Positions 1 through 64,000 of a stretch of 64,000 nucleotides of DNA are shown here, piece by piece; positions within the stretch are counted from its first letter, which is position 1; every line of letters begins with the position of its first letter. Origin of the DNA: Streptomyces sp. NBC_01276 (lineage in GTDB: Bacteria > Actinomycetota > Actinomycetes > Streptomycetales > Streptomycetaceae); assembly GCF_041435355.1 (NCBI RefSeq), contig NZ_CP108443.1:372001-436000 (forward strand), read 5' to 3'. A model generated the notes under the pieces. That model had not been told where the DNA came from. It did no database searches and saw only the letters and a list, made by a program, of their open reading frames with translations. The position numbers and the translations under genes were made by a program.

Positions 1-255
1 CGGCCAGCGCCTGGTCCTGTGCGTCGGCCGCGGCCTTCTCGTCGCCGAGTCGGGCCAGGAGCAGGGAGCGGAAGACGTTGAGCCGCCACCAGGGGACAGC
101 GTAGTCGGAGGTCTGCTGGTCTTCCCGCGTTCCCGCCGGGCCACGTACTCCCGCGTCATTGTGGTCGCGTGCCGGGTGTTGATCTCGTCGGCCGGACGGG
201 CCTGCGACCAACCGTGCGCGGTGCGCAGCTCCCGGATCAACTCCCCGGTGTCCAT
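1..255 (-). pseudogene. Truncated XRE-type helix-turn-helix regulator, running off the window edge
   Basis: Read on the minus strand from the ATG at 255, the first 45 codons give a typical actinomycete Xre/Cro-type HTH start (MDTGELIRELR, then HGWSQ and TREYVAR). The frame then shifts near 120-130. A second frame continues with DYAVPWWRLNVF and RSLLLARLGDEKAAADAQ, which resembles the C-terminal TPR-like part of long Streptomyces XRE regulators. The sensor region normally found between these parts is missing, so I read this as an internally deleted, frameshifted regulator whose 3' end lies outside the window. The DNA-binding half looks conserved, but the gene as a whole is unlikely to be functional. 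Confidence 0.6.
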
Positions 256-345
256 ATCCCCATCTTGCCCCCGCCATTGCCCCTCCCCGGGGCCTTTCGG
301 CAGGCCGAGGTACGGGTACCGGCCAGCATGCGAAGGGGCACTCCC

Positions 346-540
346 GTGACCGAGACGACCGACCACACCCACGCCCCGTCCCCACTGGTGGTGCGTCTCG
401 TGGACGCGGCGGGTGACTTAGTCAGCGAGTTGCGGGTTCTGGCACAGATCTTGGGGAGTCGTCGCGGAGGGTTACGGTGCCGTTCGATTGCGAGGGCCGC
501 CGTGAAACCCGGCTGCCTGAGTCGAACGCTCGCCGCGTAG
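346..540 (+). pseudogene. N-terminal fragment of a small unknown protein, divergent from the XRE remnant
   Basis: A GTG at 346 with an AAGGGG ribosome-binding sequence about 8 bases upstream opens a frame that starts MTETTDHTHAPSPLVVRLVD. About 27 codons look like a natural protein start. After about 430 the sequence changes to a GGTTCTGGCACAGA-type stretch that resembles the ends of actinomycete ISL3 elements, and the rest of the frame looks non-coding. The likely history is a small gene paired with the XRE regulator and cut by an insertion. No function is recognised. Confidence 0.4.
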
Positions 541-1128
541 CCTCCGTGCATGAGCGTTGATCCGTTGATCTCTTGATCTTCTTGATGCGTCCGGGTGCTC
601 CGACCACGGCCCAGCCGACGGCCGGGCTGCTGAGAAACACATCGAGGGCGGGATCCACTGCACGAACCGCGCCCGCTGCATGCACGTCCCGGCCCGCACC
701 TGACCCAACCTCGCCAACACGGCGAGGCCCGCCCCCCTCCGCACCCCGGTGCCGGGGGCCCTTGCCACCTCATGCCCCGGCCTCGACGGCCGGGGCCCGA
801 CCCGGGCCCGCGGACGGGCCACGATAGCCCTCGCAAGAGGTCGTGGACAGTGCGCTGCTGATGTCGGAGCACGGGCCCCGGGGCTCCGGTGACCCGGTGC
901 GACTACGAACCCGCCGAAGGGGACGGCGGGGACGGAGGGCGAGGGGACGGTGGGCACGTCGGCCGGTTCGTGTGGCGGGGTGGCGTCTCGTAGCCTCAGG
1001 CGAGCGGATCTGCAAACAGCGGTGGAACACCGCGTGGATGGCACCGGCCATGCGGCACCTGCCCGCCCTCGAAGCCGACCTCCCCCCGGACCGGATCACC
1101 CGGGAGGAGTGAGAACGAGAAAGACGCG
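541..1128. other. 588 bp without a recognisable gene
   Basis: Open frames here are compositional: no ribosome-binding sites, no recognisable domains, poor codon structure. A short plus-strand stretch at about 1005-1112 (ERICKQRWNTAWMAPAMRHL) could be the last 30-35 codons of a lost gene, but I cannot name it. Confidence 0.4.
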
Positions 1129-2124
1129 TCAGTCCTTCAGCAGCTTGTCGCGCACGGGGATCCAGTCCAGAGCTGAGCGGATGCCTTCCTCGATGGACAG
1201 CTTCGGCGTCCACCCCAGCAGCTCGGCAGCCCGGTCGCTCTTGGTGTAGCCACCGGCCACGTCACCCGGGCGCGGGTCGGCGTCGATGGTGGTCAGGGGT
1301 GTGCTGACAACGCGGTTGAAGGCGTCGCACAGCTCCCGGACCGTGGTGCCGGAGCCCGTGCCGAGGTTGATCGCGATCGAGCGCTTCGACTCTGTGAGGA
1401 TGGAGTCGAAGCGCTGGATCGCTGCGATGTGCGCTGCGGCGAGGTCCCAGACGTGCACGTAGTCCCGGATGCCGCTGCCGTCGCGCGTCGGGTAGTTCGT
1501 TCCCGTGATGGGGAACGGGCGGCCTTCCTGGTGTGCCTGGATGAGCACCCCCAGTGCGTGGCTTGGCCGCCTGAGCTGAAGGCCGGTGCGCAGCTGGGGG
1601 TCGGCCCCGACCGGGTTGAAGTATCGCAGCGACAGCACCCGCGGCCCGGCCACGGAGATGTCGGCGAACATGGCTTCGCAGTGCGCCTTGGTCCGTGCGT
1701 AGGGGCTCTGCGGCGCCAGCGGCGAGTCCTCGTTGACCGGTGAGCCGTCCTCGGCCTGGTAGATGGAAGCCGAGGAGCTGAAGACGATCCGGTCGCACCG
1801 GTTGCGGTGGAGGTGGCCGACGAAGGCGAGGCTCTTGCTGACGTTCGCCTCGTAGTAGCCGATCGGGTCCGCTACGGACTCCGGTACGACGATCAGCGCG
1901 GCGCAGTGCACCACGGCGCAGATGTCAGGGTGCTCCGAGAAGATCCGGTCGATCAGTGCACCGTCCGCGATGTCGCCCTCATAGAAGGTGCGGCCCTCGG
2001 TGAACTCGCGGCGGCCCCGGACGAGGTTGTCGAGGATCACGGGCGTGATGCCAGCGTCTAGGCAGGCCGACGCGATGGTGCTGCCGATGTAGCCGGCTCC
2101 ACCGGCGATGAGGACGGTTGTCAC
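1129..2124 (-). CDS. galE: UDP-glucose 4-epimerase
   Basis: This NAD-dependent epimerase interconverts UDP-glucose and UDP-galactose in the cytoplasm (Leloir pathway, cell-envelope sugars). From the GTG at 2124 the 331-residue product has the Rossmann motif GGAGYIGS at about residues 8-15. A Ser-Ser-Ser-Ala stretch is at about 116-119, and the catalytic YxxxK (YARTK) is at about 142-146. The C-terminal substrate half includes the RYFNPVGA motif and LGTGSGTTV. Length matches the family. The start is chosen because GGAAGAG lies upstream and the NAD motif follows at once; a longer frame to 2208 is possible but unlikely. It is monocistronic here, between debris. A second GalE-family activity such as another NDP-sugar cannot be excluded. 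Confidence 0.9.
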   Translation of the reverse strand: MTTVLIAGGAGYIGSTIASACLDAGITPVILDNLVRGRREFTEGRTFYEGDIADGALIDRIFSEHPDICAVVHCAALIVVPESVADPIGYYEANVSKSLAFVGHLHRNRCDRIVFSSSASIYQAEDGSPVNEDSPLAPQSPYARTKAHCEAMFADISVAGPRVLSLRYFNPVGADPQLRTGLQLRRPSHALGVLIQAHQEGRPFPITGTNYPTRDGSGIRDYVHVWDLAAAHIAAIQRFDSILTESKRSIAINLGTGSGTTVRELCDAFNRVVSTPLTTIDADPRPGDVAGGYTKSDRAAELLGWTPKLSIEEGIRSALDWIPVRDKLLKD

Positions 2125-2293
2125 GATGATCTCTTCCCGGTTGTTCAAGCCCCAGTAGGCAACCGGCACCCAGGCTAGCGGAGAAGCATGAGGGTCACCG
2201 CGGGTCACTCTCCGGTCCCTCCGGACCGACGGCTGGATGCCCCGAAGTTCGATGCGAGCGACGGTGTACCGGGAAAGGGGGGCTGCGGACGGA

Positions 2294-2743
2294 TCAGGAC
2301 GACAGCGTCTTGGTCATGGACCGGTACACGGGTGCGCCGTCCCAGGGCTGGGTGAGACCCACGAGTTGGTAGCCAAGGCGTTCGTACCAGGCGGCGGCCG
2401 GCGCTTCGGGCCGGACGGCGAGGGCGACCCGCTCGGCCCCCTTCGCCTCGCGCAGCAGGGCGGCGTGCAGGTCCGGCCGACACCTGTGCCGCGCAGGGTG
2501 GCGAGGACGGCGAGTTCCATCACGACGAAGGTGCGGTGCCCGTCTTAGCGGGTGAATCCGTCAGGCAGGACGGTCCCGTCGGTGAATCCCTCCCACCACC
2601 TGGTACCCGAAGGGAGCGGCAGGCCGTACGCGAACCCGATGAACCCGACGAACCCTACGCCTCGTAGAGGGGGCGAGGTCGTCCAGCTCGCGCCCGGCGG
2701 CGGCAGGGTCGGTGACGGTGGCGTATGGCACGGGACTCCTCAT
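2294..2743 (-). pseudogene. Decayed GNAT-family N-acetyltransferase
   Basis: The pieces lie in order on the minus strand. An N-terminal stretch starts at the ATG at 2743 (MRSPVPYATVTD, GRELDDLAPLYEA). A middle piece reads VGFIGFAYGLPLP and WWEGFTDG, and then an in-frame stop interrupts it. The acetyl-CoA-binding part follows (FVVMELAVLATLRGTGVG). After a one-base slip comes the C-terminus (EAPAAAWYERLGYQLVG). This is the usual order of a GNAT acetyltransferase. At least one nonsense codon and two frame changes show it is dead. Confidence 0.7.
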
Positions 2744-2814
2744 CCGGGTGGGGCGAACGCGGTCGAGTTCGCGGCGGGCGGCGGCCCGTCCTTCCCGTGC
2801 CTGCCGACGGCCCA

Positions 2815-2945
2815 CGAGGCTGTCGGAGGCCGAGCAGCTCCAGCTCAAGACCGTTCTGGCCCACTGTCCCGAGCTCGACGCCCTGACCCGGCACGTCCGC
2901 TCCTTCGCCGTCATGCTCACCGAACGGCACGGAAGCGCGCCCTGC
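2815..2945 (+). pseudogene. ISL3-family transposase, C-terminal fragment
   Basis: About 40 codons (LSEAEQLQLKTVLAHCPELD and HVRSFAVMLTERHG) match the region just before the end of ISL3-family (IS204/IS1001/IS1165) transposases. Nothing else of the transposase is present. With the GGCACAG-type sequence near 440 it may be all that is left of an ISL3 element. Confidence 0.6.
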
Positions 2946-2999
2946 TCAGTAGATGACACCACGCACGACGCTCTCGTGGCGCCGCTATAGCCTCGGCCT

Positions 3000-3803
3000 G
3001 TGACCAACCGTGTGAGCTGGACAAAGTACCCTCAACCCGACGGGCTGCCCCACTATCAGGAGCTCCTGGAGGGTACAGACTGGGCATCGCTCGCCACCCC
3101 CTACGGGACGGCCGAATCCCTGCCGGCCGCCCTGGCACGTCTGCTCGACCCCGACCCGGCCGTCAGGACAGCCGCCGTCAAGGACGTGAGCAATGAGGTG
3201 GACCACCAGAACACCGTCTACGAAGCCACCGTGCCGGTAGCTCTGTACTTCGCAGCCATCCTCAACCATCCGGCCACCGAAGTGGGCGACCTCGACCACG
3301 ACGCTGACGTGCCGTCACACCATCCCACCCGCGCGTTGCTACTGAACCGGCTCGGCGGCACCGCCTACGACGCCGATGATGAGCACATCGCCATGGGCGA
3401 GTGCCATTTCGGCGAAGGCTTTCTCGAAGCATGCCCGGACATGCGCGCCTTTCGGAACATGCGCCCGGCCATCTACTCCGCAGTTCAGCCGTTCCTCGGC
3501 CATGAGAATGCGAAAGTGCGCGACGAGGCCCTCGTCGCAGCCATCCCCCTCACAGAGGACCCCAGGCTCACTACACACCGGGCCGAGCTGGTCGGACATG
3601 CCCGTCACCTGCTGACCGCCAGCACCAACCGCTACCATCGCGACTGCGCCCTGAATGCGCTCAACGCCTGGGGTCACGACACCGGTGACCTGGAAAACGC
3701 GAACGACATCGCCTCCCGTGAATTGCAAGCGCGTCTGGCCGATTTTGACTACTGGTTGGCAAACTACGGGACAGGCAGCCGCACCGAAGATCCGCCGTTC
3801 TGA
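3000..3803 (+). CDS. HEAT-repeat protein, possible immunity-type protein
   Basis: The 267-residue product from the GTG at 3000 is acidic, soluble, and has no signal peptide or membrane segment. Helical repeat pairs with HEAT character are visible at about residues 38-70 (LPAALARLLDPDPAVRTAAV) and 150-200 (QPFLGHENAKVRDEALVAAI, then DPRLTTHRAELV). Similar stand-alone HEAT proteins are common in Streptomyces, sometimes beside toxin genes, but no toxin is recognisable here, so an immunity role is only a suggestion. The gene lies alone between the ISL3 fragment and the IS5-type element whose left end begins 23 bp after its stop codon. Confidence 0.75.
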   Translation: MTNRVSWTKYPQPDGLPHYQELLEGTDWASLATPYGTAESLPAALARLLDPDPAVRTAAVKDVSNEVDHQNTVYEATVPVALYFAAILNHPATEVGDLDHDADVPSHHPTRALLLNRLGGTAYDADDEHIAMGECHFGEGFLEACPDMRAFRNMRPAIYSAVQPFLGHENAKVRDEALVAAIPLTEDPRLTTHRAELVGHARHLLTASTNRYHRDCALNALNAWGHDTGDLENANDIASRELQARLADFDYWLANYGTGSRTEDPPF

Positions 3804-3891
3804 CACGGTGACTCGCAGCGCCCTAAGAGCTGTCCCGTTAATGATCTTTGCGTGGCCTGGAGCCGGTTCGGTCGCCGCGAGGTCCGCTCGC

Positions 3892-4659
3892 CTATCCGGC
3901 GAGGGTGAGGTTGTACAGGCGGGCGATGCCGCGCACGGCGTGATGGATGCCGTCGCCTTTGAGTCGGCAGTCACGGAGGATCTTCCAGGTCTTCATGCGG
4001 GCAAAAACATGCTCGACGCGGGCTCGGACCTGCTTGTGGGACGTGTTGTGCGCCTGCTTCCAGGCGGGGAGTTCTTCGCCTTTGCTCCGGCGGTGGGGCA
4101 TGACGAGCCCAGTGCCGGGATAGCCGCCGTCGGCGATCGTGACGGCCTTGCCGGCGGCGGCCTTGGCCCTGGATTCCTCCCACGCCTTGCAGTCGTTCCG
4201 GTTTCCGGGCAAGGGCCGGCCGACCACTACGACCAGGCGGGTGTCGGCATCGATGACGACCTGGTGGTTGGTGGAGTACCGGTAGTTCTTCGACTGCGCG
4301 GCGATGGTGTGGTCGCGGGTAGGGACCAGGGTGCCGTCCACGATGAGTACGGTGTCCTTGGCGAACCGCTTGCGGGGCTGGAGGGCGAGCATCGGCCCGA
4401 GGTGGTCGATGATTCGGTCCGCGGTCGACTTGGACACCCCGAACAGTGGGGCGAGCTGTCGCATCGTCAAGTTTGTGCGCCAGTACGCCGTAACCAGCAG
4501 GGCCCGGTCCTCCAACGGAAGGCTCCACGGCCGGCCCTTGCGGACCGCATCCGCACCCCCACGCCGCAGCACGGGCACCAGTCGGCCGAACAGACGCGGG
4601 CTCAACCCGCTGAACGGGGCTATCCAGGACGGCTCCGACGCCGTGATCACACCAGCCAC
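3892..4659 (-). CDS. IS5-family DDE transposase
   Basis: The 255-residue enzyme catalyses cut-and-paste transposition. From the GTG at 4659 it has an N-terminal helix-turn-helix (LTMRQLAPLFGVSKSTADRI, about residues 65-84). The DDE-type catalytic core follows: Asp in IVDGTLVP, Asp in TIADGGYPG, and Glu in RARVEHVFARMK. Length and motif spacing are normal for the Streptomyces IS5/IS427-like group, and the frame is unbroken, so it may be active. Partial copies of close relatives lie at 26785-26975 and 63640-64000. Confidence 0.9.
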   Translation of the reverse strand: MAGVITASEPSWIAPFSGLSPRLFGRLVPVLRRGGADAVRKGRPWSLPLEDRALLVTAYWRTNLTMRQLAPLFGVSKSTADRIIDHLGPMLALQPRKRFAKDTVLIVDGTLVPTRDHTIAAQSKNYRYSTNHQVVIDADTRLVVVVGRPLPGNRNDCKAWEESRAKAAAGKAVTIADGGYPGTGLVMPHRRSKGEELPAWKQAHNTSHKQVRARVEHVFARMKTWKILRDCRLKGDGIHHAVRGIARLYNLTLAG

Positions 4660-4751
4660 CCCGAGATCATTTCACCGTCGACTGGGAGCTTCAGGAGGCG
4701 GCCTTCGCCCGCCTGAGGCACTCAGCCCTCGCGCCGAAAGGCAGCCTTGGG

Positions 4752-5684
4752 CTAGGCATGGGATTCGGCGACGCGGGTGCGTGTGCGGACGAGTGTCCGC
4801 ATCATTGCCGCGCCTGCCACCACAGCGCAGAAATGCAGCACCACCGAGACGGTGGGGTTCTCCGGCAGCGGGACATCGGCTGGGTCCGCCACCGCTACAT
4901 ACAGCACGAGGGGCAGCTTCCAGGCGCTCCATGCGAACAGTGAGCCCGATCCGACCCACCCGAATGTCAGTGGGATCCAGCACGGCAACCGGGCAGGACG
5001 CGCCCGGGCGAGCATCCAGATGGCGGCGGATCCGGCGAGTGCCCAGAATCCCCATCCAGCGGCCAGCACGTACCCGTCGGTGCTTCGCTCGGTCGGGTGG
5101 GCGATTCCCAGGGTGCCTCCGCCCGCCCAGTAGAGCCAGACCAGACCGACTATGGCACCCACGACAGCCGCCCACGGCGGTACCGTACGCGAACTGTCAC
5201 CGACTCGCCCGATGAACGCATCCGGCCAGCGGCGCCGCAGATACGCCGGGACGGCGAGAACCAGCCCCAGCCCCATCCCCACGAAGCTGAACTCGACCAG
5301 TACGCCCTCCCAGACCGGCATGGCAGGGTCGTCACCGCCGCCCTGCGAGTCGCCGCCCACACCCAGGAGCGCACTGAACAAACCGAAAGGCAGCACCGAG
5401 ACGAGGAACCCCGACCCCACCCAAGAACAGAACGCAACCAGCGCCCCCGGTATCCGCATCCCCCACGGCCGCACCAGAGCGAGCGCCAGCGCAATCCCGA
5501 TCACCGCCATACCGACCGTCACGGTGTTGAGTACCACCCACTCCGCCAAGCCGAACCCATCGCCGATCGGCAGCACCCCCACGAGGGAGCCGACCACCCA
5601 CGAGACCTTGATGAGCAAGTACGGCGACAGCGCCAGAGCCGCCCCATACGCCGCGTTCCGCCCGACCCGATCCCAGCGTTCCAC
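4752..5684 (-). CDS. Polytopic membrane protein carried inside the IS5-type element
   Basis: The 310-residue product from the GTG at 5684 (GGGGA ribosome-binding site 6 bases upstream) has about seven hydrophobic segments. They include ALALSPYLLIKVSWVVG, WVVLNTVTVGMAVIGIALAL, IPGALVAFCSWVGSGFLVSV, VVGAIVGLVWLYWAG and VVLHFCAVVAGAAMM. No enzyme motif is visible. It is transcribed in the same direction as the transposase and lies between that gene and the right inverted repeat, so it looks like a passenger. A longer frame to 5816 lacks a good start. Function unknown. Confidence 0.7.
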   Translation of the reverse strand: MERWDRVGRNAAYGAALALSPYLLIKVSWVVGSLVGVLPIGDGFGLAEWVVLNTVTVGMAVIGIALALALVRPWGMRIPGALVAFCSWVGSGFLVSVLPFGLFSALLGVGGDSQGGGDDPAMPVWEGVLVEFSFVGMGLGLVLAVPAYLRRRWPDAFIGRVGDSSRTVPPWAAVVGAIVGLVWLYWAGGGTLGIAHPTERSTDGYVLAAGWGFWALAGSAAIWMLARARPARLPCWIPLTFGWVGSGSLFAWSAWKLPLVLYVAVADPADVPLPENPTVSVVLHFCAVVAGAAMMRTLVRTRTRVAESHA

Positions 5685-6108
5685 CCGAACTCCCCTTCCA
5701 CCAGCAGGAATCCAGCCTCCGGCCTTGCCCGCCCCGACACGTCCCCCGCCGGACGTATCCGTCTCCCCCACCCGGGGGAGACTGCGGGTAGCAACTGAGT
5801 ACCGAAGGACGACCACGACGAGTCCTCTCGCACAGTGCGGTGAGCGAGCCCTACGAGGAGTGCAACATCGCCACGTGAAGGGACTGAGCGCACAACTCGC
5901 CCTCGAAAGCTCTCGGCCACTTCGCCCGTAACCATCAGTTACGGGACAGCTCTTACTCGTCGGCTGTCACTCAGTGCGGTGGCACCCCAAAAATTGAGCC
6001 AGAACCCGAAGTGGTGAACATCTGCTGTCGGTTCTCGGGTCTGGCACACATTCCGTGAGGGCGATCACCGGGGTTCTGCCTCGGTGACGTCCTGTCATCT
6101 GGGATCGT

Positions 6109-7313
6109 GTGGTGCGGTGTGATGACCTCATAGCGGTGCTGTTTCCGCACTTCAGCGCGGTGCTGGTGGAGCTGACCGTGCGCCGGCTGTATTGCGAGAA
6201 CACTGACTGCCTGCGGCGCACGTTTGTCGAACAGGTCGAGGGGCTGACCGTCCGGTATGGCCGACTGACACTGGCGTCGCGTCGGATTCTGGAAGCGGTG
6301 GCCGTCGCTCTCGCAGGCCGGGCGGGTGCCCGATTTGCCGTGGTGCTGGGCAGCGCGGTCAGCCGGACGACCCTGTTGCGGCTGGTGATGGCCCTGCCCG
6401 ACCCGCATTGGCCGGAGCCGAGAGTGCTGGGCGTCGATGACTTCGCGACCCGCCGCCGACGGCATTACGGCACCGTGATCATCGACTGTGCGACCGGCCA
6501 GCCTCTTGACCTGTTGCAGGGCAGGGATGCGAAGTCGCTGGCGAGCTGGTTGCGCAAGCACCCGGGGGTGGAGATCATCTGCCGTGACCGAGGCGGCTCC
6601 TACGCCGATGGCGCCCGCACCGGCGCACCACAAGCAGTGCAGGTCGCAGACCGCTTTCACATCTGGCAGAACCTCGGCACCGCGGTCGAAACCTGCGTCC
6701 GCCAGCACAACGCTTGTCTCAGACCGTCCACCACTCCAGCCAGCACCGCGAGTCTCTCCACTGCCGATCCGGCAAGCACGGCCAACGCGATGTCACCGAT
6801 CGAAGCCCGAATCCGCGAACGTCACACCATCGTCCACGCCCTCCTCGCCCAGGGGCACGGCATTCGCGAGATCGCCCGGGAACTGCACATCGGCGGAAAC
6901 ACCGTCCGCCGGACCGCCCGCGCCGAAACCCCCGAACAGCTGCTGACCGGACGACATCAACCACGGCCCAGACAGCTCGACCCCTACAAAGCGCACCTGG
7001 ACAAACGCTGGTTCGAAGGCTGCACGAACGCCATCGACCCGCACGCTGAACTCCAGGAACTCGGCTACCGAGGCCACTACCAGACGATCAGCGATTACCT
7101 GCGGCCCCGCCGCCGGCAGCGCATCCGTGTCGTCGGCCCGGCACCACCGGGCGTCCGCCAGATCGCCGGATGGATGATTCGTCACCCCGACCGGCTGCGG
7201 GACGAAGACCGCAAACAGCTCACATCAAGATGATCAAACGCCAAATGTTCGGACGGGCCAAGCTCCCCATGCTCCGCAAGCGCGTCCTTCTCACCGCAGC
7301 AGCAATCCGGTGA
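6109..7313 (+). pseudogene. ISL3-family transposase, internally deleted
   Basis: The frame from 6109 starts with the DDLIAVLFPHF stretch of ISL3 transposases and joins directly to VELTVRRLYCENTDCLRRTF, so the CxxC zinc-binding part is missing. The DDE core is present (VLGVDDFATRRRRHYGTVII, CRDRGGSYADGA, QVADRFHIWQNL), as is the helix-turn-helix insertion (IREIARELHIGGNTVRR). The frame stops at 7233. A shifted frame then gives the last residues (IKRQMFGRAKLPMLRKRVLL) up to 7313, while the roughly 100 residues that should come between are gone. It is inactive. Confidence 0.85.
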
Positions 7314-7357
7314 CCCGCCAGCCGGGGATGTCAGACCCCTGCGTCACGCTCGCCCGT

Positions 7358-7786
7358 ATGAACGAAGACGCTTTCTGGCAGCTCATCGAAGACTGCAGGC
7401 CCACGGAACCTGAGCCTGAGGCCGAACTGCTTGCACCCGCACTGACCGAGCGTCTTGCCCAGTCCCCGTTGTCGCTGGTCACCGGCTTCGCGGAACAACT
7501 GGCGTGGGCGCTCTACCGGCTCGACCGCAAGGAATACGGATACAACCTGTCCGATGACGCCTTCCTCTACACCCGGGCTGCCGTCGTCGCCGCCGGCCGC
7601 GTCGTCTTCGAGAGCGTCCTTCAAGACCCTGCGGTCTTCGAGCCTTACGCCACGAAGCTCATCTGGGCCGAAAGCCTGCTCTACTCACCGGACCGTGCAT
7701 ACAAGCGCATCACCGGGGAGGAATGGGACCGCAACACGCGATATTCCTACGAGTCGTGCTCGAACACCGAGGGCTGGGCTGACTGA
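7358..7786 (+). CDS. DUF4240-type protein
   Basis: The 142-residue product starts MNEDAFWQLIEDCRP, the characteristic opening of DUF4240 proteins. It continues with LAWALYRLDRKEYGY, DDAFLYTRAAVVAAGR and ITGEEWDRNTRYSYESCSN. Full-length members have the same order, and the frame is clean. DUF4240 proteins are cytosolic and often stand next to toxin or immunity genes in actinomycetes; their biochemical role is not established. Here the gene lies just downstream of a dead ISL3 transposase and inside the same pair of inverted ends, so it may have travelled as cargo. Confidence 0.75.
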   Translation: MNEDAFWQLIEDCRPTEPEPEAELLAPALTERLAQSPLSLVTGFAEQLAWALYRLDRKEYGYNLSDDAFLYTRAAVVAAGRVVFESVLQDPAVFEPYATKLIWAESLLYSPDRAYKRITGEEWDRNTRYSYESCSNTEGWAD

Positions 7787-8026
7787 CCAGCGTTCGCCAA
7801 CAGCTGCTGACGGACTCACGAGCTGCTGATCACCCTCACGGAATGTGTGCCTGATCCCGGTTCTCGGGTCCGGGCTCAGGTTCTGTGGACTGGCGGCACT
7901 GAGCCACGGATCGGCAAGTGGGGGGCGGCCACGGACGGGCGCGGCTCAGGAGGACATGGGTCTGGAACCGGGGCCCGGCTCGGGTGGGGGCTGCCTCAGC
8001 CAGGAGCGACCTGATATGAGTTGATC

Positions 8027-8500
8027 ATGAATGCTGAAACCCTTGACCCGATGCACCGTCTGCTCGCAGAGCGGGCTTGCGAGCGGCTGGTCGTCGAGTT
8101 CGTCCACCGGCTCGACCTCGGGGACCCAGCCTCGGTGGCGGACCTCTTCACGCAGGACGGCAGCTGGGAATGGCCCGCCGGCGACCGCCGCATTGAGGGT
8201 CACGACGCCCTGCGCATCTACTTCGGCAACCGGCCCTCAGACCGACTGTCACGCCGTATATGCAGCAACATCCTGGTTACCGTGACCTCTGCGGACACCG
8301 CCGCCGCCACCACCTACTTCACCACGTACCGTGTCGACGGTTACAGCGAGGGCCTCGTACCGCCGCGGCCCCCGGTGCAGGTGGGGCACTACGAAGACAC
8401 GTTCCGCAAGGTGGACGACACCTGGCTGCTCACCACGCGGACCCTCTTCCTCTCCTTCGCCGGTCCCACGGAACGCCTCGACGGGCCCGGCCGGTCATGA
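8027..8500 (+). CDS. SnoaL-like (NTF2 superfamily) protein
   Basis: The 157-residue product has the NTF2/SnoaL cone-fold pattern. An N-terminal helix carries LVVEFVHRLDLGDPASVADL, followed by FTQDGSWEWP, RRIEGHDALRIYFG, and later strands VQVGHYEDTFRKVDDTWLL and TTRTLFLSF. Members include polyketide cyclases, isomerases and many non-enzymatic binding proteins. No catalytic residue set is obvious, so the substrate is unknown. The ATG at 8027 is preferred over the TTG at 8021. It stands alone. Confidence 0.75.
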   Translation: MNAETLDPMHRLLAERACERLVVEFVHRLDLGDPASVADLFTQDGSWEWPAGDRRIEGHDALRIYFGNRPSDRLSRRICSNILVTVTSADTAAATTYFTTYRVDGYSEGLVPPRPPVQVGHYEDTFRKVDDTWLLTTRTLFLSFAGPTERLDGPGRS

Positions 8501-8860
8501 GAGCGCCTCCCAGCCGACCGGCCGCCGAGGGTCCGCTGCCGCAGGTAGTGACATTCCAACCGTTCGGTCATGTGATGAGCCACGGCTACGGAGACATCGC
8601 GCCGAGCGTAGCCGCGTCCGAAACGTAGGCGGAAGCCCTCATCTCCAGATCCGTCGATCGCGCCGATGAAGGTCCGCAGTGTCATGCCTCTGTGGTTCGT
8701 TCCGGCATGGTCGAGGCAAGGCCACGCCTGCTGCCGACCGAGTCGTGGTCCACTGTTTCTCTCGTCTCAGCAGGCCATTGGCGCTGGCGGCCGGCGAACG
8801 TCGATATGTCTCCTCGGCGCCGACCAGGGCGACGGGGCCGCCGCCCTTCCGCCGAGCCGG
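8501..8860. other. 360 bp without a recognisable gene
   Basis: A minus-strand frame at about 8520-8685 (MTLRTFIGAIDGSGDEGF, VSVAVAHHMTERLECHYL) has some coding character, but I cannot match it to a family and it has no ribosome-binding site. I see nothing else. Confidence 0.35.
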
Positions 8861-10327
8861 TCATCGGCCCTGCCGGCCCCGACCCGGCTCGCTGGTCGTG
8901 GCCGTGGCCGCGACGGCGTCGATCTCGGGCGGGCGTTGGCGGGCGAGAGCGATGGCGGTCAGGGCGGTGACCGCCATCGCGGCGATGCCGATCAGCGCTG
9001 CGGTGGTGTAGGCGTGGTCGTTCGGGAAGAGATGACCGGTGTCGGTGTCGGTGTCGGTGCCGGTGGCCAGCACCAGGCCGCCTGTCGCGCTGCCCAGGGA
9101 GTACCCCACGCTGCGGACGACGTAGTTGAAGCTCATCGCGCTCGACGTCTCGCTCTTGGGCGTGACGGCCAGGATGACGCCGGGCATGGCCGCTGAGAAG
9201 CCGCCCACGCCGAAGCCCAGCACACCCATCGCGATGAGCAGTTCGGCCAGGTTCGACCGGGCCGCGGCGAAGAGGACGAATCCGCCGCCGACGATGACGG
9301 CGCTGCCGGCCAGGAGTACGGGTGCGTCGATCAGCGTCCGGACCCGGGGCGTGAGTCTGCCGGCGACGAACCCCAGCACCGAGAACGGGACGAGGACCAG
9401 CCCGGCGACGAAGGTGGTCAGCCCGAAGCCGTAGCCGGCGCCGTGTGGCGTCTGGGCGTACCGCGTGATGAGCGTGAGCAGGAGGTACATGCCGCTCCCG
9501 CCGACGAACATGGCGATGTTCGCGCCGGCGACCGCCGGGTGCCGCACCGCCCGGACATCGACCAGGGGCGCCTCGCTGCGCAGCTCGGAGGCGGTCCAGA
9601 CGCACAGCAGGAGCACGGCGGCGACGGCGAGGATCACCGCCACGGCGAGGTGACGGCTCCACAGGCTCCGCTGGCCGGCCAGGAACAGGACGAGGAACAG
9701 CCCGCCCGCCAGGACGAGCGCCCCCGGAACGTTCACGTGAGCGGAGCGGCCTTCGGGAGCCGCGGGTATGGAGCGCCACGCGGTCAGGAAGGCGACAGCG
9801 GTGACGAGCAGACCGAATCCGTAGGCGGCCCGTACGCCGCCGATCTCGGCGAGCAGTGCGGTGAGCGGGTAGCCGACGCCGGCGCCGATGATCGAGACCA
9901 CCGAGATCAGGGCGATCGTCGCCGTGCTGCGCTCCTCGGGAAGATGGTCCCGGGCCACGCCCATCATCAGCGCCGTCAGCCCGAGCCCGACGCCTTGGGC
10001 CGCCCTGCCGATGAGCAGCCCCGCGAACGGCAGCGGCAGCACGGTCAGCGCACTGCCGACGACGACGATCGCCAGCGTGGCGAGGACCGTGGCCCGTCGG
10101 TGCGGGCCGGCTCCGAGCCGGCCGAGGACGGGCGTGGAGACGGCGCCGCTCAGCAGTGCGACGGTCAGCGTCCACTGCGCGCTGTCGAGCGACACGTGGA
10201 ACGTGGTCGCCACACTGGTGATGAGCGGCGTCCCGAGGCTGGCGACCGCCGCCACGACCAGGGCGATGAACATCAGGGCGGGGCCCAGCAGCCGCGCCTC
10301 GGAGCCCTCCGGGGTGCGTCCCGTCAC
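8861..10327 (-). CDS. MFS drug-efflux-type transporter
   Basis: The 488-residue product is a major facilitator of the DHA type, expected to export small molecules by proton antiport across the cytoplasmic membrane. From the GTG at 10327 at least twelve hydrophobic segments follow. Family signatures are seen: TFHVSLDSAQWTLTVALLSG (segment 2), PVLGRLGAGPHRRATVL (the A-like loop), and LLIGRAAQGVGLGLTALMMG. The start overlaps the stop of the marR gene as GTGA, so the two genes are translationally coupled and probably co-transcribed. A short GTDTDTDTG repeat lies in a late loop. The substrate cannot be predicted. Confidence 0.85.
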   Translation of the reverse strand: MTGRTPEGSEARLLGPALMFIALVVAAVASLGTPLITSVATTFHVSLDSAQWTLTVALLSGAVSTPVLGRLGAGPHRRATVLATLAIVVVGSALTVLPLPFAGLLIGRAAQGVGLGLTALMMGVARDHLPEERSTATIALISVVSIIGAGVGYPLTALLAEIGGVRAAYGFGLLVTAVAFLTAWRSIPAAPEGRSAHVNVPGALVLAGGLFLVLFLAGQRSLWSRHLAVAVILAVAAVLLLCVWTASELRSEAPLVDVRAVRHPAVAGANIAMFVGGSGMYLLLTLITRYAQTPHGAGYGFGLTTFVAGLVLVPFSVLGFVAGRLTPRVRTLIDAPVLLAGSAVIVGGGFVLFAAARSNLAELLIAMGVLGFGVGGFSAAMPGVILAVTPKSETSSAMSFNYVVRSVGYSLGSATGGLVLATGTDTDTDTGHLFPNDHAYTTAALIGIAAMAVTALTAIALARQRPPEIDAVAATATTSEPGRGRQGR

Positions 10328-10782
10328 CGCTTCGGCCCTTCGCGGTCCTGGCTTTCGAGCTCTGCCAGGTGCGCCAGGGCCGGAAGCGCCGCCACCAGGG
10401 CCTCGACCTCGTCGGCGGCGAGTTCGTCGACCAGCCGCGCGAGCGCATCGACGCCCGCCCGGCGCCGCGTCTGAACGTACGACGCGCCGGCCTCGGTCAG
10501 GCACACCAGCGTGACCCGCTTGTCGGACGCGTCGCCCCGCCGCTCGACCAGTCCGGATTCCTCCATCACCCGGACCAGCACGGTCATCGCGGGCTGGGTG
10601 ACACCCTCGGTCACGGCCAGATCGGTGATGCGTCGCGGGCCGGTCCTGTGCAGGGTGGCCAGGGTGGCGGCGGACGTGATGCTCATATCGCGCGGAAGGC
10701 GTCGCACAGCCCTGGTGGCCAGCCCGTAGAGGGCCGACCCGATCGCAGTGGATGCGCCACGAGTGGCGTCTTGACGGCTCAT
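10324..10782 (-). CDS. MarR-family regulator of the MFS operon
   Basis: The 152-residue product has the winged-helix MarR fold. The recognition helix region is RRITDLAVTEGVTQPAMTVL (about residues 50-70), followed by the wing RRGDASDKRVTLVCLTEAG and the C-terminal dimer helices. It is the first gene of the unit with the MFS transporter, and by family habit would repress it until a ligand binds. The ATG has no good Shine-Dalgarno sequence, and the AT-rich promoter region lies immediately upstream, so the message may be leaderless. Confidence 0.88.
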   Translation of the reverse strand: MSRQDATRGASTAIGSALYGLATRAVRRLPRDMSITSAATLATLHRTGPRRITDLAVTEGVTQPAMTVLVRVMEESGLVERRGDASDKRVTLVCLTEAGASYVQTRRRAGVDALARLVDELAADEVEALVAALPALAHLAELESQDREGPKR

Positions 10783-10787
10783 GCATG

Positions 10788-10814
10788 AAGCATACAGTTT
10801 TTATATGAATGCTT
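10788..10814. promoter_or_regulatory. Probable MarR operator/promoter
   Basis: AAGCAT at 10788-10793 and ATGCTT at 10809-10814 form an inverted repeat inside an AT-rich stretch. Its AT-richness is striking in this GC-rich window. It sits directly in front of marR, where the -10/-35 region should be, which is the normal place for MarR autoregulation. Binding is inference. Confidence 0.5.
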
Positions 10815-11161
10815 TATATATCTCTCGCCCCGAACGCCGTGCCCCGGCCCCGCACCCGGCGCACCAGACGGCGGTCGCCGTCGGCGTCATGGCGGACGCC
10901 GTGCGCCGCGCCCTGGCCGAAGACCGAGCCGAGGACGACATCACCACCCGCTGGGCGGTGCCGGACGGCATCCGCGCCCATGCGCGCGTCGTCGCCGCCG
11001 ATGGCGCCGGCGGCTGGCGGACACCCGGCGAGGTTCGGATGAGGCCGTGTCTCCTCCTGCGTGGACGGGCTGGAATGCCCGCCATCGCCGACCCCGTCGA
11101 CCGGGAGGCCTTCGTATCCGTCTCCGGCACGTTCCCCCGTCGCCGGGATCAAGCAATCTGA
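10805..11161 (+). pseudogene. N-terminal fragment of a nicotinate-nucleotide pyrophosphorylase-like (nadC/modD) gene
   Basis: From the ATG at 10805, codons 35-65 read MADAVRRALAEDRAEDDITT then AVPDGIRAHARVVAADGAG. This matches the start of quinolinate phosphoribosyltransferases (VxxALxEDxxxGDxTTxxxVP). The catalytic barrel is absent, and the rest of the frame has no recognisable content. It is a truncated remnant transcribed divergently from marR. Confidence 0.5.
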
Positions 11162-11181
11162 AGGTCAATTCGAAGCCGGAC

Positions 11182-11307
11182 ATGTCCGGCCGAATATCCG
11201 ACCCTGAGAGGCTGGCTGCCTACGACAAGCTGGCCGTTGCGGCCAGGCCCGGTTATCGGCGGACGCCGTTCGCGGTTGTCGGTTCGTTGAGCGGCAAAGG
11301 GGGGCCG
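11182..11307 (+). pseudogene. DUF1330-like N-terminal fragment upstream of phzF
   Basis: About 40 codons (SDPERLAAYDKLAVAARPGY, then TPFAVVGSL) resemble the beginning of small DUF1330 proteins. The frame continues without a stop into the PhzF coding sequence, but a strong ribosome-binding site and ATG at 11308 mark a separate start. It is probably a remnant of a neighbouring gene joined by a deletion. Confidence 0.35.
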
Positions 11308-12177
11308 ATGTCCTGGCCGGATGTCACGGTGGTCGATGCGTGCGTGCGGCGCGACGGCCGGGGCGGCAGCCCCACGGCCGTCACCGACGACGACCCGGCG
11401 GCGACGGGCGCGGACCGGCGTGCGGTCGCCGCTGCGGCCGGCACCTCGCACGCCGCGTTCCTCGGCCCGGAGCGGACGCCCGACGGCGGCCGGCCGGTCC
11501 GGTTCTTCACCGCCACCGCCGAACTGTCCGGCTGCGGCCACGGCACCGTTGCCGCGCAGGCCGTCCGGTTGACCCGCACCGCCCTGGACGAGCTGAACGA
11601 CCGCCAGCACACCGGCGGGCGCACGTTCGACACCGTCGCGATCCGCCGACCCACCGGCATCGAGGTGTGGTTCGACCAGGGCCTCGTCGCGCTGCGTCAC
11701 CCGGCACCGGACGAGCGCGCCGCGGTCGTCGCCGCGCTCGGGCTCACCGCGGACGACCTGCATCCGACCGACGCGCCACGGATCGCCGCGCCCGGCGCAC
11801 CACGCATGCTGGTACCGGTCCACGACCGGTCGGCGCTGCTCCGAGTCTGCCCACACCTCGGCAGGCTGGCGGCGGCGTGCCGGCGGTACGGGCTCCTCGG
11901 CTGTTTCGTGTATGTACCGCCGGTGGGCGACCGACCGGGTGCGGCGCGGATGTTCGCGCCGGCGATCGGTGTCGACGAGGACGTCGCCAACGCCAACAGC
12001 ACCGGCTGCCTGGCCGCCCACCTGCTCGACACGACAGGGGCGCAGACGGTCGCGATCGAGGTGGAGCAGGGCGACGCCCTCGGGCGACCGGCCAGCGTGC
12101 TCGCTTCGGCCCGACGCGGGCCGGCGGGCATCACGACCCGGGTCGGCGGGTTGGCGGTGGTCCGCGACGGGCACTGA
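11308..12177 (+). CDS. PhzF-family isomerase/epimerase-like protein
   Basis: The 289-residue product belongs to the diaminopimelate-epimerase-fold PhzF family, whose members isomerise small metabolites or act in secondary metabolism. The start is set by AAAGGGGGG just before the ATG. Visible family motifs are VTVVDACVRRDGRGGSPTAV at the N-terminus, RFFTATAELSGCGHGTVAAQ in the first half, and ANANSTGCLAAHLLDTTGA in the second (the GxGTGCxAAYL equivalent). Length is normal. The substrate is unknown. The gene stands alone, with fragments of other genes directly upstream. Confidence 0.8.
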   Translation: MSWPDVTVVDACVRRDGRGGSPTAVTDDDPAATGADRRAVAAAAGTSHAAFLGPERTPDGGRPVRFFTATAELSGCGHGTVAAQAVRLTRTALDELNDRQHTGGRTFDTVAIRRPTGIEVWFDQGLVALRHPAPDERAAVVAALGLTADDLHPTDAPRIAAPGAPRMLVPVHDRSALLRVCPHLGRLAAACRRYGLLGCFVYVPPVGDRPGAARMFAPAIGVDEDVANANSTGCLAAHLLDTTGAQTVAIEVEQGDALGRPASVLASARRGPAGITTRVGGLAVVRDGH

Positions 12178-12195
12178 GGCGACGTTGGGTATAAA

Positions 12196-12462
12196 ACTGC
12201 CGGACGTCGGTTACGCAGGGGTCTCCGACCGCGATCGCGGTGGCCTCTTCGGCGTCGAAGTGGGGAGGCGGGCGCCGGAGGCGAGGCGGCAGCCGCCCGC
12301 GTGGCCGGTGGTGCACTCGACCTGGCAGCCGAGTTCGCGCAGCTGGTCGATGCCGTGGCGCACGGTGCGGCCGGTGGCTCCGAGCCGGTCGGCGAGGTCG
12401 GCGCCGGGCCACTCGTGGCACCGTCCCGTCCCGCCCATGTGAGCGGTGCGAGACGGATCATC
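12196..12462 (-). pseudogene. YafY/WYL-type regulator, N-terminal remnant
   Basis: On the minus strand WPGADLADRLGATGRTVRHG then IDQLRELGCQVECTTGHAGG is the HTH_11 part of YafY-type WYL-domain regulators. One frame shift later comes FDAEEATAIAVG, the next conserved block of the same family. The WYL ligand domain is absent. The gene is truncated and frameshifted. Confidence 0.65.
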
Positions 12463-12687
12463 CGGCGTCGGGGAGAGTCATCGTGCCCGACGGGCTCCCA
12501 GTGCCCCAGCGCGCCAAACGGCCAGGCGCGCACCCCTGCGGACGGCTGCTTCAGCCCGTGCCGGACGGGAGGAGACGCGGGGTGACGCGGCCCGCCCCGC
12601 TTCAGGCGCATCAGCCCGGTCCGGGGAAGGGATGGCCGCAGGGCCTTTGGCACTGAGGCGGAACGACCGGGCCGGGCCGCGGCGGCG

Positions 12688-13191
12688 TCAGCTGCGGATG
12701 TCCTTGAGCTGCCGGTTCATCCGGGCGAGGAAGTCCACGACGGTGTGCAGCTGTTCGGGGGTGAAGTGGCTGCGCGCCTCGTCGGTGGCCGTGGCCAGCG
12801 GGCGGAAGTACTCCCGAGCCACCCGGCGGCCTGCCTCGGCGTAGTGAAGGTGGACGACGCGCCGGTCGTCGGCGGCCCGCACCCGCCGGATGTGCCCGGC
12901 GGCCTCCAGACGGTCCAGGCACGCGCTGGTGGCGCCGCTGGTGAGGTTCATGTGCCGTGCCAGCCTGCCGGGGGTCATGGGGCCGGCGCTCTGGCCGGGC
13001 GGGGTGTTCTCGGCGTCCAGGATGGCGATCAGGGCCTGGACGTCGGTCAGGTGGAGTCCGTGAGCCTGGGCGAATTCCTGGGCGATGCGGTTGAACTCGG
13101 CGTTCATCCGGCGCAGAAGCAGAGCGAAGGAGTGCATCCCGATCGGGTCGTCCGGGGGAAGTGAAGGCGAGGAGGCGGCGGGGCGGGTCAT
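12688..13191 (-). CDS. MarR-family regulator, divergent from the MMPL exporter
   Basis: The 167-residue product has the MarR winged helix: MTPGRLARHMNLTSGATSAC as the helix-turn-helix (about 90-110), RLEAAGHIRRVRAADDRRVV as the wing, and dimerisation helices at both ends. The N-terminal helix LLLRRMNAEFNRIAQEFAQA leads in. It faces the MMPL gene across 73 bp, the usual layout for a repressor that controls both itself and the exporter. The second half of the protein is complete, with no frame damage. Confidence 0.88.
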   Translation of the reverse strand: MTRPAASSPSLPPDDPIGMHSFALLLRRMNAEFNRIAQEFAQAHGLHLTDVQALIAILDAENTPPGQSAGPMTPGRLARHMNLTSGATSACLDRLEAAGHIRRVRAADDRRVVHLHYAEAGRRVAREYFRPLATATDEARSHFTPEQLHTVVDFLARMNRQLKDIRS

Positions 13192-13205
13192 GGATCCATC
13201 ATAAG

Positions 13206-13224
13206 ATCTCTCGATGATTGAGAT
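13206..13224. promoter_or_regulatory. Probable MarR operator between marR and the MMPL gene
   Basis: ATCTC at 13206-13210 and GAGAT at 13220-13224 form an inverted repeat (core TCTCgatgattGAGA) in the 73-bp divergent intergenic region. A TTGACC stretch follows at about 13234. Position and symmetry suit a MarR dimer; regulation is inferred. Confidence 0.5.
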
Positions 13225-13264
13225 ACTTTATGGTTGACCTAGTTGTCTGGTACCGAGGAACGAC

Positions 13265-15379
13265 ATGAGGAACACACCGCGCTGGGCCCGCTGGCTCGTC
13301 CCGGCCGTACTCGTGCTGGCCTGGCTCGCCGTCGGCGGGGGCACCGGCCCCTACGCCGGGCGGCTGGGCGAGGTCTCCAGCAACGACCGGGCCGCATTCC
13401 TGCCGCGCAGCGCCGAGTCCACCGGCGTCCTTGATGAGCAACGGGCGTTCACGCAGTCCGAAACGGTGCCGGCCATCGTGGTGTGGACCAGCTCCGACGG
13501 CCCGCTGACGCAGGTCCAGCTGGAGGCGGCCACCACAGCAGTCGCCGGGCTGGGCAGACTTCCCGGAGTCGCGGGCGCCCCCTCGCCCGTCCTGCGCTCC
13601 CAGGACGGGCAGGCGCTGCAGGCGGTGGTGCCGCTCGCCCCCGACCTGGGAGACAAGACCCCCCAGGTCCTTGCCGACATCGCAAAGAGCGCCGAGGGCG
13701 TGCCCGGCACCACCACTCGGATCGCAGGGCCGGCGGCCACCCAGGCCGATCTCGCGGACGCCTTCGCCGGCATCGACGGGATCCTGCTCGGCGTCGCTCT
13801 CGCCGCGGTGCTGCTGATCCTGCTCCTGGTCTACCGCAGCGTCCTGCTGCCCTTCGTGATCATCATCGGCGCGGTGTTCGCCCTCGGTCTCGCCTGCGCG
13901 ATCGTCTACGTCCTCGCCGACCGCGGCACCGTGCGCGTCGACGGCCAGGTCCAGGGAATCCTTTCCATCCTGGTGATCGGAGCCGCGACCGACTACGCAC
14001 TCCTCCTCGCGGCCCGCTTCCGTGAAGAACTCGCCACCCGTGGCGACCGTGCCGCCGCCGCCCTGGTCGCCCTGCGCCGCTCGGCGGGAGCCGTCACCGC
14101 GAGCGCGGCCACCGTCGCCCTGGGCCTGCTCGCGCTGCTCGCCGGCGACCTGACCAACAACCGGGCCCTCGGGCCGGTCGGGGCGATCGGCATCGTCTGC
14201 GCCGTCCTGGTCACCTTGACCTTCCTGCCCGCCGTCCTCGCCTTGCTGGGCCGCGCGGCCTACTGGCCGGCCACCCCCAAACCGGCCGACGCCACCACCG
14301 AGGGCCACCGCCTGTGGAAGCGCGTCGCCGCCCTGATCGACCGAGCCCCACGGCGTGTGTGGGCCGCAACCACCGTGGCACTCCTGGCTCTCGCCGCGTT
14401 CGCCCCCTCCCTGTCCTCCACCGGCGTCCCCCTCGACGAGATCTTCGTCAACGACGCGCCCTCGGTCCAGGCGCAGCAGACCCTCGGCCGTCACTTCCCC
14501 GGCGGATCCGGAAACCCCACCGTGATCATCGCCAGCGTCTCCCACGCCGACGAGGTGGCCACCGCGGCGAAGACCACCAGGGGAGTCGCCGCCGCGAACG
14601 TCGTGACCGCTTCGGGCGGGCCCAGATCAGGCGAACCCCTGGTCAGAGACGGCCGGGTGCGCATCGACGTCACCCTCAAGGCCGCAGCCGACAGCGACGG
14701 CGCCAAGGACACCGTCGCCCGCCTCCGCGAACAGGTACACGCTGTCGCCGGCGCAGACGCGCTCGTCGGCGGATACACCGCCCAGCAATACGACACCCAG
14801 CAGACCGCCGTCCGGGACCGCACCGTCATCGTGCCGATCGTCCTCGCGATCATTCTGTTCATCCTGGTGCTGCTGCTGCGCTCCCTGCTGGTACCGCTGC
14901 TGCTGGTGGTGACCGTTGCCCTGAACTTCGCGGCCACGCTGGGAGTGTCGGCACTGGTCTTCACCCATCTGCTCGGCTTCAGCGGCACGGACGCCTCCGT
15001 CCCCCTCTACGGGTTCGTCTTCCTCGTCGCCCTCGGGGTGGACTACAACATCTTCCTGATGTCACGGGTGAGAGAGGAGGCCCTCCTGCACGGCACCCGG
15101 CAGGGCGTCCTTCGCGGGCTGACCACCACCGGCGGCGTGATCACCTCGGCAGGCGTGGTCCTGGCGGCCACCTTCGCCGCACTGATGGTCATTCCCCTGG
15201 CCTTCCTCGTGCAGATCGCCTTCATCGTCGCCTTCGGCGTACTCCTCGACACCCTCGTGGTCCGCTCCCTCCTGGTCCCGGCCCTGGTCATCGACATCGG
15301 TCCCCGCGCCTGGTGGCCGAGCGCTCTCGCCCGCGAGCCCCGCCCGGCATCCGCCGAGAAGACCACCGGGCGCGTGTGA
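13265..15379 (+). CDS. MMPL/RND-family membrane transporter
   Basis: The 704-residue protein is an MMPL-type RND permease of the cytoplasmic membrane; relatives export lipids or hydrophobic drugs using the proton gradient. GAGGA lies 5 bases before the ATG. The first membrane segment is WLVPAVLVLAWLAVGG, followed by an extracellular domain (about 50-180). Next come a five-segment bundle with LVIGAATDYALLLAARFREE (the D-Y motif of RND transporters), a second extracellular domain (about 390-510), and a second bundle with FLVALGVDYNIFLMSRVREE. The protein is complete. Control by the divergent MarR gene is likely. Confidence 0.9.
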   Translation: MRNTPRWARWLVPAVLVLAWLAVGGGTGPYAGRLGEVSSNDRAAFLPRSAESTGVLDEQRAFTQSETVPAIVVWTSSDGPLTQVQLEAATTAVAGLGRLPGVAGAPSPVLRSQDGQALQAVVPLAPDLGDKTPQVLADIAKSAEGVPGTTTRIAGPAATQADLADAFAGIDGILLGVALAAVLLILLLVYRSVLLPFVIIIGAVFALGLACAIVYVLADRGTVRVDGQVQGILSILVIGAATDYALLLAARFREELATRGDRAAAALVALRRSAGAVTASAATVALGLLALLAGDLTNNRALGPVGAIGIVCAVLVTLTFLPAVLALLGRAAYWPATPKPADATTEGHRLWKRVAALIDRAPRRVWAATTVALLALAAFAPSLSSTGVPLDEIFVNDAPSVQAQQTLGRHFPGGSGNPTVIIASVSHADEVATAAKTTRGVAAANVVTASGGPRSGEPLVRDGRVRIDVTLKAAADSDGAKDTVARLREQVHAVAGADALVGGYTAQQYDTQQTAVRDRTVIVPIVLAIILFILVLLLRSLLVPLLLVVTVALNFAATLGVSALVFTHLLGFSGTDASVPLYGFVFLVALGVDYNIFLMSRVREEALLHGTRQGVLRGLTTTGGVITSAGVVLAATFAALMVIPLAFLVQIAFIVAFGVLLDTLVVRSLLVPALVIDIGPRAWWPSALAREPRPASAEKTTGRV

Positions 15380-15903
15380 GCCCTCCGGGACGCCGCACGT
15401 CAACAGCAGAAGCCGACGACGGTGACCAACGACCGTCCAGCCGGCCGCTGTCGTCGTCCTGGCTGACCGTCCTCGCGGGCACGACGGGCAGGCCAGGGGA
15501 AGTCCGCAGACGAAACGATGCGGTCGCGGCGGGCGGCGGGCGGCCGGCGGCGGTGACGTCGTAGGCGGGGGCGACCGCGCCCCCTCGGCACCGGAGAGCA
15601 CCGCACTCGGTGGCCACGGACGTTGCGGCGGCCTCAGGCAACAGGCGCCAGGCGCGGTGTGACGCGGGGCGTGTCCTCGCGGCGCCGCCGGCGTTGGTCG
15701 GATGAGGCGTGCGTGGGTCGGCGATGGCGTTCCCCGCCCCGCACCGGGCCGCATCCTCAGCGACGGCGGCATCGGCCTCGTCGGCGCGTCCCTGCCGGTT
15801 TCGGGTGCCGGTCGTCCGCGGCACGGCAGGGGCTGAGAGGGGCCGTCCTGCGCGTCGGCATGATGTGGGGCGGGGGCGCAACGGAGAGAGGAAGACCAAG
15901 GGC
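15380..15903. other. 524 bp without a recognisable gene
   Basis: Open frames on both strands are compositional only and no domain or start signal stands out. The last 20-30 bases before 15904 (GGAGAGAGGAAG) belong to the ribosome-binding region of the next gene. Confidence 0.45.
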
Positions 15904-16878
15904 ATGGCACACATCGGTGACATCGAGAAGGCGTGCGGCGTGCTGCGTGCCGGGGGCCTGGTGGCCCTGCCGACCGAGACCGTCTACGGTCTGGGCGCCA
16001 ACGCCGAGGACCCGGTAGCCGTCGCGCGGATCTTCCAGACCAAGGGACGACCCCCCACCCACCCGCTGATCGTCCACATCGCCGCCGCCGAGCAGCTGGA
16101 CGAGTGGGTCGAAGAGGTGCCCGCGGCCGCGCGCCTGCTGGCGCGGCGCTTCTGGCCCGGACCGCTGACACTGGTCCTGCGGCGCGGCCGGAGGGTCCCC
16201 CTGGAGGCGACCGGCGGGCTGGAGACGGTGGCAGTACGCGTGCCCGACCATCCCGTCGCCCTCGCGCTGCTGTCGGCTTTCGGAGGTGGCGTCACGGCTC
16301 CGTCCGCCAACCGCTTCGGCGCGGTCAGCCCCACCACCGTGGATCACGTCCGCGCGGAGCTCGGTGACGCCGTCGACTTCGTGCTGGACGGCGGACCCTG
16401 CGAGGTCGGCGTCGAGTCGACGATCGTCGACGTCACCGGCGAGAACCCGGCCATCCTGCGGCCCGGCGGGGTGACGCGTGAGGACCTCGAAGCGGTGCTG
16501 GGATGCCCGGTCGAGGTCCCTGCGACAACCGGCGTGAGGGTCCCCGGCCAGCACCCCTCCCACTACGCCCCGCGGGCGCGGGTCGCCCTCGTCGAGCCGG
16601 AGAAGCTCGTCGCCGAAGCCGAGCTCGCCCAGGGGGCCGGGTACCGGGTGGGAGTCCTTCTTCCTCCGGCTCTCGCCACCGCTCGGGTGAAGGCGCACGC
16701 GGTGATTGCCCTCCCCGGTTCGATGCATGCCTACGCACAAGGGCTGTATGGCTTCCTGCGGGACCTCGACCAGTACGGGTGCGACCTCATCATCACCTCC
16801 CTGCCCGCCGAGGAGGGCCTGGGAAGCGCGATCGCCAACCGACTCCGCCGTGCCGCAGGTCCCCGGCCCACGGCGTGA
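15904..16878 (+). CDS. L-threonylcarbamoyladenylate synthase, Sua5 type
   Basis: This 324-residue YrdC/Sua5 enzyme makes threonylcarbamoyl-AMP from threonine, bicarbonate and ATP, the first step of the t6A37 tRNA modification. The YrdC domain occupies about residues 1-205, with GGLVALPTETVYGLGANAED, RIFQTKGRPPTHPLIVHI, RRFWPGPLTLVLRR, VTAPSANRFGAVSPTT and VGVESTIVDV. The Sua5 linker HPSHYAPRARV and C-terminal domain follow. The ATG at 15904 fits the family start. In a Streptomyces this would probably be an extra copy beside the housekeeping gene, and I see no t6A partner genes here. Confidence 0.9.
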   Translation: MAHIGDIEKACGVLRAGGLVALPTETVYGLGANAEDPVAVARIFQTKGRPPTHPLIVHIAAAEQLDEWVEEVPAAARLLARRFWPGPLTLVLRRGRRVPLEATGGLETVAVRVPDHPVALALLSAFGGGVTAPSANRFGAVSPTTVDHVRAELGDAVDFVLDGGPCEVGVESTIVDVTGENPAILRPGGVTREDLEAVLGCPVEVPATTGVRVPGQHPSHYAPRARVALVEPEKLVAEAELAQGAGYRVGVLLPPALATARVKAHAVIALPGSMHAYAQGLYGFLRDLDQYGCDLIITSLPAEEGLGSAIANRLRRAAGPRPTA

Positions 16879-17046
16879 GCGAGGCCAAGGCCGGGGGCGG
16901 TCAGGATCCGGCGCCAAGCACACCATCAAGGCGGGGAGACGACGAGCCGTGCGCTGCCGCCGGCCGGCCGGTAGGACAGCCCCACCACGCCGAGGCGAGC
17001 GCAGGGACCTCGGGGTGCGACCGGCCGGCCCCGACGGGCACGCGGG

Positions 17047-18561
17047 TCAGGTCCGGCGGCGGAAGGCCGTCGCGCGGAAGGCCGTCGCGCGGAAGGCCGC
17101 CGTGATCGCGGCGAGGACCGCCGCGATCACATGGGTGGGGAGGGGCCGGTGGAGCCACCAGGCCGCCGACGACGCCAGCAGCCAGCCCGCGCATGCTCCG
17201 GACACAGCGAAGAGCAGCAGGTCGAAGCCCCGCCCGAACGACCGCAGCAGCAGGGCTTCCTGGCGCGGCTGGGCGAGCCACGGCAGGATCAGTGCCAGCG
17301 ACGCGAGGAAGGCGATCAGGCCCGGCTGCACCGGCTTCGGCACGGGGACCCTGTAGCCCAGGCTCTGGATCGCGGCGAGGGCCAGCAGCAGGGAACCCAG
17401 GACGGACGTCTGGCTGAGCGTCAACCGGTCGCGCCGCGCCCGCACCAGCCGGTCCGCCGCCGCCGACCCGCGCCGTGCCACGTCCTCGGCGCGTCGGTCG
17501 GCCAGCGCCAGCGACTCGGCGACCGTTCGGATCTGGGCTCGCGCCCACCGCACCAGCCTCAGCTCCGGTGCCACGAGCCCGGAGTTCTCCTCACCCAGCA
17601 GGTGCAGCGTCTCCTCGGCCCCTGAGAGGTCCAGCTCACGCCGGCGCAGGCGCCGAGTCGTGGCCGCCGCCTCCTCGCGTACCGCATCCAGCGCGCCGAG
17701 TGCGCCCTCCAGGTCCAGCAGCCGGGCCCCGGGGGCGCCCCCTGCCGCCACGGTGCCGGTCGCCCCCACCTCCTCGGCCGCCCGGCCCACCCGCTCCGCG
17801 AGTTCCCACGACGCGGGTCCCTCGGCCCGCAGTTCCGCGCACTGGTGTCGGATCCGGGCCGCCACCAGCAGGTGAACGGTCGCCGGGGGCGCGCCGGCCT
17901 GGGTGCCCTGCCAGGACCACCTGCTCAGTTCGTCCGCGTCCTCCTCGGCGGACACCGTCAGCAGCCGGCGGTGTCCGGGACTCCAGCCGGAGGGGACCGG
18001 CAGCTCCCACACCCTGACGCCGCCCACGGCGACGGCCGGTCCCTCCGGCCCGGGGCCCGGGACCGCGGGGGCCAGTCGGCCGACGAGTGCCTGCGGGGCG
18101 AGTGCGGCCATCGTGGCCGGCAGTTCCGCGAGCAATTGCTCGGCACTGCCCAACAGCCCCGGCAACGCCGGCCCGGGGCGCCCTGCGGCGCCCCACCACC
18201 GGTCCGCGAGCCCCGCCCAGTCGTGGCGGTCGTCGTTGGGCGCGAGCAGCACCGAGGCGACGACCATGTCGTGGACGGCGGTCACCACGAGCATCTCGTA
18301 CGCGCCGCCCGCCGACCGCTGCACCGCCGCCAACACGCGCGGACGTGGCTCCACCTGGCCGGATCCGCCACGATCCGGTGGGGGAAGCCGGTTGGGCCAG
18401 GCACCCACCGCGTCCACCATCCCCAGCGACCGGGCCGCCTCCCACCACCTCCTCAGCATGACGCCGGCCGGGGTGCCCGCGGCCAAGGCCGCGTCGGTCA
18501 GGAACAGCCGGGCCACGAGCGCCGGCCGCCGCGGCACCGGAAACGGGCCGGGACCGCTCAC
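17047..18561 (-). CDS. CATRA-type membrane protein of the CHAT locus
   Basis: The 504-residue product has a long soluble N-terminal region (to about 330) and a coiled-coil-rich stretch (AVREEAAATTRRLRRREL). The C-terminus has hydrophobic segments SVLGSLLLALAAIQSLGY, GLIAFLASLALILPWLA, LLLFAVSGACAGWLLASSAA and THVIAAVLAAITAAF. Its position in a GTGA overlap with a small acidic partner and opposite a CHAT-protease gene matches conflict systems described as CATRA (CHAT-associated); the name is from memory. A plausible role is a membrane effector or sensor released by CHAT cleavage. A 15-bp tandem repeat makes the last residues read FRATAFRATAFR. Confidence 0.6.
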   Translation of the reverse strand: MSGPGPFPVPRRPALVARLFLTDAALAAGTPAGVMLRRWWEAARSLGMVDAVGAWPNRLPPPDRGGSGQVEPRPRVLAAVQRSAGGAYEMLVVTAVHDMVVASVLLAPNDDRHDWAGLADRWWGAAGRPGPALPGLLGSAEQLLAELPATMAALAPQALVGRLAPAVPGPGPEGPAVAVGGVRVWELPVPSGWSPGHRRLLTVSAEEDADELSRWSWQGTQAGAPPATVHLLVAARIRHQCAELRAEGPASWELAERVGRAAEEVGATGTVAAGGAPGARLLDLEGALGALDAVREEAAATTRRLRRRELDLSGAEETLHLLGEENSGLVAPELRLVRWARAQIRTVAESLALADRRAEDVARRGSAAADRLVRARRDRLTLSQTSVLGSLLLALAAIQSLGYRVPVPKPVQPGLIAFLASLALILPWLAQPRQEALLLRSFGRGFDLLLFAVSGACAGWLLASSAAWWLHRPLPTHVIAAVLAAITAAFRATAFRATAFRRRT

Positions 18562-18878
18562 GGCGTACCGGGCGGGTTCGGCGGCGGGGGAGGGCTGGCC
18601 AACGCTTCCTCCAGCCGGGCCAGCACGATCAGCACCTCCTCCTTGCCCACGGATTCCGATTCGGCAGGCATCTCACCCTTCGTGAGGACCGGTTCGGCCA
18701 GGGCGGCCCGGCGGTGCGCCTTGGCGAAGGCCCCGGCATCCCCGGCCCACCAGGCGTCCTCCAGATCCCGCAGCGCACCCGGCAGGCGAGCGGGGACGCC
18801 GTCGTCCAGATTCCACTTGGTCCTGATCGTGACCAACAGCTGTGCGGCCTTGTCCCGTTGCTCGGTGGATATGGTCAC
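18558..18878 (-). CDS. Small partner protein of the CATRA/CHAT locus (CATASP-like)
   Basis: The 106-residue helical acidic protein reads MTISTEQRDKAAQLLVTIRT, then LPGALRDLEDAWWAGDAGAF and KEEVLIVLARLEEALASP, ending in a proline-rich tail. It is the first gene of the minus-strand pair and overlaps the membrane protein by GTGA, so the two should be made together. Size and context fit the small protein that accompanies CATRA membrane proteins. It may be an adaptor or inhibitor; no motif shows which. Confidence 0.6.
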   Translation of the reverse strand: MTISTEQRDKAAQLLVTIRTKWNLDDGVPARLPGALRDLEDAWWAGDAGAFAKAHRRAALAEPVLTKGEMPAESESVGKEEVLIVLARLEEALASPPPPPNPPGTP

Positions 18879-18921
18879 TCATCCTCCAACGTGCGTGTGC
18901 TGGACGTAGATTCGGCATGTT

Positions 18922-18953
18922 CGCGGGGGTTCACGGATACGTTCACCCCCGCG
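18922..18953. promoter_or_regulatory. Long inverted repeat in the divergent CHAT/CATRA promoter region
   Basis: CGCGGGGGT at 18922-18930 is repeated as ACCCCCGCG at 18945-18953, separated by 14 bp, in the 174-bp region between the two divergent units. It could be an operator shared by both promoters or a hairpin in the CHAT leader. Confidence 0.35.
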
Positions 18954-19052
18954 GCGCGGGAATGCCTACCCGGGTACCGTCCGGGCAACCCCGCGCAGCT
19001 CCGGCGCGCACATCCGGCGTGCTCGACCAGCGACACACCGGCGGGGGCCTTC

Positions 19053-22000
19053 ATGTCACAGGTGGACGCTTTACTGGACCGTGCCCGGGCGCTCTTCACG
19101 CTGTACGTGCGCGACGGGAACCCCAGGACGTTCCGTCAGGCGCGGCTCGCGGCCTTCACCGCCGAGGGGGCCACCCGGTTCGGCGGCGTCCCCTCACAGC
19201 TCGCCGAGGCCCAGTGGTTGTACGGGCACGTCTGCATGATCGGCGGCCAACGCGGCCACGCGGGCGCGGACGCCCTGGCCGAGGCCGAGCAGCGGCTCCG
19301 CGAGGTCGTCGAGGGCACCGCCACCCCGGCGCCCCTGCGATCGACCGGGGTGGACGCGCTCGCGGGCGTGCTGCTGGCCCGCCACCAGGCAACCGGGAAC
19401 GTCTCGTACCTGCGCGACATGCGGACGATGATCACCCGTGCGCTGGACACCCTGCCGGAGGGGGCGGATGACGACCGCGTCATGTTCCAGTCCCACCTCG
19501 GCGTCGCCGAGACCGCCCTGGCCCGGAGCACGGACGACGCCGCGCTCGCCGTCGGCGCCGCACGGCGGCTGCACGAGGCCCTGGCCCTGGTGCCCGAGGG
19601 ATCCCCGGAGTTCACGGCGATGGCCGCCCAGGCCGCGAACGCGGCAAGCGTCGCCGCGCAGCTGCGAGGGCCGGCTACCGGTGAGCGGGACGCCATCGAC
19701 GCGCTCGTCGAGGACGCCCGCAGGGCGGTGGCGGCCGCGGAGCGGCTCGACCCCGACGACACCCTTGACGTCCTCGCTCCGGGAGCCCCGTACCTGCACC
19801 TCTGCAATGCGCTCTGCCTGCGCTTCGACGCCCACCGGGACCGCGAGGACCTGGCCGAGGCAGAACGGCAGGTCGGTCGTGCCCTGACCCTGGTGCCGGA
19901 GGGAAACACCGCCCGGCCGGTGTACCTGATGGCCCGGGGCAGTGTGGCCGTACGCCGCCACCTCAGCGTCGACGGGCAGGTCGAGGGCTCGCGGGAGGAG
20001 GCGGGAGCGCACCTCGACCGGGCCGTCGCCGACCTCCTGGAATCGGTACGGCTGCTGCCCGCTTCCGCCCCCGACCGTCCGCAGTACCTCGGGAACCTCG
20101 CCCGTGTGTTCCAACTGCGCTACCAGCACGACCTGTTGCGCACGGAGGACCTGCGCGAGGCGATCCGCTGGGCGGAAGAGGCGGTGGAGGCGGTGGCCGA
20201 GTCCGGGGGGACGGCCGCCGCCGCGGTCCCCCTGCTGAATCTGTGCGTCGTCCGCGTGCTGGCCTACCAGCAGTCCTTCCACGTGTTCAGCAGGGCTGTG
20301 AGCCCGTCGCAGACCGCGCTCGCCGACGCCGTGGGAAGTATGGCCCGCGCCCTGCGCGAGCTGCCCGGCGGTCATCCGTCCGTCGCCAACGTCCACATGA
20401 TCTGCGGTCAGCTGTTCGAAGAGGTGTTCCGGCGCTCGTCGCGCGAGGCCGATCTCGACACGGCGCTGGACGCGTATGCCGTCGCCGCCCGGCACGCCGG
20501 AGGCTCGCTGCTGATCCGGGGCACGGCGGCGGAGTCGGGTGGCCTCCTGGCCCACCGCCACGGTCGCAGTGGGACGGCCACCGCCCTGCTCGCCCTGGCG
20601 GTGGAGCTGTTGGAGGCCATGACCGAGCCGACGCTGCTCGGCTGGCACAGCCGGGCCGACCACGTCGAGCAGTTCGGCGGCCTGGCCGGCCAGGCCTGTG
20701 CCGCGTACCTCCAGGCCGGGCGGCCCGAGGACGCCCTTGCCGTCCTCGACCGGGGCCGGAGCCTGTTGCTCGCCCCGGTGTGGGGTCTCGCCTCACGCGC
20801 GACGGCGCTTCCCGAGAAGGACCTGCGGCTGTATCGCGAGGCCGTGTGGTCCTCCTTCCGCGCCGATCAGGCGGCCGAGGCCGAGCAGGTGACTCTCGCA
20901 CCCCGGCCGCTGGATCCGCCACCGTCCCCCGGACCATCTCGCGCACAGCCCACCGGACCGGCTGCCACGGAGTCCGGCGGGGCGTACACGGACGCCCGGG
21001 AGCACCGGCGGGCGGCGGGCCGGATCCTGGCCGCGTACGGGTCCCGGCTCGCACCCGCGGACGTGGACGTCAAGGCCTTGTCGTCCCGGCTCGGCGAGAG
21101 CGCAGTCGTCGCCCTCAACGTCACCGCGCTGCGCGCCGACGCGCTGATCGTCACCTCGGGGGGTGTCGAGGCCCTGTCCCTGCCCCGGCTGACACCCGAG
21201 GCCGTCGAGACGTACGCCGCGCGCCTGCAGGTGGCGACCGCTGCCCGCGACGAGGAGTCACTGGACGTACTGGACGAGATCACCCGCCGGCTGTGGGACG
21301 ACCTCGCCGCGCCCGTGCTGGAACGGCTGGCCCCGCTGAGGCCGGACCGTGTGCGGTGGGTGCCCTCCGGGCCGCTGTGCCTGCTGCCGCTGCACGCCGC
21401 CGGACATCACGGGGCCGCCCCGGGCGCGGGCACGACGCCCGACACGGTCCTGGACCGGGTCGTCTCCTCGTACTCGGCGACCCTGCGCGCGCTGGCCCGG
21501 GACCTGGCCCGGCCCACCGAACCGGTGGGGCCCGCCCTGCTCGTGGCGCCGGGCGGTTCAGGCCGGATGGGACCGGTGTCCGTCCCGGCACCTCTGTTCG
21601 ACGGGCCGCAGGCACTACGCCTGTCCGAGACGGAGGCCGTGGCCGACGCGGTGCTGGCGGCGCTGCCGGGACGGGCAGTGGTGCACTTCGCCTGCCACGG
21701 CACGAGCGACGCCTCGAATCCGGTGACGAGCGCGTTGCACCTCGCCGGGGGCGACTGGCTGCCGTTCGTCTCCGTGGCACGCACCGACCTCGGCGCGGCG
21801 CGGCTGGCGTTCCTCGCCGCCTGCGAGACCGCACTGTCCGGGGACCGGTTCGCCGACGAGGCCCTCAACATGGCCTCCGCCTTCCAACTCGCCGGGTTCC
21901 CGCACGTCATCGGGACCCTGTGGAAGGTGTACGGGGACGCCACGGACTCCGTCGCCCGGACCGTGTACGCGGAGATCGCCGACGGTGCCTCCCCCGCGCT

Positions 22001-22103
22001 CGCCCTCCACCGCGCGGTCCTCGAACTGCGCGCCGCACAAGCGGCCTCGGGCGCGGACCTGGGCCCACTCGCCTGGGCTCCCTTCCTCCACCTCGGCGTC
22101 TGA
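19053..22103 (+). CDS. CHAT-domain (caspase-like) protease with TPR-like N-terminus
   Basis: The 1016-residue protein has helical TPR-like repeats over about residues 20-650 (for example LAEAQWLYGHVCMIGGQRGH and LYREAVWSSFRADQAAEAEQ). A C-terminal CHAT caspase-fold protease follows. The catalytic His lies in VVHFACHGTSD (about 881) and the catalytic Cys in AFLAACETALSG (about 923). The closing strand is AGFPHVIGTLWKVYGDATD. CHAT proteases are activated through their repeat regions and cleave a dedicated partner, as in Craspase or metacaspase-like defence systems. Here the likely partners are the divergent minus-strand genes. The ATG at 19053, with GGGGG upstream, is preferred over earlier in-frame starts. 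The protein is cytosolic. Confidence 0.9.
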   Translation: MSQVDALLDRARALFTLYVRDGNPRTFRQARLAAFTAEGATRFGGVPSQLAEAQWLYGHVCMIGGQRGHAGADALAEAEQRLREVVEGTATPAPLRSTGVDALAGVLLARHQATGNVSYLRDMRTMITRALDTLPEGADDDRVMFQSHLGVAETALARSTDDAALAVGAARRLHEALALVPEGSPEFTAMAAQAANAASVAAQLRGPATGERDAIDALVEDARRAVAAAERLDPDDTLDVLAPGAPYLHLCNALCLRFDAHRDREDLAEAERQVGRALTLVPEGNTARPVYLMARGSVAVRRHLSVDGQVEGSREEAGAHLDRAVADLLESVRLLPASAPDRPQYLGNLARVFQLRYQHDLLRTEDLREAIRWAEEAVEAVAESGGTAAAAVPLLNLCVVRVLAYQQSFHVFSRAVSPSQTALADAVGSMARALRELPGGHPSVANVHMICGQLFEEVFRRSSREADLDTALDAYAVAARHAGGSLLIRGTAAESGGLLAHRHGRSGTATALLALAVELLEAMTEPTLLGWHSRADHVEQFGGLAGQACAAYLQAGRPEDALAVLDRGRSLLLAPVWGLASRATALPEKDLRLYREAVWSSFRADQAAEAEQVTLAPRPLDPPPSPGPSRAQPTGPAATESGGAYTDAREHRRAAGRILAAYGSRLAPADVDVKALSSRLGESAVVALNVTALRADALIVTSGGVEALSLPRLTPEAVETYAARLQVATAARDEESLDVLDEITRRLWDDLAAPVLERLAPLRPDRVRWVPSGPLCLLPLHAAGHHGAAPGAGTTPDTVLDRVVSSYSATLRALARDLARPTEPVGPALLVAPGGSGRMGPVSVPAPLFDGPQALRLSETEAVADAVLAALPGRAVVHFACHGTSDASNPVTSALHLAGGDWLPFVSVARTDLGAARLAFLAACETALSGDRFADEALNMASAFQLAGFPHVIGTLWKVYGDATDSVARTVYAEIADGASPALALHRAVLELRAAQAASGADLGPLAWAPFLHLGV

Positions 22104-22388
22104 CAGGCTGAAGGGACCCACTCACATGAAGCCGACACCGTCCTGCCCGCGCGGTTCCGCCGCCGGACGGCGACCGGGGGCGCGATCACCCGGGTCCTGG
22201 TCCTCACGGCGTGCGCGACCGTGGCCCGGGTCGCCGTCCCGGAGGCCTTCGCATCAGCCTGACCCGCGTCAGGACCGGCAGGGCCGGGGCACCGTGATCC
22301 GGCAGAGCGGGAGGCTCCGGTTGGCCCGCCTGGCCGGCGTCGTACCTCGCGCAGGACGGGCGCCGGCAGGAGGGATGGACCCTGGTGG

Positions 22389-22748
22389 TCACTCGCCGGC
22401 AGGACGGGGCCGCGCGGTCCGAACCTGGCCTGCCTGCGCCGGCCGCAGGGTGTCGGCGAGCTGGACGACGTACCGGTCGGTCGTCGTGTTCGTGAAGGTG
22501 CGCGCCACCAGCGGCCGCGGCAGTGCGGCCGTGTCCAGGCGCAGCTCGATCCGCCGGTCGGCGGAGTCGCTCAGCTGGAAGAAGCGCCGGCCGTCCTCCC
22601 CGGCGATGGCGGTGCCCCTCAGCTGCTCCGCGTACAGATCCCGCAGCATCCTCGGCAAGACGGCCTCGGCCTCGCCGAGCAGCTGTCCCCCGCCGGTACG
22701 CAGCTCCACTGATCTCCCAGTCCGGCGTGCCGATATGGGTATGATCAT
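22389..22748 (-). CDS. Unknown small protein
   Basis: The 119-residue frame reads MIIPISARRTGRSVELRTGG, then LPRMLRDLYAEQLRGTAIAG and RRFFQLSDSADRRIELRLDT, with good coding character and alternating strands. I do not recognise the family. Its start lies only 3 bp from the start of the plus-strand gene at 22752, leaving no room for two promoters. The true start may therefore be internal, or the gene may be a remnant. Confidence 0.4.
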   Translation of the reverse strand: MIIPISARRTGRSVELRTGGGQLLGEAEAVLPRMLRDLYAEQLRGTAIAGEDGRRFFQLSDSADRRIELRLDTAALPRPLVARTFTNTTTDRYVVQLADTLRPAQAGQVRTARPRPAGE

Positions 22749-22751
22749 GAC

Positions 22752-23306
22752 ATGTTGATCGCTCGTTCGGCGCAGGAAGCGCACCTCTACATGGACCTGC
22801 ACGTCTGTGTCTGCGGCGCTACGCAATTCGATCGGCAGCACCGGTTGGAGGACCGGGAGGGGATCCTGGTCAGCGTGTACGAGGGCACCTGCCCGCAGTG
22901 CGGCCGCACGCGCTCGTACGAGTTCACGATGCCCGACGGATGGCCCCCCGCGCCCCCGGCCTTCGGCGGTCCGGAGCCCTCGCAGATCATCGACCCGGGT
23001 GAGTTCATGTGGGTCAGCGACCGGTTGTCGACCGAGTCCGGGCTGCGGCTGCTGAACACCCCGCGGGCCGAACACCGCGAGATCCGCCCCACCGCCGCGT
23101 ACGGGACGGCGGCGCTGGAAGAAGTCGCCAAGTTCCTGCCGGAGGGCGCCGACCGGATCCCGGAGGAACGGTTCACCTCCGAGCGGGGGCGGGAGATCTA
23201 CGCCAAGGACCCGACGCGGTTCACGCGCAAGGACATCACCGCCGCCCTGGAACTGGACCAGAGGATTCTCGACGGCATCGACCGGTACAGCCCGCCGCTG
23301 GGCTGA
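22752..23306 (+). CDS. Zinc-ribbon-containing unknown protein
   Basis: The 184-residue product starts MLIARSAQEAHLYMDL and has a four-cysteine ribbon (CVCGATQFD, then GTCPQCGRTRSYEF, about residues 17-55) likely to bind zinc. The C-terminal half is helical and acidic (TAALEEVAKFLPEGADRIPE, RKDITAALELDQRILDGIDR). Similar proteins, as I recall, are scattered in Streptomyces accessory DNA without a known function. The frame is intact and ends 12 residues after a conserved-looking helix. Confidence 0.65.
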   Translation: MLIARSAQEAHLYMDLHVCVCGATQFDRQHRLEDREGILVSVYEGTCPQCGRTRSYEFTMPDGWPPAPPAFGGPEPSQIIDPGEFMWVSDRLSTESGLRLLNTPRAEHREIRPTAAYGTAALEEVAKFLPEGADRIPEERFTSERGREIYAKDPTRFTRKDITAALELDQRILDGIDRYSPPLG

Positions 23307-23379
23307 CCGGCCTCCCGGGGCGGTTCAGTCGCGCCGGGGACAGTGCGGGCCGCACCGGCGGTCGGCTCCAGGAGCAGCA

Positions 23380-23940
23380 GTTCGCTCGTCTCGTCACCTA
23401 CGACTGCCTTGCCACGACGGGGGACGGCGGCACCGGCTCCGCTACTGACGAGGGTCGGAGTCAGGCGCGGTTCGGGGCCGAAAGTGTCCAAGCCGACGGC
23501 TCCACGAACAGGCACCTGATCTCCACGCCTGCACCCTTGCGGACCTGGCGCTGGCTCCCGGGCATCGGCGCGGACGCGGGGCCTTGTACTCCGGGATCAA
23601 CCGCTGTCGGATCGACGTCGCCCGGCTGCGGCGTGTACTGACCAGTGTCCCGCTTCCCCGAGCAGGTGACGGTCGGCTGGTGCTGGCGGTGGACGTCTGC
23701 CCGTGGTTGCGTCCGCATGCCGACACCTCCTCGGACCGCTCCTTCTGCCACACCTTCGGCCGGGGTCTGGGCAAGCACCAGATGGTGCCCGGCTGGCCGT
23801 ACTCGATCGTCGCCGCGCTGGAGAGGGGCCGGACCTCGTGGACCGCGCTGCTGGACGCCATCGTGCCCGCGGCGCTGCTTCCGGGCGACGCCCTGGCTGC
23901 GCACGGGTACAGCAGCGCCCGCCGCGCGGAGGACTCCGGC
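23380..23940 (+). pseudogene. IS701-like (NF041680-type) transposase fragment
   Basis: The frame at about 23545-23935 reads DLALAPGHRRGRGALYSGIN, RIDVARLRRVLTSVPLPRAG, LVLAVDVCPWLRPHADTSSD and GKHQMVPGWPYSIVAALERG. This is the first third of a DDE transposase of the IS701-like group. An upstream frame-shifted piece (FARLVTYDCLATTGDG) belongs to its beginning. The rest of the enzyme is missing, so it is a dead remnant. Confidence 0.7.
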
Positions 23941-23970
23941 CTCATGGCAATCCGGCGGCGGAGTACAGCA

Positions 23971-23986
23971 ACAGGGGATCCCCTGT
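23971..23986. promoter_or_regulatory. Perfect 16-bp palindrome upstream of the DUF6247 gene
   Basis: ACAGGGGATCCCCTGT is a perfect palindrome 51 bp before the start at 24038. The position is right for an antitoxin-type autoregulatory operator; a promoter would fit in the following 45 bp. Binding is inferred from symmetry only. Confidence 0.4.
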
Positions 23987-24037
23987 GGACCTTTACCGGT
24001 CCCGGTACCGTGGTCAGAAGACACACTGGAGGAGCCC

Positions 24038-24343
24038 ATGAGCGCCCAGCCCGAATACGCGCCCGCACCGCCCCCGGCCCCCGAGCCCACCGCGGCTGTG
24101 GAGCTCCTTGCCCGGGTCCGGAAGGACCCCCGGGCCGCACAATGGGTGCCGGCGTTCGAGCAGGACTGGGCCCAGGCCCTGGAGAAGTCCCGGCACAGCT
24201 ACAGCCTCACCCCGCTTCACGAGGTCGTCCGCGCCTGGAAGGCCCGTCTGGCATCCGCCTCGGCCGTCGATGCATTCATCGCCTCCGGGCTGGACGACTC
24301 CGACGGCATCGGCCTGGAAGACGTCCTGGGCGCGCGTTCGTGA
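24038..24343 (+). CDS. DUF6247-type protein, probable antitoxin
   Basis: The 101-residue product has a proline-rich start, a conserved helical core (AAVELLARVRKDPRAAQWVP, FEQDWAQALEKSRHSYSLTP, LHEVVRAWKARLASA) and an acidic tail. This matches DUF6247 proteins, which in actinomycetes usually precede a small RelE/ParE-like gene. GGAGGAG lies 6 bases before the ATG. Its stop overlaps the next start as GTGA, so it is the upstream half of a two-gene module. The palindrome at 23971 may be its operator. Confidence 0.7.
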   Translation: MSAQPEYAPAPPPAPEPTAAVELLARVRKDPRAAQWVPAFEQDWAQALEKSRHSYSLTPLHEVVRAWKARLASASAVDAFIASGLDDSDGIGLEDVLGARS

Positions 24344-24490
24344 GCGCATGGCCGGCCCGACTCTCCCCGCAGGCCGCGAAGGTGCTCACGGCGCTCCCCG
24401 ATCATGCGGTGGAGATGGTCCGTGATGTCGTCGACCTTGCCTCCCGCGACCCTTGGTCCTTTCCGCCTTTCGCGCGGCCACGCCACCGGC
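24340..24490 (+). pseudogene. Truncated toxin-like partner of the DUF6247 protein
   Basis: The GTG at 24340 overlaps the DUF6247 stop. About 45 codons (SAWPARLSPQAAKVLTALPD then MVRDVVDLASRDPWSFPPF) match the beginning of the small cytotoxic-type partner commonly encoded there. After about 24475 the frame runs into unrelated sequence before the IS630 end, so the C-terminal strand-rich half is lost. The antitoxin-like gene is therefore an orphan. Confidence 0.55.
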
Positions 24491-24736
24491 CCGCCTTGCC
24501 GGCCCTGAGGGTGCCCTGGATGTGCCCCGTCGAACAGAAGGCCGATGCGGGAGGGCGGACGACCCTTCAACGGCGCCAAGCCGTGTGTCGGTGTCTGACC
24601 GGCACTGCCAAGCAGGGCGACCTCCGGGCGGCCGACGAGCGCCACTCCAGCCGATCCCGAAGCGTGCGCGGAGCGCCCCGCCCGGTGATTTTCACCGTCC
24701 CTAAGTGGTCGGCTCCGGAAGTCCTTCGGGGGTTGA

Positions 24737-25905
24737 TCACGCCGCGGGCGCGATGGAGGATTCTCCTGGGTGATCGGCGGTTTGCCGGTCGAGCCTGGCC
24801 AGCAGATCGTCCAGGTCGTAAGTGGTGAACTTCCACCGGAACGGCTGTGCCGTGGCGTTATAGCGGTCTTCGAAGGCCCGGAGCCGGTCTCGGACTTGGT
24901 CGAGGTCCGTGAAGTCGTTGGGTGCCACGACTTTGCGTTGGACGGCGGAGAAGAAGATCTCGACCTGATTGGTCCAGGAGGCGTGGACGGGAGTGTGCAC
25001 CATGACGGCGTTGGGAAACGCCTTGGCCAGGCGGTCGATGGCGGCCTTCCCCCGGTGGGAGGAGCCGTTGTCGACGATCCAGAAGACGCGTTTCGCGCTG
25101 GCATAGGGCTCGGTGGTCATGACCTGGGTGACCAGGTTCATGAAGGGCACGATGCCGGTGGTGGGCTCGCAGCGTCCGAAGACGCGGGCTCGGTGGACGT
25201 CGTAGGCGGCGAGGTAGGCCAGTGCGCCACCACGCCGATACTCGTGGTTGACCCGCATTGCACGGGCCTGGCCCGGGGCCAGGGTGGGATGGCAGCGGCA
25301 GCGGGCTTGCACGGACGTCTTCTCATCGCTGGAGATCACGTAGTCGTCCTCGTCCAGCGGGACGCCGTCGAAGGTGCGGGCGTACAGGTCCAGGATGCGG
25401 GCGGCCTTGGGCTGGAAGGCCGGGTCTCGGATGAAGATCCAGGACCGGTATTGCCAGGGCTTGAGCGCGTCGTCCTTGAGCCGGCGCCGCACGGTGGAGG
25501 CGGAGATCGAGCCGCGTTGGCGCGGACCACGACCTCGCGCGCCAGTTCCGGACACGACCAGCGAGACAGCGGGCTGCCGGTCTCGGCGGGCAGTTGGCAG
25601 GCCGGCGCCTTGACCTCGGCGACCTGCACCGGGGTGAAGCGGCGCGGGCGCCCTGAACGCTTGCGGTCGGCCAGCGCGGGCAGGCCGCCTTCGGCGAACC
25701 GGGCACGCCAGGTGCGTACCGTGTCGACGTGCATGCCCGTCGTGACGGCGATCCTCGCGTTCGAGCGGCCCGGGGCCGCGAGCAGCACGATCGTGGCCCG
25801 CTGCCGGTCCTGATGCGGGGTCTTGTGGCCGTAGGCCATCTTCTTCTTGAGTCGGTGGCGCTGGGAGGCGATCAGGGCTATCGGGCAGGCAGCGGTAACG
25901 GGCAT
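24737..25905 (-). pseudogene. IS630-family transposase, frameshifted
   Basis: The N-terminal helix-turn-helix half runs from the ATG at 25905 to about 25515 (IALIASQRHRLKKKMAYGHK, ARIAVTTGMHVDTVRTWRAR, GLPALADRKRSGRPRRFTP). It shifts frame into the C-terminal half ending at 24737. The catalytic acids are present: VISSDEKTSVQ, FWIVDNGSSHRGK and NQVEIFFSAVQRK. Some IS630 members use programmed frameshifting, so the split might be functional, but a one-base indel is the simpler reading. Confidence 0.8.
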
Positions 25906-26012
25906 GCTATTGCGAATATCAGGTAGCGATGGCCAGTTGTGCGGCCAGGCACGGGGCTGAAAGTAGAGCACTGCTCGGCGTGTGCGGTGCGGCGCGGCCA
26001 TGGGGCTCTACA

Positions 26013-26600
26013 GTGAGCACGGAGCTCGCTCGAACGGACCATCCACCATGCGGGGGAACCGATTTGGCTGTCCCATGGGACCTTCTGATATCCACCGCAG
26101 GTGGCGTCGCGGCCACCGTCGTGGGCGTCATCGCAGGCGGGATCGTCGGGCGACGCGGCCAGAACCGCCAGTGGCTGCAAGGGACACAGACCGCCGCCTA
26201 CGAGAGGTTCCTGCAGGCGTTCGGCGCTGTGGAAGCCGAGCTCCGCGGCGCGTTCCTTGAGGAGCGCCAGCCTGCCTCTGACATCTGGGGGCCGTTCAAT
26301 GCCGGAGTGCAGTCGTTGAGCTTGGTGGCAACTCGTGAGGCCGCCGCCGCGGCTGTGGAGCTCTGCGAGGTCGTGGAGGATTTCACCATCCTGTTCCACG
26401 GTCGCCAGCCCACCGACCTTGAGGCGCTTCGGCCAATCCACAGCGCGCTGGAGGAGGCACACCTGAAGTTCGTCAACGCGGCCCGACGCTCGCTCGACCC
26501 GTCACAAGAGCACCTTGACCGAACGCTGGGCGGCCCATCGCCGTGGCGCGGCGTCGTCTCCTTCTACGCCCGAGGAGCTGTCCCCGACAGGGCCGAGTAG
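26013..26600 (+). CDS. Single-pass membrane protein, cargo of the IS630-type element
   Basis: The 195-residue product (GTG start; a TTG at about 26065 with GGGGGAA upstream is an alternative) has one strong N-terminal membrane segment (ISTAGGVAATVVGVIAGGIV). A cytosolic helical domain follows (AAYERFLQAFGAVEAELRGA, AAVELCEVVEDFTILF, LRPIHSALEEAHLKFVNAAR). This resembles small actinomycete proteins with one anchor and a four-helix domain; no function is recognised. It is transcribed away from the transposase and toward the right inverted repeat. Confidence 0.6.
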   Translation: MSTELARTDHPPCGGTDLAVPWDLLISTAGGVAATVVGVIAGGIVGRRGQNRQWLQGTQTAAYERFLQAFGAVEAELRGAFLEERQPASDIWGPFNAGVQSLSLVATREAAAAAVELCEVVEDFTILFHGRQPTDLEALRPIHSALEEAHLKFVNAARRSLDPSQEHLDRTLGGPSPWRGVVSFYARGAVPDRAE

Positions 26601-26784
26601 AAGCACGCTTGTCGGCATCACGCGCCACCCAGCGTGCTCTGTGCTGAGGCCGGCGCTGGTCCACCAGTGAGAGCGGTGAGCGGGATGAACGCCGTCCGTG
26701 CGCCGAGCTTGCTTGGCGTCGGGCGGGGTCAACCCCCGAAGGACTTCCGGAGCCGACCACCAAGGGCTTGCAGATCTTTGACAC

Positions 26785-26975
26785 GTCGTCTCGGTCTCGA
26801 TCGTCATCGACGCCGACACCCGCCTCGTCGTCGTGGTCGGCCGCCCACTCGCCCGCAACCGCAACGACTGCAAGGCATGGGAGGAATCCGGCACCAAAGC
26901 CGCCGTCTGCAGGGCCGCCGTCTGCAGGGCCGCCGTCGGGCGGGCGGCTCCTGCCTCAAGGCGACCATCGCCGAC
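26785..26975 (+). pseudogene. IS5-family transposase fragment with internal tandem repeats
   Basis: VSIVIDADTRLVVVVGRPLA then RNRNDCKAWEESGTKAA is the middle of an IS5 transposase close to the one at 3892-4659. It is followed by a 15-bp unit (GCCGTCTGCAGGGCC) repeated about three times, and the frame then ends. Only this part survives. Confidence 0.75.
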
Positions 26976-27373
26976 AAGAACGAAGAGCTCGCCCGATATC
27001 AACCCCGACCGCCCTCGAACCCCGTCTTGAGGGCATCCGCCGAACGAACCGCTCGACCCATCAGGCTGGTTCGTTACCGTTCTCGCGCGTCGGCGCCAGG
27101 GACGCCCACGGGCAGCCGTGCGTGGTCGTTTGCCATCTCAGGGGTCTTGCGGGCCCGGTAGAAACGCTTCTGCACGCAGGGCGGCGCAGCCCGTGGAGCA
27201 TCCGCCCACACATGTGGTTTGCGGCTTTCAGCCAAGTTCATCACGCTGAGTCGTTACACATGAGCTTTCAGTGTCCGGCTGGCTAGGATCCTCGCAGCGG
27301 ACCTCAGGCTTGTCGCCGGACCGGCGCGGACTTCCGCTTTCCCCTTTTGCCGCGAGTAGAGGGTTGGATCGCT
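26976..27373. other. Region upstream of the five-gene operon
   Basis: About 400 bp without a recognisable gene. The last 30 bp contain GAGGG before the GTG start of the next gene. The operon promoter probably lies here; I cannot pick a convincing -35/-10 pair. Confidence 0.4.
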
Positions 27374-29920
27374 GTGACAGCACACGTGGAAGACGTTCGG
27401 AAGCTTCTCGACCAGGCGGCGGGCGGGGCGGTCGAGATCCCGGTGTCCGTGTTCGCCGACCCCGACGCTGCGGCGCTTGTCTTTCCGGGCGGCACGGTGC
27501 GGATCGACGGTGCGGTGTGTGATCCGAGGGCCCTGTCGGTCGGCGGGCGGGCCGCGGTCACCGCGTCCTCGGCACCGGTGGACATCGCGTTCACCGTCGA
27601 CGGCGAGTGGGTGACCGGGACCCTGGCAACCGCAGATCTCGGTGAGGGCCGCGCTCTGGTCCTGGTCGACGGCGCCCCGGCCGACACGGACCTGCCCTCC
27701 GGTGCCTGGGTCCTGGCGGACGGCCGGGTGCTGCGGCTGACCAGGCGCACGCCCGCGCCGCCGAGCGACCTCGATCGCCTGGACGGCCTGGGCCGCGCCC
27801 TGCCGCCGGTGAAGCACCGCGGCGGAGCCGCCCGCGACCGCGCCCCGCAGGCGCTGGTGACCGAGAACGGCATCCTCGCCCCCCGCTCCGGACCGCGGCG
27901 CCGCAAGGGCATGCGGGTCCTTGAGGCGCCGTCTGTGCGCGGCTGGTCGCCGATCGGCACGCCCGGCGGCGACAACGGCCTGAGCGTCGACTACTACAAC
28001 CCGCCGCTGCGGATCGCCGGCGCGCTGACCGCGCTGCCGGCCTCCCCGCCGTACAAGACGGTGGTCGGCGGGGTACTGCTGGTGGACACCGGTGCGTTCA
28101 ACGGCTCGGCCATGGGCGCTTACGTCGTCCCCGACGGCACCGGCGCGGATCCGTCGCTCTTCGCCTACGGCTCCCTCGGCAGCCAGACCGGCTTCGGGCC
28201 GCCGCTGTTCCAGGTGCGCGGCATCTCGGCCGGGTTCGGCTGGAACAGCCGCGTGCGGGTCCCGGCGGCCGACGCGCTGGGCGGTTTCCCGTTCCTGATC
28301 GCACTCGACAACCCGGGCGAGATCGGGGCCGATGACGAGGAGGTCGACCCGCTCAAGGTCCTCGGAGAGTTGATCGGCGGCTCCAACCCGTGGGTACGGC
28401 CGCAGGAGGGCGACCTCTGGTTCGCCGCCGGCCTGGCCTTCGACTGCTTCGAGACCTTCAGTGGCCGCGCCATGGCGCTGGTGCAGACCGGCTCCGACCT
28501 GACGATCAGCCTGCTGGGCGTCGCCGGGATGCAACTGCCCACCAAGAGCGACAAGAAGATCGCCCGGGTGGAGATCGGCATCGAGGCCACCCTGCGCCCG
28601 ACGGCCGGGGAGCTGAGCATCGGCGCGGCGTTCACCGAGAAGACGTTCCTCATCGACCCGAACTGCAAGCTGCGCGGCGGCGTCGGCATGAAGTTCTGGT
28701 TCGGCAACCACCCGCAGGCCGGCGACTTCGCGTTCCTGCTCGGCGCAATCCCCGCAGGCCGGGAACTGCCCGCCCGCTACCCCCGCCAGCAGCCGGCCGG
28801 TCTGACCTGGGGCGTCGGCTCGACGGTCAACATCACCGGCAACGCCTATGCCGCGTTCACCCCCAAGTCCCTGATGGCCGGCGGCTCCCTGGACGTCGTC
28901 TTCCAGTCCGGCATGCTGCGCGCCTGGCTCTCCGCCCGGGTGGACGCCCTGCTGGAGTGGAACCCCTTCTACTTCGACGTGGGCATGGGGATCCGGGTCG
29001 GCGTCTCCGCGACCATCAAGATCTGGTTCGTCAAGATCAGGATCTCGATCGAGGTCGGCGTCAGCGTTCGGATCTGGGGGCCCGCGGTGGGTGGCGAGGC
29101 CACCGTCCACCTGTGGTTCATCTCCTTCACCATCGGCTTCGGCGCCGGCCGCCGCAACCAGACCCCGGCGCTGGACTGGGGCGGCTTCCAGGGCATGCTG
29201 CCGCCACCCGAGAACATGGTCCGCACCACGGCTATCGCCGGATACACGGGCGAGGGGACCCCGGCCACCCGCGGCGCCATCAAGCCGTGGCTGGTCAGCA
29301 ACGGCGGCTTCACCTTCACCGCCGACACCCCGGCCCCCGTCAGCAAGGTCTACCTGAACCAGGGCGGCGACACCGTCGAGGTCGCCACCGGCACGACAGT
29401 GGACATCCTGCCCATGCACGTGCGGGGCAAGGGCAGCGAACTGCGCGTGTGGCTCACCTACAACGGCCAGCCGTCCCTCCTGACGCCCTGGGGCCGTTCC
29501 GTCCTGCGCGGCAACGTGCCCAACGGCCTGTGGGGCCAGCGGCCGGACGCGCCCAACGACGGGATCATCCCCGACCGGATCCTCGGGATCCGGCTGACCT
29601 CGCCGCCGGTCGACCACGGCACCGACACCGGGTTCCTCGACGAGCAGGCCATCTCCTTCGACCCGATCAACCCCGACGGCAACCAGCCGCTGTCCGCCGG
29701 CGAACCGGCCACGGGCCCTGAGCCGAAGCGGCCCGGCGGGGTCATCGCCGCGATCCAGGACGGCATCGACACCACCGCCACCCGCACCAACCGCACCGCC
29801 CTGGCCCAGGCCCTGACCGGTCTCGGTGCCGACCTTGGCGTGCTCGACACCGACCTGAGCGGCTACGCCCTCGCCGCGGGCACCGCCTTCACCGCCGAGC
29901 CGATGCTCATCGCCGGCTGA
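27374..29920 (+). CDS. DUF6603-like large beta-rich protein, first gene of an uncharacterised operon
   Basis: The 848-residue product has an N-terminal domain (about 1-180) and then a long beta-strand-rich region typical of DUF6603 proteins. Representative stretches are GALTALPASPPYKTVVGGVL, LFAYGSLGSQTGFGPPLFQV, GISAGFGWNSRVRVP, and hydrophobic alternating strands at about 530-590 (WNPFYFDVGMGIRVGVSATI, KIWFVKIRISIEVGVSVRIW). No signal peptide is visible. The last 150 residues resemble a separate domain. The GTG at 27374 is chosen for its upstream GAGGG. It is followed by four same-strand genes with 50-250 bp gaps. Role unknown; the regular strands suggest a structural or membrane-associated assembly. 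Confidence 0.65.
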   Translation: MTAHVEDVRKLLDQAAGGAVEIPVSVFADPDAAALVFPGGTVRIDGAVCDPRALSVGGRAAVTASSAPVDIAFTVDGEWVTGTLATADLGEGRALVLVDGAPADTDLPSGAWVLADGRVLRLTRRTPAPPSDLDRLDGLGRALPPVKHRGGAARDRAPQALVTENGILAPRSGPRRRKGMRVLEAPSVRGWSPIGTPGGDNGLSVDYYNPPLRIAGALTALPASPPYKTVVGGVLLVDTGAFNGSAMGAYVVPDGTGADPSLFAYGSLGSQTGFGPPLFQVRGISAGFGWNSRVRVPAADALGGFPFLIALDNPGEIGADDEEVDPLKVLGELIGGSNPWVRPQEGDLWFAAGLAFDCFETFSGRAMALVQTGSDLTISLLGVAGMQLPTKSDKKIARVEIGIEATLRPTAGELSIGAAFTEKTFLIDPNCKLRGGVGMKFWFGNHPQAGDFAFLLGAIPAGRELPARYPRQQPAGLTWGVGSTVNITGNAYAAFTPKSLMAGGSLDVVFQSGMLRAWLSARVDALLEWNPFYFDVGMGIRVGVSATIKIWFVKIRISIEVGVSVRIWGPAVGGEATVHLWFISFTIGFGAGRRNQTPALDWGGFQGMLPPPENMVRTTAIAGYTGEGTPATRGAIKPWLVSNGGFTFTADTPAPVSKVYLNQGGDTVEVATGTTVDILPMHVRGKGSELRVWLTYNGQPSLLTPWGRSVLRGNVPNGLWGQRPDAPNDGIIPDRILGIRLTSPPVDHGTDTGFLDEQAISFDPINPDGNQPLSAGEPATGPEPKRPGGVIAAIQDGIDTTATRTNRTALAQALTGLGADLGVLDTDLSGYALAAGTAFTAEPMLIAG

Positions 29921-30045
29921 CCGGACGAGCCGCACCGGGCCACCCGCCATGACAGCGGCGGCCCTCGCCGAGGCGCGCCCAAGGCCGCGCCGTCTCGTCA
30001 CCACCACCGGATCCCACCGCTGCGTCCTGTCGAAAGGCACGCCTC

Positions 30046-32292
30046 GTGACCACCACGTCCGAACCCGCCCCCCAGCCGCGCACCAGCGCACCGGCGGCCC
30101 AGCACCGCACCCGGTTCTTCGACCACCGCATCCCCTCCCTCTACGCCGGACGCTACCGGATCGACAACCGCCAGACCCTCAAGGACCTCGACGGAGCGGA
30201 CCGCGTCATCGACGCCACCCCGCAGCCCTTCGACGTCGTCCAGCCGCGCTTCAGCTTCGACCCGACCGGCATCAACGCGCAGTTCCCCGTGCCGGACGCC
30301 GCCGGCACCTACAGCCAGACCCTCGCCCACATCAACCTCGACGCCCCCGGCCTGCCCTGGAACCGCCCCCTGGGCCCGGGCCAGCCGGCCGCCGTCCCGT
30401 GGATGGCCCTGCTGCTGTTCCGCGAGGACGAACTGCCCGAGGACCCGGACGCGGTGGGCCTGGTCAAGGCCGGCACCGTGCGCCGTCTCCTGGACGGCGC
30501 CCTCGGCGCCGGCAAGCCCCCCGCACTCCCGCCGGAGAGCCTGCGCCCCGACGAGTACGACGAGCAGTGCGCCACCGTCCTCGTCCCCAAGACCCTGTTC
30601 GACGCGGTGAAGCCGCTGCCGGCCGAGATGGGCTACCTCGCGCACCTGCGCGAGGGCGGGCGCCCCGACGCCACCCGCACCGGCGCGGACCCCGAACCCG
30701 ACGAGGGCGAACTCAACGCCGTCCTCGTCGCCAACCGCTTCCCCGCCGCCACCGGCGGGCGGCACGTCGTCCACCTGGTCTCCCTCGAGGGATTCGACCA
30801 GCACCTGACCACCCCCGCGCCCACCGAAGGCGTACGCCTGGTCTCCCTCGCCTCCTGGTCGTTCACCACCGAACCCGACTCCGGCGTCGGCTTCGGCGAC
30901 CTCGCCCAGCACCTGGCCACCGCCGACGGCACCATCCCGCGTCCCGCCGATCAGCTGCGCCTGCGCGTGCCGACCGCCGGCCCGGCCAATCCGGCCGGCC
31001 CGCAGAAGGAGGCCCTGGACCGCATGGCGGGCGGGGCCGTGGCCCTGCCGCAGCGCCTGGAGAGCGGTGAGCGCACCCTGGCTTTCTACCGCGGCCCGCT
31101 CATCGCGCAGCCGGCGCAGGGGCTTCCCGCACCAACTGCCACCCGCCTGGACTCCCCGGGTGAGGCGCTGGTCTACCTGCAGCAGTACGGCGTCTTCGAC
31201 ACCGCCTACGCCGCCGCGTTCACCACCGGGCGCACCCTCGCCCTCGCCGACGCCGAGTTCCGTACCGCCCTGCTGGAGTTCCGCTCCGCCGCCCGCACCG
31301 CAGCCCGCCGCCTCGCCTCCCACCCAGAGCTCACCGCCCGCGCCGCGACCGCACTGACCAGCCGTCACCTCACCGCACCCCTCGCCTTCGAGGCCTTCGA
31401 CCGTCTCCTCGTGGACGGCGACACCCGCTCCGGCGACAGCCGCCTCGCGCAGGCTCTCGACCAGGCCGGCCCGCAGCTGCGCGCCGGCCGCCGCCGCACC
31501 GCAGCCCGCACCCGTCGCACCATCGGCGACACGCGTGCCGTACTCGCCCAGCCCGGCGTCGCGAGCCTGCTCACCCAAGCCGCCCCCGACGAGTTCAAGA
31601 AGGTCACCGCCTGGCTGGACGCGCTGCGCCGCCTGGAGCTGCTGGGCCTGACCCACCTGGTCCCCGATCCTCGCGCGCTGCCGGCCGAGAGCATCCGCTT
31701 CGCCTACATCGACACCAGCTGGGTGCGGGCGGCCGTGGACGGTGCGCTGAGCGTCGGCGTCGGCCACACCCTGGACGCCGACCTCAACGCCCTCGCCACC
31801 GGTGGCGGACCGGTCCCGAAGTGCGCGGTGCTGATCAACTCCAGCCTGGTGCCGAACTGGCCCCACACCATCGTCACCGCCTACCGGGGTTCCAATGTGG
31901 TGGAACCGGTGCGCGACGCGGTGTTCGGCACCGAGATCCGCCTGCTGCTCTACCCCGAGGTGATCGACCGCTTCGAGATGGCCGAACCCCCACGCGGCCT
32001 GTGCTTCGGCCTCAGTGACATCGGCACCATCGAGCTGCGCCAGATCACCGGGGACCGGATCGGCCACCCCATGGGAGAGTTCCCGCCCCCGCCCCCCGCG
32101 GACGACAGCCGATTCCGCCGCTTCCTGCGGCCCGGCGAGCGCGACGTCCTCAACGTCGATGGCGCCGGCGATGCCCTGGTGCCCGCCCTGTCCACCGCCC
32201 ACGGGCTCACCGGAGGCCGGCGGATCACCTCCGCCCAGTTCGCCCTCCAGATGATCGACGCCCCGCAGGCGCAGACCTTCTCCCGGCCCTGA
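30046..32292 (+). CDS. Large uncharacterised protein, second gene of the operon
   Basis: The 748-residue soluble protein begins with a low-complexity tail, then HRTRFFDHRIPSLYAGRYRI, FDVVQPRFSFDPTGINAQFP and PWMALLLFREDELPEDPDAV. An arginine-rich helical segment lies at about 405-520 (LLEFRSAARTAARRLASHPE). The C-terminal domain has VPKCAVLINSSLVPNWPHTI and RFEMAEPPRGLCFGL. No catalytic motif, signal peptide or membrane segment is seen. I do not recognise the family. The GTG at 30046 has AAAGG upstream. The 56-bp gap to the next gene supports co-transcription. Confidence 0.7.
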   Translation: MTTTSEPAPQPRTSAPAAQHRTRFFDHRIPSLYAGRYRIDNRQTLKDLDGADRVIDATPQPFDVVQPRFSFDPTGINAQFPVPDAAGTYSQTLAHINLDAPGLPWNRPLGPGQPAAVPWMALLLFREDELPEDPDAVGLVKAGTVRRLLDGALGAGKPPALPPESLRPDEYDEQCATVLVPKTLFDAVKPLPAEMGYLAHLREGGRPDATRTGADPEPDEGELNAVLVANRFPAATGGRHVVHLVSLEGFDQHLTTPAPTEGVRLVSLASWSFTTEPDSGVGFGDLAQHLATADGTIPRPADQLRLRVPTAGPANPAGPQKEALDRMAGGAVALPQRLESGERTLAFYRGPLIAQPAQGLPAPTATRLDSPGEALVYLQQYGVFDTAYAAAFTTGRTLALADAEFRTALLEFRSAARTAARRLASHPELTARAATALTSRHLTAPLAFEAFDRLLVDGDTRSGDSRLAQALDQAGPQLRAGRRRTAARTRRTIGDTRAVLAQPGVASLLTQAAPDEFKKVTAWLDALRRLELLGLTHLVPDPRALPAESIRFAYIDTSWVRAAVDGALSVGVGHTLDADLNALATGGGPVPKCAVLINSSLVPNWPHTIVTAYRGSNVVEPVRDAVFGTEIRLLLYPEVIDRFEMAEPPRGLCFGLSDIGTIELRQITGDRIGHPMGEFPPPPPADDSRFRRFLRPGERDVLNVDGAGDALVPALSTAHGLTGGRRITSAQFALQMIDAPQAQTFSRP

Positions 32293-32348
32293 GCCCTGCC
32301 CCGTTCCCGCGCCGTACTGCCAAGCGCTGACCGAAAGGACCTCGGGCC

Positions 32349-35300
32349 ATGTCCGTGGACACCACCCTCATCGTGCCGGTCGAGGTCGCGGCCCTCGCCG
32401 TCAACCGGGCCACTCGCGACACCGCAACCCCGCACGTGTTCCACCGCTGGATCACCAACTTCAGCAGCATCGGCGAAGGCGTCCCCGCGGAGCCCGCCCC
32501 GTTCTCCAGCCCCGAGGAGTGGACCGGCCGGGAGGACCGCCTCGGCGTCTACCTCCAGTGGGAACTGCCCGCCGCCCTCACCCGTGGCCGCCACGACGAG
32601 GAGGAAGGCGTCGGTGACTTCCCCCTGGTGCCCAACCGGTGGCTCGTCGTACGCCACGCCGACAGCGCCCGGAAGCTCAAGGCCTGGATCGTCGAGAGCG
32701 ACTACCTCGACCCCATGAACGGCACCGTCTCCTTCCAGGACCCCGACAGCGAGGAAGCCGCCCCGACCCTGATCGGCAAGTGCCACGAACTCGCCGGCCC
32801 CTGGCGGGAACCGGCCGACGCGCACGCCCCGTTCCTCACCGCGATCGGCCCCGGACTGCTGACCTTCTCGGTCTTCCAGCCCTACAACAGCAACGTCTTC
32901 TCCCTCCACGACACCCTCCTCGACGAAACGAGCGGCGAACCGCCCGCGCGGGAGCGGCTCAGCTACCTCGTCGCCGGCTGGTACGCCCAGCCGGGCAGCG
33001 ACATCCTCGCCGGCACCGACGACCTCGCCGCGCTGCTGGAGCGCCTGCAGTGGAAGCCGCCCGTCGGCTCCGGCGGCGGCATCCGCTCCTCCGTCTACTC
33101 CGGAACGGTCCTGGGCCTGGACTGGAACCTCACCGGCCCCGTCCCCGAATCGCCCTGCCCGGCCCCCGCCGACGTCACCCCGATCGTGTCCAACAGCATC
33201 GCCGAAGCCGTCGCCGAACTCGGTGCGCAGGCCGCCGGCGAAGGCGCGCTGTCCGGGGACGAGGCCGACCTGTTCCGGGCGTTCCTGCTCGGCGGCATCG
33301 ACGCCCTGGAAGAGCGCGACCGGCCCGAGGCCGACATCCTCACCGACCGCCGCGCCCACGACAGCGCCTTCGGCCCCGTGCCCGGCGGATACCGCTGGTT
33401 CATCGGCGAACGCGGAGAGGAGACCGGCCGCACCACCTCCCGCGCGGCCCGCGCCGCGGAGGCCGACACCGTCGCCGACCTCAACCGTCGCCAAGCCGCG
33501 CACGACGCCACTGAAGCCGAGCTCGACACCGCCCGTGAGCACCTCTACCACCTGTGGTGGCTCAGCCACCTGCGCAAGAAGTCCCAGGAATTCACCGGCC
33601 GGATCGACGACGAACTCGACCCCGGCAACGCGGACGGCGCAGCCGGACGTGTCGTCGCCCTCGCCCACGAGCTGGCCGGGCAGCGCGCCGCATTGCCCTG
33701 GGGCAAGAGCGAGACGGATCTGGCCGCGCGCATCGACACCCTGTACCCGGCCTACGGGACCCGGGAAGCCCGCCGCCTGATCCGGGTGCCCGTCGAGGAC
33801 TTCGAGTACAGCGCCGACCCGGTCCTCACCCTCCAGGGCGCCAACCTGCACGCCCCGCTCACCCGCGACACCGCCCTGCCCTGCCGCACCCCCGAACGCG
33901 TGGTCACCCGCGCCTCCGGCATCACCACCACCGACGTCGCCGCCACCGCGGCCCAGATCAACCTCACCGGTCAGCAGCCCCCCTGCTTCCCCGCTCTGCT
34001 CAGCGAGTTCCTCATCCTCGACCGCGCCCTGAAAACCGGGGCCATCCGGGACGTCACCGGCACCCTGCCCGAGTACGGCACCGCGCCCTGGGCGATGCCC
34101 TGGCAGCCGCTGTTCCTGCTGTGGAAGGCCGAATACTTCCCCCTGCCGCTGCGCGACGGTGACACGGCACACTGGGAGTTCATCGACGGTTCCCGCTACC
34201 AGTGGAAGGGCACCGGAGAGCCCGGCACCCCGCTGGTCGTCTCCGGCCGCCAGATCCTGGCCCCCAGCGCCGGCCACATCGTCGAAGGCACCCTGCAGAG
34301 CTACGCCCGCGTGCGCGACCAGCTGCCCGCCGACGCCCTGCGGAGCGTCCGTACTCAGGCCCGGGAGGCGGACTACCTCTCCCAGGTCCTCGACGGTTTC
34401 GGCGCCGCCATCGCCCAACGCCAACCGCTGGCCGGCCTCCAGCCCGCCGGCGACCTCGCCACCCTCATCGGCAACGGTGACTACCCCCCGCCGGACCCCG
34501 GCCCCCTGAAGGCCAGCGACTGGGACCCCGACCCCGTCTCCACCTTCCAGGACCTGCGCGCCGGCCAGCTCGCCTTCCTCGACCTGGCAGTCGTCGACCG
34601 GTTCGGACGCTCCGTCAACCTCATCACCAACGCGGCGCACTTCCGCCCCGAGATGCCCGACACCATGCGCCCGGCCCACCCCGTCAGCGACTACGACTCC
34701 GACCGGCTGGTCGAGCTCGGCCCGCGCCTGCTCCAGCCGGCCCGGCTGCGCTTCGACTTCCTCGCCGCCACCACCGACGAGGACACCGACCTGACCCCAG
34801 GCGCCAACCCCGTCTGTGCGTGGCTGCTGCACAACCGCCTCGACCGGTCCCTGGTCGTGTACGCCCCGGACGGGGCCGCGCTCGGTGAACTGCGCGTCAC
34901 CCTGAACGCCGGAGGCGGGCGGGAGGTCTCCTGGTCCGCCCTGCCCGGCTCCGAGGTGGCCCGGTTCGAACAGCTGCAAACGGTGGCTCCTCACCCCTAC
35001 CGGCTGCTCAACGCCGTGAAGACCCGCGGCCCGCAGACCTTCGACGCGTTCCGCGCCACCGTCGACCGGGCCCTGGAGACCATCGACCCGGACGGCCCCG
35101 CCGACCCCGGCCTCGGCTTCCTCCTCGGCCGCCCGCTCGCCCTGGTCCGCACCCGCCTCACCATGAACCTGCGCGGCCCCCTGCGCACGGACGTCAGCTG
35201 GCAGAACCTCTTCGAGCCCTCGCCCTCCGAGCTGCCCGGCTACCCGTGGGCGATCCGCCTCGGCGAGGCGCAGCAGAGCGACGACGGCCTGGTCGGCTAC

Positions 35301-35804
35301 GTCCTCGACGACGACTACGAGCACTTCGAGACGGTCATCGCCCCCTCCGCCGGCGGCGGGCAGTACCTGCGGCCGATCGGCGACAAGCCCAGCCTGGAAC
35401 TGGACTTCGGTGACCACAACACCGCGGTCGCCACGGTGCTGCTGGACCCGCGGGCGGCCGTGCACGCCACCACCGACATCCTCGCCACCAAGAAGGTCTT
35501 CGTCCCGCAGGAGTTCACCGCTCAGGCGATCGCCCGCATGAGCGTGAACTTCCGCACCGGACCGCTCCTGGCCGCCACCACCACCCTGCGCGGCGACCGG
35601 GGCGAGAGTGAGGAAACCGTCCTCATGCCGGTCCCGGCCGGCGTCGTCGGCACCTGGAGCTGGTCCGAGAACCGCGGCGGTGAGTGGGAGAAGCTGCCGA
35701 TCCTCAGCCAGGACCAGTACGACCTCCCCCTCGCCGAACCCGAGATCCGCTCCGGCTTCCTCACTCTGGACGACGCCGTCGCCCACAGCCGCACCGACCA
35801 CTGA
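32349..35804 (+). CDS. Very large uncharacterised protein, third gene of the operon
   Basis: The 1151-residue protein starts MSVDTTLIVPVEVAALAVNR. Conserved-looking aromatic blocks include HVFHRWITNFSSI, DRLGVYLQWELPAAL and FPLVPNRWLVVRH. A coiled-coil-like stretch is at about 360-430 (RQAAHDATEAELDTAREHLY), and a beta-rich C-terminus follows (DGLVGYVLDDDYEHFETVIA, VLMPVPAGVVGTWSWSENRG). No signal peptide or membrane segment is seen. AAGGAC precedes the ATG. The last 35 codons are copied, damaged, between the two following genes. Family unknown; size and strand content suit a structural or scaffold protein. Confidence 0.7.
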   Translation: MSVDTTLIVPVEVAALAVNRATRDTATPHVFHRWITNFSSIGEGVPAEPAPFSSPEEWTGREDRLGVYLQWELPAALTRGRHDEEEGVGDFPLVPNRWLVVRHADSARKLKAWIVESDYLDPMNGTVSFQDPDSEEAAPTLIGKCHELAGPWREPADAHAPFLTAIGPGLLTFSVFQPYNSNVFSLHDTLLDETSGEPPARERLSYLVAGWYAQPGSDILAGTDDLAALLERLQWKPPVGSGGGIRSSVYSGTVLGLDWNLTGPVPESPCPAPADVTPIVSNSIAEAVAELGAQAAGEGALSGDEADLFRAFLLGGIDALEERDRPEADILTDRRAHDSAFGPVPGGYRWFIGERGEETGRTTSRAARAAEADTVADLNRRQAAHDATEAELDTAREHLYHLWWLSHLRKKSQEFTGRIDDELDPGNADGAAGRVVALAHELAGQRAALPWGKSETDLAARIDTLYPAYGTREARRLIRVPVEDFEYSADPVLTLQGANLHAPLTRDTALPCRTPERVVTRASGITTTDVAATAAQINLTGQQPPCFPALLSEFLILDRALKTGAIRDVTGTLPEYGTAPWAMPWQPLFLLWKAEYFPLPLRDGDTAHWEFIDGSRYQWKGTGEPGTPLVVSGRQILAPSAGHIVEGTLQSYARVRDQLPADALRSVRTQAREADYLSQVLDGFGAAIAQRQPLAGLQPAGDLATLIGNGDYPPPDPGPLKASDWDPDPVSTFQDLRAGQLAFLDLAVVDRFGRSVNLITNAAHFRPEMPDTMRPAHPVSDYDSDRLVELGPRLLQPARLRFDFLAATTDEDTDLTPGANPVCAWLLHNRLDRSLVVYAPDGAALGELRVTLNAGGGREVSWSALPGSEVARFEQLQTVAPHPYRLLNAVKTRGPQTFDAFRATVDRALETIDPDGPADPGLGFLLGRPLALVRTRLTMNLRGPLRTDVSWQNLFEPSPSELPGYPWAIRLGEAQQSDDGLVGYVLDDDYEHFETVIAPSAGGGQYLRPIGDKPSLELDFGDHNTAVATVLLDPRAAVHATTDILATKKVFVPQEFTAQAIARMSVNFRTGPLLAATTTLRGDRGESEETVLMPVPAGVVGTWSWSENRGGEWEKLPILSQDQYDLPLAEPEIRSGFLTLDDAVAHSRTDH

Positions 35805-35816
35805 GAACCCGCCACG

Positions 35817-35839
35817 CGCCGCCCCGGGACGGGGCGGCG
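35817..35839 (+). terminator. GC hairpin between the third and fourth operon genes
   Basis: CGCCGCCCC at 35817-35825 pairs perfectly with GGGGCGGCG at 35831-35839 around a 5-base loop, with no T-run. It sits between the stop at 35804 and the ribosome-binding site AAGGAG before 35867. It could attenuate or protect the upstream message; a degraded copy lies near 37170-37190. Confidence 0.45.
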
Positions 35840-35866
35840 CGCCCGCCACGCTGAAGGAGCCCCCTT

Positions 35867-36970
35867 GTGACCGTCGTGACCCAGACCCAGGACGCCGACA
35901 CCTCCGCGGCCAATGACCCGTTGCTGTCCTACACCGTCAGCACCACCCCGAGCCCGCTCAAGGCATCGCCGGAGAATCCGCAGGTCCCCGAGGAGATCGG
36001 GGAGGTGATCATTTCCGTCGCCCGGCAGAGCGGCACGCCGGCCGATGTCGAGTGGATCAGGGTGAAGGTCCCGGCCGGGACGATGGCACCCGACCTCGCC
36101 ACCGACCTGAACAAGATCAGCCCCCGCATCAGCCTCACGGGCTGGACCGTGCGCCTGGACGCGGCCGCCAAGGAGTTCGTCTGCGCACCCGCCGGAAGCC
36201 ACGCACCCATCGGCCCCGACACCGGGTTCACCATCCAGCTGTCCGACATCCCCGTCAGCCGGAAGGTCGGCACCGCCCCGGTCACCATCACCGAACGCTC
36301 CCGCACCGGGAGCTCCGCCTTCCAGGACCGCACCACCATCTTCAACCTCGGCAAGTTCCCCGCCGACTTCTACCTGCGCAACTTCCTGTGCGAGCCGTCC
36401 ATCATCGCCAACGGCGGCGACGTCAAGCTCACCTGGGAACGCTCCGCCAACGCCACCTACGAACTCCTCTACGGCGACGTCAACCGCGACGTCACCAACC
36501 GGACCAGCCTCGACATCGAAGGCATCAAGTCCGACACCACCTTCTACCTCCGCGCCACCACCGGCGACCCCACCAACCCCGTCATCCGCATCATCTCCGC
36601 CCAGGTCACCGTCACCCGGCCCGACCTCGAAGTCGGCAACCTCACCGTAGGCGGTGAACTGGCGATCACGGGGAAGGTCCTCACGCGGCAGGCACTCTAC
36701 ATTGGACTCAAAGAGCGGTGGCTGAAAACCGTGGCGAAGACCGATGGCATCCTCACCGCACGGCTCCAGGGAGCCATTGGCGCAAATCTCTATGTCGACG
36801 CAGGCCGGGGCCTCCACTACCTGACGCCCCTCGGGGACGGGCACAGCCCCTACCTGTCGATCCCGGTGCTCAAGGGTGAGGAAATCAAGCTCAAAGCCTC
36901 CACGAACGCCAACCCGAGCGTCGAGTGGTTCGGGTTCGGAAGGGATGAACTGGCTACTCCCTACCCGTAG
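35867..36970 (+). CDS. Modular binding-type protein A (conserved N-terminus, variable tip)
   Basis: The 367-residue protein from the GTG at 35867 (AAGGAG upstream) has about 255 residues shared with the gene at 37221. Both carry NDPLLSYTV, TTPSPLKASPENPQ, KFPADFYLRNFLCEPSII, NGGDVKLTWERSANA and SDTTFYLRATTGDPTNPV. These look like two beta-sandwich domains, the second fibronectin-like. A short bridge (LEVGNLTVGGELAITGKVL) leads to a unique C-terminal tip of about 95 residues (ALYIGLKERWLKTVAKTDGI, DAGRGLHYLTPLGDGHSPYL). The layout of constant base, GGxL bridge and unrelated tip resembles fibre or adhesin proteins. No signal peptide. Confidence 0.7.
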   Translation: MTVVTQTQDADTSAANDPLLSYTVSTTPSPLKASPENPQVPEEIGEVIISVARQSGTPADVEWIRVKVPAGTMAPDLATDLNKISPRISLTGWTVRLDAAAKEFVCAPAGSHAPIGPDTGFTIQLSDIPVSRKVGTAPVTITERSRTGSSAFQDRTTIFNLGKFPADFYLRNFLCEPSIIANGGDVKLTWERSANATYELLYGDVNRDVTNRTSLDIEGIKSDTTFYLRATTGDPTNPVIRIISAQVTVTRPDLEVGNLTVGGELAITGKVLTRQALYIGLKERWLKTVAKTDGILTARLQGAIGANLYVDAGRGLHYLTPLGDGHSPYLSIPVLKGEEIKLKASTNANPSVEWFGFGRDELATPYP

Positions 36971-37028
36971 ACCGCGATCGCCGGCATGAGACAAGCCCCC
37001 GCGGCGAACAGCGCGAGAACCGCGGGGG

Positions 37029-37151
37029 CACCTGGCACAAGCTGCCCATGCTCAGCCAGAACAGTACGACCTCCCCCTCGCCGAATCCGAGATCCGCTCC
37101 GGCTTCCTCACCCTCGACGACGTCGTCGCACACAGCCGCGTCAACCGCTAA
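37029..37151 (+). pseudogene. Duplicated and frameshifted 3' end of the third operon gene
   Basis: The sequence repeats the end of the 32349-35804 gene: HKLPMLSQN, then after a missing base YDLPLAESEIRSGFLTLDDV and AHSRVNR with a stop at 37149-37151. The original reads EKLPILSQD, YDLPLAEPEIRSGFLTLDDA, AHSRTDH. Its position between the two paralogues shows that the duplication unit included the tail of the upstream gene. Confidence 0.85.
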
Positions 37152-37220
37152 AGAACACTCCGTTGTTGTGCGCCATCCCGCGCCCGGGGCGGCGCGGCCA
37201 CCGAACCCCGAGGAGTTTTC

Positions 37221-38357
37221 GTGACCCTGATCGTCCAGATGCAGGACGCAGGCACCGCCGCCAACGACCCCCTGCTGTCGTATGCCGTCACCACCACCCC
37301 CAGCCCGCTGAAGGCCTCACCGGAGAACCCGCAGGCCCCGGAGGAGATCGGGGAGATCGTCATCTCCGTCTCCCGGCAGAGCGCCACCCCGGCGGATGTG
37401 AGGTCGATCCGGGTGAAGGTGCCGGCCGGCGCCATGTCGCCGGACCTCGCCACCGACCTGGCGAAGGTCACCCCGAGGATCAGTCTCACCGGCTGGAGCA
37501 GCCACCTGGATGCCGCAGCGAAGGAGTTCGTGTTCTCGCCCGCGGCCAGTCACACGCCGATCGGCCCGGACCTCGGCTGCACCATCCAGCTGTCCGACAT
37601 CCCGGTCAGCCGCAAGGTCGGCACCGCTCCCATCACCCTGACGGAATCATCCCGCACCGGATCCTCCGCTTTCCAGGACCGGACCACCGTCTTCAACATC
37701 GGGAAGTTCCCTGCCGACTTCTACCTGCGCAACTTCCTGTGCGAACCCTCGATCATCCCCAACGGCGGTGACGTCAAGCTGACCTGGGAACGCTCCGCCA
37801 ACGCCAAATACGACCTGCTGTACCCCGGTGTCGAACGGGACGTTACCGACCGCTCCAGACTGGAACTCGAGGACATCAAGTCCGACACCACCTTCTACCT
37901 CCGCGCCACCACCGGCGACCCCACCAACCCCGTCGTCCGCATCCTCTCCACCCAGGTCAGCGTCCTCAGGCCCGACCTCGAAATCGGCAACCTCGACGTA
38001 GGAGGCACCCTCAACGTCGCCGGCGGCTGGTTCGAGGATTCCGTCGACCTGCCCACAGATCCCACGGGCAACGGTGTCCGGCACTACGTCGTCCCGGACG
38101 ACGGATTCTTTGAAGGGTGGGTAAGACTGGAGCCCAGCCAAAACACACACCACGTGTTCCTGCGCGTGTGGAATTCCCATGACTACACCAAGGTGTCGCA
38201 GGCAACCGCGTACAGCGACCCGCGCGACGCACAATACGCCTCTCTCTTCAGGACGGCCCGGAAGGGAGAGAGCATTTACATTGCCAGGAGTGGCCCCGTC
38301 GAAAATACCGGCTTTGAGGCCCACCTGAGGTTCACGCGGATGGGCCGCAAGAGCTGA
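37221..38357 (+). CDS. Modular binding-type protein B, paralogue of A with a different tip
   Basis: The 378-residue protein from the GTG at 37221 (GAGGAG upstream) matches the 35867-36970 product closely over its first 255 residues. After the same bridge (LEIGNLDVGGTLNVAGGWF) it carries an unrelated tip of about 110 residues (GNGVRHYVVPDDGFFEGWVR, FLRVWNSHDYTKVSQATAYS, GFEAHLRFTRMGRKS) that looks like a jelly-roll-type sandwich. It is the last gene of the operon. Base use in the tip (GAAAATACC, ATTTACATT) is slightly more AT-rich than in the shared part, which hints that the tip came from elsewhere. Confidence 0.7.
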   Translation: MTLIVQMQDAGTAANDPLLSYAVTTTPSPLKASPENPQAPEEIGEIVISVSRQSATPADVRSIRVKVPAGAMSPDLATDLAKVTPRISLTGWSSHLDAAAKEFVFSPAASHTPIGPDLGCTIQLSDIPVSRKVGTAPITLTESSRTGSSAFQDRTTVFNIGKFPADFYLRNFLCEPSIIPNGGDVKLTWERSANAKYDLLYPGVERDVTDRSRLELEDIKSDTTFYLRATTGDPTNPVVRILSTQVSVLRPDLEIGNLDVGGTLNVAGGWFEDSVDLPTDPTGNGVRHYVVPDDGFFEGWVRLEPSQNTHHVFLRVWNSHDYTKVSQATAYSDPRDAQYASLFRTARKGESIYIARSGPVENTGFEAHLRFTRMGRKS

Positions 38358-38719
38358 ACGGCCCTGGCCCGCCTCGCACAGCGAGCTCGCCTGTCGCACG
38401 TGCGTGACCGGACAACCGGCAGACAAGACACCGGTGAGCTTCCCCAGGTTCAACACGCTGACCCTCCCGGGGAATGCACCAGCCGCACCGCAGTACGCAA
38501 TGCGCGATGGCTGATGGCCGGCACCGGCCCGACGGTGCGCGCGCACCGCACCGCGATGCGCACCGTGGTGCGCTCGGCGGCCGGCCGACTGGCCGATGGT
38601 GCGGCCCCGGTTCTGAGATAGCGTTCCATCCCTTTGTTTCATCCTAGATTGCCGGTTTGAGGATGGTTCATGTGCCTCGCCATGTGAGGGTGGATTCCTG
38701 GGTGAGGGCCTCACCGACG
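38358..38719. other. Operon 3' flank without a recognisable gene
   Basis: No gene is seen. The stretch at about 38530-38610 is rich in short inverted and direct GGTGCGC/GCGCACC units and could form secondary structure. The downstream part (38640-38720) is probably already the edge of the IS5 fragment. Confidence 0.35.
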
Positions 38720-38996
38720 CCCCGAGGCCCTGCTCGGCGACAAGGGCTACGACTCCAACCCGAACCGGGAAGAGCTGCGCAAACGCCGGATCCTGCCCGT
38801 CATCTCCCGCAGGGGATGCCCGAACACCAAAGACATGGGCAAGCTCCGCTACGTCGTGGAGCAGACCTTCGCCCTGCTCCACCAGTTCAAACGACTCGCC
38901 GCCCGCTGGGAACGCCTCACCGAACTCCACGACGCCTTCGTCTCTCTTGCCTGCAGCCTCATCTGGTGGCGCCGGCTTAAGAAGGCCCGCTCATGA
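38720..38996 (+). pseudogene. IS5-family transposase, C-terminal fragment
   Basis: The frame gives EALLGDKGYDSNPNREELRK, RRILPVISRRGCPNTKDMGK, LRYVVEQTFALLHQFKRLAA and RWERLTELHDAFVSLACSLI, the last third of a DDE_Tnp_1-type IS5 transposase including the catalytic Glu (VVEQTF). It ends at the natural stop. The first two-thirds are missing. Confidence 0.8.
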
Positions 38997-38999
38997 TCC

Positions 39000-39355
39000 T
39001 GTTACGAGCTCTCAGCGCGGCATCAAGGTTGAAGCCGAGCGGCTCCGCGAGGCCTTCCGCCAGGACTGGGCCCCCAGCCGCCCTTGGTCGAGGACGAACT
39101 GGGCAGGCAAATGCTTGCGCTCCTGGGCCAGCTCACGGCCGCCTGCGCCGCCGCAGACGAACTCGCCCAGGCGGTGGAGGAAGTCTTCCCGCAGCATCCT
39201 GACGCGGAGAGCACTCCGACTGGCACGCCGCCGCCCAGCGCAACCTATTCGACCGGCTGCTCGGCCGGCTCCACCACTGCCCCAAGAACCGCCGGCTTCG
39301 ACGAATGCGCCACCTTCCCCCCCTCGGACGAAGCCCTCAGTACGGCGGTCGCATA
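39000..39355 (+). pseudogene. IS110-family transposase remnants
   Basis: Pieces in different frames read VEAERLREAFRQDWAP, LVEDELGRQMLALLGQLTAA with FPQHPDAE, then DWHAAAQRNLFDRLLGRLHH and DECATFPPSDEALSTAVA. These are the pre-C-terminal and terminal blocks of IS110 transposases, joined with the middle deleted. Inactive. Confidence 0.6.
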
Positions 39356-39368
39356 GGCCGAGGACCGA

Positions 39369-39527
39369 TCAAGTCGGAGGTTTCACCCAGGGAGCCAGAC
39401 GTTCCCAGACTGCCAGATTCTCGCGCCAGTAACGGAAGACGGTTCCCTGGACGATGTCGAGCTGTCCGGCTGCGACCAGGCCGGAGGCCAGACTCGGCCC
39501 GCCCGCATCGGCCTCGAAGGCAATCAC
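39369..39527 (-). CDS. Small unknown protein downstream of the 75-residue gene
   Basis: A 52-codon frame from a GTG at 39527 reads VIAFEADAGGPSLASGLVAA then GTVFRYWRENLAVWERLAPW. It starts 3 bases after the stop of the preceding gene, so it would be translationally coupled. It may be a real small protein or the start of a gene cut by the IS110 debris. Not recognised. Confidence 0.35.
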   Translation of the reverse strand: MIAFEADAGGPSLASGLVAAGQLDIVQGTVFRYWRENLAVWERLAPWVKPPT

Positions 39528-39529
39528 CG

Positions 39530-39757
39530 TCAATCGGGAATCACCAAACCAAGCTCACGCAACTGCGGAAGGCAGGCCTCCAGACACGCCTCCAGAGAGA
39601 CGGCGTCCGTGCGAACCAGGAGATCATCCCGCAACGGAGCCCCGCTCGCGACGAACGTCCAGGGCTTCGTCGCATGGCGCATGCGCTCGGCGTCGACCTT
39701 GAACAACACCGTCACACCCTGCTCTGCCAACGACTCCATGACCCGCGCTACGTTCAT
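39530..39757 (-). CDS. Small unknown protein
   Basis: The 75-residue product reads MNVARVMESLAEQGVTVLFK, then RHATKPWTFVASGAPLRDD and LEACLEACLPQLRELGLVIP, an alpha/beta pattern with good coding statistics. GGGGGTGGAG lies upstream of the ATG. With the IS21 and the cargo element removed, it lies downstream of the interrupted gene at 42141-43496 on the same strand, so the two probably formed an operon. No function recognised. Confidence 0.55.
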   Translation of the reverse strand: MNVARVMESLAEQGVTVLFKVDAERMRHATKPWTFVASGAPLRDDLLVRTDAVSLEACLEACLPQLRELGLVIPD

Positions 39758-39920
39758 CGCGTCTCCACCCCCTGCCTGAAATCGAACAGCCAGAAGTGTC
39801 GGCGTACACGTGAACGTCCCCACCCGCGTACGGATGAAAAGGGACAGTTGCTGATGCGTTGAGACCTGCTGCTCGGCACTCTGCTGCTTGGTCGGTGAGA
39901 GGCGGCAGGAGGCGGTCGAG

Positions 39921-41339
39921 GTGGTTCTGGATCCGCATCGTTGGTTGGAATTGCGGCGCTTCCGGAGTCTGTTGGAGTCCGGGGCGATCAGCCTGTCAGA
40001 GGTGGCCCGGGAGACCGGGCTGGACCGGAAGACGGTCCGCAAGTATCTGTCGGCACTGGGGCCGGCGACCCCGCCACGGCGGTCGCCGAGCGGGCGGTCG
40101 AAGGCGAGGGTGATCGACGAGTTCGCTCCGCTGGTCGACTCGATGTTGCGGGCGGAGATTCTGATGAAGGCTGCGGTGATCCACGGGCGGCTGGTGGCGG
40201 AGTACGGGTTCACCGGCAACTATCAGCGGACCAAGCTCTACGTTCAGGAAGCCCGGCCTCGGATCGCCCAGGAGCTCGGCATCACGCCGAAGGAACTTGC
40301 CGGGATGCACCGCCGGTTCGAGGTGATCCCGGGCGCCCAGGCCCAAGTCGACTGGGGCGACGAGGGCAAGATCCTCGCCCACATGGGCATCCGGAAGGTC
40401 TACTCCTTCCACATGACGCTGTCGTACTCGCGCGACCCGTTCCGCTGCTTTACCACCAGCCAGGACCTGCAGACCTTCTTCGACTGCCACCGCCGGGCCT
40501 TCGCCCATTTCGGCGGGGTGCCGATGACGATCGTCTACGACCGCACGAAGACGGTCGTGCGCCGACACGTCGCACCGGGTGAGGCCGTCCCGCTGCATCC
40601 GGAAGCGGTCGGGTTCGCCGGCCATTACGACTTCGACATCGACGTCCTGGCCGCCTACCGGCCCACCGGCAAGGGACGCGTCGAACGGCAAGTCCTCATC
40701 GTCCGCGATCATGTCTTGTCCGGCCGGTCCTTCTCCTCCGTCGAGGAGATGGACGCTGCCTTCGCCGCATGGGTGCCGCAGCGGCGGGCTCAGGCCCACA
40801 GGACCCACCAACAGATCATCGGAGAGCGGGCGGCCCGCGATCACGTGGCTCTCAAGCCGCTGCCTTCGACTCCGTATCTGGTGGCCGAACGGCACCTGCG
40901 GCCGGTCGGCAAGGACTGCCTGGTCGCTTTCGGCGGCAACCTCTACTCGGTGCCTGCCCGCAGGGTCCGACCGCGTCAGCTGGTGGAGATCCGGGCCACG
41001 AAATCGCAGGTCATGCTGCACTCCACCGTCGCTGACTCGACTGGCGAGACGCTGCTGGCCACCCACCCGCGGGCGGTCGGCCGCGGGGTCTGCGTCGTCG
41101 ACGAGGCCCACTGGGACGGTCTGCCCACCGGCAAGGGACGCCGCACCACCACCGGCGATGTCCTGCCCCGGCCCCGCCAGGAGCGTCCACGGGGCGAGGA
41201 GGCCGGACCCCTGCAGGCCCTGCTGAACCGGGCCGCAGCCACCCGCATCGAGGTCGGCCGCAGGCCGCTGTCGGTCTACGACGAGCTGACCGGCACCCGT
41301 CCCTTCACCACCCGTCCGAGCACGAGGGAAACGTCTTGA
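39921..41339 (+). CDS. istA: IS21-family transposase
   Basis: This 472-residue DDE transposase cuts and joins the IS ends. The GTG at 39921 has AGGAGG 8 bases upstream and is preferred over the in-frame TTG at 39888. It has a helix-turn-helix ISLSEVARETGLDRKTVRKY (about 18-37). The catalytic acids lie in AQAQVDWGDEG (Asp), MTIVYDRTKTVV (Asp) and GKGRVERQVLI (Glu). A beta-barrel C-terminal part (CLVAFGGNLYSVPARRVRPR) follows. Its stop overlaps the istB start by four bases, as usual in IS21. Confidence 0.92.
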   Translation: MVLDPHRWLELRRFRSLLESGAISLSEVARETGLDRKTVRKYLSALGPATPPRRSPSGRSKARVIDEFAPLVDSMLRAEILMKAAVIHGRLVAEYGFTGNYQRTKLYVQEARPRIAQELGITPKELAGMHRRFEVIPGAQAQVDWGDEGKILAHMGIRKVYSFHMTLSYSRDPFRCFTTSQDLQTFFDCHRRAFAHFGGVPMTIVYDRTKTVVRRHVAPGEAVPLHPEAVGFAGHYDFDIDVLAAYRPTGKGRVERQVLIVRDHVLSGRSFSSVEEMDAAFAAWVPQRRAQAHRTHQQIIGERAARDHVALKPLPSTPYLVAERHLRPVGKDCLVAFGGNLYSVPARRVRPRQLVEIRATKSQVMLHSTVADSTGETLLATHPRAVGRGVCVVDEAHWDGLPTGKGRRTTTGDVLPRPRQERPRGEEAGPLQALLNRAAATRIEVGRRPLSVYDELTGTRPFTTRPSTRETS

Positions 41340-42106
41340 GCGAGCTGGTCTCCACCCGCATCCGCAACACGGCCGGCAAGCTCGGCCTGCCCCACCTGGC
41401 CGAAACGATCAACGAGTACACCCGCCGGGCCGACGAGGGGAAGATGGGCTACCTCGACTTCCTCGACCTGGTTTTGTCCGAGGAACTGGCCGTCCGCGAC
41501 GACCGCCGCTTCCGTCAGGGCCTGCGGCTCTCGAAGCTGCCACACCACAAGACGCTCGACGAGTACGACTTCTCCTTCCAGCCCGACCTCGACCCGCGCA
41601 AGGTCAAGGACCTCGCCACCCTCTCGTTCGTCGACGGCAAAGCGAACGCCGCCCTGCTCGGGCCGCCCGGGGTCGGCAATACACACATCGCCGTCGCTCT
41701 CACGGTCGCAGCCTGCCGGGCCGGCTACTCGATCTACTTCACCAGCCTCGACGACATGGTCCGCAATCTCAAAACCGCCGAGGCCGCCGGACGGCTGACG
41801 AACAAGCTCGGCACCTACCTGCGGCCCAGCGTTCTCGTCGTCGACGAAGTCGGCTACCAGCCCCTTGAACGAGCCGAGGCAAACCTGGTCTTCCAGGTCA
41901 TCTCCAAGCGCTACGAGAAGGGCTCCATCATCCTGACCTCGAACAAGACCTTCAGCGAATGGGGCCAGGTCTTCGGCGACGAGGTCCTCGCCACCGCCAT
42001 CCTCGACCGGCTCCTCCACCACTGCGAAGTGATCTCCATCAACGGCCCCAGCTACCGGCTCAAGAACCGCCTCAAGGCCATCGAGCGGGACAACGACGTG
42101 GCCTGA
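41336..42106 (+). CDS. istB: IS21-family helper ATPase with a damaged Walker A motif
   Basis: The 256-residue AAA+ helper normally selects target DNA and activates IstA in an ATP-dependent way. Starting at the TTG at 41336 it has the N-terminal IstB helices (LGLPHLAETINEY, DFLDLVLSEELAVRDDRRF). The P-loop reads LLGPPGVGNTHIAVAL, the Walker B VLVVDEVGYQPL, and sensor 1 IILTSNKTFSEW. The invariant P-loop lysine (GKTH) is Asn here (AAT), which should abolish ATP binding. Otherwise it is intact and full length. Confidence 0.92.
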   Translation: MSELVSTRIRNTAGKLGLPHLAETINEYTRRADEGKMGYLDFLDLVLSEELAVRDDRRFRQGLRLSKLPHHKTLDEYDFSFQPDLDPRKVKDLATLSFVDGKANAALLGPPGVGNTHIAVALTVAACRAGYSIYFTSLDDMVRNLKTAEAAGRLTNKLGTYLRPSVLVVDEVGYQPLERAEANLVFQVISKRYEKGSIILTSNKTFSEWGQVFGDEVLATAILDRLLHHCEVISINGPSYRLKNRLKAIERDNDVA

Positions 42107-42377
42107 CGACCCACGTCGATTCCTGCGGCCGAGCACCTGATCAGTCGTTGCCCACCCGCTGAAAGATCTCGGAGAACTCGCCGTTATCGATCAGCCCGGC
42201 GATGACGGCAGTCATGCTGTCGATGCCGGGATCCCTGACGATCAGGCCGTCCGAGTCCCAGAAGTACCGGCCCCCGAGGGCCTCGTCGGTCCCTGCCCAG
42301 AGTTTCATCAGACGCTCGACTTCCGCGACGCTGAAGACGGTCGCGGTTCAACGAGATCCATCCTTTGTGGACGATCG

Positions 42378-42414
42378 CGCAATTCCCCACCCCGGCAGTC
42401 ACGTAATTCCCCAG
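42378..42414 (-). repeat. Left-end repeated motifs of the cargo element
   Basis: Two minus-strand copies of GTGGGGAATTNCGyGA occupy 42378-42390 and 42402-42414. They are the likely transposase-binding sites of the left end. Confidence 0.65.
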
Positions 42415-42444
42415 GTCCCCTCACAAGTCCGCCTGCGGGCTTGT

Positions 42445-42472
42445 ACCGGTTCCCCCAAGCGGGGGAACCGGT
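42445..42472. repeat. Perfect 12-bp-stem hairpin in the cargo leader
   Basis: ACCGGTTCCCCC (42445-42456) and GGGGGAACCGGT (42461-42472) are exact inverted copies around the loop AAGC, lying about 90 bp before the cargo start. It could be an operator, a transcription-limiting hairpin that insulates the cargo, or a resolution site. Confidence 0.55.
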
Positions 42473-42561
42473 TCGTACCCGCGGGCGACGCCTGCTCCTC
42501 ACAGCGGGTGCGATCTTCGAGATGACAAGAACCGGAGTCACCGCGTGACCTGAGGAGCACT

Positions 42562-43203
42562 ATGACCGCCGTCGACACACCTCGGACCGGATGGCGTGGC
42601 ACATGGCGGGCCGCTCACGCGCCCGTCGAAGGAGTCCCCCGCTGGGCCCGTACCGTCGCCCACGCCATCCCGTTCATCGTCCTGCCGTCCGGCATCTGGC
42701 GGATCGCGACCGTCGTATTCGACGTCGCCGGCGACGGCCGACACCACGGCGCTGCCGACACCACAGTGGGCCTTCCCAACCCGGTGTACGTGACCTTCCT
42801 GTCGCTCCTCTCTGAGCTCCTCGCGTTCGCCGCCGTGGGTCTCATCGCCGCGTGGGGCGAGGTGTTCCCCGGCTGGATACCGGTACTGCGCGGACGCCGA
42901 GTGCCGCTCCTGGCCGCCGTGATCCCCGCCGCGCTCGGCGCCACCATCCTCACGGCCCTGTGGACCACCCTCGCCGTCCAGATCGGTTCCGGGGTCACGC
43001 TCCAGGGAAACCCGCTTCCGGCTGACTTCCCCACCGTCACGCTGCACGGCTGGCGCCTCGGCTTCTTCCTCGCCACCTACGCCCCGCTCCCGCTCTGGGG
43101 ACCGCTCCTCGCCCTCCTCACCATCGCCTACTGGCGGCGCCGCACTCCAGGCCTGCGCACTCCCACAGCGTTGGCCGGGTCCTGCCCGTCCCCGCCCAGA
43201 TGA
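42562..43203 (+). CDS. Four-segment membrane protein, cargo of the non-autonomous element
   Basis: The 213-residue product (GAGGAG 6 bases before the ATG) has hydrophobic segments VAHAIPFIVLPSGIWRIATV, LSLLSELLAFAAVGLIAAW, VPLLAAVIPAALGATILTAL and GFFLATYAPLPLWGPLLALL. Conserved-looking polar residues lie between them. This resembles a family of small actinomycete integral membrane proteins of unknown function. It is the only gene in the element, has its own terminator (43180-43222), and points toward the right end. Confidence 0.75.
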   Translation: MTAVDTPRTGWRGTWRAAHAPVEGVPRWARTVAHAIPFIVLPSGIWRIATVVFDVAGDGRHHGAADTTVGLPNPVYVTFLSLLSELLAFAAVGLIAAWGEVFPGWIPVLRGRRVPLLAAVIPAALGATILTALWTTLAVQIGSGVTLQGNPLPADFPTVTLHGWRLGFFLATYAPLPLWGPLLALLTIAYWRRRTPGLRTPTALAGSCPSPPR

Positions 43204-43222
43204 CAGGCGGGGACGGGCAGGA
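43180..43222 (+). terminator. Strong terminator of the cargo gene
   Basis: A 17-bp perfect stem (beginning TCCTGCCCGTCCCCG at 43180-43196 and 43206-43222) brackets a 9-base loop that contains the cargo stop codon. It lies inside the element and should isolate the cargo from the host gene. Confidence 0.75.
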
Positions 43223-43262
43223 TCCACGCGGCCTGAGTAGCCCTCCGCCACCGGCATCCCCA

Positions 43263-43333
43263 TGGGGAATGGTGACCGTGCGGGTGGGGAATTTCGTGGT
43301 GCTCAAGCAGCTGGGAGTGGGGAATTGCGTGAC
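43263..43333 (+). repeat. Right-end repeated motifs of the cargo element
   Basis: TGGGGAAT motifs start at 43263, 43285 and 43318. The last two extend to the GTGGGGAATTNCGTG form seen, inverted, at the left end. They are likely the transposase-binding sites of the right end. Confidence 0.65.
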
Positions 43334-43496
43334 CTCTGACATCCTTCAGTGTCACGAAGACATCGACGTTACAGACCTCTTCCAAGTCCTCGCCGTCGCT
43401 GGGCAGGAACGACGCCTGGAAGTCCGCCAAGCGGACCCGATACCAGGGCTCGTCCCACCCTCGCTCGATCGGTTCAGACGATGTGCTGTGGCTCAT

Positions 43497-43805
43497 CGCG
43501 CGAGTGTCCCTGGTCGGGGCATCGATCTCAACCGAGATCTTCTGCCGTGCTGCCGCTGCCTGCGGTCAGAGCTGGGGACGTTCGTCCGTACGTAACTGGG
43601 GAGAAAAGTCCGTACGCCGACAAGAAGGCTACACCGGCATCTCAGGACCCCGACTTGACCGCTTGGCACCGTGAGGTGTCTACCGCCTCGCCAGCACCCG
43701 AGCCCGCGCCGAGGAGTCGGTCAAGGCCGGCTGATCTTGTCGTAACTGCCTGCTGGTCCCGAGTTCCGGACGAGAATTGGAGTCCAGGCGGACTGATGAT
43801 GGGGG
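43497..43805. other. Upstream region of the interrupted gene and the LRR gene
   Basis: About 310 bp without a gene. GTCCGTACG occurs twice (about 43588 and 43612), possibly an operator for the leftward operon. No clear promoter for the rightward LRR gene is visible. Confidence 0.35.
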
Positions 43806-44531
43806 ATGGCCGTGAGGCACACGCTGAACTTGTGGCGTCAAAAGCTCGGAGAGGTGCCCGAGTCGGTCTGGCGACAGACCGAGCTCCGCGTGCTGATCCT
43901 CGCGGACAACGGACTTACGGCCATCCCTCCAGCCATCGGGCAGCTTCACCGGCTGAACACCCTGGACCTGGGCCACAACGAGCTGTCGTCGGTGCCCGAA
44001 GAACTCGGCAAGCTGACCGAGCTCAGCGGCTGCCTCTACCTCCACGACAACCAGCTGACACGGCTTCCGGACTCTCTGGGAGACCTGACCCGGTTGCGTT
44101 ACCTCAGCGTTGCTGAGAACTCCCTCACCACCCTGCCGGAGATGATCGGTGGGATGAGCGGCCTCATCGAGCTCAGGGCGCAGCACAATCGGCTCGTCAC
44201 CTTGCCCGATGCCATCGGCCAGCTCCGCAACCTGCGTGAGTTATGGCTCAGGGGGAACGCGATCGAGCACCTGCCGATGTCGGCAGCCGGCCTGCGCGAA
44301 CTACGCCACCTGGACCTACGCGAGAACTCTCTGATTGGGGTGCCGGAGTCTCTGGCCGGCCTCCCGCGCCTGCGTCAGATCGACCTGCGGAGCAACCGCC
44401 TTGGCCAGCTGCCCGACTGGCTCGCCCTGATGCCATCGCTGGAGAAGTTGGATCTGCGGTGGAACGAGGTCGATCCCTCGCTACCGCTCCTCAGCAAGCT
44501 GGAGCGGCGGGGGTGCGTCGTCCTGACGTGA
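43806..44531 (+). CDS. Leucine-rich-repeat protein
   Basis: The 241-residue protein is built almost entirely of about eight LRR units of 23 residues with the LxxLxLxxNxLxxLPxxIGxL pattern. Examples are LRVLILADNGLTAIPPAIG, LNTLDLGHNELSSVPEELG, LRYLSVAENSLTTLPEMIG and LRHLDLRENSLIGVPESLA. There is no signal peptide, so it should act in the cytoplasm as a protein-binding solenoid. It lies 265 bp upstream of a Ser/Thr kinase gene on the same strand, and a functional link is possible but unproven. Confidence 0.85.
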   Translation: MAVRHTLNLWRQKLGEVPESVWRQTELRVLILADNGLTAIPPAIGQLHRLNTLDLGHNELSSVPEELGKLTELSGCLYLHDNQLTRLPDSLGDLTRLRYLSVAENSLTTLPEMIGGMSGLIELRAQHNRLVTLPDAIGQLRNLRELWLRGNAIEHLPMSAAGLRELRHLDLRENSLIGVPESLAGLPRLRQIDLRSNRLGQLPDWLALMPSLEKLDLRWNEVDPSLPLLSKLERRGCVVLT

Positions 44532-44796
44532 CAGAGACGACACCACCTCTCGCCACAGTGCCGCTATTTCTCGGGTTCTGGCTCAACTTCTGGATGTTGT
44601 TGGTGATCTTGTCGGGGCCTGTTGGCATGGAGCTGATGCGCCCCGTGCTGCTGCCTGACTTGCAGCCGAGCGAGGCGGGTCGGACCTTCGGGTGTTCTGG
44701 TGTAACGGCAGGCAGGGTTCTACGCTCGTGGGCGAACGAGGCGGGCGGTCGAGCCGTGAGGTATCCCCGGGTGGGGAGACGAGGGGGGAGTGCTTC

Positions 44797-46428
44797 GTGC
44801 CGAGGGCAGCGTTTCAGTTTCCTGCATTGCAGTCGAACGATCCGGACAGTCTCGGGGGCTTTCAGCTGGTGGCGCGGCTGGGCGAGGGCGGTATGGGGCA
44901 AGTGTTTCTCGCGCTTTCCCCCGGCGGACAGCCAACGGCCGTGAAGGTGATCCGTCACGAGTTCGCCGGGGACGCGGAGTTCGGACAGCGATTCGCGCGC
45001 GAGGTGGGCGCCGCGCAGAAGGTGCGCGGTGCCCACCTCGCGCCGTTGCTGGACGCCGACCCCCAGGCCGAGCGGCCATGGCTGGCCACGACGTACGTGG
45101 CCGGGCCCTCCCTGCGGGACCTGGTGGCTGACCATGGGCCGCTGCCGACCGAGCAGGTGGTGCTACTGGCCTGGGGCATCGCCCACGCCCTCGCCGACAT
45201 CCACGCCGCGAACGTGGTGCACCGGGACCTCAAGCCCGGGAACATCATGCTGGACGAGAGCGGTCCGAAGGTCATCGACTTCGGCATCGTCAAATCTCTG
45301 ACGCAGTCGGTGACCTATAGGAGCCATTCCACCCGGATCGGCACCCCCCTGTACATGTCGCCCGAGCAGGCCTCGGGCCGCGCCGTCGGCGCGGCCTCCG
45401 ACATCTTCGCTCTCGGTTCCACGCTGTACTTCCTCGCCGCCGGCCGTGAGGCGTTCGCCGCGGAGAACGAGTGGGCCGTTGCCCACCGCGTCGTCGCGGA
45501 CGACCCGGACGTGTCCGTCTTCACCCCTGCTCTGCGCCAACTGATCGCCGCCTGCCTGCACAAGGACCCCGACCAGCGCCCGACACCGGGACGTGTGCGG
45601 GAGTGGTGCGAGGAGGAGCTGGGTGACGCGCTCGGTCCGGGCGCCTGGATGGGGATCACTGGTGCCCGCGCGGCTATCCAGGCGCGCACCAGCGCTTTGC
45701 GCGCCCTCACTGTCACCGGCTCGGAAGCGGCAGACACCGCCTTCCGTCATCAGCCCGATTCCCCGCATGTGATGGGTGGCGACGAAGGCGGCGGGACCCG
45801 GGAGACCGGGCCTGTCGCCTCATCGGCTCCCGCCGCGTTGCCGGGTACTCAGAAACTGCCGCAGCAGGTGCCGAACCCGTTCGGGCCCCCATCGGTGGGC
45901 GAAGTGATCGGCACCCATGTGGCGGAGATCCTCCTGGCAGCGGGAGCGCTCGTCTGGGCGAGTTTCAAGCCGCTCTTTTCGGAGACCTGGAAGAAGGAGC
46001 CCTCCGGCACTCAAGTGGCACACGTGATCGAGCGCTTCAACTGGCAGCACCCTTGGGAGGCAATTCCCAGCGGCATCCCCGGAGTGACAACGAGCTGGCA
46101 GGCGATACCCATCGGGATCATCGGTACAGCGGCTGGCCTCGCCTTGGCAGTCCTGTTCCTGCTGAGGCTGGCCGACGACCAAGACCTGAAGAAGTGCGGC
46201 CTGGCGGCCGGCGTGATCTGTGCCGGCTGGATCACCATCGTCACGCTCCTTGGTCTGTGGGTGCTCGCGATGACACTCGGCTGGGAGCCCTCGGATGACG
46301 CCAATCCCGGATACACGATTCGCACCGTGCTCTTGCCTGGAGGATGGCTGCTACTGCTCGCAAACGGCCTGATAGCTGACGCGCTCCGGCGCACGCAGGG
46401 AAGCGGGGCCCTGGCGTTCGCTGGATGA
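44797..46428 (+). CDS. Membrane-anchored Ser/Thr protein kinase
   Basis: The 543-residue protein has a complete Hanks-type kinase domain: LGEGGMGQVFLAL (about 28-40), TAVKVIRHEF (Lys), VVHRDLKPGNIML (about 140-152), VIDFGIVK (Asp) and PLYMSPEQASG. A linker follows, and then about four C-terminal hydrophobic segments (AEILLAAGALVWASF, IIGTAAGLALAVLFLL, GWITIVTLLGLWVLAMTL, LLPGGWLLLLANGLIA). This C-terminus differs from the usual PASTA or WD40 sensor. The GTG at 44797 has a GGGGGGAG site. The conflict gene set at 46873-51630 follows on the same strand. Confidence 0.9.
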   Translation: MPRAAFQFPALQSNDPDSLGGFQLVARLGEGGMGQVFLALSPGGQPTAVKVIRHEFAGDAEFGQRFAREVGAAQKVRGAHLAPLLDADPQAERPWLATTYVAGPSLRDLVADHGPLPTEQVVLLAWGIAHALADIHAANVVHRDLKPGNIMLDESGPKVIDFGIVKSLTQSVTYRSHSTRIGTPLYMSPEQASGRAVGAASDIFALGSTLYFLAAGREAFAAENEWAVAHRVVADDPDVSVFTPALRQLIAACLHKDPDQRPTPGRVREWCEEELGDALGPGAWMGITGARAAIQARTSALRALTVTGSEAADTAFRHQPDSPHVMGGDEGGGTRETGPVASSAPAALPGTQKLPQQVPNPFGPPSVGEVIGTHVAEILLAAGALVWASFKPLFSETWKKEPSGTQVAHVIERFNWQHPWEAIPSGIPGVTTSWQAIPIGIIGTAAGLALAVLFLLRLADDQDLKKCGLAAGVICAGWITIVTLLGLWVLAMTLGWEPSDDANPGYTIRTVLLPGGWLLLLANGLIADALRRTQGSGALAFAG

Positions 46429-46872
46429 ATGCGACGGGCACCGGCCGCCCTACTGCAACGGTGTCTGTTGTGACGGTTTGTCGGCTTCTGGACTCGGCTC
46501 CCGGACCCCAGGTGAGCTGACCTGTCGGGCTCTTCGGCGGCGCGCGGCCGGGCCGTCGGCTCGGCCGCCACGTCGAGCACGAAGGGAGCATCGGGGTGCC
46601 GCGCGGTTCGTCGACGACGAGGTTCTCGGACGGAGCGGCGAAGTCGACGGCGAAGCCGCGCACGCTCCCGCCGTGCCGGGCCCGGCTTGTGGGCCGGCAG
46701 CGCGGTCATCGCGGAGGGGGCGGGGGCGACGGAGAGCAGGGTGCGGCGGCGCACGTCGGCGATGAGGTGACGGACCACGATGCTGCCGCGCCCCGCCGGG
46801 TTGTGGGGATCGGCCGCGCCGCCGATGCTGGCTTGAGTCATCTCGGGGGTCGCTTCGAATACGGGGGAACTC
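46429..46872. other. 444 bp between the kinase and the nSTAND gene
   Basis: No confident gene. A minus-strand stretch around 46600-46720 (VRGFAVDFAAPSENLVVDEP) has coding-like character but no start, domain or neighbours. The last bases (GGGGGAA) are the ribosome-binding site of the next gene. Confidence 0.4.
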
Positions 46873-49800
46873 ATGGCCGCTGTGCGGGGGCGGGACGTTC
46901 TCGAAGCCTCGCAGGTTCGGGTCCTGTCGGCCGAGGGCGAGGTGGTCGGTGCCGGGTTCCTCGTCGCCGCCGACGTGGTGTGCAGTTGTGCCCACGTCGT
47001 GGCCCGGGCGCTCGGAGTGCCCGACAATGCGCGGTCGGCACCGGGTGGGTTGGTGCACGTCGATTTTCCGCTCCTGGCCGGCTGCCCCGCGGGGCGGGCG
47101 GCCGTGGTGTCCTGGAGGTCCGGCGGGCAGGACGTCGCGTTGCTGAAGCTGGAGGCGGTCGTCGAGGGCGCCCGGCCGGTACAGCTGGTCGACGGGACCG
47201 GTGTCTGGGGTCACACGTTCCGGGCGCTCGGCTACCCGGGTGGTGCCGACCTCGGGGTGTGGGCCTCCGGGACCCTGAGGGCCGGGCAGGGGTCGGGCTG
47301 GGTGCAGATGGAGGCGCACGAACCGGGTCCGCGGATCTCGGCGGGATTCAGTGGGTCCCCTGTCTGGGACGACGCGCAGGACGGCGTCGTCGGCATGACG
47401 GTCGCCGCGCATGTAGGCGAGCGCACCGCCTATCTGCTGCCGTCCGCCGAGCTGGTCGACGAGGAGACGCTGCGGTCGCGGTGCCCGTTCCAGGGACTCG
47501 CGCCGTTCTCGGAGGTCCACGCGGAGTTCTTCCACGGGCGCGACGGCGATGTCGCACGCGTGTACGCGGCCGTGCGCAGGCGGCCCCTGACGCTGGTCGC
47601 CGGGCCCTCAGGGTGCGGGAAGTCCTCACTCGTGGGGGCGGGGGTGCTGCCACGGCTGCGGGCCGATGGGATGGGTGTCTCCCGGCTACGGCCCGTGCCG
47701 GGGGTACGGGCGGCCGTGGCGCTGGCGAGGGTGCTGACAGGTGTTCTGGAACCGGGGCTCGACGAGATCGAGCGGCTCGCGAAGGCGGAGGAGCTGGCAA
47801 GACTGCTGAGTGGCGACGGCGGCCTCCCGTCCGAGTTGCGGAGCAGGATCCTCGCCCGCGGTGGAGGAGCCGGGCACGTCCTCTTCGTCGACCAGTTCGA
47901 GGAGTACGCGGCAGCCGAAGCCACCGCTGCCCGTGACCTGTTGGCGCTCCTTGCCGCGCTCGCGGGCGAAGACGGACCATCGGCATTACGGGTCCTCGCG
48001 ACCGCGAGGCCCGACTCGCTCGACGCGCTGGTGACGGCCGACACATCCGATCTGCTCAGCGACGCCGTGGAGTTCCTGGCGCCGCTTGCCGGTGAGGGAC
48101 TGGAGCGGGCCGTGACCGGGCCCGTCCATGACATGCCGGGGCTGTGGTTCGAGCCGGGGCTGCCGGAGCGGATCATTTCGGATGCGGGCGACGAGCCCGG
48201 ACGGATGACCCTGGTCCAGTTCGCCCTGACCGAGCTGTGGGAACGTCGCACGCGGTCGATGCTGACCCACGCCGCGTACGACGAACTGGGGGGTGTGGCG
48301 GGTGCGCTGGTCGGATACGCGGACGACACGCTCGACAAGCTGGCACCGGCCCGGAGGGACCTCGCCCGGCGGCTGTTCGCTCAATTGGCCCGGCCGGAGG
48401 CTGACGCCTTCCTCCGTCGTCCGACCCGCGCCGGCGACCTGGCTCCCGAACTCGTCGGCCTGGCCAAAGAGCTCGCGCCGAGCAAGCTGGTCGTCCTCTC
48501 CAGGGGCCCGGGCGACGTCGAGGAGGTCGTCGATCTGGCACACGAGGCACTGACCCGGCTCTGGCCGCGCCTGCGGCAGTGGCTGGCCGACTCCCGGGAC
48601 TTCCGCGCCTGGCAGGAGCAGTTGCGCGCCGATCACCGCCGCTGGTTGGCACAGCAGAGGGAGTCACCGCGGCTGTTGAGCGGCACTGACCTCGCCGAGG
48701 CGGAGCGTCGCCTGGCCGGGCACCCTGACGACATATCCACGGACGAGCGTGAGTACGTACTCCTGAGCCGACGTCACTCCCGGCGCGGAGGCAGGATCAA
48801 GAAGGCAGCCGTGGGAGCGCTGGCCGTTCTCACCACACTGTCGCTCGTTCTGACGGTGGTCACCGTACGGAGCCTTCGGGTGACCGAGGACCAGCTGCGG
48901 TTCCAGGCGGCGGCACTGCTGGCACAAGCCGCCGACGACACCCCCGGCACCGACCCGGCTGCCGCGCTCCAGCTGGCCCTGGCCGCATGGAGCACCCGGC
49001 AGACCCCGAAGACCCGCGACGCGCTGATGCACCAGTACGCACGGGAGCAGTACCTGGTGGGTGCCCACCCGTCCGTCTGGAAGGGCCGGGCCGAGAACAT
49101 GGACGCCACGCCGGACGGCCGTACGCTCGTCGTCAAGTCGGAGCCGTCGGGAGGAAGGGTATCGACGTTCACCGTCGTCACGGGCGCCCTCGAAGGCACG
49201 GTCAAGGCGCGGGAAATCGGCGGAGTTCCAGCCGACGTGGACGCCACCGACCTCAGCCCGGACGGCAGCCTGTTCGTAGCGGCCTCCGAGAACGAGGTCC
49301 GGCTGTGGCGGACGAACGACGGGTCGGGGCACGAGCCCGTCGTCCTGAACCGCGGGGAGCACAAAATCGCCGAGAAGAACGCAACGAGCCTGGACTTCAG
49401 CAGTGACGGGAAGCGTCTGCTGCTGACGATGAAGGACAACTCCATGGAGTGCTACTACCACCCTGAGGTGTGTGTCCCGCCCTTCGCCGAAGTGTGGGAG
49501 GTGCCCTCCGGAAAAAGGATTCCCGTCGCGGCCGATCTCCTGACCGACAACAGGCTGTCCGAGGTCGCGTTCACCGCGGACTCGGATGCGGTGGTGCTGT
49601 CGACCTATTCGGGGAAGGCCGAGCGCGAGGTCATCGTCAAGGACCTCGCCACCGGGCGTCGGCTCTACGGCCTCGGACCAGAACCCGACGGCAGCATCTA
49701 CGCCCAGTCGGTCCGAGCGGGCGGCGAAGTCGCGCTGACATGGGCCGACGGCAAACCGTACGTGCAGACGCTCGGCCGCACGCCCGGGCCGCGCGTCGCT

Positions 49801-51141
49801 ATACCCGACAACGGTTCGTTCGCCACTGTCGATGCCACGGGGAACTACGGCATCGAGGGCCGTCCCGGCATCGGCGATGTCAGTGAGGGCGGGTATGTCG
49901 AGTCGACTCTGACCGACGTGCGGACGGGGCGGCTCTATCACACGCGCATGCCGACACCAGGTGAGATGGGCACCCAATACGCCCGGATCGCGGTGGTACC
50001 GCGGGCGGACGGCACGCTCGTGGCCCTCATACCCGTCGGCACCACCCTGATGGAGGTGCGGGCGGAGCGGACGGGCAACGAGCAGTTCCGGGCCGGGGAC
50101 AGTACCAGCGGCAGGTTCGCGCTGTCGCCCGACGGACGCTTCGTGGCCAAGGTCGGCGACAAGACCCTGGAGGTCCTTGACGCCTCCCGCACGGTCCGGC
50201 GGTCCGTGGAGATTCCGGCCGAGGCGGCCCACGGCGACTGGGAGGTCACGTGGACCGCCGATTCACAGTCGGTCGTGGTGTGGGGGCGCAAGGCCGGTCT
50301 CCAACGCGCCTACCCGGTATCCGACCTCGGACAGAGCGTGCCGCTCCCCCAGGAGGCCCAGAAGGGGGAGGAAGTCGACAGCGTCGTCGGAGTGCAGGGG
50401 CGCGAGATCGTCCTGTTGACCGCGAACGGCACGCTGGCGCGGCTCGACGCCGATCGCGGGACCGTCCTCACCCAGCCCTTCCTCGCCCACCCCGGCCCCA
50501 ACAACAACAGGGGCCTGCTCGGCGACTTCTTCGTCTACGGCCAGCTCATGGCCCGTCCGGGGCATCCGGGTCAGGTCGCTTTCGTTACCAGGGCGGGCGG
50601 CGCTCGTGGCGAGGTCCGGTTGTGGGACGTCAGGGTCCCGGAGCAGGCTGCGCCCCTGGTGGGCCCCGCCGTCGGCTCCTCGCTCACGGAACGGTCCTTC
50701 GGCAGCTCCCTGGTGTTTTCCTCCGACGGCTCGCGGCTCGCGGTGGCGAACTCCGACGGGCGAATCCGCATATGGGACGTCGACCGCCGGACACGGCTGC
50801 AGCAGGAGGTGCCGCACCCCAGCCTGAACCGCCTGATCGGGTTCACGCCGGACGGCAGGCTCCTCACCTACCTGAACGGAATGATCAAAATCTACGATCT
50901 GGCGAACGGTTCCTTCCTGTCCCTGCCGGCCGCGGAGCACAGTGAAGAGGTCTCCGACACCACGGCGCAGGTGGCGTCGGACCACCGGCTGCTGATCGAC
51001 AACGCCGGGGGGCGCCGGACCTTCGACCTCCGCCCTGAAGTCCAGTTCCGCACGCTGTGCGCCGGCGCCGGACGCGACTACACGGAGAACGAACGCAAGC
51101 TCCTTCCGAAGGGCACACCGTCCGGGCGCCCTTGTTCCTGA
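46873..51141 (+). CDS. Trypsin-like protease / nSTAND NTPase / WD40 repeat conflict protein
   Basis: The 1422-residue protein has four parts. First, a trypsin-like domain (about 1-200) with catalytic His41 (CSCAHVVA), Asp87 (GQDVALLKL) and Ser160 (AGFSGSPVWD). Second, an nSTAND NTPase (about 205-620): Walker A GPSGCGKSSLVGAGVLP near 246, Walker B HVLFVDQFEEY, ATARPDSLDAL, and winged-helix region LAHEALTRLWPRLRQWL. Third, a membrane segment AAVGALAVLTTLSLVLTVVT (about 641-660). Fourth, C-terminal WD40-type repeats (TPDGRTLVV, SSDGKRLLL, SSDGSRLAVANSDGRIRIWD). The family is described in bacterial conflict systems: sensing by the repeats would drive NTPase oligomerisation and protease action. 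The target is unknown. Confidence 0.9.
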   Translation: MAAVRGRDVLEASQVRVLSAEGEVVGAGFLVAADVVCSCAHVVARALGVPDNARSAPGGLVHVDFPLLAGCPAGRAAVVSWRSGGQDVALLKLEAVVEGARPVQLVDGTGVWGHTFRALGYPGGADLGVWASGTLRAGQGSGWVQMEAHEPGPRISAGFSGSPVWDDAQDGVVGMTVAAHVGERTAYLLPSAELVDEETLRSRCPFQGLAPFSEVHAEFFHGRDGDVARVYAAVRRRPLTLVAGPSGCGKSSLVGAGVLPRLRADGMGVSRLRPVPGVRAAVALARVLTGVLEPGLDEIERLAKAEELARLLSGDGGLPSELRSRILARGGGAGHVLFVDQFEEYAAAEATAARDLLALLAALAGEDGPSALRVLATARPDSLDALVTADTSDLLSDAVEFLAPLAGEGLERAVTGPVHDMPGLWFEPGLPERIISDAGDEPGRMTLVQFALTELWERRTRSMLTHAAYDELGGVAGALVGYADDTLDKLAPARRDLARRLFAQLARPEADAFLRRPTRAGDLAPELVGLAKELAPSKLVVLSRGPGDVEEVVDLAHEALTRLWPRLRQWLADSRDFRAWQEQLRADHRRWLAQQRESPRLLSGTDLAEAERRLAGHPDDISTDEREYVLLSRRHSRRGGRIKKAAVGALAVLTTLSLVLTVVTVRSLRVTEDQLRFQAAALLAQAADDTPGTDPAAALQLALAAWSTRQTPKTRDALMHQYAREQYLVGAHPSVWKGRAENMDATPDGRTLVVKSEPSGGRVSTFTVVTGALEGTVKAREIGGVPADVDATDLSPDGSLFVAASENEVRLWRTNDGSGHEPVVLNRGEHKIAEKNATSLDFSSDGKRLLLTMKDNSMECYYHPEVCVPPFAEVWEVPSGKRIPVAADLLTDNRLSEVAFTADSDAVVLSTYSGKAEREVIVKDLATGRRLYGLGPEPDGSIYAQSVRAGGEVALTWADGKPYVQTLGRTPGPRVAIPDNGSFATVDATGNYGIEGRPGIGDVSEGGYVESTLTDVRTGRLYHTRMPTPGEMGTQYARIAVVPRADGTLVALIPVGTTLMEVRAERTGNEQFRAGDSTSGRFALSPDGRFVAKVGDKTLEVLDASRTVRRSVEIPAEAAHGDWEVTWTADSQSVVVWGRKAGLQRAYPVSDLGQSVPLPQEAQKGEEVDSVVGVQGREIVLLTANGTLARLDADRGTVLTQPFLAHPGPNNNRGLLGDFFVYGQLMARPGHPGQVAFVTRAGGARGEVRLWDVRVPEQAAPLVGPAVGSSLTERSFGSSLVFSSDGSRLAVANSDGRIRIWDVDRRTRLQQEVPHPSLNRLIGFTPDGRLLTYLNGMIKIYDLANGSFLSLPAAEHSEEVSDTTAQVASDHRLLIDNAGGRRTFDLRPEVQFRTLCAGAGRDYTENERKLLPKGTPSGRPCS

Positions 51142-51246
51142 AGGGTCCGGGCGTGGAGCCGGTACGCCGAAGCCCCACTGCCACGATCGTGTAACCAAGT
51201 CGCTCACGGGCAACGCCGTGCGGTTCCCTTCCGCACAATCCCTTCT

Positions 51247-51630
51247 ATGACCGCTTCAGAGAATGTGACTCTCGACGACGGCACCACGGTCCGTTTCCTG
51301 CTCGCCGACGTCAGCCCACCCGCGTCGAAGCGGGACGACCCGGTCGACGGCCTCGGCCCGCTCGTCCCCGTGGGCCGGCGGGGGGACGCCGTCGCCGCCA
51401 TCGCCGCCGACGCCCTGCGAAGCACGCTCAGGCCGCTGGGGGCCCTTGTCCAAGAGGTCCACTCCGCGATGGTCACGGTGCCCGCGCCGCCGACGGAGAT
51501 CACCGTCACGTTCGGCATACAACTGAACCAGGACCTGAAGTTGGGGATCGTCAGCGGAAACGGCCAGGCGCACCTGACCGTCACCGCAAGCTGGAGCCCC
51601 ACTCCCGAAGCCCCCGTCTCCCCCGCCTGA
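51247..51630 (+). CDS. Trypsin-co-occurring domain (Trypco1-like) protein
   Basis: The 127-residue protein reads ENVTLDDGTTVRFLLADVSP, then DALRSTLRPLGALVQEVHSA, EITVTFGIQLNQDLKLGIVS and GQAHLTVTASWSP. The VTFGIQL...GxAxLxVTxxW ending is the signature of small proteins encoded next to trypsin/NTPase conflict genes (Trypco1, CU044_2847 type). It is 105 bp behind the protease gene and very likely its dedicated partner or substrate. Confidence 0.8.
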   Translation: MTASENVTLDDGTTVRFLLADVSPPASKRDDPVDGLGPLVPVGRRGDAVAAIAADALRSTLRPLGALVQEVHSAMVTVPAPPTEITVTFGIQLNQDLKLGIVSGNGQAHLTVTASWSPTPEAPVSPA

Positions 51631-51731
51631 GTACCTGTGTCTGAGTCGCCCATGACAAGTTGGGTGTCCAGCTGCCACGGCAGATCGGTTTGGGGCGTCC
51701 TCTTCCAGGCCCGAGGCTTACCCTGCGTTCC

Positions 51732-52628
51732 ATGGAACTGGATGCTGAACTCCGTGCTCTAGCAGCCCAAGAGGACCTGCCCGCTGACCTGGTGCGGCGC
51801 TTGCTCCAGCACTCGGGGGCCCGGCGCTCGGTGGCGTTGCTGCGTCGGGACCTGACGGACGAACTGATAGCGGAGATCATCGACCTCGGCTCCGTACGGA
51901 CTCTCGCCGCGAACTCCTCTGTGCCCTCTCGGATCAGGGCCCGCTTCGCGGAGCATCCGGAGCCGGCTGTCCGGTGTGCGGTCGCGGCGAGCGTCAGGGA
52001 CGAACCTCTGGGGCTGCTCGCCCGTCTGGCGGCCGACCCGGACCCTTCCGTAAGGTCGTTCCTTGCGATGAACGAGCATCTGCCGGCGGAGTTGCTGGAG
52101 CTCCTGGCCGCGGACTCGGAGGCCAGTGTGCGGTCGTCGGTCATCCAGCGCTGGCGTGATGCTCCGGACAATGTCCGCAGGATGTTGCTGACCGACGCCG
52201 ATCCAGGCATCCGCAGCGACAGTGTTCGGGCATTCGCCCCTCCGGCAGACCTCCTGCCCGGACTGCTGGCAGATCCGGCGACCCGTGCTGCCGCGGTCGC
52301 GTATGCCATACCGACTCGTGAGCTGGCGGCCGACTCGGATTCCGATGTGCGGGAGGCTGTCGCCTCACATCCGGATCTGCCTCCCGGTCTGCGTGACCTC
52401 CTGGCAGAGGACCAGGACATCTTCGTCAGGAACGCGATCGCGGCCCGGTCGGATATCCCGCCGGCGCTGCGTGAGCAGGTTGTTGTCACGTTGGAGCCCG
52501 ACGGCCCCGTTGCCGAGTGGATGCTGGCGTTCAGCCGGGGCACCCACACGTGTCCGCCAGCCGCACCAGCCGCGCCGAATCTCACGCGGCAACAGGCAGA
52601 ATCCTTGCTCGCTCAGGCCGGGCTGTAA
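51732..52628 (+). CDS. HEAT/LRV-like repeat protein
   Basis: The 298-residue protein is a helical solenoid with units of about 24 residues. Examples are LAALAADPDPSVRSFLAMNE-type units: LARLAADPDPSVRSFLAMNE, LLELLAADSEASVRSSVIQR, MLLTDADPGIRSDSVRAFAP and LRDLLAEDQDIFVRNAIAAR. It ends in a short helical tail (LTRQQAESLLAQAGL). The ATG at 51732 suits the repeat start. It lies 101 bp behind the Trypco1 gene and could be a third member of that locus or an independent binding protein. Confidence 0.7.
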   Translation: MELDAELRALAAQEDLPADLVRRLLQHSGARRSVALLRRDLTDELIAEIIDLGSVRTLAANSSVPSRIRARFAEHPEPAVRCAVAASVRDEPLGLLARLAADPDPSVRSFLAMNEHLPAELLELLAADSEASVRSSVIQRWRDAPDNVRRMLLTDADPGIRSDSVRAFAPPADLLPGLLADPATRAAAVAYAIPTRELAADSDSDVREAVASHPDLPPGLRDLLAEDQDIFVRNAIAARSDIPPALREQVVVTLEPDGPVAEWMLAFSRGTHTCPPAAPAAPNLTRQQAESLLAQAGL

Positions 52629-52644
52629 GGATGAGCTCCCGTCG

Positions 52645-53502
52645 TCAAGCTGCCTGAGGCAGGACGGCCACGGACGCTGAGCGTGTGGTTCGGCTTTCGC
52701 GGCCTCGGGTGATTCGCCGCGTCATCAGCGTGATGGCGGCCCAGGTGATGAGGGCTTCGGAGTGCTGGACGAGTCGTTCATAGTCGCGTGCGTGGCGGCG
52801 GGCGTGCATGAGCCAGGCCAGCGTGCGTTCGACCACCCAGCGGCGGGGCAGGACGACGAATCCGGTGGCGTCCTTGGGCCGGCTGACCGTTTTGATGGTG
52901 AGGCGGAGGTACTTCTTGGCCCAGGTGACGAGCTGGCCGGCGTAAGCGGAGTCGGCCCAGATGATGGTGATCTCGGGGTGCATGAGCCTGAGCCGGAAGA
53001 GGACTTCCTTGGCCGCGTCGCGGTCAGTCATGTCGGCTGGGGTGACCATGACCAGCAACGGGAGCCCCCGTGTGTCGACGACGATGTGGCGCTTCCTGCC
53101 GTTGATCCTTTTCGCCGCGTCGTAGCCTCGTGAGGCTTTGCCGACGGTCTCGGCGGCCTTCACGCTCTGGGAGTCGATCACGGTGGCCACGGCCCTGGGG
53201 CCTTTCCCCATGTCACGGCGGATGCGTCCGCGCAGGTCATCGCGGATCTGACCAATGACGCCAGCTGCGGTCCATCTCGCCATGAAGCCCCAGACGGTTC
53301 GCCATGGCGGGTAATCGGATGGGAGGGCTCTCCATTTGCAGCCGGTGTCGACGACGTAGCGGATGGCGTCGACGATCTCCCGTCGGGGGTGCTTCTCCGG
53401 GGCTCCGCCGGTATCGGTCTGCCAGGCCGGGGTGGGCAAGAGGGGTTCGAGCAGGGCCCACTCGGCGTCGGTGGTGTCTGAGGGGTAGAGGCGAGGGCGC
53501 AT
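52645..53502 (-). CDS. IS5-family transposase
   Basis: The intact 285-residue DDE enzyme begins MRPRLYPSDTTDAEWALLEP and carries the N-terminal DUF4096-like part (WRALPSDYPPWRTVWGFMAR). The catalytic residues lie in TVIDSQSVKAAE (Asp), IIWADSAYAGQL (Asp) and RRWVVERTLAWL (Glu). Length is normal for Streptomyces IS5. The stop lies only 16 bp after the end of the repeat-protein gene. Clear terminal repeats were not identified. Confidence 0.9.
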   Translation of the reverse strand: MRPRLYPSDTTDAEWALLEPLLPTPAWQTDTGGAPEKHPRREIVDAIRYVVDTGCKWRALPSDYPPWRTVWGFMARWTAAGVIGQIRDDLRGRIRRDMGKGPRAVATVIDSQSVKAAETVGKASRGYDAAKRINGRKRHIVVDTRGLPLLVMVTPADMTDRDAAKEVLFRLRLMHPEITIIWADSAYAGQLVTWAKKYLRLTIKTVSRPKDATGFVVLPRRWVVERTLAWLMHARRHARDYERLVQHSEALITWAAITLMTRRITRGRESRTTRSASVAVLPQAA

Positions 53503-53526
53503 CAAGTTGTCCCGGGTGAAGTCGAA

Positions 53527-53565
53527 GCGGGGGCGGGACCCGGCCCAGCCGGGTCCCGCCCCCGC
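53527..53565 (-). terminator. 17-bp perfect-stem terminator
   Basis: GCGGGGGCGGGACCCGG (53527-53543) pairs fully with 53549-53565 around CCCAG. It follows the minus-strand winged-helix gene ending at 53575 and should end that operon. Confidence 0.75.
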
Positions 53566-53574
53566 GGGGATCCT

Positions 53575-53994
53575 TCAGGCGGTTGCGATGAGGTCGAGGG
53601 TGGATTCGATGGAGTTGAGCTGGGCGACGATGTGCCGTACCCACTTGTCACCCGGGTGGGCGGCGGCGTGGGGTGCGACGGTGCCGGTGATGAACCGGCG
53701 GAACGCGGTGAGTTTCTCGTTGATCACCGTCCGTTCGTAGGCTTCCAGGGCTGCTCGCTCGGCTCCGAGCTGGTAGCCGTCGGCCCTGGTCCAGATCAGT
53801 GGCGGCCAGCCGTTGGCCGCGATGATGTCGCGCAACGTGGCCAGGCCGGCCCGTACTTGGCTGGGGGAGAGTTCGCTGGCCGCGACGATCTGGTGGAAAA
53901 GCAGGCCGGCAGGACGGGCCTCAAAGAGGATGAAGCGGAGTGTGTCGGCGTGCCGCTCTGCGGCCTGGCCCCGGCGCCGGGAGGCGCGGGGCAT
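53575..53994 (-). CDS. Winged-helix DNA-binding protein (RacP-like)
   Basis: The 139-residue protein has a winged-helix N-terminal half (LRFILFEARPAGLLFHQIVA, ASELSPSQVRAGLATLRDII, PPLIWTRADGYQLG) and a helical C-terminal half (YERTVINEKLTAFRRFITGT, AQLNSIESTLDLIATA). It starts 2 bp after the stop of the DUF6192 gene, so the two form an operon. The pair is typical, as I recall, of actinomycete plasmids and integrated elements, where the small protein has been called RacP. A regulatory or replication-linked role is likely. Confidence 0.65.
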   Translation of the reverse strand: MPRASRRRGQAAERHADTLRFILFEARPAGLLFHQIVAASELSPSQVRAGLATLRDIIAANGWPPLIWTRADGYQLGAERAALEAYERTVINEKLTAFRRFITGTVAPHAAAHPGDKWVRHIVAQLNSIESTLDLIATA

Positions 53995-53996
53995 GG

Positions 53997-55106
53997 TTAC
54001 TGGCCGCTCAGAAGACGGGCGAGCTCGCCGTCGACGTCGACCTTGCCGGTGTCGACTGCGGTCTCGATCCAGTCCAGCGTCGCGCGGACGCGGGCTACGT
54101 TCTCGTGGACGATCGTCTTCTCGTCCTCGCCGAGGTGGCGGTCCCGCAGCCCCGGAACCGCCCTGCCAGCCGCGGCGACGAAGGAGTGGCAGGCCGTGAC
54201 CAGGTCCATGAACTCCATGGTCCGCTCGATATGGCGGACCGCCGGCGCGATGGGACTGGTGCGTTCGAAGTGCTCGCGAGCCTGGCGGCCACGCTCGACC
54301 TGAGCGTGATTGACCTCGTGGCGGGCCCGGTCATCGGACATGGCCTTGAACGCGACGTCCGGCCGGCGCAGGAGACCTGTGGTGACCTCGGTGGCCACCG
54401 ACTCGTCCCGGGTCAACTCTTCCACGACCCGGACCTTGTCCTCCCTGCTGACCTGGGCCGCGACCGACGGCCGCCTCAGGAGGCTGGTGGTTACCGCCGC
54501 AGCGACGCCTTCGTCGCGGGTCAGTTCCTCTACCGCCCGGACCTTGTCCTCCGAGCTGACCTGCGCGGCCACGTTCGGGCGGCGCAGGAACTCGGTGGTC
54601 ACCGCCGCAGCCACCTGCTCGTCCCGGGCCAGAGCGTGGATCGCGCTGACCTTCTCCTCAGGCGAGACGGGGGTTTCCACCTGCTGGCCGACCCGGCGGC
54701 TGGCGTCGTCGACCGACCAGCGTGTCTTGCCCTTGGGTGGATTGGAGATCGCCAAGAACCGCTCGTCCTCGTTTTCGATCCCGGCCAGGATGCGGTGGAC
54801 CCTGAACGAGACGTCGGCCCGACGGTGCTCCTTCGGCCACCGTGAAGCGGCCCACCTGGCGGCAGCCACTGTCCCGAAGGACAATCCGATGTCCTCCGCC
54901 AGCCTGGTCAGCGACTCACGGACGACCGGAATCCTCTCGCCCGCGGTCCGTCCACCGCGTTCACGCACCGGCTCGATCTCCAAGGAGCGGTCCCCGATGA
55001 CGAACGACGCTCGGGACTGCTGTTCAACCACTTCGCGCAGCTCAGCGACGATCTGTTTGTATCGCTGTTGGCTGACGCTTCCGACCTCGATGTGATCTTC
55101 GGGCAT
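53997..55106 (-). CDS. DUF6192-type protein with three tandem repeats
   Basis: The 369-residue protein has a ParB/KorB-like helical N-terminal half (LTRLAEDIGLSFGTVAAARW, then WPKEHRRADVSFRVHRILAG). Three tandem 36-residue repeats follow (EKVSAIHALARDEQVAAAVT, DKVRAVEELTRDEGVAAAVT, DKVRVVEELTRDESVATEVT, each ending in LLRRP or FLRRP plus VAAQ). A helical tail (FMDLVTACHSFVAAAGRAVP) completes it. The HTH and centromere-protein-like features suggest DNA binding on a plasmid or element. It is the first gene of the operon with 53575-53994. Confidence 0.7.
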   Translation of the reverse strand: MPEDHIEVGSVSQQRYKQIVAELREVVEQQSRASFVIGDRSLEIEPVRERGGRTAGERIPVVRESLTRLAEDIGLSFGTVAAARWAASRWPKEHRRADVSFRVHRILAGIENEDERFLAISNPPKGKTRWSVDDASRRVGQQVETPVSPEEKVSAIHALARDEQVAAAVTTEFLRRPNVAAQVSSEDKVRAVEELTRDEGVAAAVTTSLLRRPSVAAQVSREDKVRVVEELTRDESVATEVTTGLLRRPDVAFKAMSDDRARHEVNHAQVERGRQAREHFERTSPIAPAVRHIERTMEFMDLVTACHSFVAAAGRAVPGLRDRHLGEDEKTIVHENVARVRATLDWIETAVDTGKVDVDGELARLLSGQ

Positions 55107-55270
55107 TGGCTTTCACCACCCCGAGCGGACCGGGCACGGCTCCAAAGGCCGTGGCGGAACGCGGTCCGCTGCCCTCACAGCGTCAGACCGAAAATCCGTT
55201 GATCGCAACAAACCCCGTGGAATTGAACGGAGTTGGACATAGCGTGACCGGATGGGCGTTCGCGCTGCGG

Positions 55271-55582
55271 TTACTGTGACCGTTCGCCGAACAATTCGTT
55301 CCGGGCCCGCCAGGCCCTCACCTTGCACCGGCCCGAGCAGTACATCGCGTTCGACCGACGGTCCACCCCCGCGATCCACCGCGCCCCGCAGACGGTGCAC
55401 TCCACGACGCCGGCCCCGTCCCGCACCGCCGCGAGGCGCTTGCGCAACCTCTGCTGGCGGCGCCATGACCTGGAGCGACAGGCCGACGAGCAGAACACCG
55501 CATCCGGACCGGCCACCGGCGCCAGCACCTCGTCACACACCTGGCACCGACGCTCACCAACCCGGACAGCGGCAGCAGACAC
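55271..55582 (-). CDS. Double FCS-type zinc-finger protein
   Basis: The 103-residue basic protein has two treble-clef-like zinc units. The first is CQVCDEVLAP then VFCSSACRSRSWRRQQRLRK. The second is CTVCGARWIA then MYCSGRCKVRAWRARNELF. Each provides CxxC plus CxxxC. Such proteins are frequent on actinomycete plasmids and phages and probably bind nucleic acid. Promoter and partner genes are not evident. Confidence 0.75.
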   Translation of the reverse strand: MSAAAVRVGERRCQVCDEVLAPVAGPDAVFCSSACRSRSWRRQQRLRKRLAAVRDGAGVVECTVCGARWIAGVDRRSNAMYCSGRCKVRAWRARNELFGERSQ

Positions 55583-56037
55583 CCCACCAGATTAGGCCGT
55601 CAGAGCAGCCAAATCACCGGATCGGAAACAAGTACTGAGCGTGGATTCGCCCGGCGGATCGGTCGGGCGATCCGGCAGAACTCCGACGGGCGGGCCGCCG
55701 TCGCGGCACCGGGCACGGTCGCCGCGACGAGATGGCCCGGCAGCCGGGTGTCCGGCCGACGGCCCCGACGGCGCCAGAACCGAGATCGGTCCTCTCGAAC
55801 ACCAACGAGTCCCAGAACGGTGCATCGGTCTGCATGACCAGCACCATCACCGTCCACAACCTGCCGCAGCGCGGCTGAGCAGCGTAGATGGCGGTCGACT
55901 CGGCTCAGGCCAGCGCGGCTGCGGAGCGCACGGAGGGAGACGGGCTCTCGGTCGCGGGCCGCTCCCATGGCAACAGGCCCGCTTGTCGATGTCGAGCCAG
56001 GTGACATGCTCGCTGTACCCGTCGTGCTTGTCGTCGA
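55583..56037. other. 455 bp without a recognisable gene
   Basis: A short minus-strand stretch (MQTDAPFWDSLVFERTDLGS, around 55770-55835) looks coding but continues into low-quality sequence. It may be the start of a broken gene. Nothing else is seen. Confidence 0.35.
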
Positions 56038-56541
56038 TCACGCACTCGACTCTGGGTCTGTGTGAAGCGGCTCTCTGGGGCGTTGTGCGTGGACGCGGCG
56101 CACGCGCTTCACCGTCACCGCCGCCGGGAGACCGGCAAGGAGGAGGGACAGCCCCACCGGGAGCACCCCGGCCCACACCGTTGGTGAGACATACGCGGTG
56201 CCGGATGTGCCGTCCACCAGCCACGCGCGGACCGGTTGCGAATCGATGTCGCCCTCGACGGGGACTTCGAACGACGAGCCGCCGTCGTCCGGGGTGAAGG
56301 TACCCGAGCAAAACGTCGACGTTCCCGCATTGGCCACGGTGTTGTCGTACGTCCGGCAGTCGGCTTCGGTCACGGTGCCGGGCTCGCCCCACAGCGCCGC
56401 CCGAAGCTCTGCGGTGAAGTTCGTCAGTACGACGTAGGCCAGAAACAGCCCGACCAGACAGGCCAGCGCCAGCCACGGGGCGGGTCCGACCTGCTCCCGC
56501 CTGCTCTGTTGCCCGTCCAGAACGTTCCCACCCTCGCTCAT
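56038..56541 (-). CDS. Two-segment membrane protein
   Basis: The 167-residue protein from the ATG at 56541 has two membrane segments, WLALACLVGLFLAYVVLTNF (about 22-41) and VGLSLLLAGLPAAVTV (about 125-140). An external domain of about 80 residues with two cysteines (ADCRTYDNTVANAGTSTFCS) lies between them, likely forming a disulfide. It resembles Streptomyces membrane proteins with a beta-sandwich loop; function unknown. Confidence 0.65.
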   Translation of the reverse strand: MSEGGNVLDGQQSRREQVGPAPWLALACLVGLFLAYVVLTNFTAELRAALWGEPGTVTEADCRTYDNTVANAGTSTFCSGTFTPDDGGSSFEVPVEGDIDSQPVRAWLVDGTSGTAYVSPTVWAGVLPVGLSLLLAGLPAAVTVKRVRRVHAQRPREPLHTDPESSA

Positions 56542-56559
56542 CCCCACCCTCGGATCGCC

Positions 56560-56790
56560 GACGGACCTCCATGGTGACCCATTCGAGATGCCCTCGGAAG
56601 CCCGCCATGACGTGCCGGTGGGCTCGCACGATCGTTGAGTCGACCGACACCAGCCGACCGATGTCGTCGGCCGCGGCCTTCTCCGCCCGGACCGCCCGCG
56701 GCAGCCGCGAGAACGTCGCTGTCGGGTCGTTTCGGCAACGCGTTGAGGTGCCGCGCCAGACGCCGCGGCCCCGGCCTTGATCCGCCGGAT
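56560..56790 (-). pseudogene. IS5-family transposase fragment
   Basis: Minus-strand frames give RNDPTATFSRLPRAVRAEKA then DDIGRLVSVDSTIVRAHRHV, the region around the first catalytic Asp (VSVDSTIVRAH) of IS5 transposases. The remainder is missing. Confidence 0.65.
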
Positions 56791-56891
56791 AGGTCCTGGG
56801 TGCGAACTCGCATCACCGCTGGTCACAGATCCCGCCTCTGGGCGAGCGCCGTACATGGCGAATCCCGCCACCTAAAGCGCCCAGTCACAGG

Positions 56892-57116
56892 ATGGAGAAG
56901 TACACGCTGACCATCAAGGACCAGGGCCGTACCTGCGACGTGAAGCAAGGCGAGCGCCCTGACGGCGAGGTCACGCTCATCATGGGTTCGGAGACCCTGA
57001 ACGCGATCACCACAGGGAAAGTGCGACCCGAGGAGGCGTTCTTTGGCGGCAAGCTGCGCTTGACGGGCGACCCGCAGCTTGGGCTGAAGGTCTGTCGGTC
57101 GTTCGGTCCGGCTTGA
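56892..57116 (+). CDS. SCP2-like sterol-carrier-domain fragment
   Basis: The 74-residue product (EKYTLTIKDQGRTCDVKQGE, RPDGEVTLIMGSETLNAITT, GKVRPEEAFFGGKLRLTGDP, then LGLKVCRSF) matches the second half of SCP2 lipid-binding domains. Full domains are about 100-110 residues, so the first helix is missing. It may be a small functional version or a truncated gene next to the IS5 debris. Confidence 0.6.
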   Translation: MEKYTLTIKDQGRTCDVKQGERPDGEVTLIMGSETLNAITTGKVRPEEAFFGGKLRLTGDPQLGLKVCRSFGPA

Positions 57117-57194
57117 TCGGCCACCAACATGATGGCCCTCAGCTGCTGGGCGGCTGAGGGCACCACTCCATGCCCGACCCTGGAAGAGGGGTGT

Positions 57195-57330
57195 GAGGGA
57201 GGCGTCGCGGATGGCGCTCAGGTGGTGTTCGACGTGTTGCAGCTCGACGGCCAGGAGGTCCTGACCCGCCCGTACGCCGAGCGCCGGACCCTGCTGGAGG
57301 CCCTGTCAGCTTCTCTACACCCTCCGAAGT
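57195..57330 (+). pseudogene. ATP-dependent DNA ligase fragment
   Basis: About 35 codons (QVVFDVLQLDGQEVLTRPYA, ERRTLLEAL) match the adenylation-domain segment of LigD/LigC-type ligases, where FxVFDLLxLDGxDL is followed by PYxERRxLLExL. No other part of the ligase is present. Confidence 0.6.
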
Positions 57331-57545
57331 CACGCCCGGAGCCTACGCAGCCGGTACCGCCGGGTTGGATTCCCTCAATCGCCGCGCCGCTGCTCGTCGG
57401 TGGTGTCGGGGGGTGCCCCTATGGGTTTCGTCAAGCGGTGGGTAACGTCCGTGACGGCTGGTCTTGAGCCGGGGAGAGCCTGATTGACCAGGGGCAACGG
57501 CTTTGATCGTTGAGTCGGCGTTGTGGAACCGAAGGGGTTGTGCGG

Positions 57546-57944
57546 ATGAGGGTTCTGTTCTTTCCCGATGAGGATGGGGTGGACGTCTCGGGCGGTGCGG
57601 CGGATCTCGTCGTCCTGGCCCTCGCCCTCGCCGCGGGAAAGGGCGGCACGGAAACCACCACCTCGGCTGAACCGAGCTTCGGGGGCACTGAACTGGCTTC
57701 CGTCGAGGTGGTGAGCACCAGCGGCCCGGGTGTCCGTATCCGAGTTGATTCGGAGCGCAGCGCTCTACTCATCGAGGGTGACCGGCGGGGCTTGACGGCT
57801 CTCGCTGACGAAGTTCAGTCGATTGCGGAGATGGACGACGGCGGGCACCAGCACATCGAGTACTTCCCGGATCACTACTACCTTGTCGCTGGGTCACTGG
57901 CCATGGTCGTAAACAGTCCTCATGGCGGCATGCCGACTCGATGA
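57546..57944 (+). CDS. Imm32-like immunity protein with an altered C-terminus
   Basis: The 132-residue product has the pattern of Imm32 proteins: ELASVEVVSTSGPGVRIRVD, SERSALLIEGDRRGLTALAD and EVQSIAEMDDGGHQHIEYFP, then HYYLVAGSLAMVV. Imm32 members neutralise toxins of polymorphic or contact-dependent systems; no toxin is nearby. The last 15 codons overlap the end of the IS110 copy (57894 onward), so the original tail was probably replaced by the insertion. The ATG at 57546 is the likely start. Confidence 0.65.
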   Translation: MRVLFFPDEDGVDVSGGAADLVVLALALAAGKGGTETTTSAEPSFGGTELASVEVVSTSGPGVRIRVDSERSALLIEGDRRGLTALADEVQSIAEMDDGGHQHIEYFPDHYYLVAGSLAMVVNSPHGGMPTR

Positions 57945-58790
57945 ACGACTGATAGCAGTGGCTGGCTGTGGTTGGTAGAAGGTTCCGTCGCGGAGCATCG
58001 CGAAGAGGACGTCGGCCCTGCGTCGGGCGAGGCAGAGCAGGGCCTGGGTGTGGTGCTTGCCCTGACTGATCTTCTTGTCGTGGTAGGCCCGGGAAGCGGG
58101 GTCGGACAGGGCAGCGAACGCGGAGAGGAAGAAGGCCCGTTTGAGCTGCTTGTTTCCTCTCCTGGAGGGCTGTTCGCCACGAATCGAGGAGCCCGAGTTG
58201 CGGGTCGTCGGAGCGAGACCCGCATAGGCGGCGAGGTGGGCCGCGGAGGGGAAGTTGCTGCCGTCGCCGACGTCGATGAGGATCCGGGCTCCGGTCCTGA
58301 TGCCGACTCCCGGCATCGAGATCAGGACCTTCGAAAGAGGGTGGGCCTCCAGTAGTTCTTCGATCCGCCCGGCCGGCAGTTTGCGCTGGTCGAGGACGGC
58401 GGTGAGGGAGCCGGCCAGGCTTGGGACGATCAGCGCGGCCGCCTCGGTGCCTGGCACCACCACGGTCTGTTCGTCCAGCGCGGTGAAGATGTCCTCGACC
58501 AGTCGCTCGGCCATCCGCGGGGCTTTCGGCCGCAGCAGCGTGACCAGCCTTCGTCGGCCGGCTTTGCGGATCTGGGCCGGTGACCCGAACCGTTCCAGCA
58601 GGGCCAGAACTGCCGGGTGCTGCAACCGAGGCCCGAGCACCCGTTCCAGCGATGGATGGACCTGCGTGAGCAGGCCGTGGAGCCGGTTCGCGACCCGGGT
58701 CGCTTCGCCGGCCAGGTCGTCGTCGAACCCGACGATCATCTCCAGCCCGGCGATCCCGCGCTCGGCCGGGCCGCGGTCGAAGCGGGGCAC
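57894..58790 (-). pseudogene. IS110-family transposase, N-terminally truncated
   Basis: The 298-codon frame holds the C-terminal two-thirds of an IS110 transposase: NRLHGLLTQVHPSLERVLGP, the Transposase_20 region ISMPGVGIRTGARILIDVGD, LAAYAGLAPTTRNSGSSIRG and the catalytic-serine end KRAFFLSAFAALSDPASRAY. The DEDD RuvC-like N-terminal domain (about 100 residues) is absent, and other coding sequence begins there. It is inactive. Confidence 0.85.
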
Positions 58791-59249
58791 CGCCCCCGGC
58801 GGATCTTCTGTTCGCCCGAGTGCCGGACCGCGGCCCGCGGCAGCGAGAAGGCGATGGAGAGCCGGACCTGCCCGGTCTGCGACGGCACCTTCGACTCACC
58901 CAAAACCATCCGGCAGGTCTACTGTTCCCCGACCTGCCGCAGGGATGCCGAACGCTACCGAGACCAGGCCCGCGAGCAGGACCGGGCCCGCCGCCTCGGC
59001 GAAACGCCCCACCCGCCCGCCGCCTCGCCTCCCGTGATGCCCGGCCTGCCGCCGACGGCCAAACCCGCGACACGATCCGCCTACCGCCAGGCCCCGGAAC
59101 GGGACCCGCTGGAGCCCACCGCAACCCGCGACTGCCCCCACTGCCAGAAGCCCGTCACCATCGTCGCTCTCCTCGCAACGCCGGAAGCCGCCCGCCCCTC
59201 CATGCCGACCGGCATTCCCGATGTCGTCCCACTCCGCAGGGCTCCATGA
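58790..59249 (+). pseudogene. Zinc-ribbon protein gene cut at its 5' end by the IS110 copy
   Basis: The frame opens abruptly with RRIFCSPECRTAARGSEKA, the second half of a zinc unit. It continues with MESRTCPVCDGTFDS (ATG at 58854), RQVYCSPTCRRDAERYRDQA, a proline-rich linker and DCPHCQKPVTIVAL. The missing first half of the first unit lies where the IS110 begins, so the gene was probably truncated. A shorter protein of 131 residues could still be made from 58854. It resembles the two-finger protein at 55271-55582. Confidence 0.6.
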
Positions 59250-59320
59250 CAGCGCCATCAACTTGCCGGCAGCCCGGAAATCCGGCTGCCGACTGCAGGC
59301 CCTGATGGCAGAGTCTGCCC

Positions 59321-59638
59321 ATGGCATTCCTACGTTGTGAAGCGGTCCGATGGGTCGATGACGAACCCCAGCCCGGCCTGGTCGAGGTCCGCTTCACAGA
59401 CGCCCACCACCAGCAGTGGACGTTCGTCGACAAGTGGCCCGTCTTCGCCGGAGGGGACGACTTGGTCCCCGGCACCCGCTACCCCGTCGAGGTCGGCATC
59501 CTCTGCGACATCCTGACGACCGGCAACACCGCGGACACTTCGGACACAATCAAGATCTCCGTCACTCCTTGGGGACTCGAATCGCTCGAAGGACACGTCG
59601 AGTTCGAAGTGCGGGCTGATCAATTGACCACCAGCTGA
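59321..59638 (+). CDS. Small beta-rich unknown protein
   Basis: The 105-residue product reads MAFLRCEAVRWVDDEPQPGL, VEVRFTDAHHQQWTFVDKWP, GTRYPVEVGILCDIL and LEGHVEFEVRADQL, an all-beta pattern with clean coding statistics. Similar short proteins, as I recall, occur as single genes in Streptomyces accessory DNA. It is followed by its own terminator. Function unknown. Confidence 0.6.
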   Translation: MAFLRCEAVRWVDDEPQPGLVEVRFTDAHHQQWTFVDKWPVFAGGDDLVPGTRYPVEVGILCDILTTGNTADTSDTIKISVTPWGLESLEGHVEFEVRADQLTTS

Positions 59639-59652
59639 GGTTCACGACTACC

Positions 59653-59684
59653 GGGCCCCGCCGACCTGACGGCCGGCGGGGCCC
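59653..59684 (+). terminator. Terminator after the 105-residue gene
   Basis: GGGCCCCGCCG (59653-59663) pairs perfectly with CGGCGGGGCCC (59674-59684) across a 10-base loop, 15 bp after the stop codon. Confidence 0.75.
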
Positions 59685-59764
59685 ACGCATGCTCTCCGGC
59701 TCCCCACATTCCCCACACCGTTCAAGCGGCGACGAAGTGAGGCGAAGAGCGACAGCGGCCGTTT

Positions 59765-60166
59765 TCAAGGCTGTGACCGCGCTTCCGTGATGACTACCGC
59801 TGGATGAGGATTCGGGCTCTCAGCACGCGGAACGAGGCTCGGCCGTACATCTGCCGCTTGACCGTGTGACCTGGTGAAACCCTCAACCTGCTCAACGAAA
59901 GTCCGCCGGCGACACATGGGCATTTCGCAGAGGAACCGCCGCACCCGTAGTCGGACGAGCACCTCTCGGCCGCCGACAGGCTGATCGGCCAGCCGCCGCC
60001 AGTACCGGCTGTGAACCCGCCGTGCACCGTTGCCACAGTCCGGACAACGGCCAGGCGGTCCACTACCAACCGCGTCCACAAATAGGGTGCGGCCGGCGAC
60101 ATGCACCCGCTCGATCCTCAGCTCGATTCCCGGAAACAGGACGTCCGACAGTTCACGCAACCCCAT
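59765..60166 (-). pseudogene. ISL3-family transposase, N-terminal fragment
   Basis: MGLRELSDVLFPGIELRIER then the zinc site RCPDCGNGARRVHSRYWRR, VRRFLCEMPMCRRRTFVEQV and EGFTRSHGQ form the N-terminal zinc-binding part of ISL3 transposases. The catalytic core is missing after about 95 codons. Confidence 0.8.
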
Positions 60167-60220
60167 ACAGAAGTTGTGCCGCGACGAAACGATCCGGCAT
60201 GCCAGCTTCTGCGGTGGCGA

Positions 60221-60499
60221 TCAGTAGGGGCGCTTGATGTCGTGAGCCTCCAACGCGCTTTCGTAGCAGGCCAGCAACTCGTCGAGGTTGGCCAGCAGGA
60301 TGGTGGCAGCCTCGTGCGCGTCATCGACGTCGCCCTGGGCGCAGGCTTCCACGATTTCAGCAACGTCGCCGCGCATGATCGACAGTGAGTCCCCCTGGAT
60401 CAGCACGCCCGGGAAGTGACGTGGCGGCAGGCGGACAACCGCGTCGTTGCCTGGATCCGTGAATAGCTCAGCCTCAATGAGTTCCATCGGGTCATCCAA
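60221..60499 (-). CDS. DUF6959-like small protein
   Basis: The 92-residue product (MELIEAELFTDPGNDAVVRL, RHFPGVLIQGDSLSIMRGDV, AEIVEACAQGDVDDAHEAAT, LLANLDELLACYESALEAHD) has a strand-rich start and a two-helix end. It matches small Streptomyces proteins annotated as DUF6959, from memory. Role unknown; similar proteins often lie by toxin or immunity genes. Confidence 0.6.
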   Translation of the reverse strand: MDDPMELIEAELFTDPGNDAVVRLPPRHFPGVLIQGDSLSIMRGDVAEIVEACAQGDVDDAHEAATILLANLDELLACYESALEAHDIKRPY

Positions 60500-60772
60500 C
60501 AGCAGACGCTGGACCGCATCCAGCCGTAGCCATCACGGAAGCGCGGTCACAGCCGTTTTCAAGAATCCCCATCATCCCAGGGCAAGTGAACCTCCTGGTA
60601 GGTCGCTATGTGCTCTGTCTTCACGTTGGGCACGCTCGTTCGGCACCCGGGTCTCGACGACGGCCGGTCGCGGCGGGTGTGCTGCAGGCGCTGGTTGAGG
60701 TGGTGCGCCAACTGCGCGAGCTCGGCCCGCACAGTCCGATTAGCTTGTACTGCATACGGGCATCGTGAAAAC
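60500..60772. other. Divergent intergenic region before the PadR gene
   Basis: A minus-strand frame to about 60750 (NRTVRAELAQLAHHLNQRLQ) has weak coding character. The last 60 bp are AT-richer, with TTGTACTGCATACG close to the PadR start, and could hold its promoter and operator. Confidence 0.35.
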
Positions 60773-61162
60773 ATGCAACCGTTCAACAGGTGGACGAGAG
60801 TGGCGATCGACGTCACTCGCTATGTGTGCGAGCAACACCTCGCAGACCGGAACTTCGAGTTTTACGGTCTCCAGGCTGCTGAAGCGCTCAACTACGGGCC
60901 CGGCAGCATCTACCCCGTCCTCCGCCGACTTGTAACCGCTAAATGGCTACTGGTCCGTGTGGAGGGAGCCGACGAGCCGCTTACCAAGGGACGGCCACGG
61001 CGGACCTACTACCGAATCAACCCGGACCAGCTCGGCGCGGTCCGCCAGCGCGTCGCCGAGCTTGACGCGCGGGAGCGCTCATCGCGGCGGTCGCCACGCC
61101 CCGCTTCCCATCCGATGCCCGCGCCCAGTTCCGGGCCCGAGTTCGGGAGGGTGGAAGGGTGA
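60773..61162 (+). CDS. PadR-family regulator
   Basis: The 129-residue winged-helix repressor carries VAIDVTRYVCEQHLADRNFE, FYGLQAAEALNYGPGSIYPV as the helix-turn-helix with the typical GSIYPVLRRL, the wing KWLLVRVEGADEP, and KGRPRRTYYRI, which is characteristic of PadR. The C-terminal dimer part is short. Its stop overlaps the next start (GTGA), placing it in an operon with the membrane-protein gene that it probably regulates. Confidence 0.88.
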   Translation: MQPFNRWTRVAIDVTRYVCEQHLADRNFEFYGLQAAEALNYGPGSIYPVLRRLVTAKWLLVRVEGADEPLTKGRPRRTYYRINPDQLGAVRQRVAELDARERSSRRSPRPASHPMPAPSSGPEFGRVEG

Positions 61163-61842
61163 GTTTGATCTCGAGCGTGGTGCGGTTTACGCGCGACTCT
61201 GAGAGCAGGATGGTGCGCCTCGCGCTCGCGGGCACCGTAGCGGTCGGGCCCGTCTCGTGCATCTGGGGATCACCTCAGTCCCCGGTGGCCAATTTCAGCA
61301 TCGGTGTGAAGTGGACGTGGACCCTTGGAATAGGTCTCGGTCCGCTGCTGTTGCTGCTGCTCGGCGACACGGTTGCGCTGATTTCTTGGGCGACACGAGA
61401 TCTCCGGCGGTGGGCTGCGCCCTTGCTGCCGCTGGTGGGAACAGTGGTGCTGGCAGTTCCGGCGGCCGCCTTCCCGCCGCGTGCTCGTCGTCAGTGGCTC
61501 TCTGGAGTGCTGGAGGCATTCTGGCTGCGCCGGGAACACGGGTTCACCTGGATTCGGGTGCTTTTCAGCTTCGTGGGTACCTGGCCATTGGCCCTGTTCT
61601 ACGAATGGAGGGACTACCTCACCAGTCGACCCAACGACCTGGACCTGGCGTCCATCAGCGAGAACGCCGGGCCCCAACCGCCTGAGAGCTACTGGAAGCG
61701 GCACCGTACGGAGATTTTCTGGGCGGCCGTCTTCGCGGTTGCGGCGGCCGTGGGCTACGAGGCGCTCACCGAACTCATGCACTACAACGGCTACTCCTGG
61801 CCATGGGAGACGCAGTGGTCCCCTGAGACTCTGTCGGTGTGA
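61159..61842 (+). CDS. Membrane protein co-transcribed with the PadR gene
   Basis: The 227-residue product has membrane segments at about 20-37 (VRLALAGTVAVGPVSCI), 55-75 (GIGLGPLLLLLLGDTVALIS), 85-105 (APLLPLVGTVVLAVPAA) and 185-203 (IFWAAVFAVAAAVGYEAL). Polar loops contain FYEWRDYLTSRPNDLDLASI. PadR-coupled membrane proteins are common in Streptomyces, but no substrate or activity is indicated here. Confidence 0.7.
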   Translation: MSLISSVVRFTRDSESRMVRLALAGTVAVGPVSCIWGSPQSPVANFSIGVKWTWTLGIGLGPLLLLLLGDTVALISWATRDLRRWAAPLLPLVGTVVLAVPAAAFPPRARRQWLSGVLEAFWLRREHGFTWIRVLFSFVGTWPLALFYEWRDYLTSRPNDLDLASISENAGPQPPESYWKRHRTEIFWAAVFAVAAAVGYEALTELMHYNGYSWPWETQWSPETLSV

Positions 61843-61885
61843 AATCGGCTGGTCTCCGTGCGAGGCCGTGCGCGATGCTGCACTC

Positions 61886-62452
61886 GTGATCGATCGAGAA
61901 GCCGCAGTCCAGATCGTTGAAGAGCAGCTGGCACGCGACTATGAGACAGACCGCGCGTTGCGCGCGGACCCGATGCTCATGACCATCGCGGGAGTGGAAG
62001 AGCACGAGCTGGTGTGGATCGTCTCCTGGACGTCCGAGGAGTACCTACGCACCCGGAATCCGGACTTCATGCTTGCCGGGAACGGGCCCTACTTGGTAGA
62101 TCGACTCGACGGAAGCCTGCACCAGATCGGCGTCGTCTCCGCGGTGATCGATGGGTGGCAGGAGGACTACAGAACCCGTATCCGGGGCCAGGTTGTGCGG
62201 ACCGCGGTGGATGATCTACACGATGAGGTCCGTGGTGTTGCGGCTGCTCGTGGGCGGATCCATGCAATGCACATCCTGCATCAGAGGTTGCCGGTGCTGT
62301 CTCTTGCCGAGGTCATCGAATACGTGGGCGCCTTGAAGGACGGCATTGTTCCGGATCATCTTGCAAGGATCGCCAAGAAGGAACTGGTGCCCTCTGTCGA
62401 CCCGGTACTGGCTGCGACGACCATCCGTGGGGCCGCATCGAATACTGACTGA
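61886..62452 (+). CDS. YrhB/Imm35-domain protein
   Basis: The 188-residue product begins with the YrhB/Imm35 pattern: REAAVQIVEEQLARDYETDR, GVEEHELVWIVSWTSEEYLR and MLAGNGPYLVDRLDGSLHQI, then WQEDYRTRIRG (about 1-95). A second helical part follows (ILHQRLPVLSLAEVIEYVGA). Imm35 members are immunity proteins of polymorphic toxin systems, but no toxin lies nearby. The GTG at 61886 matches the family start. It lies 43 bp after the membrane gene and may belong to the PadR operon. Confidence 0.75.
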   Translation: MIDREAAVQIVEEQLARDYETDRALRADPMLMTIAGVEEHELVWIVSWTSEEYLRTRNPDFMLAGNGPYLVDRLDGSLHQIGVVSAVIDGWQEDYRTRIRGQVVRTAVDDLHDEVRGVAAARGRIHAMHILHQRLPVLSLAEVIEYVGALKDGIVPDHLARIAKKELVPSVDPVLAATTIRGAASNTD

Positions 62453-62486
62453 CCTGGTGTCAGCTCTGCCGGCAGGTGGCGATGTA

Positions 62487-62513
62487 GTCGAACCAGTCGA
62501 ACCAGTCGAACCA
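62487..62513. repeat. Three tandem 9-bp units
   Basis: GTCGAACCA occurs three times in direct succession (plus a partial fourth) in a non-coding stretch after the YrhB gene. Probably replication slippage. Confidence 0.8.
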
Positions 62514-62529
62514 GTCGCGCCTGCCGGGC

Positions 62530-62640
62530 ATCCGAACAACCGCTCAAGGGCGACCCTGGTACGCCACGAGTACGGAGAGGGCATCTCCGTCTCGCAAGCC
62601 GCGCAGACCACCACTGCCGCACGCCCGCACGCCGCAACCC
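62530..62640 (+). other. Possible helix-turn-helix gene fragment
   Basis: RATLVRHEYGEGISVSQAAQ resembles the beginning of small HTH proteins (RxxLVRxxYExGxSVxxLA), but the frame loses all pattern shortly afterwards. Weak evidence. Confidence 0.25.
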
Positions 62641-62736
62641 CCTGTTCTCCTCTCTTGCGCATGCCCGGACCCCGATCGGGCACGCCTCACGCGGCAGGGT
62701 TGATTCATAGTTGTCGTGGCCACAGGTTGTTGCTGG

Positions 62737-62997
62737 TCAGGGCGGCCTGAGTAGGTCGAAGGGGCGGGTGTGGGGCGCGTAGGAGACCTCGCGCAGGCCA
62801 GCCGCGATGCTGCGGTTCCCGGCCTGACGGAGGGTGTCGGTGCGCGAGCCGCGCGCGGTCTGCGGTGTCCCGGTGCGACCCGCGTCCGGTCGGCGTGCCT
62901 GCGGGCCTTCGGGCAAGCCGAGTGCCTGGTACAGGGCCGTGAGGTGGTCGCGGGCGGCGAGGGCGTGCCGGACGGTGCGGCAGAGCTGTTCGCTCCG
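62737..62997 (-). pseudogene. In-frame extension beyond the stop of the 98-residue gene
   Basis: Directly after the TAA at 62998-63000 the same frame stays open for 86 codons with good coding character (QLCRTVRHALAARDHLTALY, QALGLPEGPQARRP, SIAAGLREVSYAPHTRPF) and no usable start codon. Either it is the remains of a separate gene, or the TAA is a nonsense change in a longer protein. Confidence 0.4.
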
Positions 62998-63294
62998 TTA
63001 CTCCGACCGCTCCGGCCAGCGCCTACCCCACCCCTTGACCACCCGGTCGCCGACGGCGAGCGACCGATACGTCCGGCTGTTCACCTCGATGCTGAGCTCC
63101 CGCCCCTCGTCGGTGCGGATGTGCATCATGTAGTGGCCCGTCGGGCCGTAGGTACCGGTCGAACTGCTCACCCCCCGGCCGGTGACCACCCCGGTGTAGG
63201 CGTCCTTGCTCTCGCCCAACCCGTGCGCGGCGATCATCGCCAGGACCATGGCGAGCGGGCCGATGGAGAGGAGCATGACAACGGTGTTCGACAT
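62998..63294 (-). CDS. Small membrane-anchored protein with a beta domain
   Basis: The 98-residue product from the ATG at 63294 has one N-terminal membrane segment (VVMLLSIGPLAMVLAMIAAH). A short beta-rich domain follows (DAYTGVVTGRGVSSSTGTYG, YMMHIRTDEGRELSIEVNSR, TYRSLAVGDRVVKGWG) that resembles the DUF7489-type fold seen in small Streptomyces proteins. GGGG lies upstream of the ATG. Function unknown. Confidence 0.6.
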   Translation of the reverse strand: MSNTVVMLLSIGPLAMVLAMIAAHGLGESKDAYTGVVTGRGVSSSTGTYGPTGHYMMHIRTDEGRELSIEVNSRTYRSLAVGDRVVKGWGRRWPERSE

Positions 63295-63639
63295 GTGCGA
63301 TCCCCCTGCATCGACGACGGCACAGGCCATCCACGGCAGCGTACCGGTCTTGTGGACGCCAGCCCAGAAGGCGTACCCAGAGGGCTGTTCGGCCCCGGTC
63401 CGGGGCCAGGGCTGCCTCCTGGGCCGGGTGGTGGGCGTGGTGCAGGTCACCGGAGGGTAACGGGACTGGCGAGGCCGTCACGAACGCAAGGAGGCTCCGG
63501 TTGACGGGGTGGCCGACCAAAGTCGCCCTGCATCACCGGAGCCTCGATGTGCCGCCAGTCTGTCACCGTCTGCCTGATCAAGTCGCCCAGCCCCGCCACA
63601 CGCGAACTGTCCGTGTTGACGGATCGGTTGACGGCTCTG

Positions 63640-64000
63640 CCCGACCCGCTCGACAGTCAAAGAACTACGTACTCCACCAACCACCAGGTCGTCATTGACG
63701 CGGATGCCCGCCTGGTCGTTGTGGTCGGTGAGGCTTTGCCCGGCAACCGCAACGACTGCCGGGCACGGGAGGAGTCTGGCGCGAAGGCCGCCGTTGGCAG
63801 GACCCTCACGATGGCCGACGGCGGCTATACGGGCACCGGCCTTCTCATGCCTCACCGCCGCACCCCGGGCGAAGAGTTGCCGGGCTGGAAGCGCGAGCAT
63901 AATCGCTCGCACAAACAGGTCCGGCCCGCGTCGAGGACGTCTTCGCCCGCATCAAGACGGAAGATCCTCCGTGACTGCCGTCTCAAGGGCGACGGCGTCC
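63640..64000 (+). pseudogene. IS5-family transposase, truncated and frameshifted, running off the window
   Basis: STNHQVVIDADARLVVVVGE, GNRNDCRAREESGAKAAVGR, TLTMADGGYTGTGLLMPHRR and LPGWKREHNRSHKQVR, then after a slip KILRDCRLKGDGV, closely match the 3892-4659 transposase. The N-terminal third is absent and a base is lost near 63920, so it is dead. The copy continues past 64000. Confidence 0.85.

Follow-up and report, generated by a model that had tools for sequence, protein, structure and literature searches.

The window, the 64-kb stretch of Streptomyces DNA analysed here, holds a 976-bp element (42366..43341) lying inside an IS21 insertion sequence of a different lineage. The enclosing IS21 (39797..43622, plus strand) is flanked by the target duplication AGAAG, at 39792-39796 and 43623-43627. 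It carries istA (39888..41339, plus strand), with rve and Mu-transpos_C_2 domains, istB (41336..42106, plus strand), with an IstB_IS21 domain, and a passenger gene on the minus strand. The inner element interrupts this passenger gene, leaving a C-terminal half at 42141..42365 and an N-terminal half at 43342..43496, both recognised from homologues.

The termini of the inner element, TGTGGACGATCGCGCAATTCCCCACC and TGTCAGAGGTCACGCAATTCCCCACT, read TGT...ACA and match at 19 of 26 positions when counted by eye, as originally predicted. Repeats with the core AATTCCCCA follow at each end, two on the left and three on the right. On the left, the terminal repeat L1 (42366..42389, plus strand), placed by the motif and an end profile, is followed by L2 (GTCACGTAATTCCCCA; 42398..42413, plus strand) 24 bp away. 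On the right, all on the minus strand, are the terminal repeat R1 (43318..43341), placed in the same way, R2 (43285..43300), 33 bp from R1, and a weaker R3 (43263..43278), identified by the motif and about 22 bp from R2. The motif CRYAATTCCCCA, with up to one mismatch, occurs five times in the 64-kb window, every time inside the two ends, where shuffled sequences predict 0.46 occurrences. Against a 24-bp end profile the two ends score 37.9 and 37.6 bits, although both were among the 34 ends that trained the profile and were later scored with it. In the window just one further match scores at least 15 bits, the inner left repeat (42390, 19.6 bits), and nothing reached 20 bits in random sequence of 71% GC (20 Mb, one strand) or in 97,305 bases of control loci. 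The end motif of this element occurs far above chance.

TCCTT is read on both sides of the element, at 42361..42365 and 43342..43346. The original prediction allowed either this or CATCCTT; as the family terminates in TGT/ACA, the 7-bp boundary was ruled out and the duplication is the 5-bp TCCTT. Searching with IstA and IstB of both lineages found no match inside 42366-43341 (tblastn, E <= 1e-4). The ends, the duplication and this result confirm the prediction of a 976-bp transposase-less element with IS21-like ends, two to three motif copies in each.

The single gene inside the element (42562..43203, plus strand) encodes a 213-residue protein. It was predicted to be a membrane protein with four segments, and its structural model has four long helical regions at medium confidence (mean pLDDT 78.5). 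It matched no Pfam, NCBIfam or PADLOC family, and comparison of the model with PDB folds gave 0 matches at E <= 0.001, so no function was assigned from the fold. Its 505 homologues (E <= 0.001), some of them named DUF3995, belong to a family that is widespread across actinobacterial genomes. One of them (P0121), from Streptomyces sp. NPDC096136, is 98% identical and of equal length. Close homologues (E <= 1e-70) were found in three of 296 genomes of relatives, its own included, and the other two are 62-64% identical. No second copy of the exact 976-bp element was found, and it is known from one place only. In 29 Streptomyces loci with cargo homologues (L010-L038, about 1.5 kb on each side) there were no ends of at least 14 bits, which is consistent with, but not proof of, capture of the cargo from a common gene family.

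A strong hairpin stands on each side of the cargo gene. One, at 42425..42492 between the left end and the gene (-51 kcal/mol, z -6.95), was absent from the original prediction, as was the enclosing IS21. The other is the gene's own terminator-like stem (43177..43225, plus strand, from the RNA fold), which overlaps the 3' end of the gene; the perfect stem that had been described is borne out by 20 consecutive RNA pairs (-49.4 kcal/mol over a 59-nt stretch, z -7.4). Genome G361, where there is no end within two mismatches of the end pattern, contains a 91% match to a stretch overlapping the first hairpin (42417-42471, element positions 52-106).

The interrupted gene had been taken for a host gene, but it is the passenger of the enclosing IS21. 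Two compact relatives of that IS21 are 2362 and 2363 bp long; the annotated one has only istA and istB, and the record of the other is without annotation. The extra DNA of the window copy relative to these is the passenger gene, split by the inner element. Joined, its halves give 375 nt, the 125 codons that had been predicted, but the frame has one additional in-frame stop, in the C-terminal half. Homologues are numerous (360 matches at E <= 0.001), and the best 120 of the 360 are mostly 124 residues long and up to 91% identical. At least seven plasmids carry the gene at full length with 84.7-85.5% identity, among the best 20 of 25 matching records. Given these intact homologues, the two halves belong together and the empty site is real. 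We saw neither of the findings that the original prediction had set against itself, ends of this type as host sequence in uninterrupted loci or halves that never occur together. The Walker-A motif of the outer IstB reads GVGNT, where its relative in L040 has GVGKT; this change and the in-frame stop in the passenger gene suggest that the outer IS21 has probably decayed.

At L040 (5924-9073) a cargo element with inner-type ends and a target duplication encloses an outer-type IS21. One outer-type end (8633-8643) lies where the cargo gene, also present in L039, is interrupted; the other outer-type end was absent by exact match. Because the split carries an outer-type end, the nesting at L040 is apparently the reverse of that in the window, with the outer-type IS21 inside the cargo element.

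Ends of the inner type form a family. The end pattern, allowing two mismatches, was found in 92 of 392 Streptomyces genomes, with 0 for the reversed-pattern control in each row listed, and in a class-wide sample it was found in 12 of 296 genomes and eight of 114 genera. A strict double-repeat pattern, present at five loci in genome contigs and at 0 in viral contigs, was judged over-strict for a census. The loci examined were 20 regions from the first DNA search, 106 regions around pattern hits and five plasmid regions. Together with the window these 131 loci gave 63 convergent end pairs, each tested for an exact flanking duplication of 5-9 bp. Exact duplications, 5-7 bp long, flanked 28 of the 63 pairs. 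By the same criterion, control comparisons gave 3 of 2520 when both flanks were shifted and 7 of 2142 when only one was. Among the pairs listed, 18 of 46 had no exact duplication of at least 5 bp. Two pairs were then removed, L063 (5045-8415), where the alignment to L048 stops at 6055 with an unrelated transposase beyond, and L080, an identical copy of L079 on the other arm of the same genome. This left 26 elements. L079 and L080 are 313 bp long and lie near both ends of one G300 contig in opposite orientation, as expected for the terminal inverted repeats of a linear chromosome.

Ten of the 26 elements hold istA-istB (L043, L044, L046, L050, L059, L060, L098, L099, L122 and L167), some of these genes being incomplete, for example istB of L099. 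Ten, counting the window element, are cargo-only (L041, L048, L062, L074, L109, L117, L156, L161 and L163), four are 313-336 bp long (L079, L144, L148 and L166), one has an istB fragment (L138), and one is the cargo element holding an outer-type IS21 (L040). The original prediction had proposed looking for a complete IS21 with the same ends, and for both ends together in other Streptomyces with whatever lies between them; L059, L060, L043, L044, L050, L098 and others answer the first, and the further cargo-only elements with exact duplications answer the second. L043 and L044, full copies in one genome, have differing duplications, and L181 is a further full IS21 with the same ends and a duplication. 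In a non-Streptomyces genome from another actinobacterial family, a full IS21 of 2.66 kb that shares these ends is present in 11 copies (L185-L195), nine of them with a duplication of at least 5 bp; in several, istA matches only as broken pieces, as if frameshifted. Short forms of 312-336 bp with the same ends exist in the lineage. One candidate, L068, which has a hydrolase gene and a duplication matching at four of five positions, was left uncounted; the same hydrolase stands outside the 336-bp element in L148.

The genes between these ends are diverse, and the ten cargo-only elements represent at least eight cargo types, a count that leaves out the large genes of L041. Pfam matches include SMI1_KNR4 (L163), DUF6193 (L161), a phosphotransferase-family gene (APH, PF01636; L156, 7046-8257) and TetR_N with DUF4345 (L074). 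The cargo of L117 matches Imm10 slightly below the cut-off (28.0 against 28.6). That of L062 is annotated as DUF1877 in its record, without a Pfam match, and L109 carries a homologue. L048 encodes an unnamed protein of about 280 residues, called "hypothetical" in its relative L063 and without a Pfam match there. PADLOC matched 0 of nine cargo and passenger proteins. Full elements can also carry passengers, DUF6882 in L059, a methyltransferase in L122 and an unnamed 177-residue protein in L043, in each case between istB and the left end; L050 and L098 have zero extra genes by our filter. At other left ends, where a codon-bias filter of ours picked the first gene and a partner end was found for some only, there are an acetyltransferase (L056), a nucleotidyltransferase (L183), a luciferase-like enzyme (L094), a glyoxalase-like protein (L077) and others. 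The dN/dS of cargo genes is 0.20-0.53 across 22 aligned stretches, which come from full and cargo-only elements alike. These 22 stretches are free of stops; those of L040, L042 and L146 are each broken in two. In Kitasatospora aureofaciens, matching ends (L061, 1726-6098, and L184) enclose an MFS transporter gene and an istB fragment; a duplication was looked for at this element and none was found.

Several cargo-only elements recur in other genomes. L048 is found nearly whole in L054 and L063, L074 in L119, L117 in L149 and L125, and L062 in L158, while L048 recurs in part in L042 and L130, and L109 in L069 and L131. Homology stops within 12 bp of the element ends and the sites are unrelated, although several of these relatives were counted without an established second end or duplication. 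L039 (738 bp, duplication matching at four of five positions) has an L043-type passenger and, next to the right end, the final codons of istB. This istB tail indicates that L039 descends from a full, passenger-bearing element that lost istAB by deletion.

A cognate IstA (E <= 1e-100) was found in 26 of 392 Streptomyces genomes, 17 of which are among the 92 with an end. That most end-bearing genomes are without the cognate helper is consistent with stranded copies. The other nine have no end within two mismatches of the pattern, so the ends vary within the lineage. Seven further IstA regions (L200-L206) were inspected for ends. In L201 and L202 the pair is flanked by a 5-bp duplication, the ends scoring 33.0 and 34.9 bits in L201 and 23 bits in L202; the ends of L200 score just 18 bits with a 4-bp duplication, the pair in L204 is without a duplication, and no end pair was found in L203, L205 or L206. 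Genome G127 has both forms, the full L167 and the 313-bp L166, with duplications at both. In G145 the cargo element L119 coexists with an IstA (L200), which is not a clear case of a helper because the ends of L200 have diverged. A search of the window's own genome for the cognate IstA (E <= 0.001) gave a single match, the outer IstA, which is 32% identical; the window copy is therefore probably stranded now.

Taken together, the element is very probably a transposable element of the non-autonomous type, a kind of mobile insertion cassette whose ends are those of one actinobacterial IS21 lineage. Mobile insertion cassettes have the ends of an insertion sequence, a gene in place of the transposase and a target duplication, and IS231A mobilises MIC231A1 in trans, as described in a section of PMC3913671; the term is also used in part of PMC3129680. 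Like MIC231A1 and its relatives, as far as those sections describe them, the window element has inverted ends of an identifiable insertion sequence, shared with full IS21 elements elsewhere, the TCCTT duplication, and a gene unrelated to transposition (the 213-residue reading frame with its 505 homologues) where a transposase would be, tblastn having found none. Unlike them, it has the multi-repeat ends of IS21 rather than those of IS231 and belongs to a two-protein IstA/IstB system; its lineage has at least eight cargo types; and it is known from sequence alone, whereas MIC231A1 has been mobilised in trans. It shares with IS21 insertion sequences the TG...CA ends with at least two repeats each and a short duplication, 5 bp here as for IS5376. 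Having no istA-istB pair, it is not itself an IS21 insertion sequence but a derivative with IS21 ends. Nor is it a short non-coding MITE, since it bears a protein gene, although the 312-336-bp forms of the lineage resemble MITEs. Copies of insertion sequences with passenger genes have been named transporter IS (tIS) in a passage of PMC9330008. The passenger-bearing full elements L043, L059 and L122 are of that kind, whereas the window element has neither istA nor istB.

As its ends match complete elements in other genomes, the element most likely moves with borrowed enzymes. L1-L2 and R1-R2-R3 are predicted binding sites for the IstA of the lineage. Expressed from a full element sharing the cell, IstA and IstB would bring the two ends together, cleave at TG/CA and integrate the cassette, duplicating 5 bp of target. 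The cargo occupies the interval where full elements hold istA-istB and, in several, a left-end passenger, and the window copy may have originated by an L039-like loss of istAB from a full element. Among the nearest known systems is IS5376, whose IstA (chains 8b4h and 8q4d) the cognate IstA matches, together with NCBIfam NF033546. According to sections of PMC10122671, each end of IS5376 contains a direct repeat in two copies, spaced by about 23 bp, with a terminal CA, insertions are flanked by 5-bp repeats, and integration requires two complete repeats per end. The cassette keeps at least two and should therefore be a substrate. The direct-repeat ends and 5-bp duplications are alike, whereas the window element differs in its R1-R2 spacing of 33 bp, its third right repeat and its lack of a transposase. 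With the outer IstA as the only match in its own genome, mobilisation in trans is something we infer.

That same shortage of cognate IstA, in the window's genome and in all but 17 of the 92 end-bearing genomes, would suit a dead relic, in which a full IS21 with a passenger inserted, istAB was deleted in place and the cargo-only form never moved. L039, with its istB tail, is one family member that such a deletion produced. A relic nevertheless seems rather unlikely, though for the window copy taken singly it may hold. Cargo-only elements of the same layout stand at unrelated sites in different genomes (L048/L054/L063, L074/L119, L117/L149), 312-336-bp forms occur as well, and many independent deletions in place giving one layout are less likely than movement.

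It seems highly improbable that the enclosing IS21 provided the transposase that inserted the inner element. Its IstA is the sole match in the genome, both families begin with termini resembling TGTCGGCG and duplicate 5 bp on insertion, and in L040 inner-type ends with a duplication do enclose outer-type IstAB. However, we read L040 as nesting, since the outer-type IS splits the cargo gene there and one of its ends lies inside. The outer IstA is just 30-32% identical to the cognate IstA, the outer end repeats read GTCCCCA rather than AATTCCCCA, and the Walker-A motif of the window's outer IstB is altered. Moreover, all ten duplication-flanked full Streptomyces elements carry the cognate IstAB, their IstA being 75-100% identical to that of L059. 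A chance origin of the ends, or ends that are host sequence around an ordinary local gene, can be given practically no weight. The cargo family is indeed widespread in actinobacteria, without such ends near the 29 homologues examined, but the end scores, the exact duplication, the family of ends and the split gene are strongly against it.

IS21 elements are usually regarded as plain two-gene insertion sequences, and no IS21-based mobile insertion cassette was found among the matches listed in searches of the open-access literature. The lineage of the window element might be an open gene-cassette platform, whose left-end slot takes many single genes that travel with istAB or, helper-free, in trans. 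We hold this tentatively, as a proposition a little short of even. The cargo would be in part immunity-like (SMI1/KNR4, Imm10-like) and in part enzyme-like (acetyltransferase, phosphotransferase, methyltransferase). The same ends with many genes, with or without a transposase, would offer actinobacteria a small and easily missed route of gene transfer. Annotation based on transposases would overlook the helper-free forms; the end consensus makes them searchable and mobilisation in trans testable.

Pairing of the ends of neighbouring copies may be one way in which cargo is captured, a hint that comes from elements with two left-type ends. By score, L163, L074 and L079 each have two left-type ends and L138 has two right-type ends, all with exact 5-bp duplications. 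In vitro, IS5376 can work with a pair of left ends or a pair of right ends, according to a passage of PMC10122671. At L071 (7017-7066) two ends stand back to back with 2 bp between them, resembling a junction of abutted ends.
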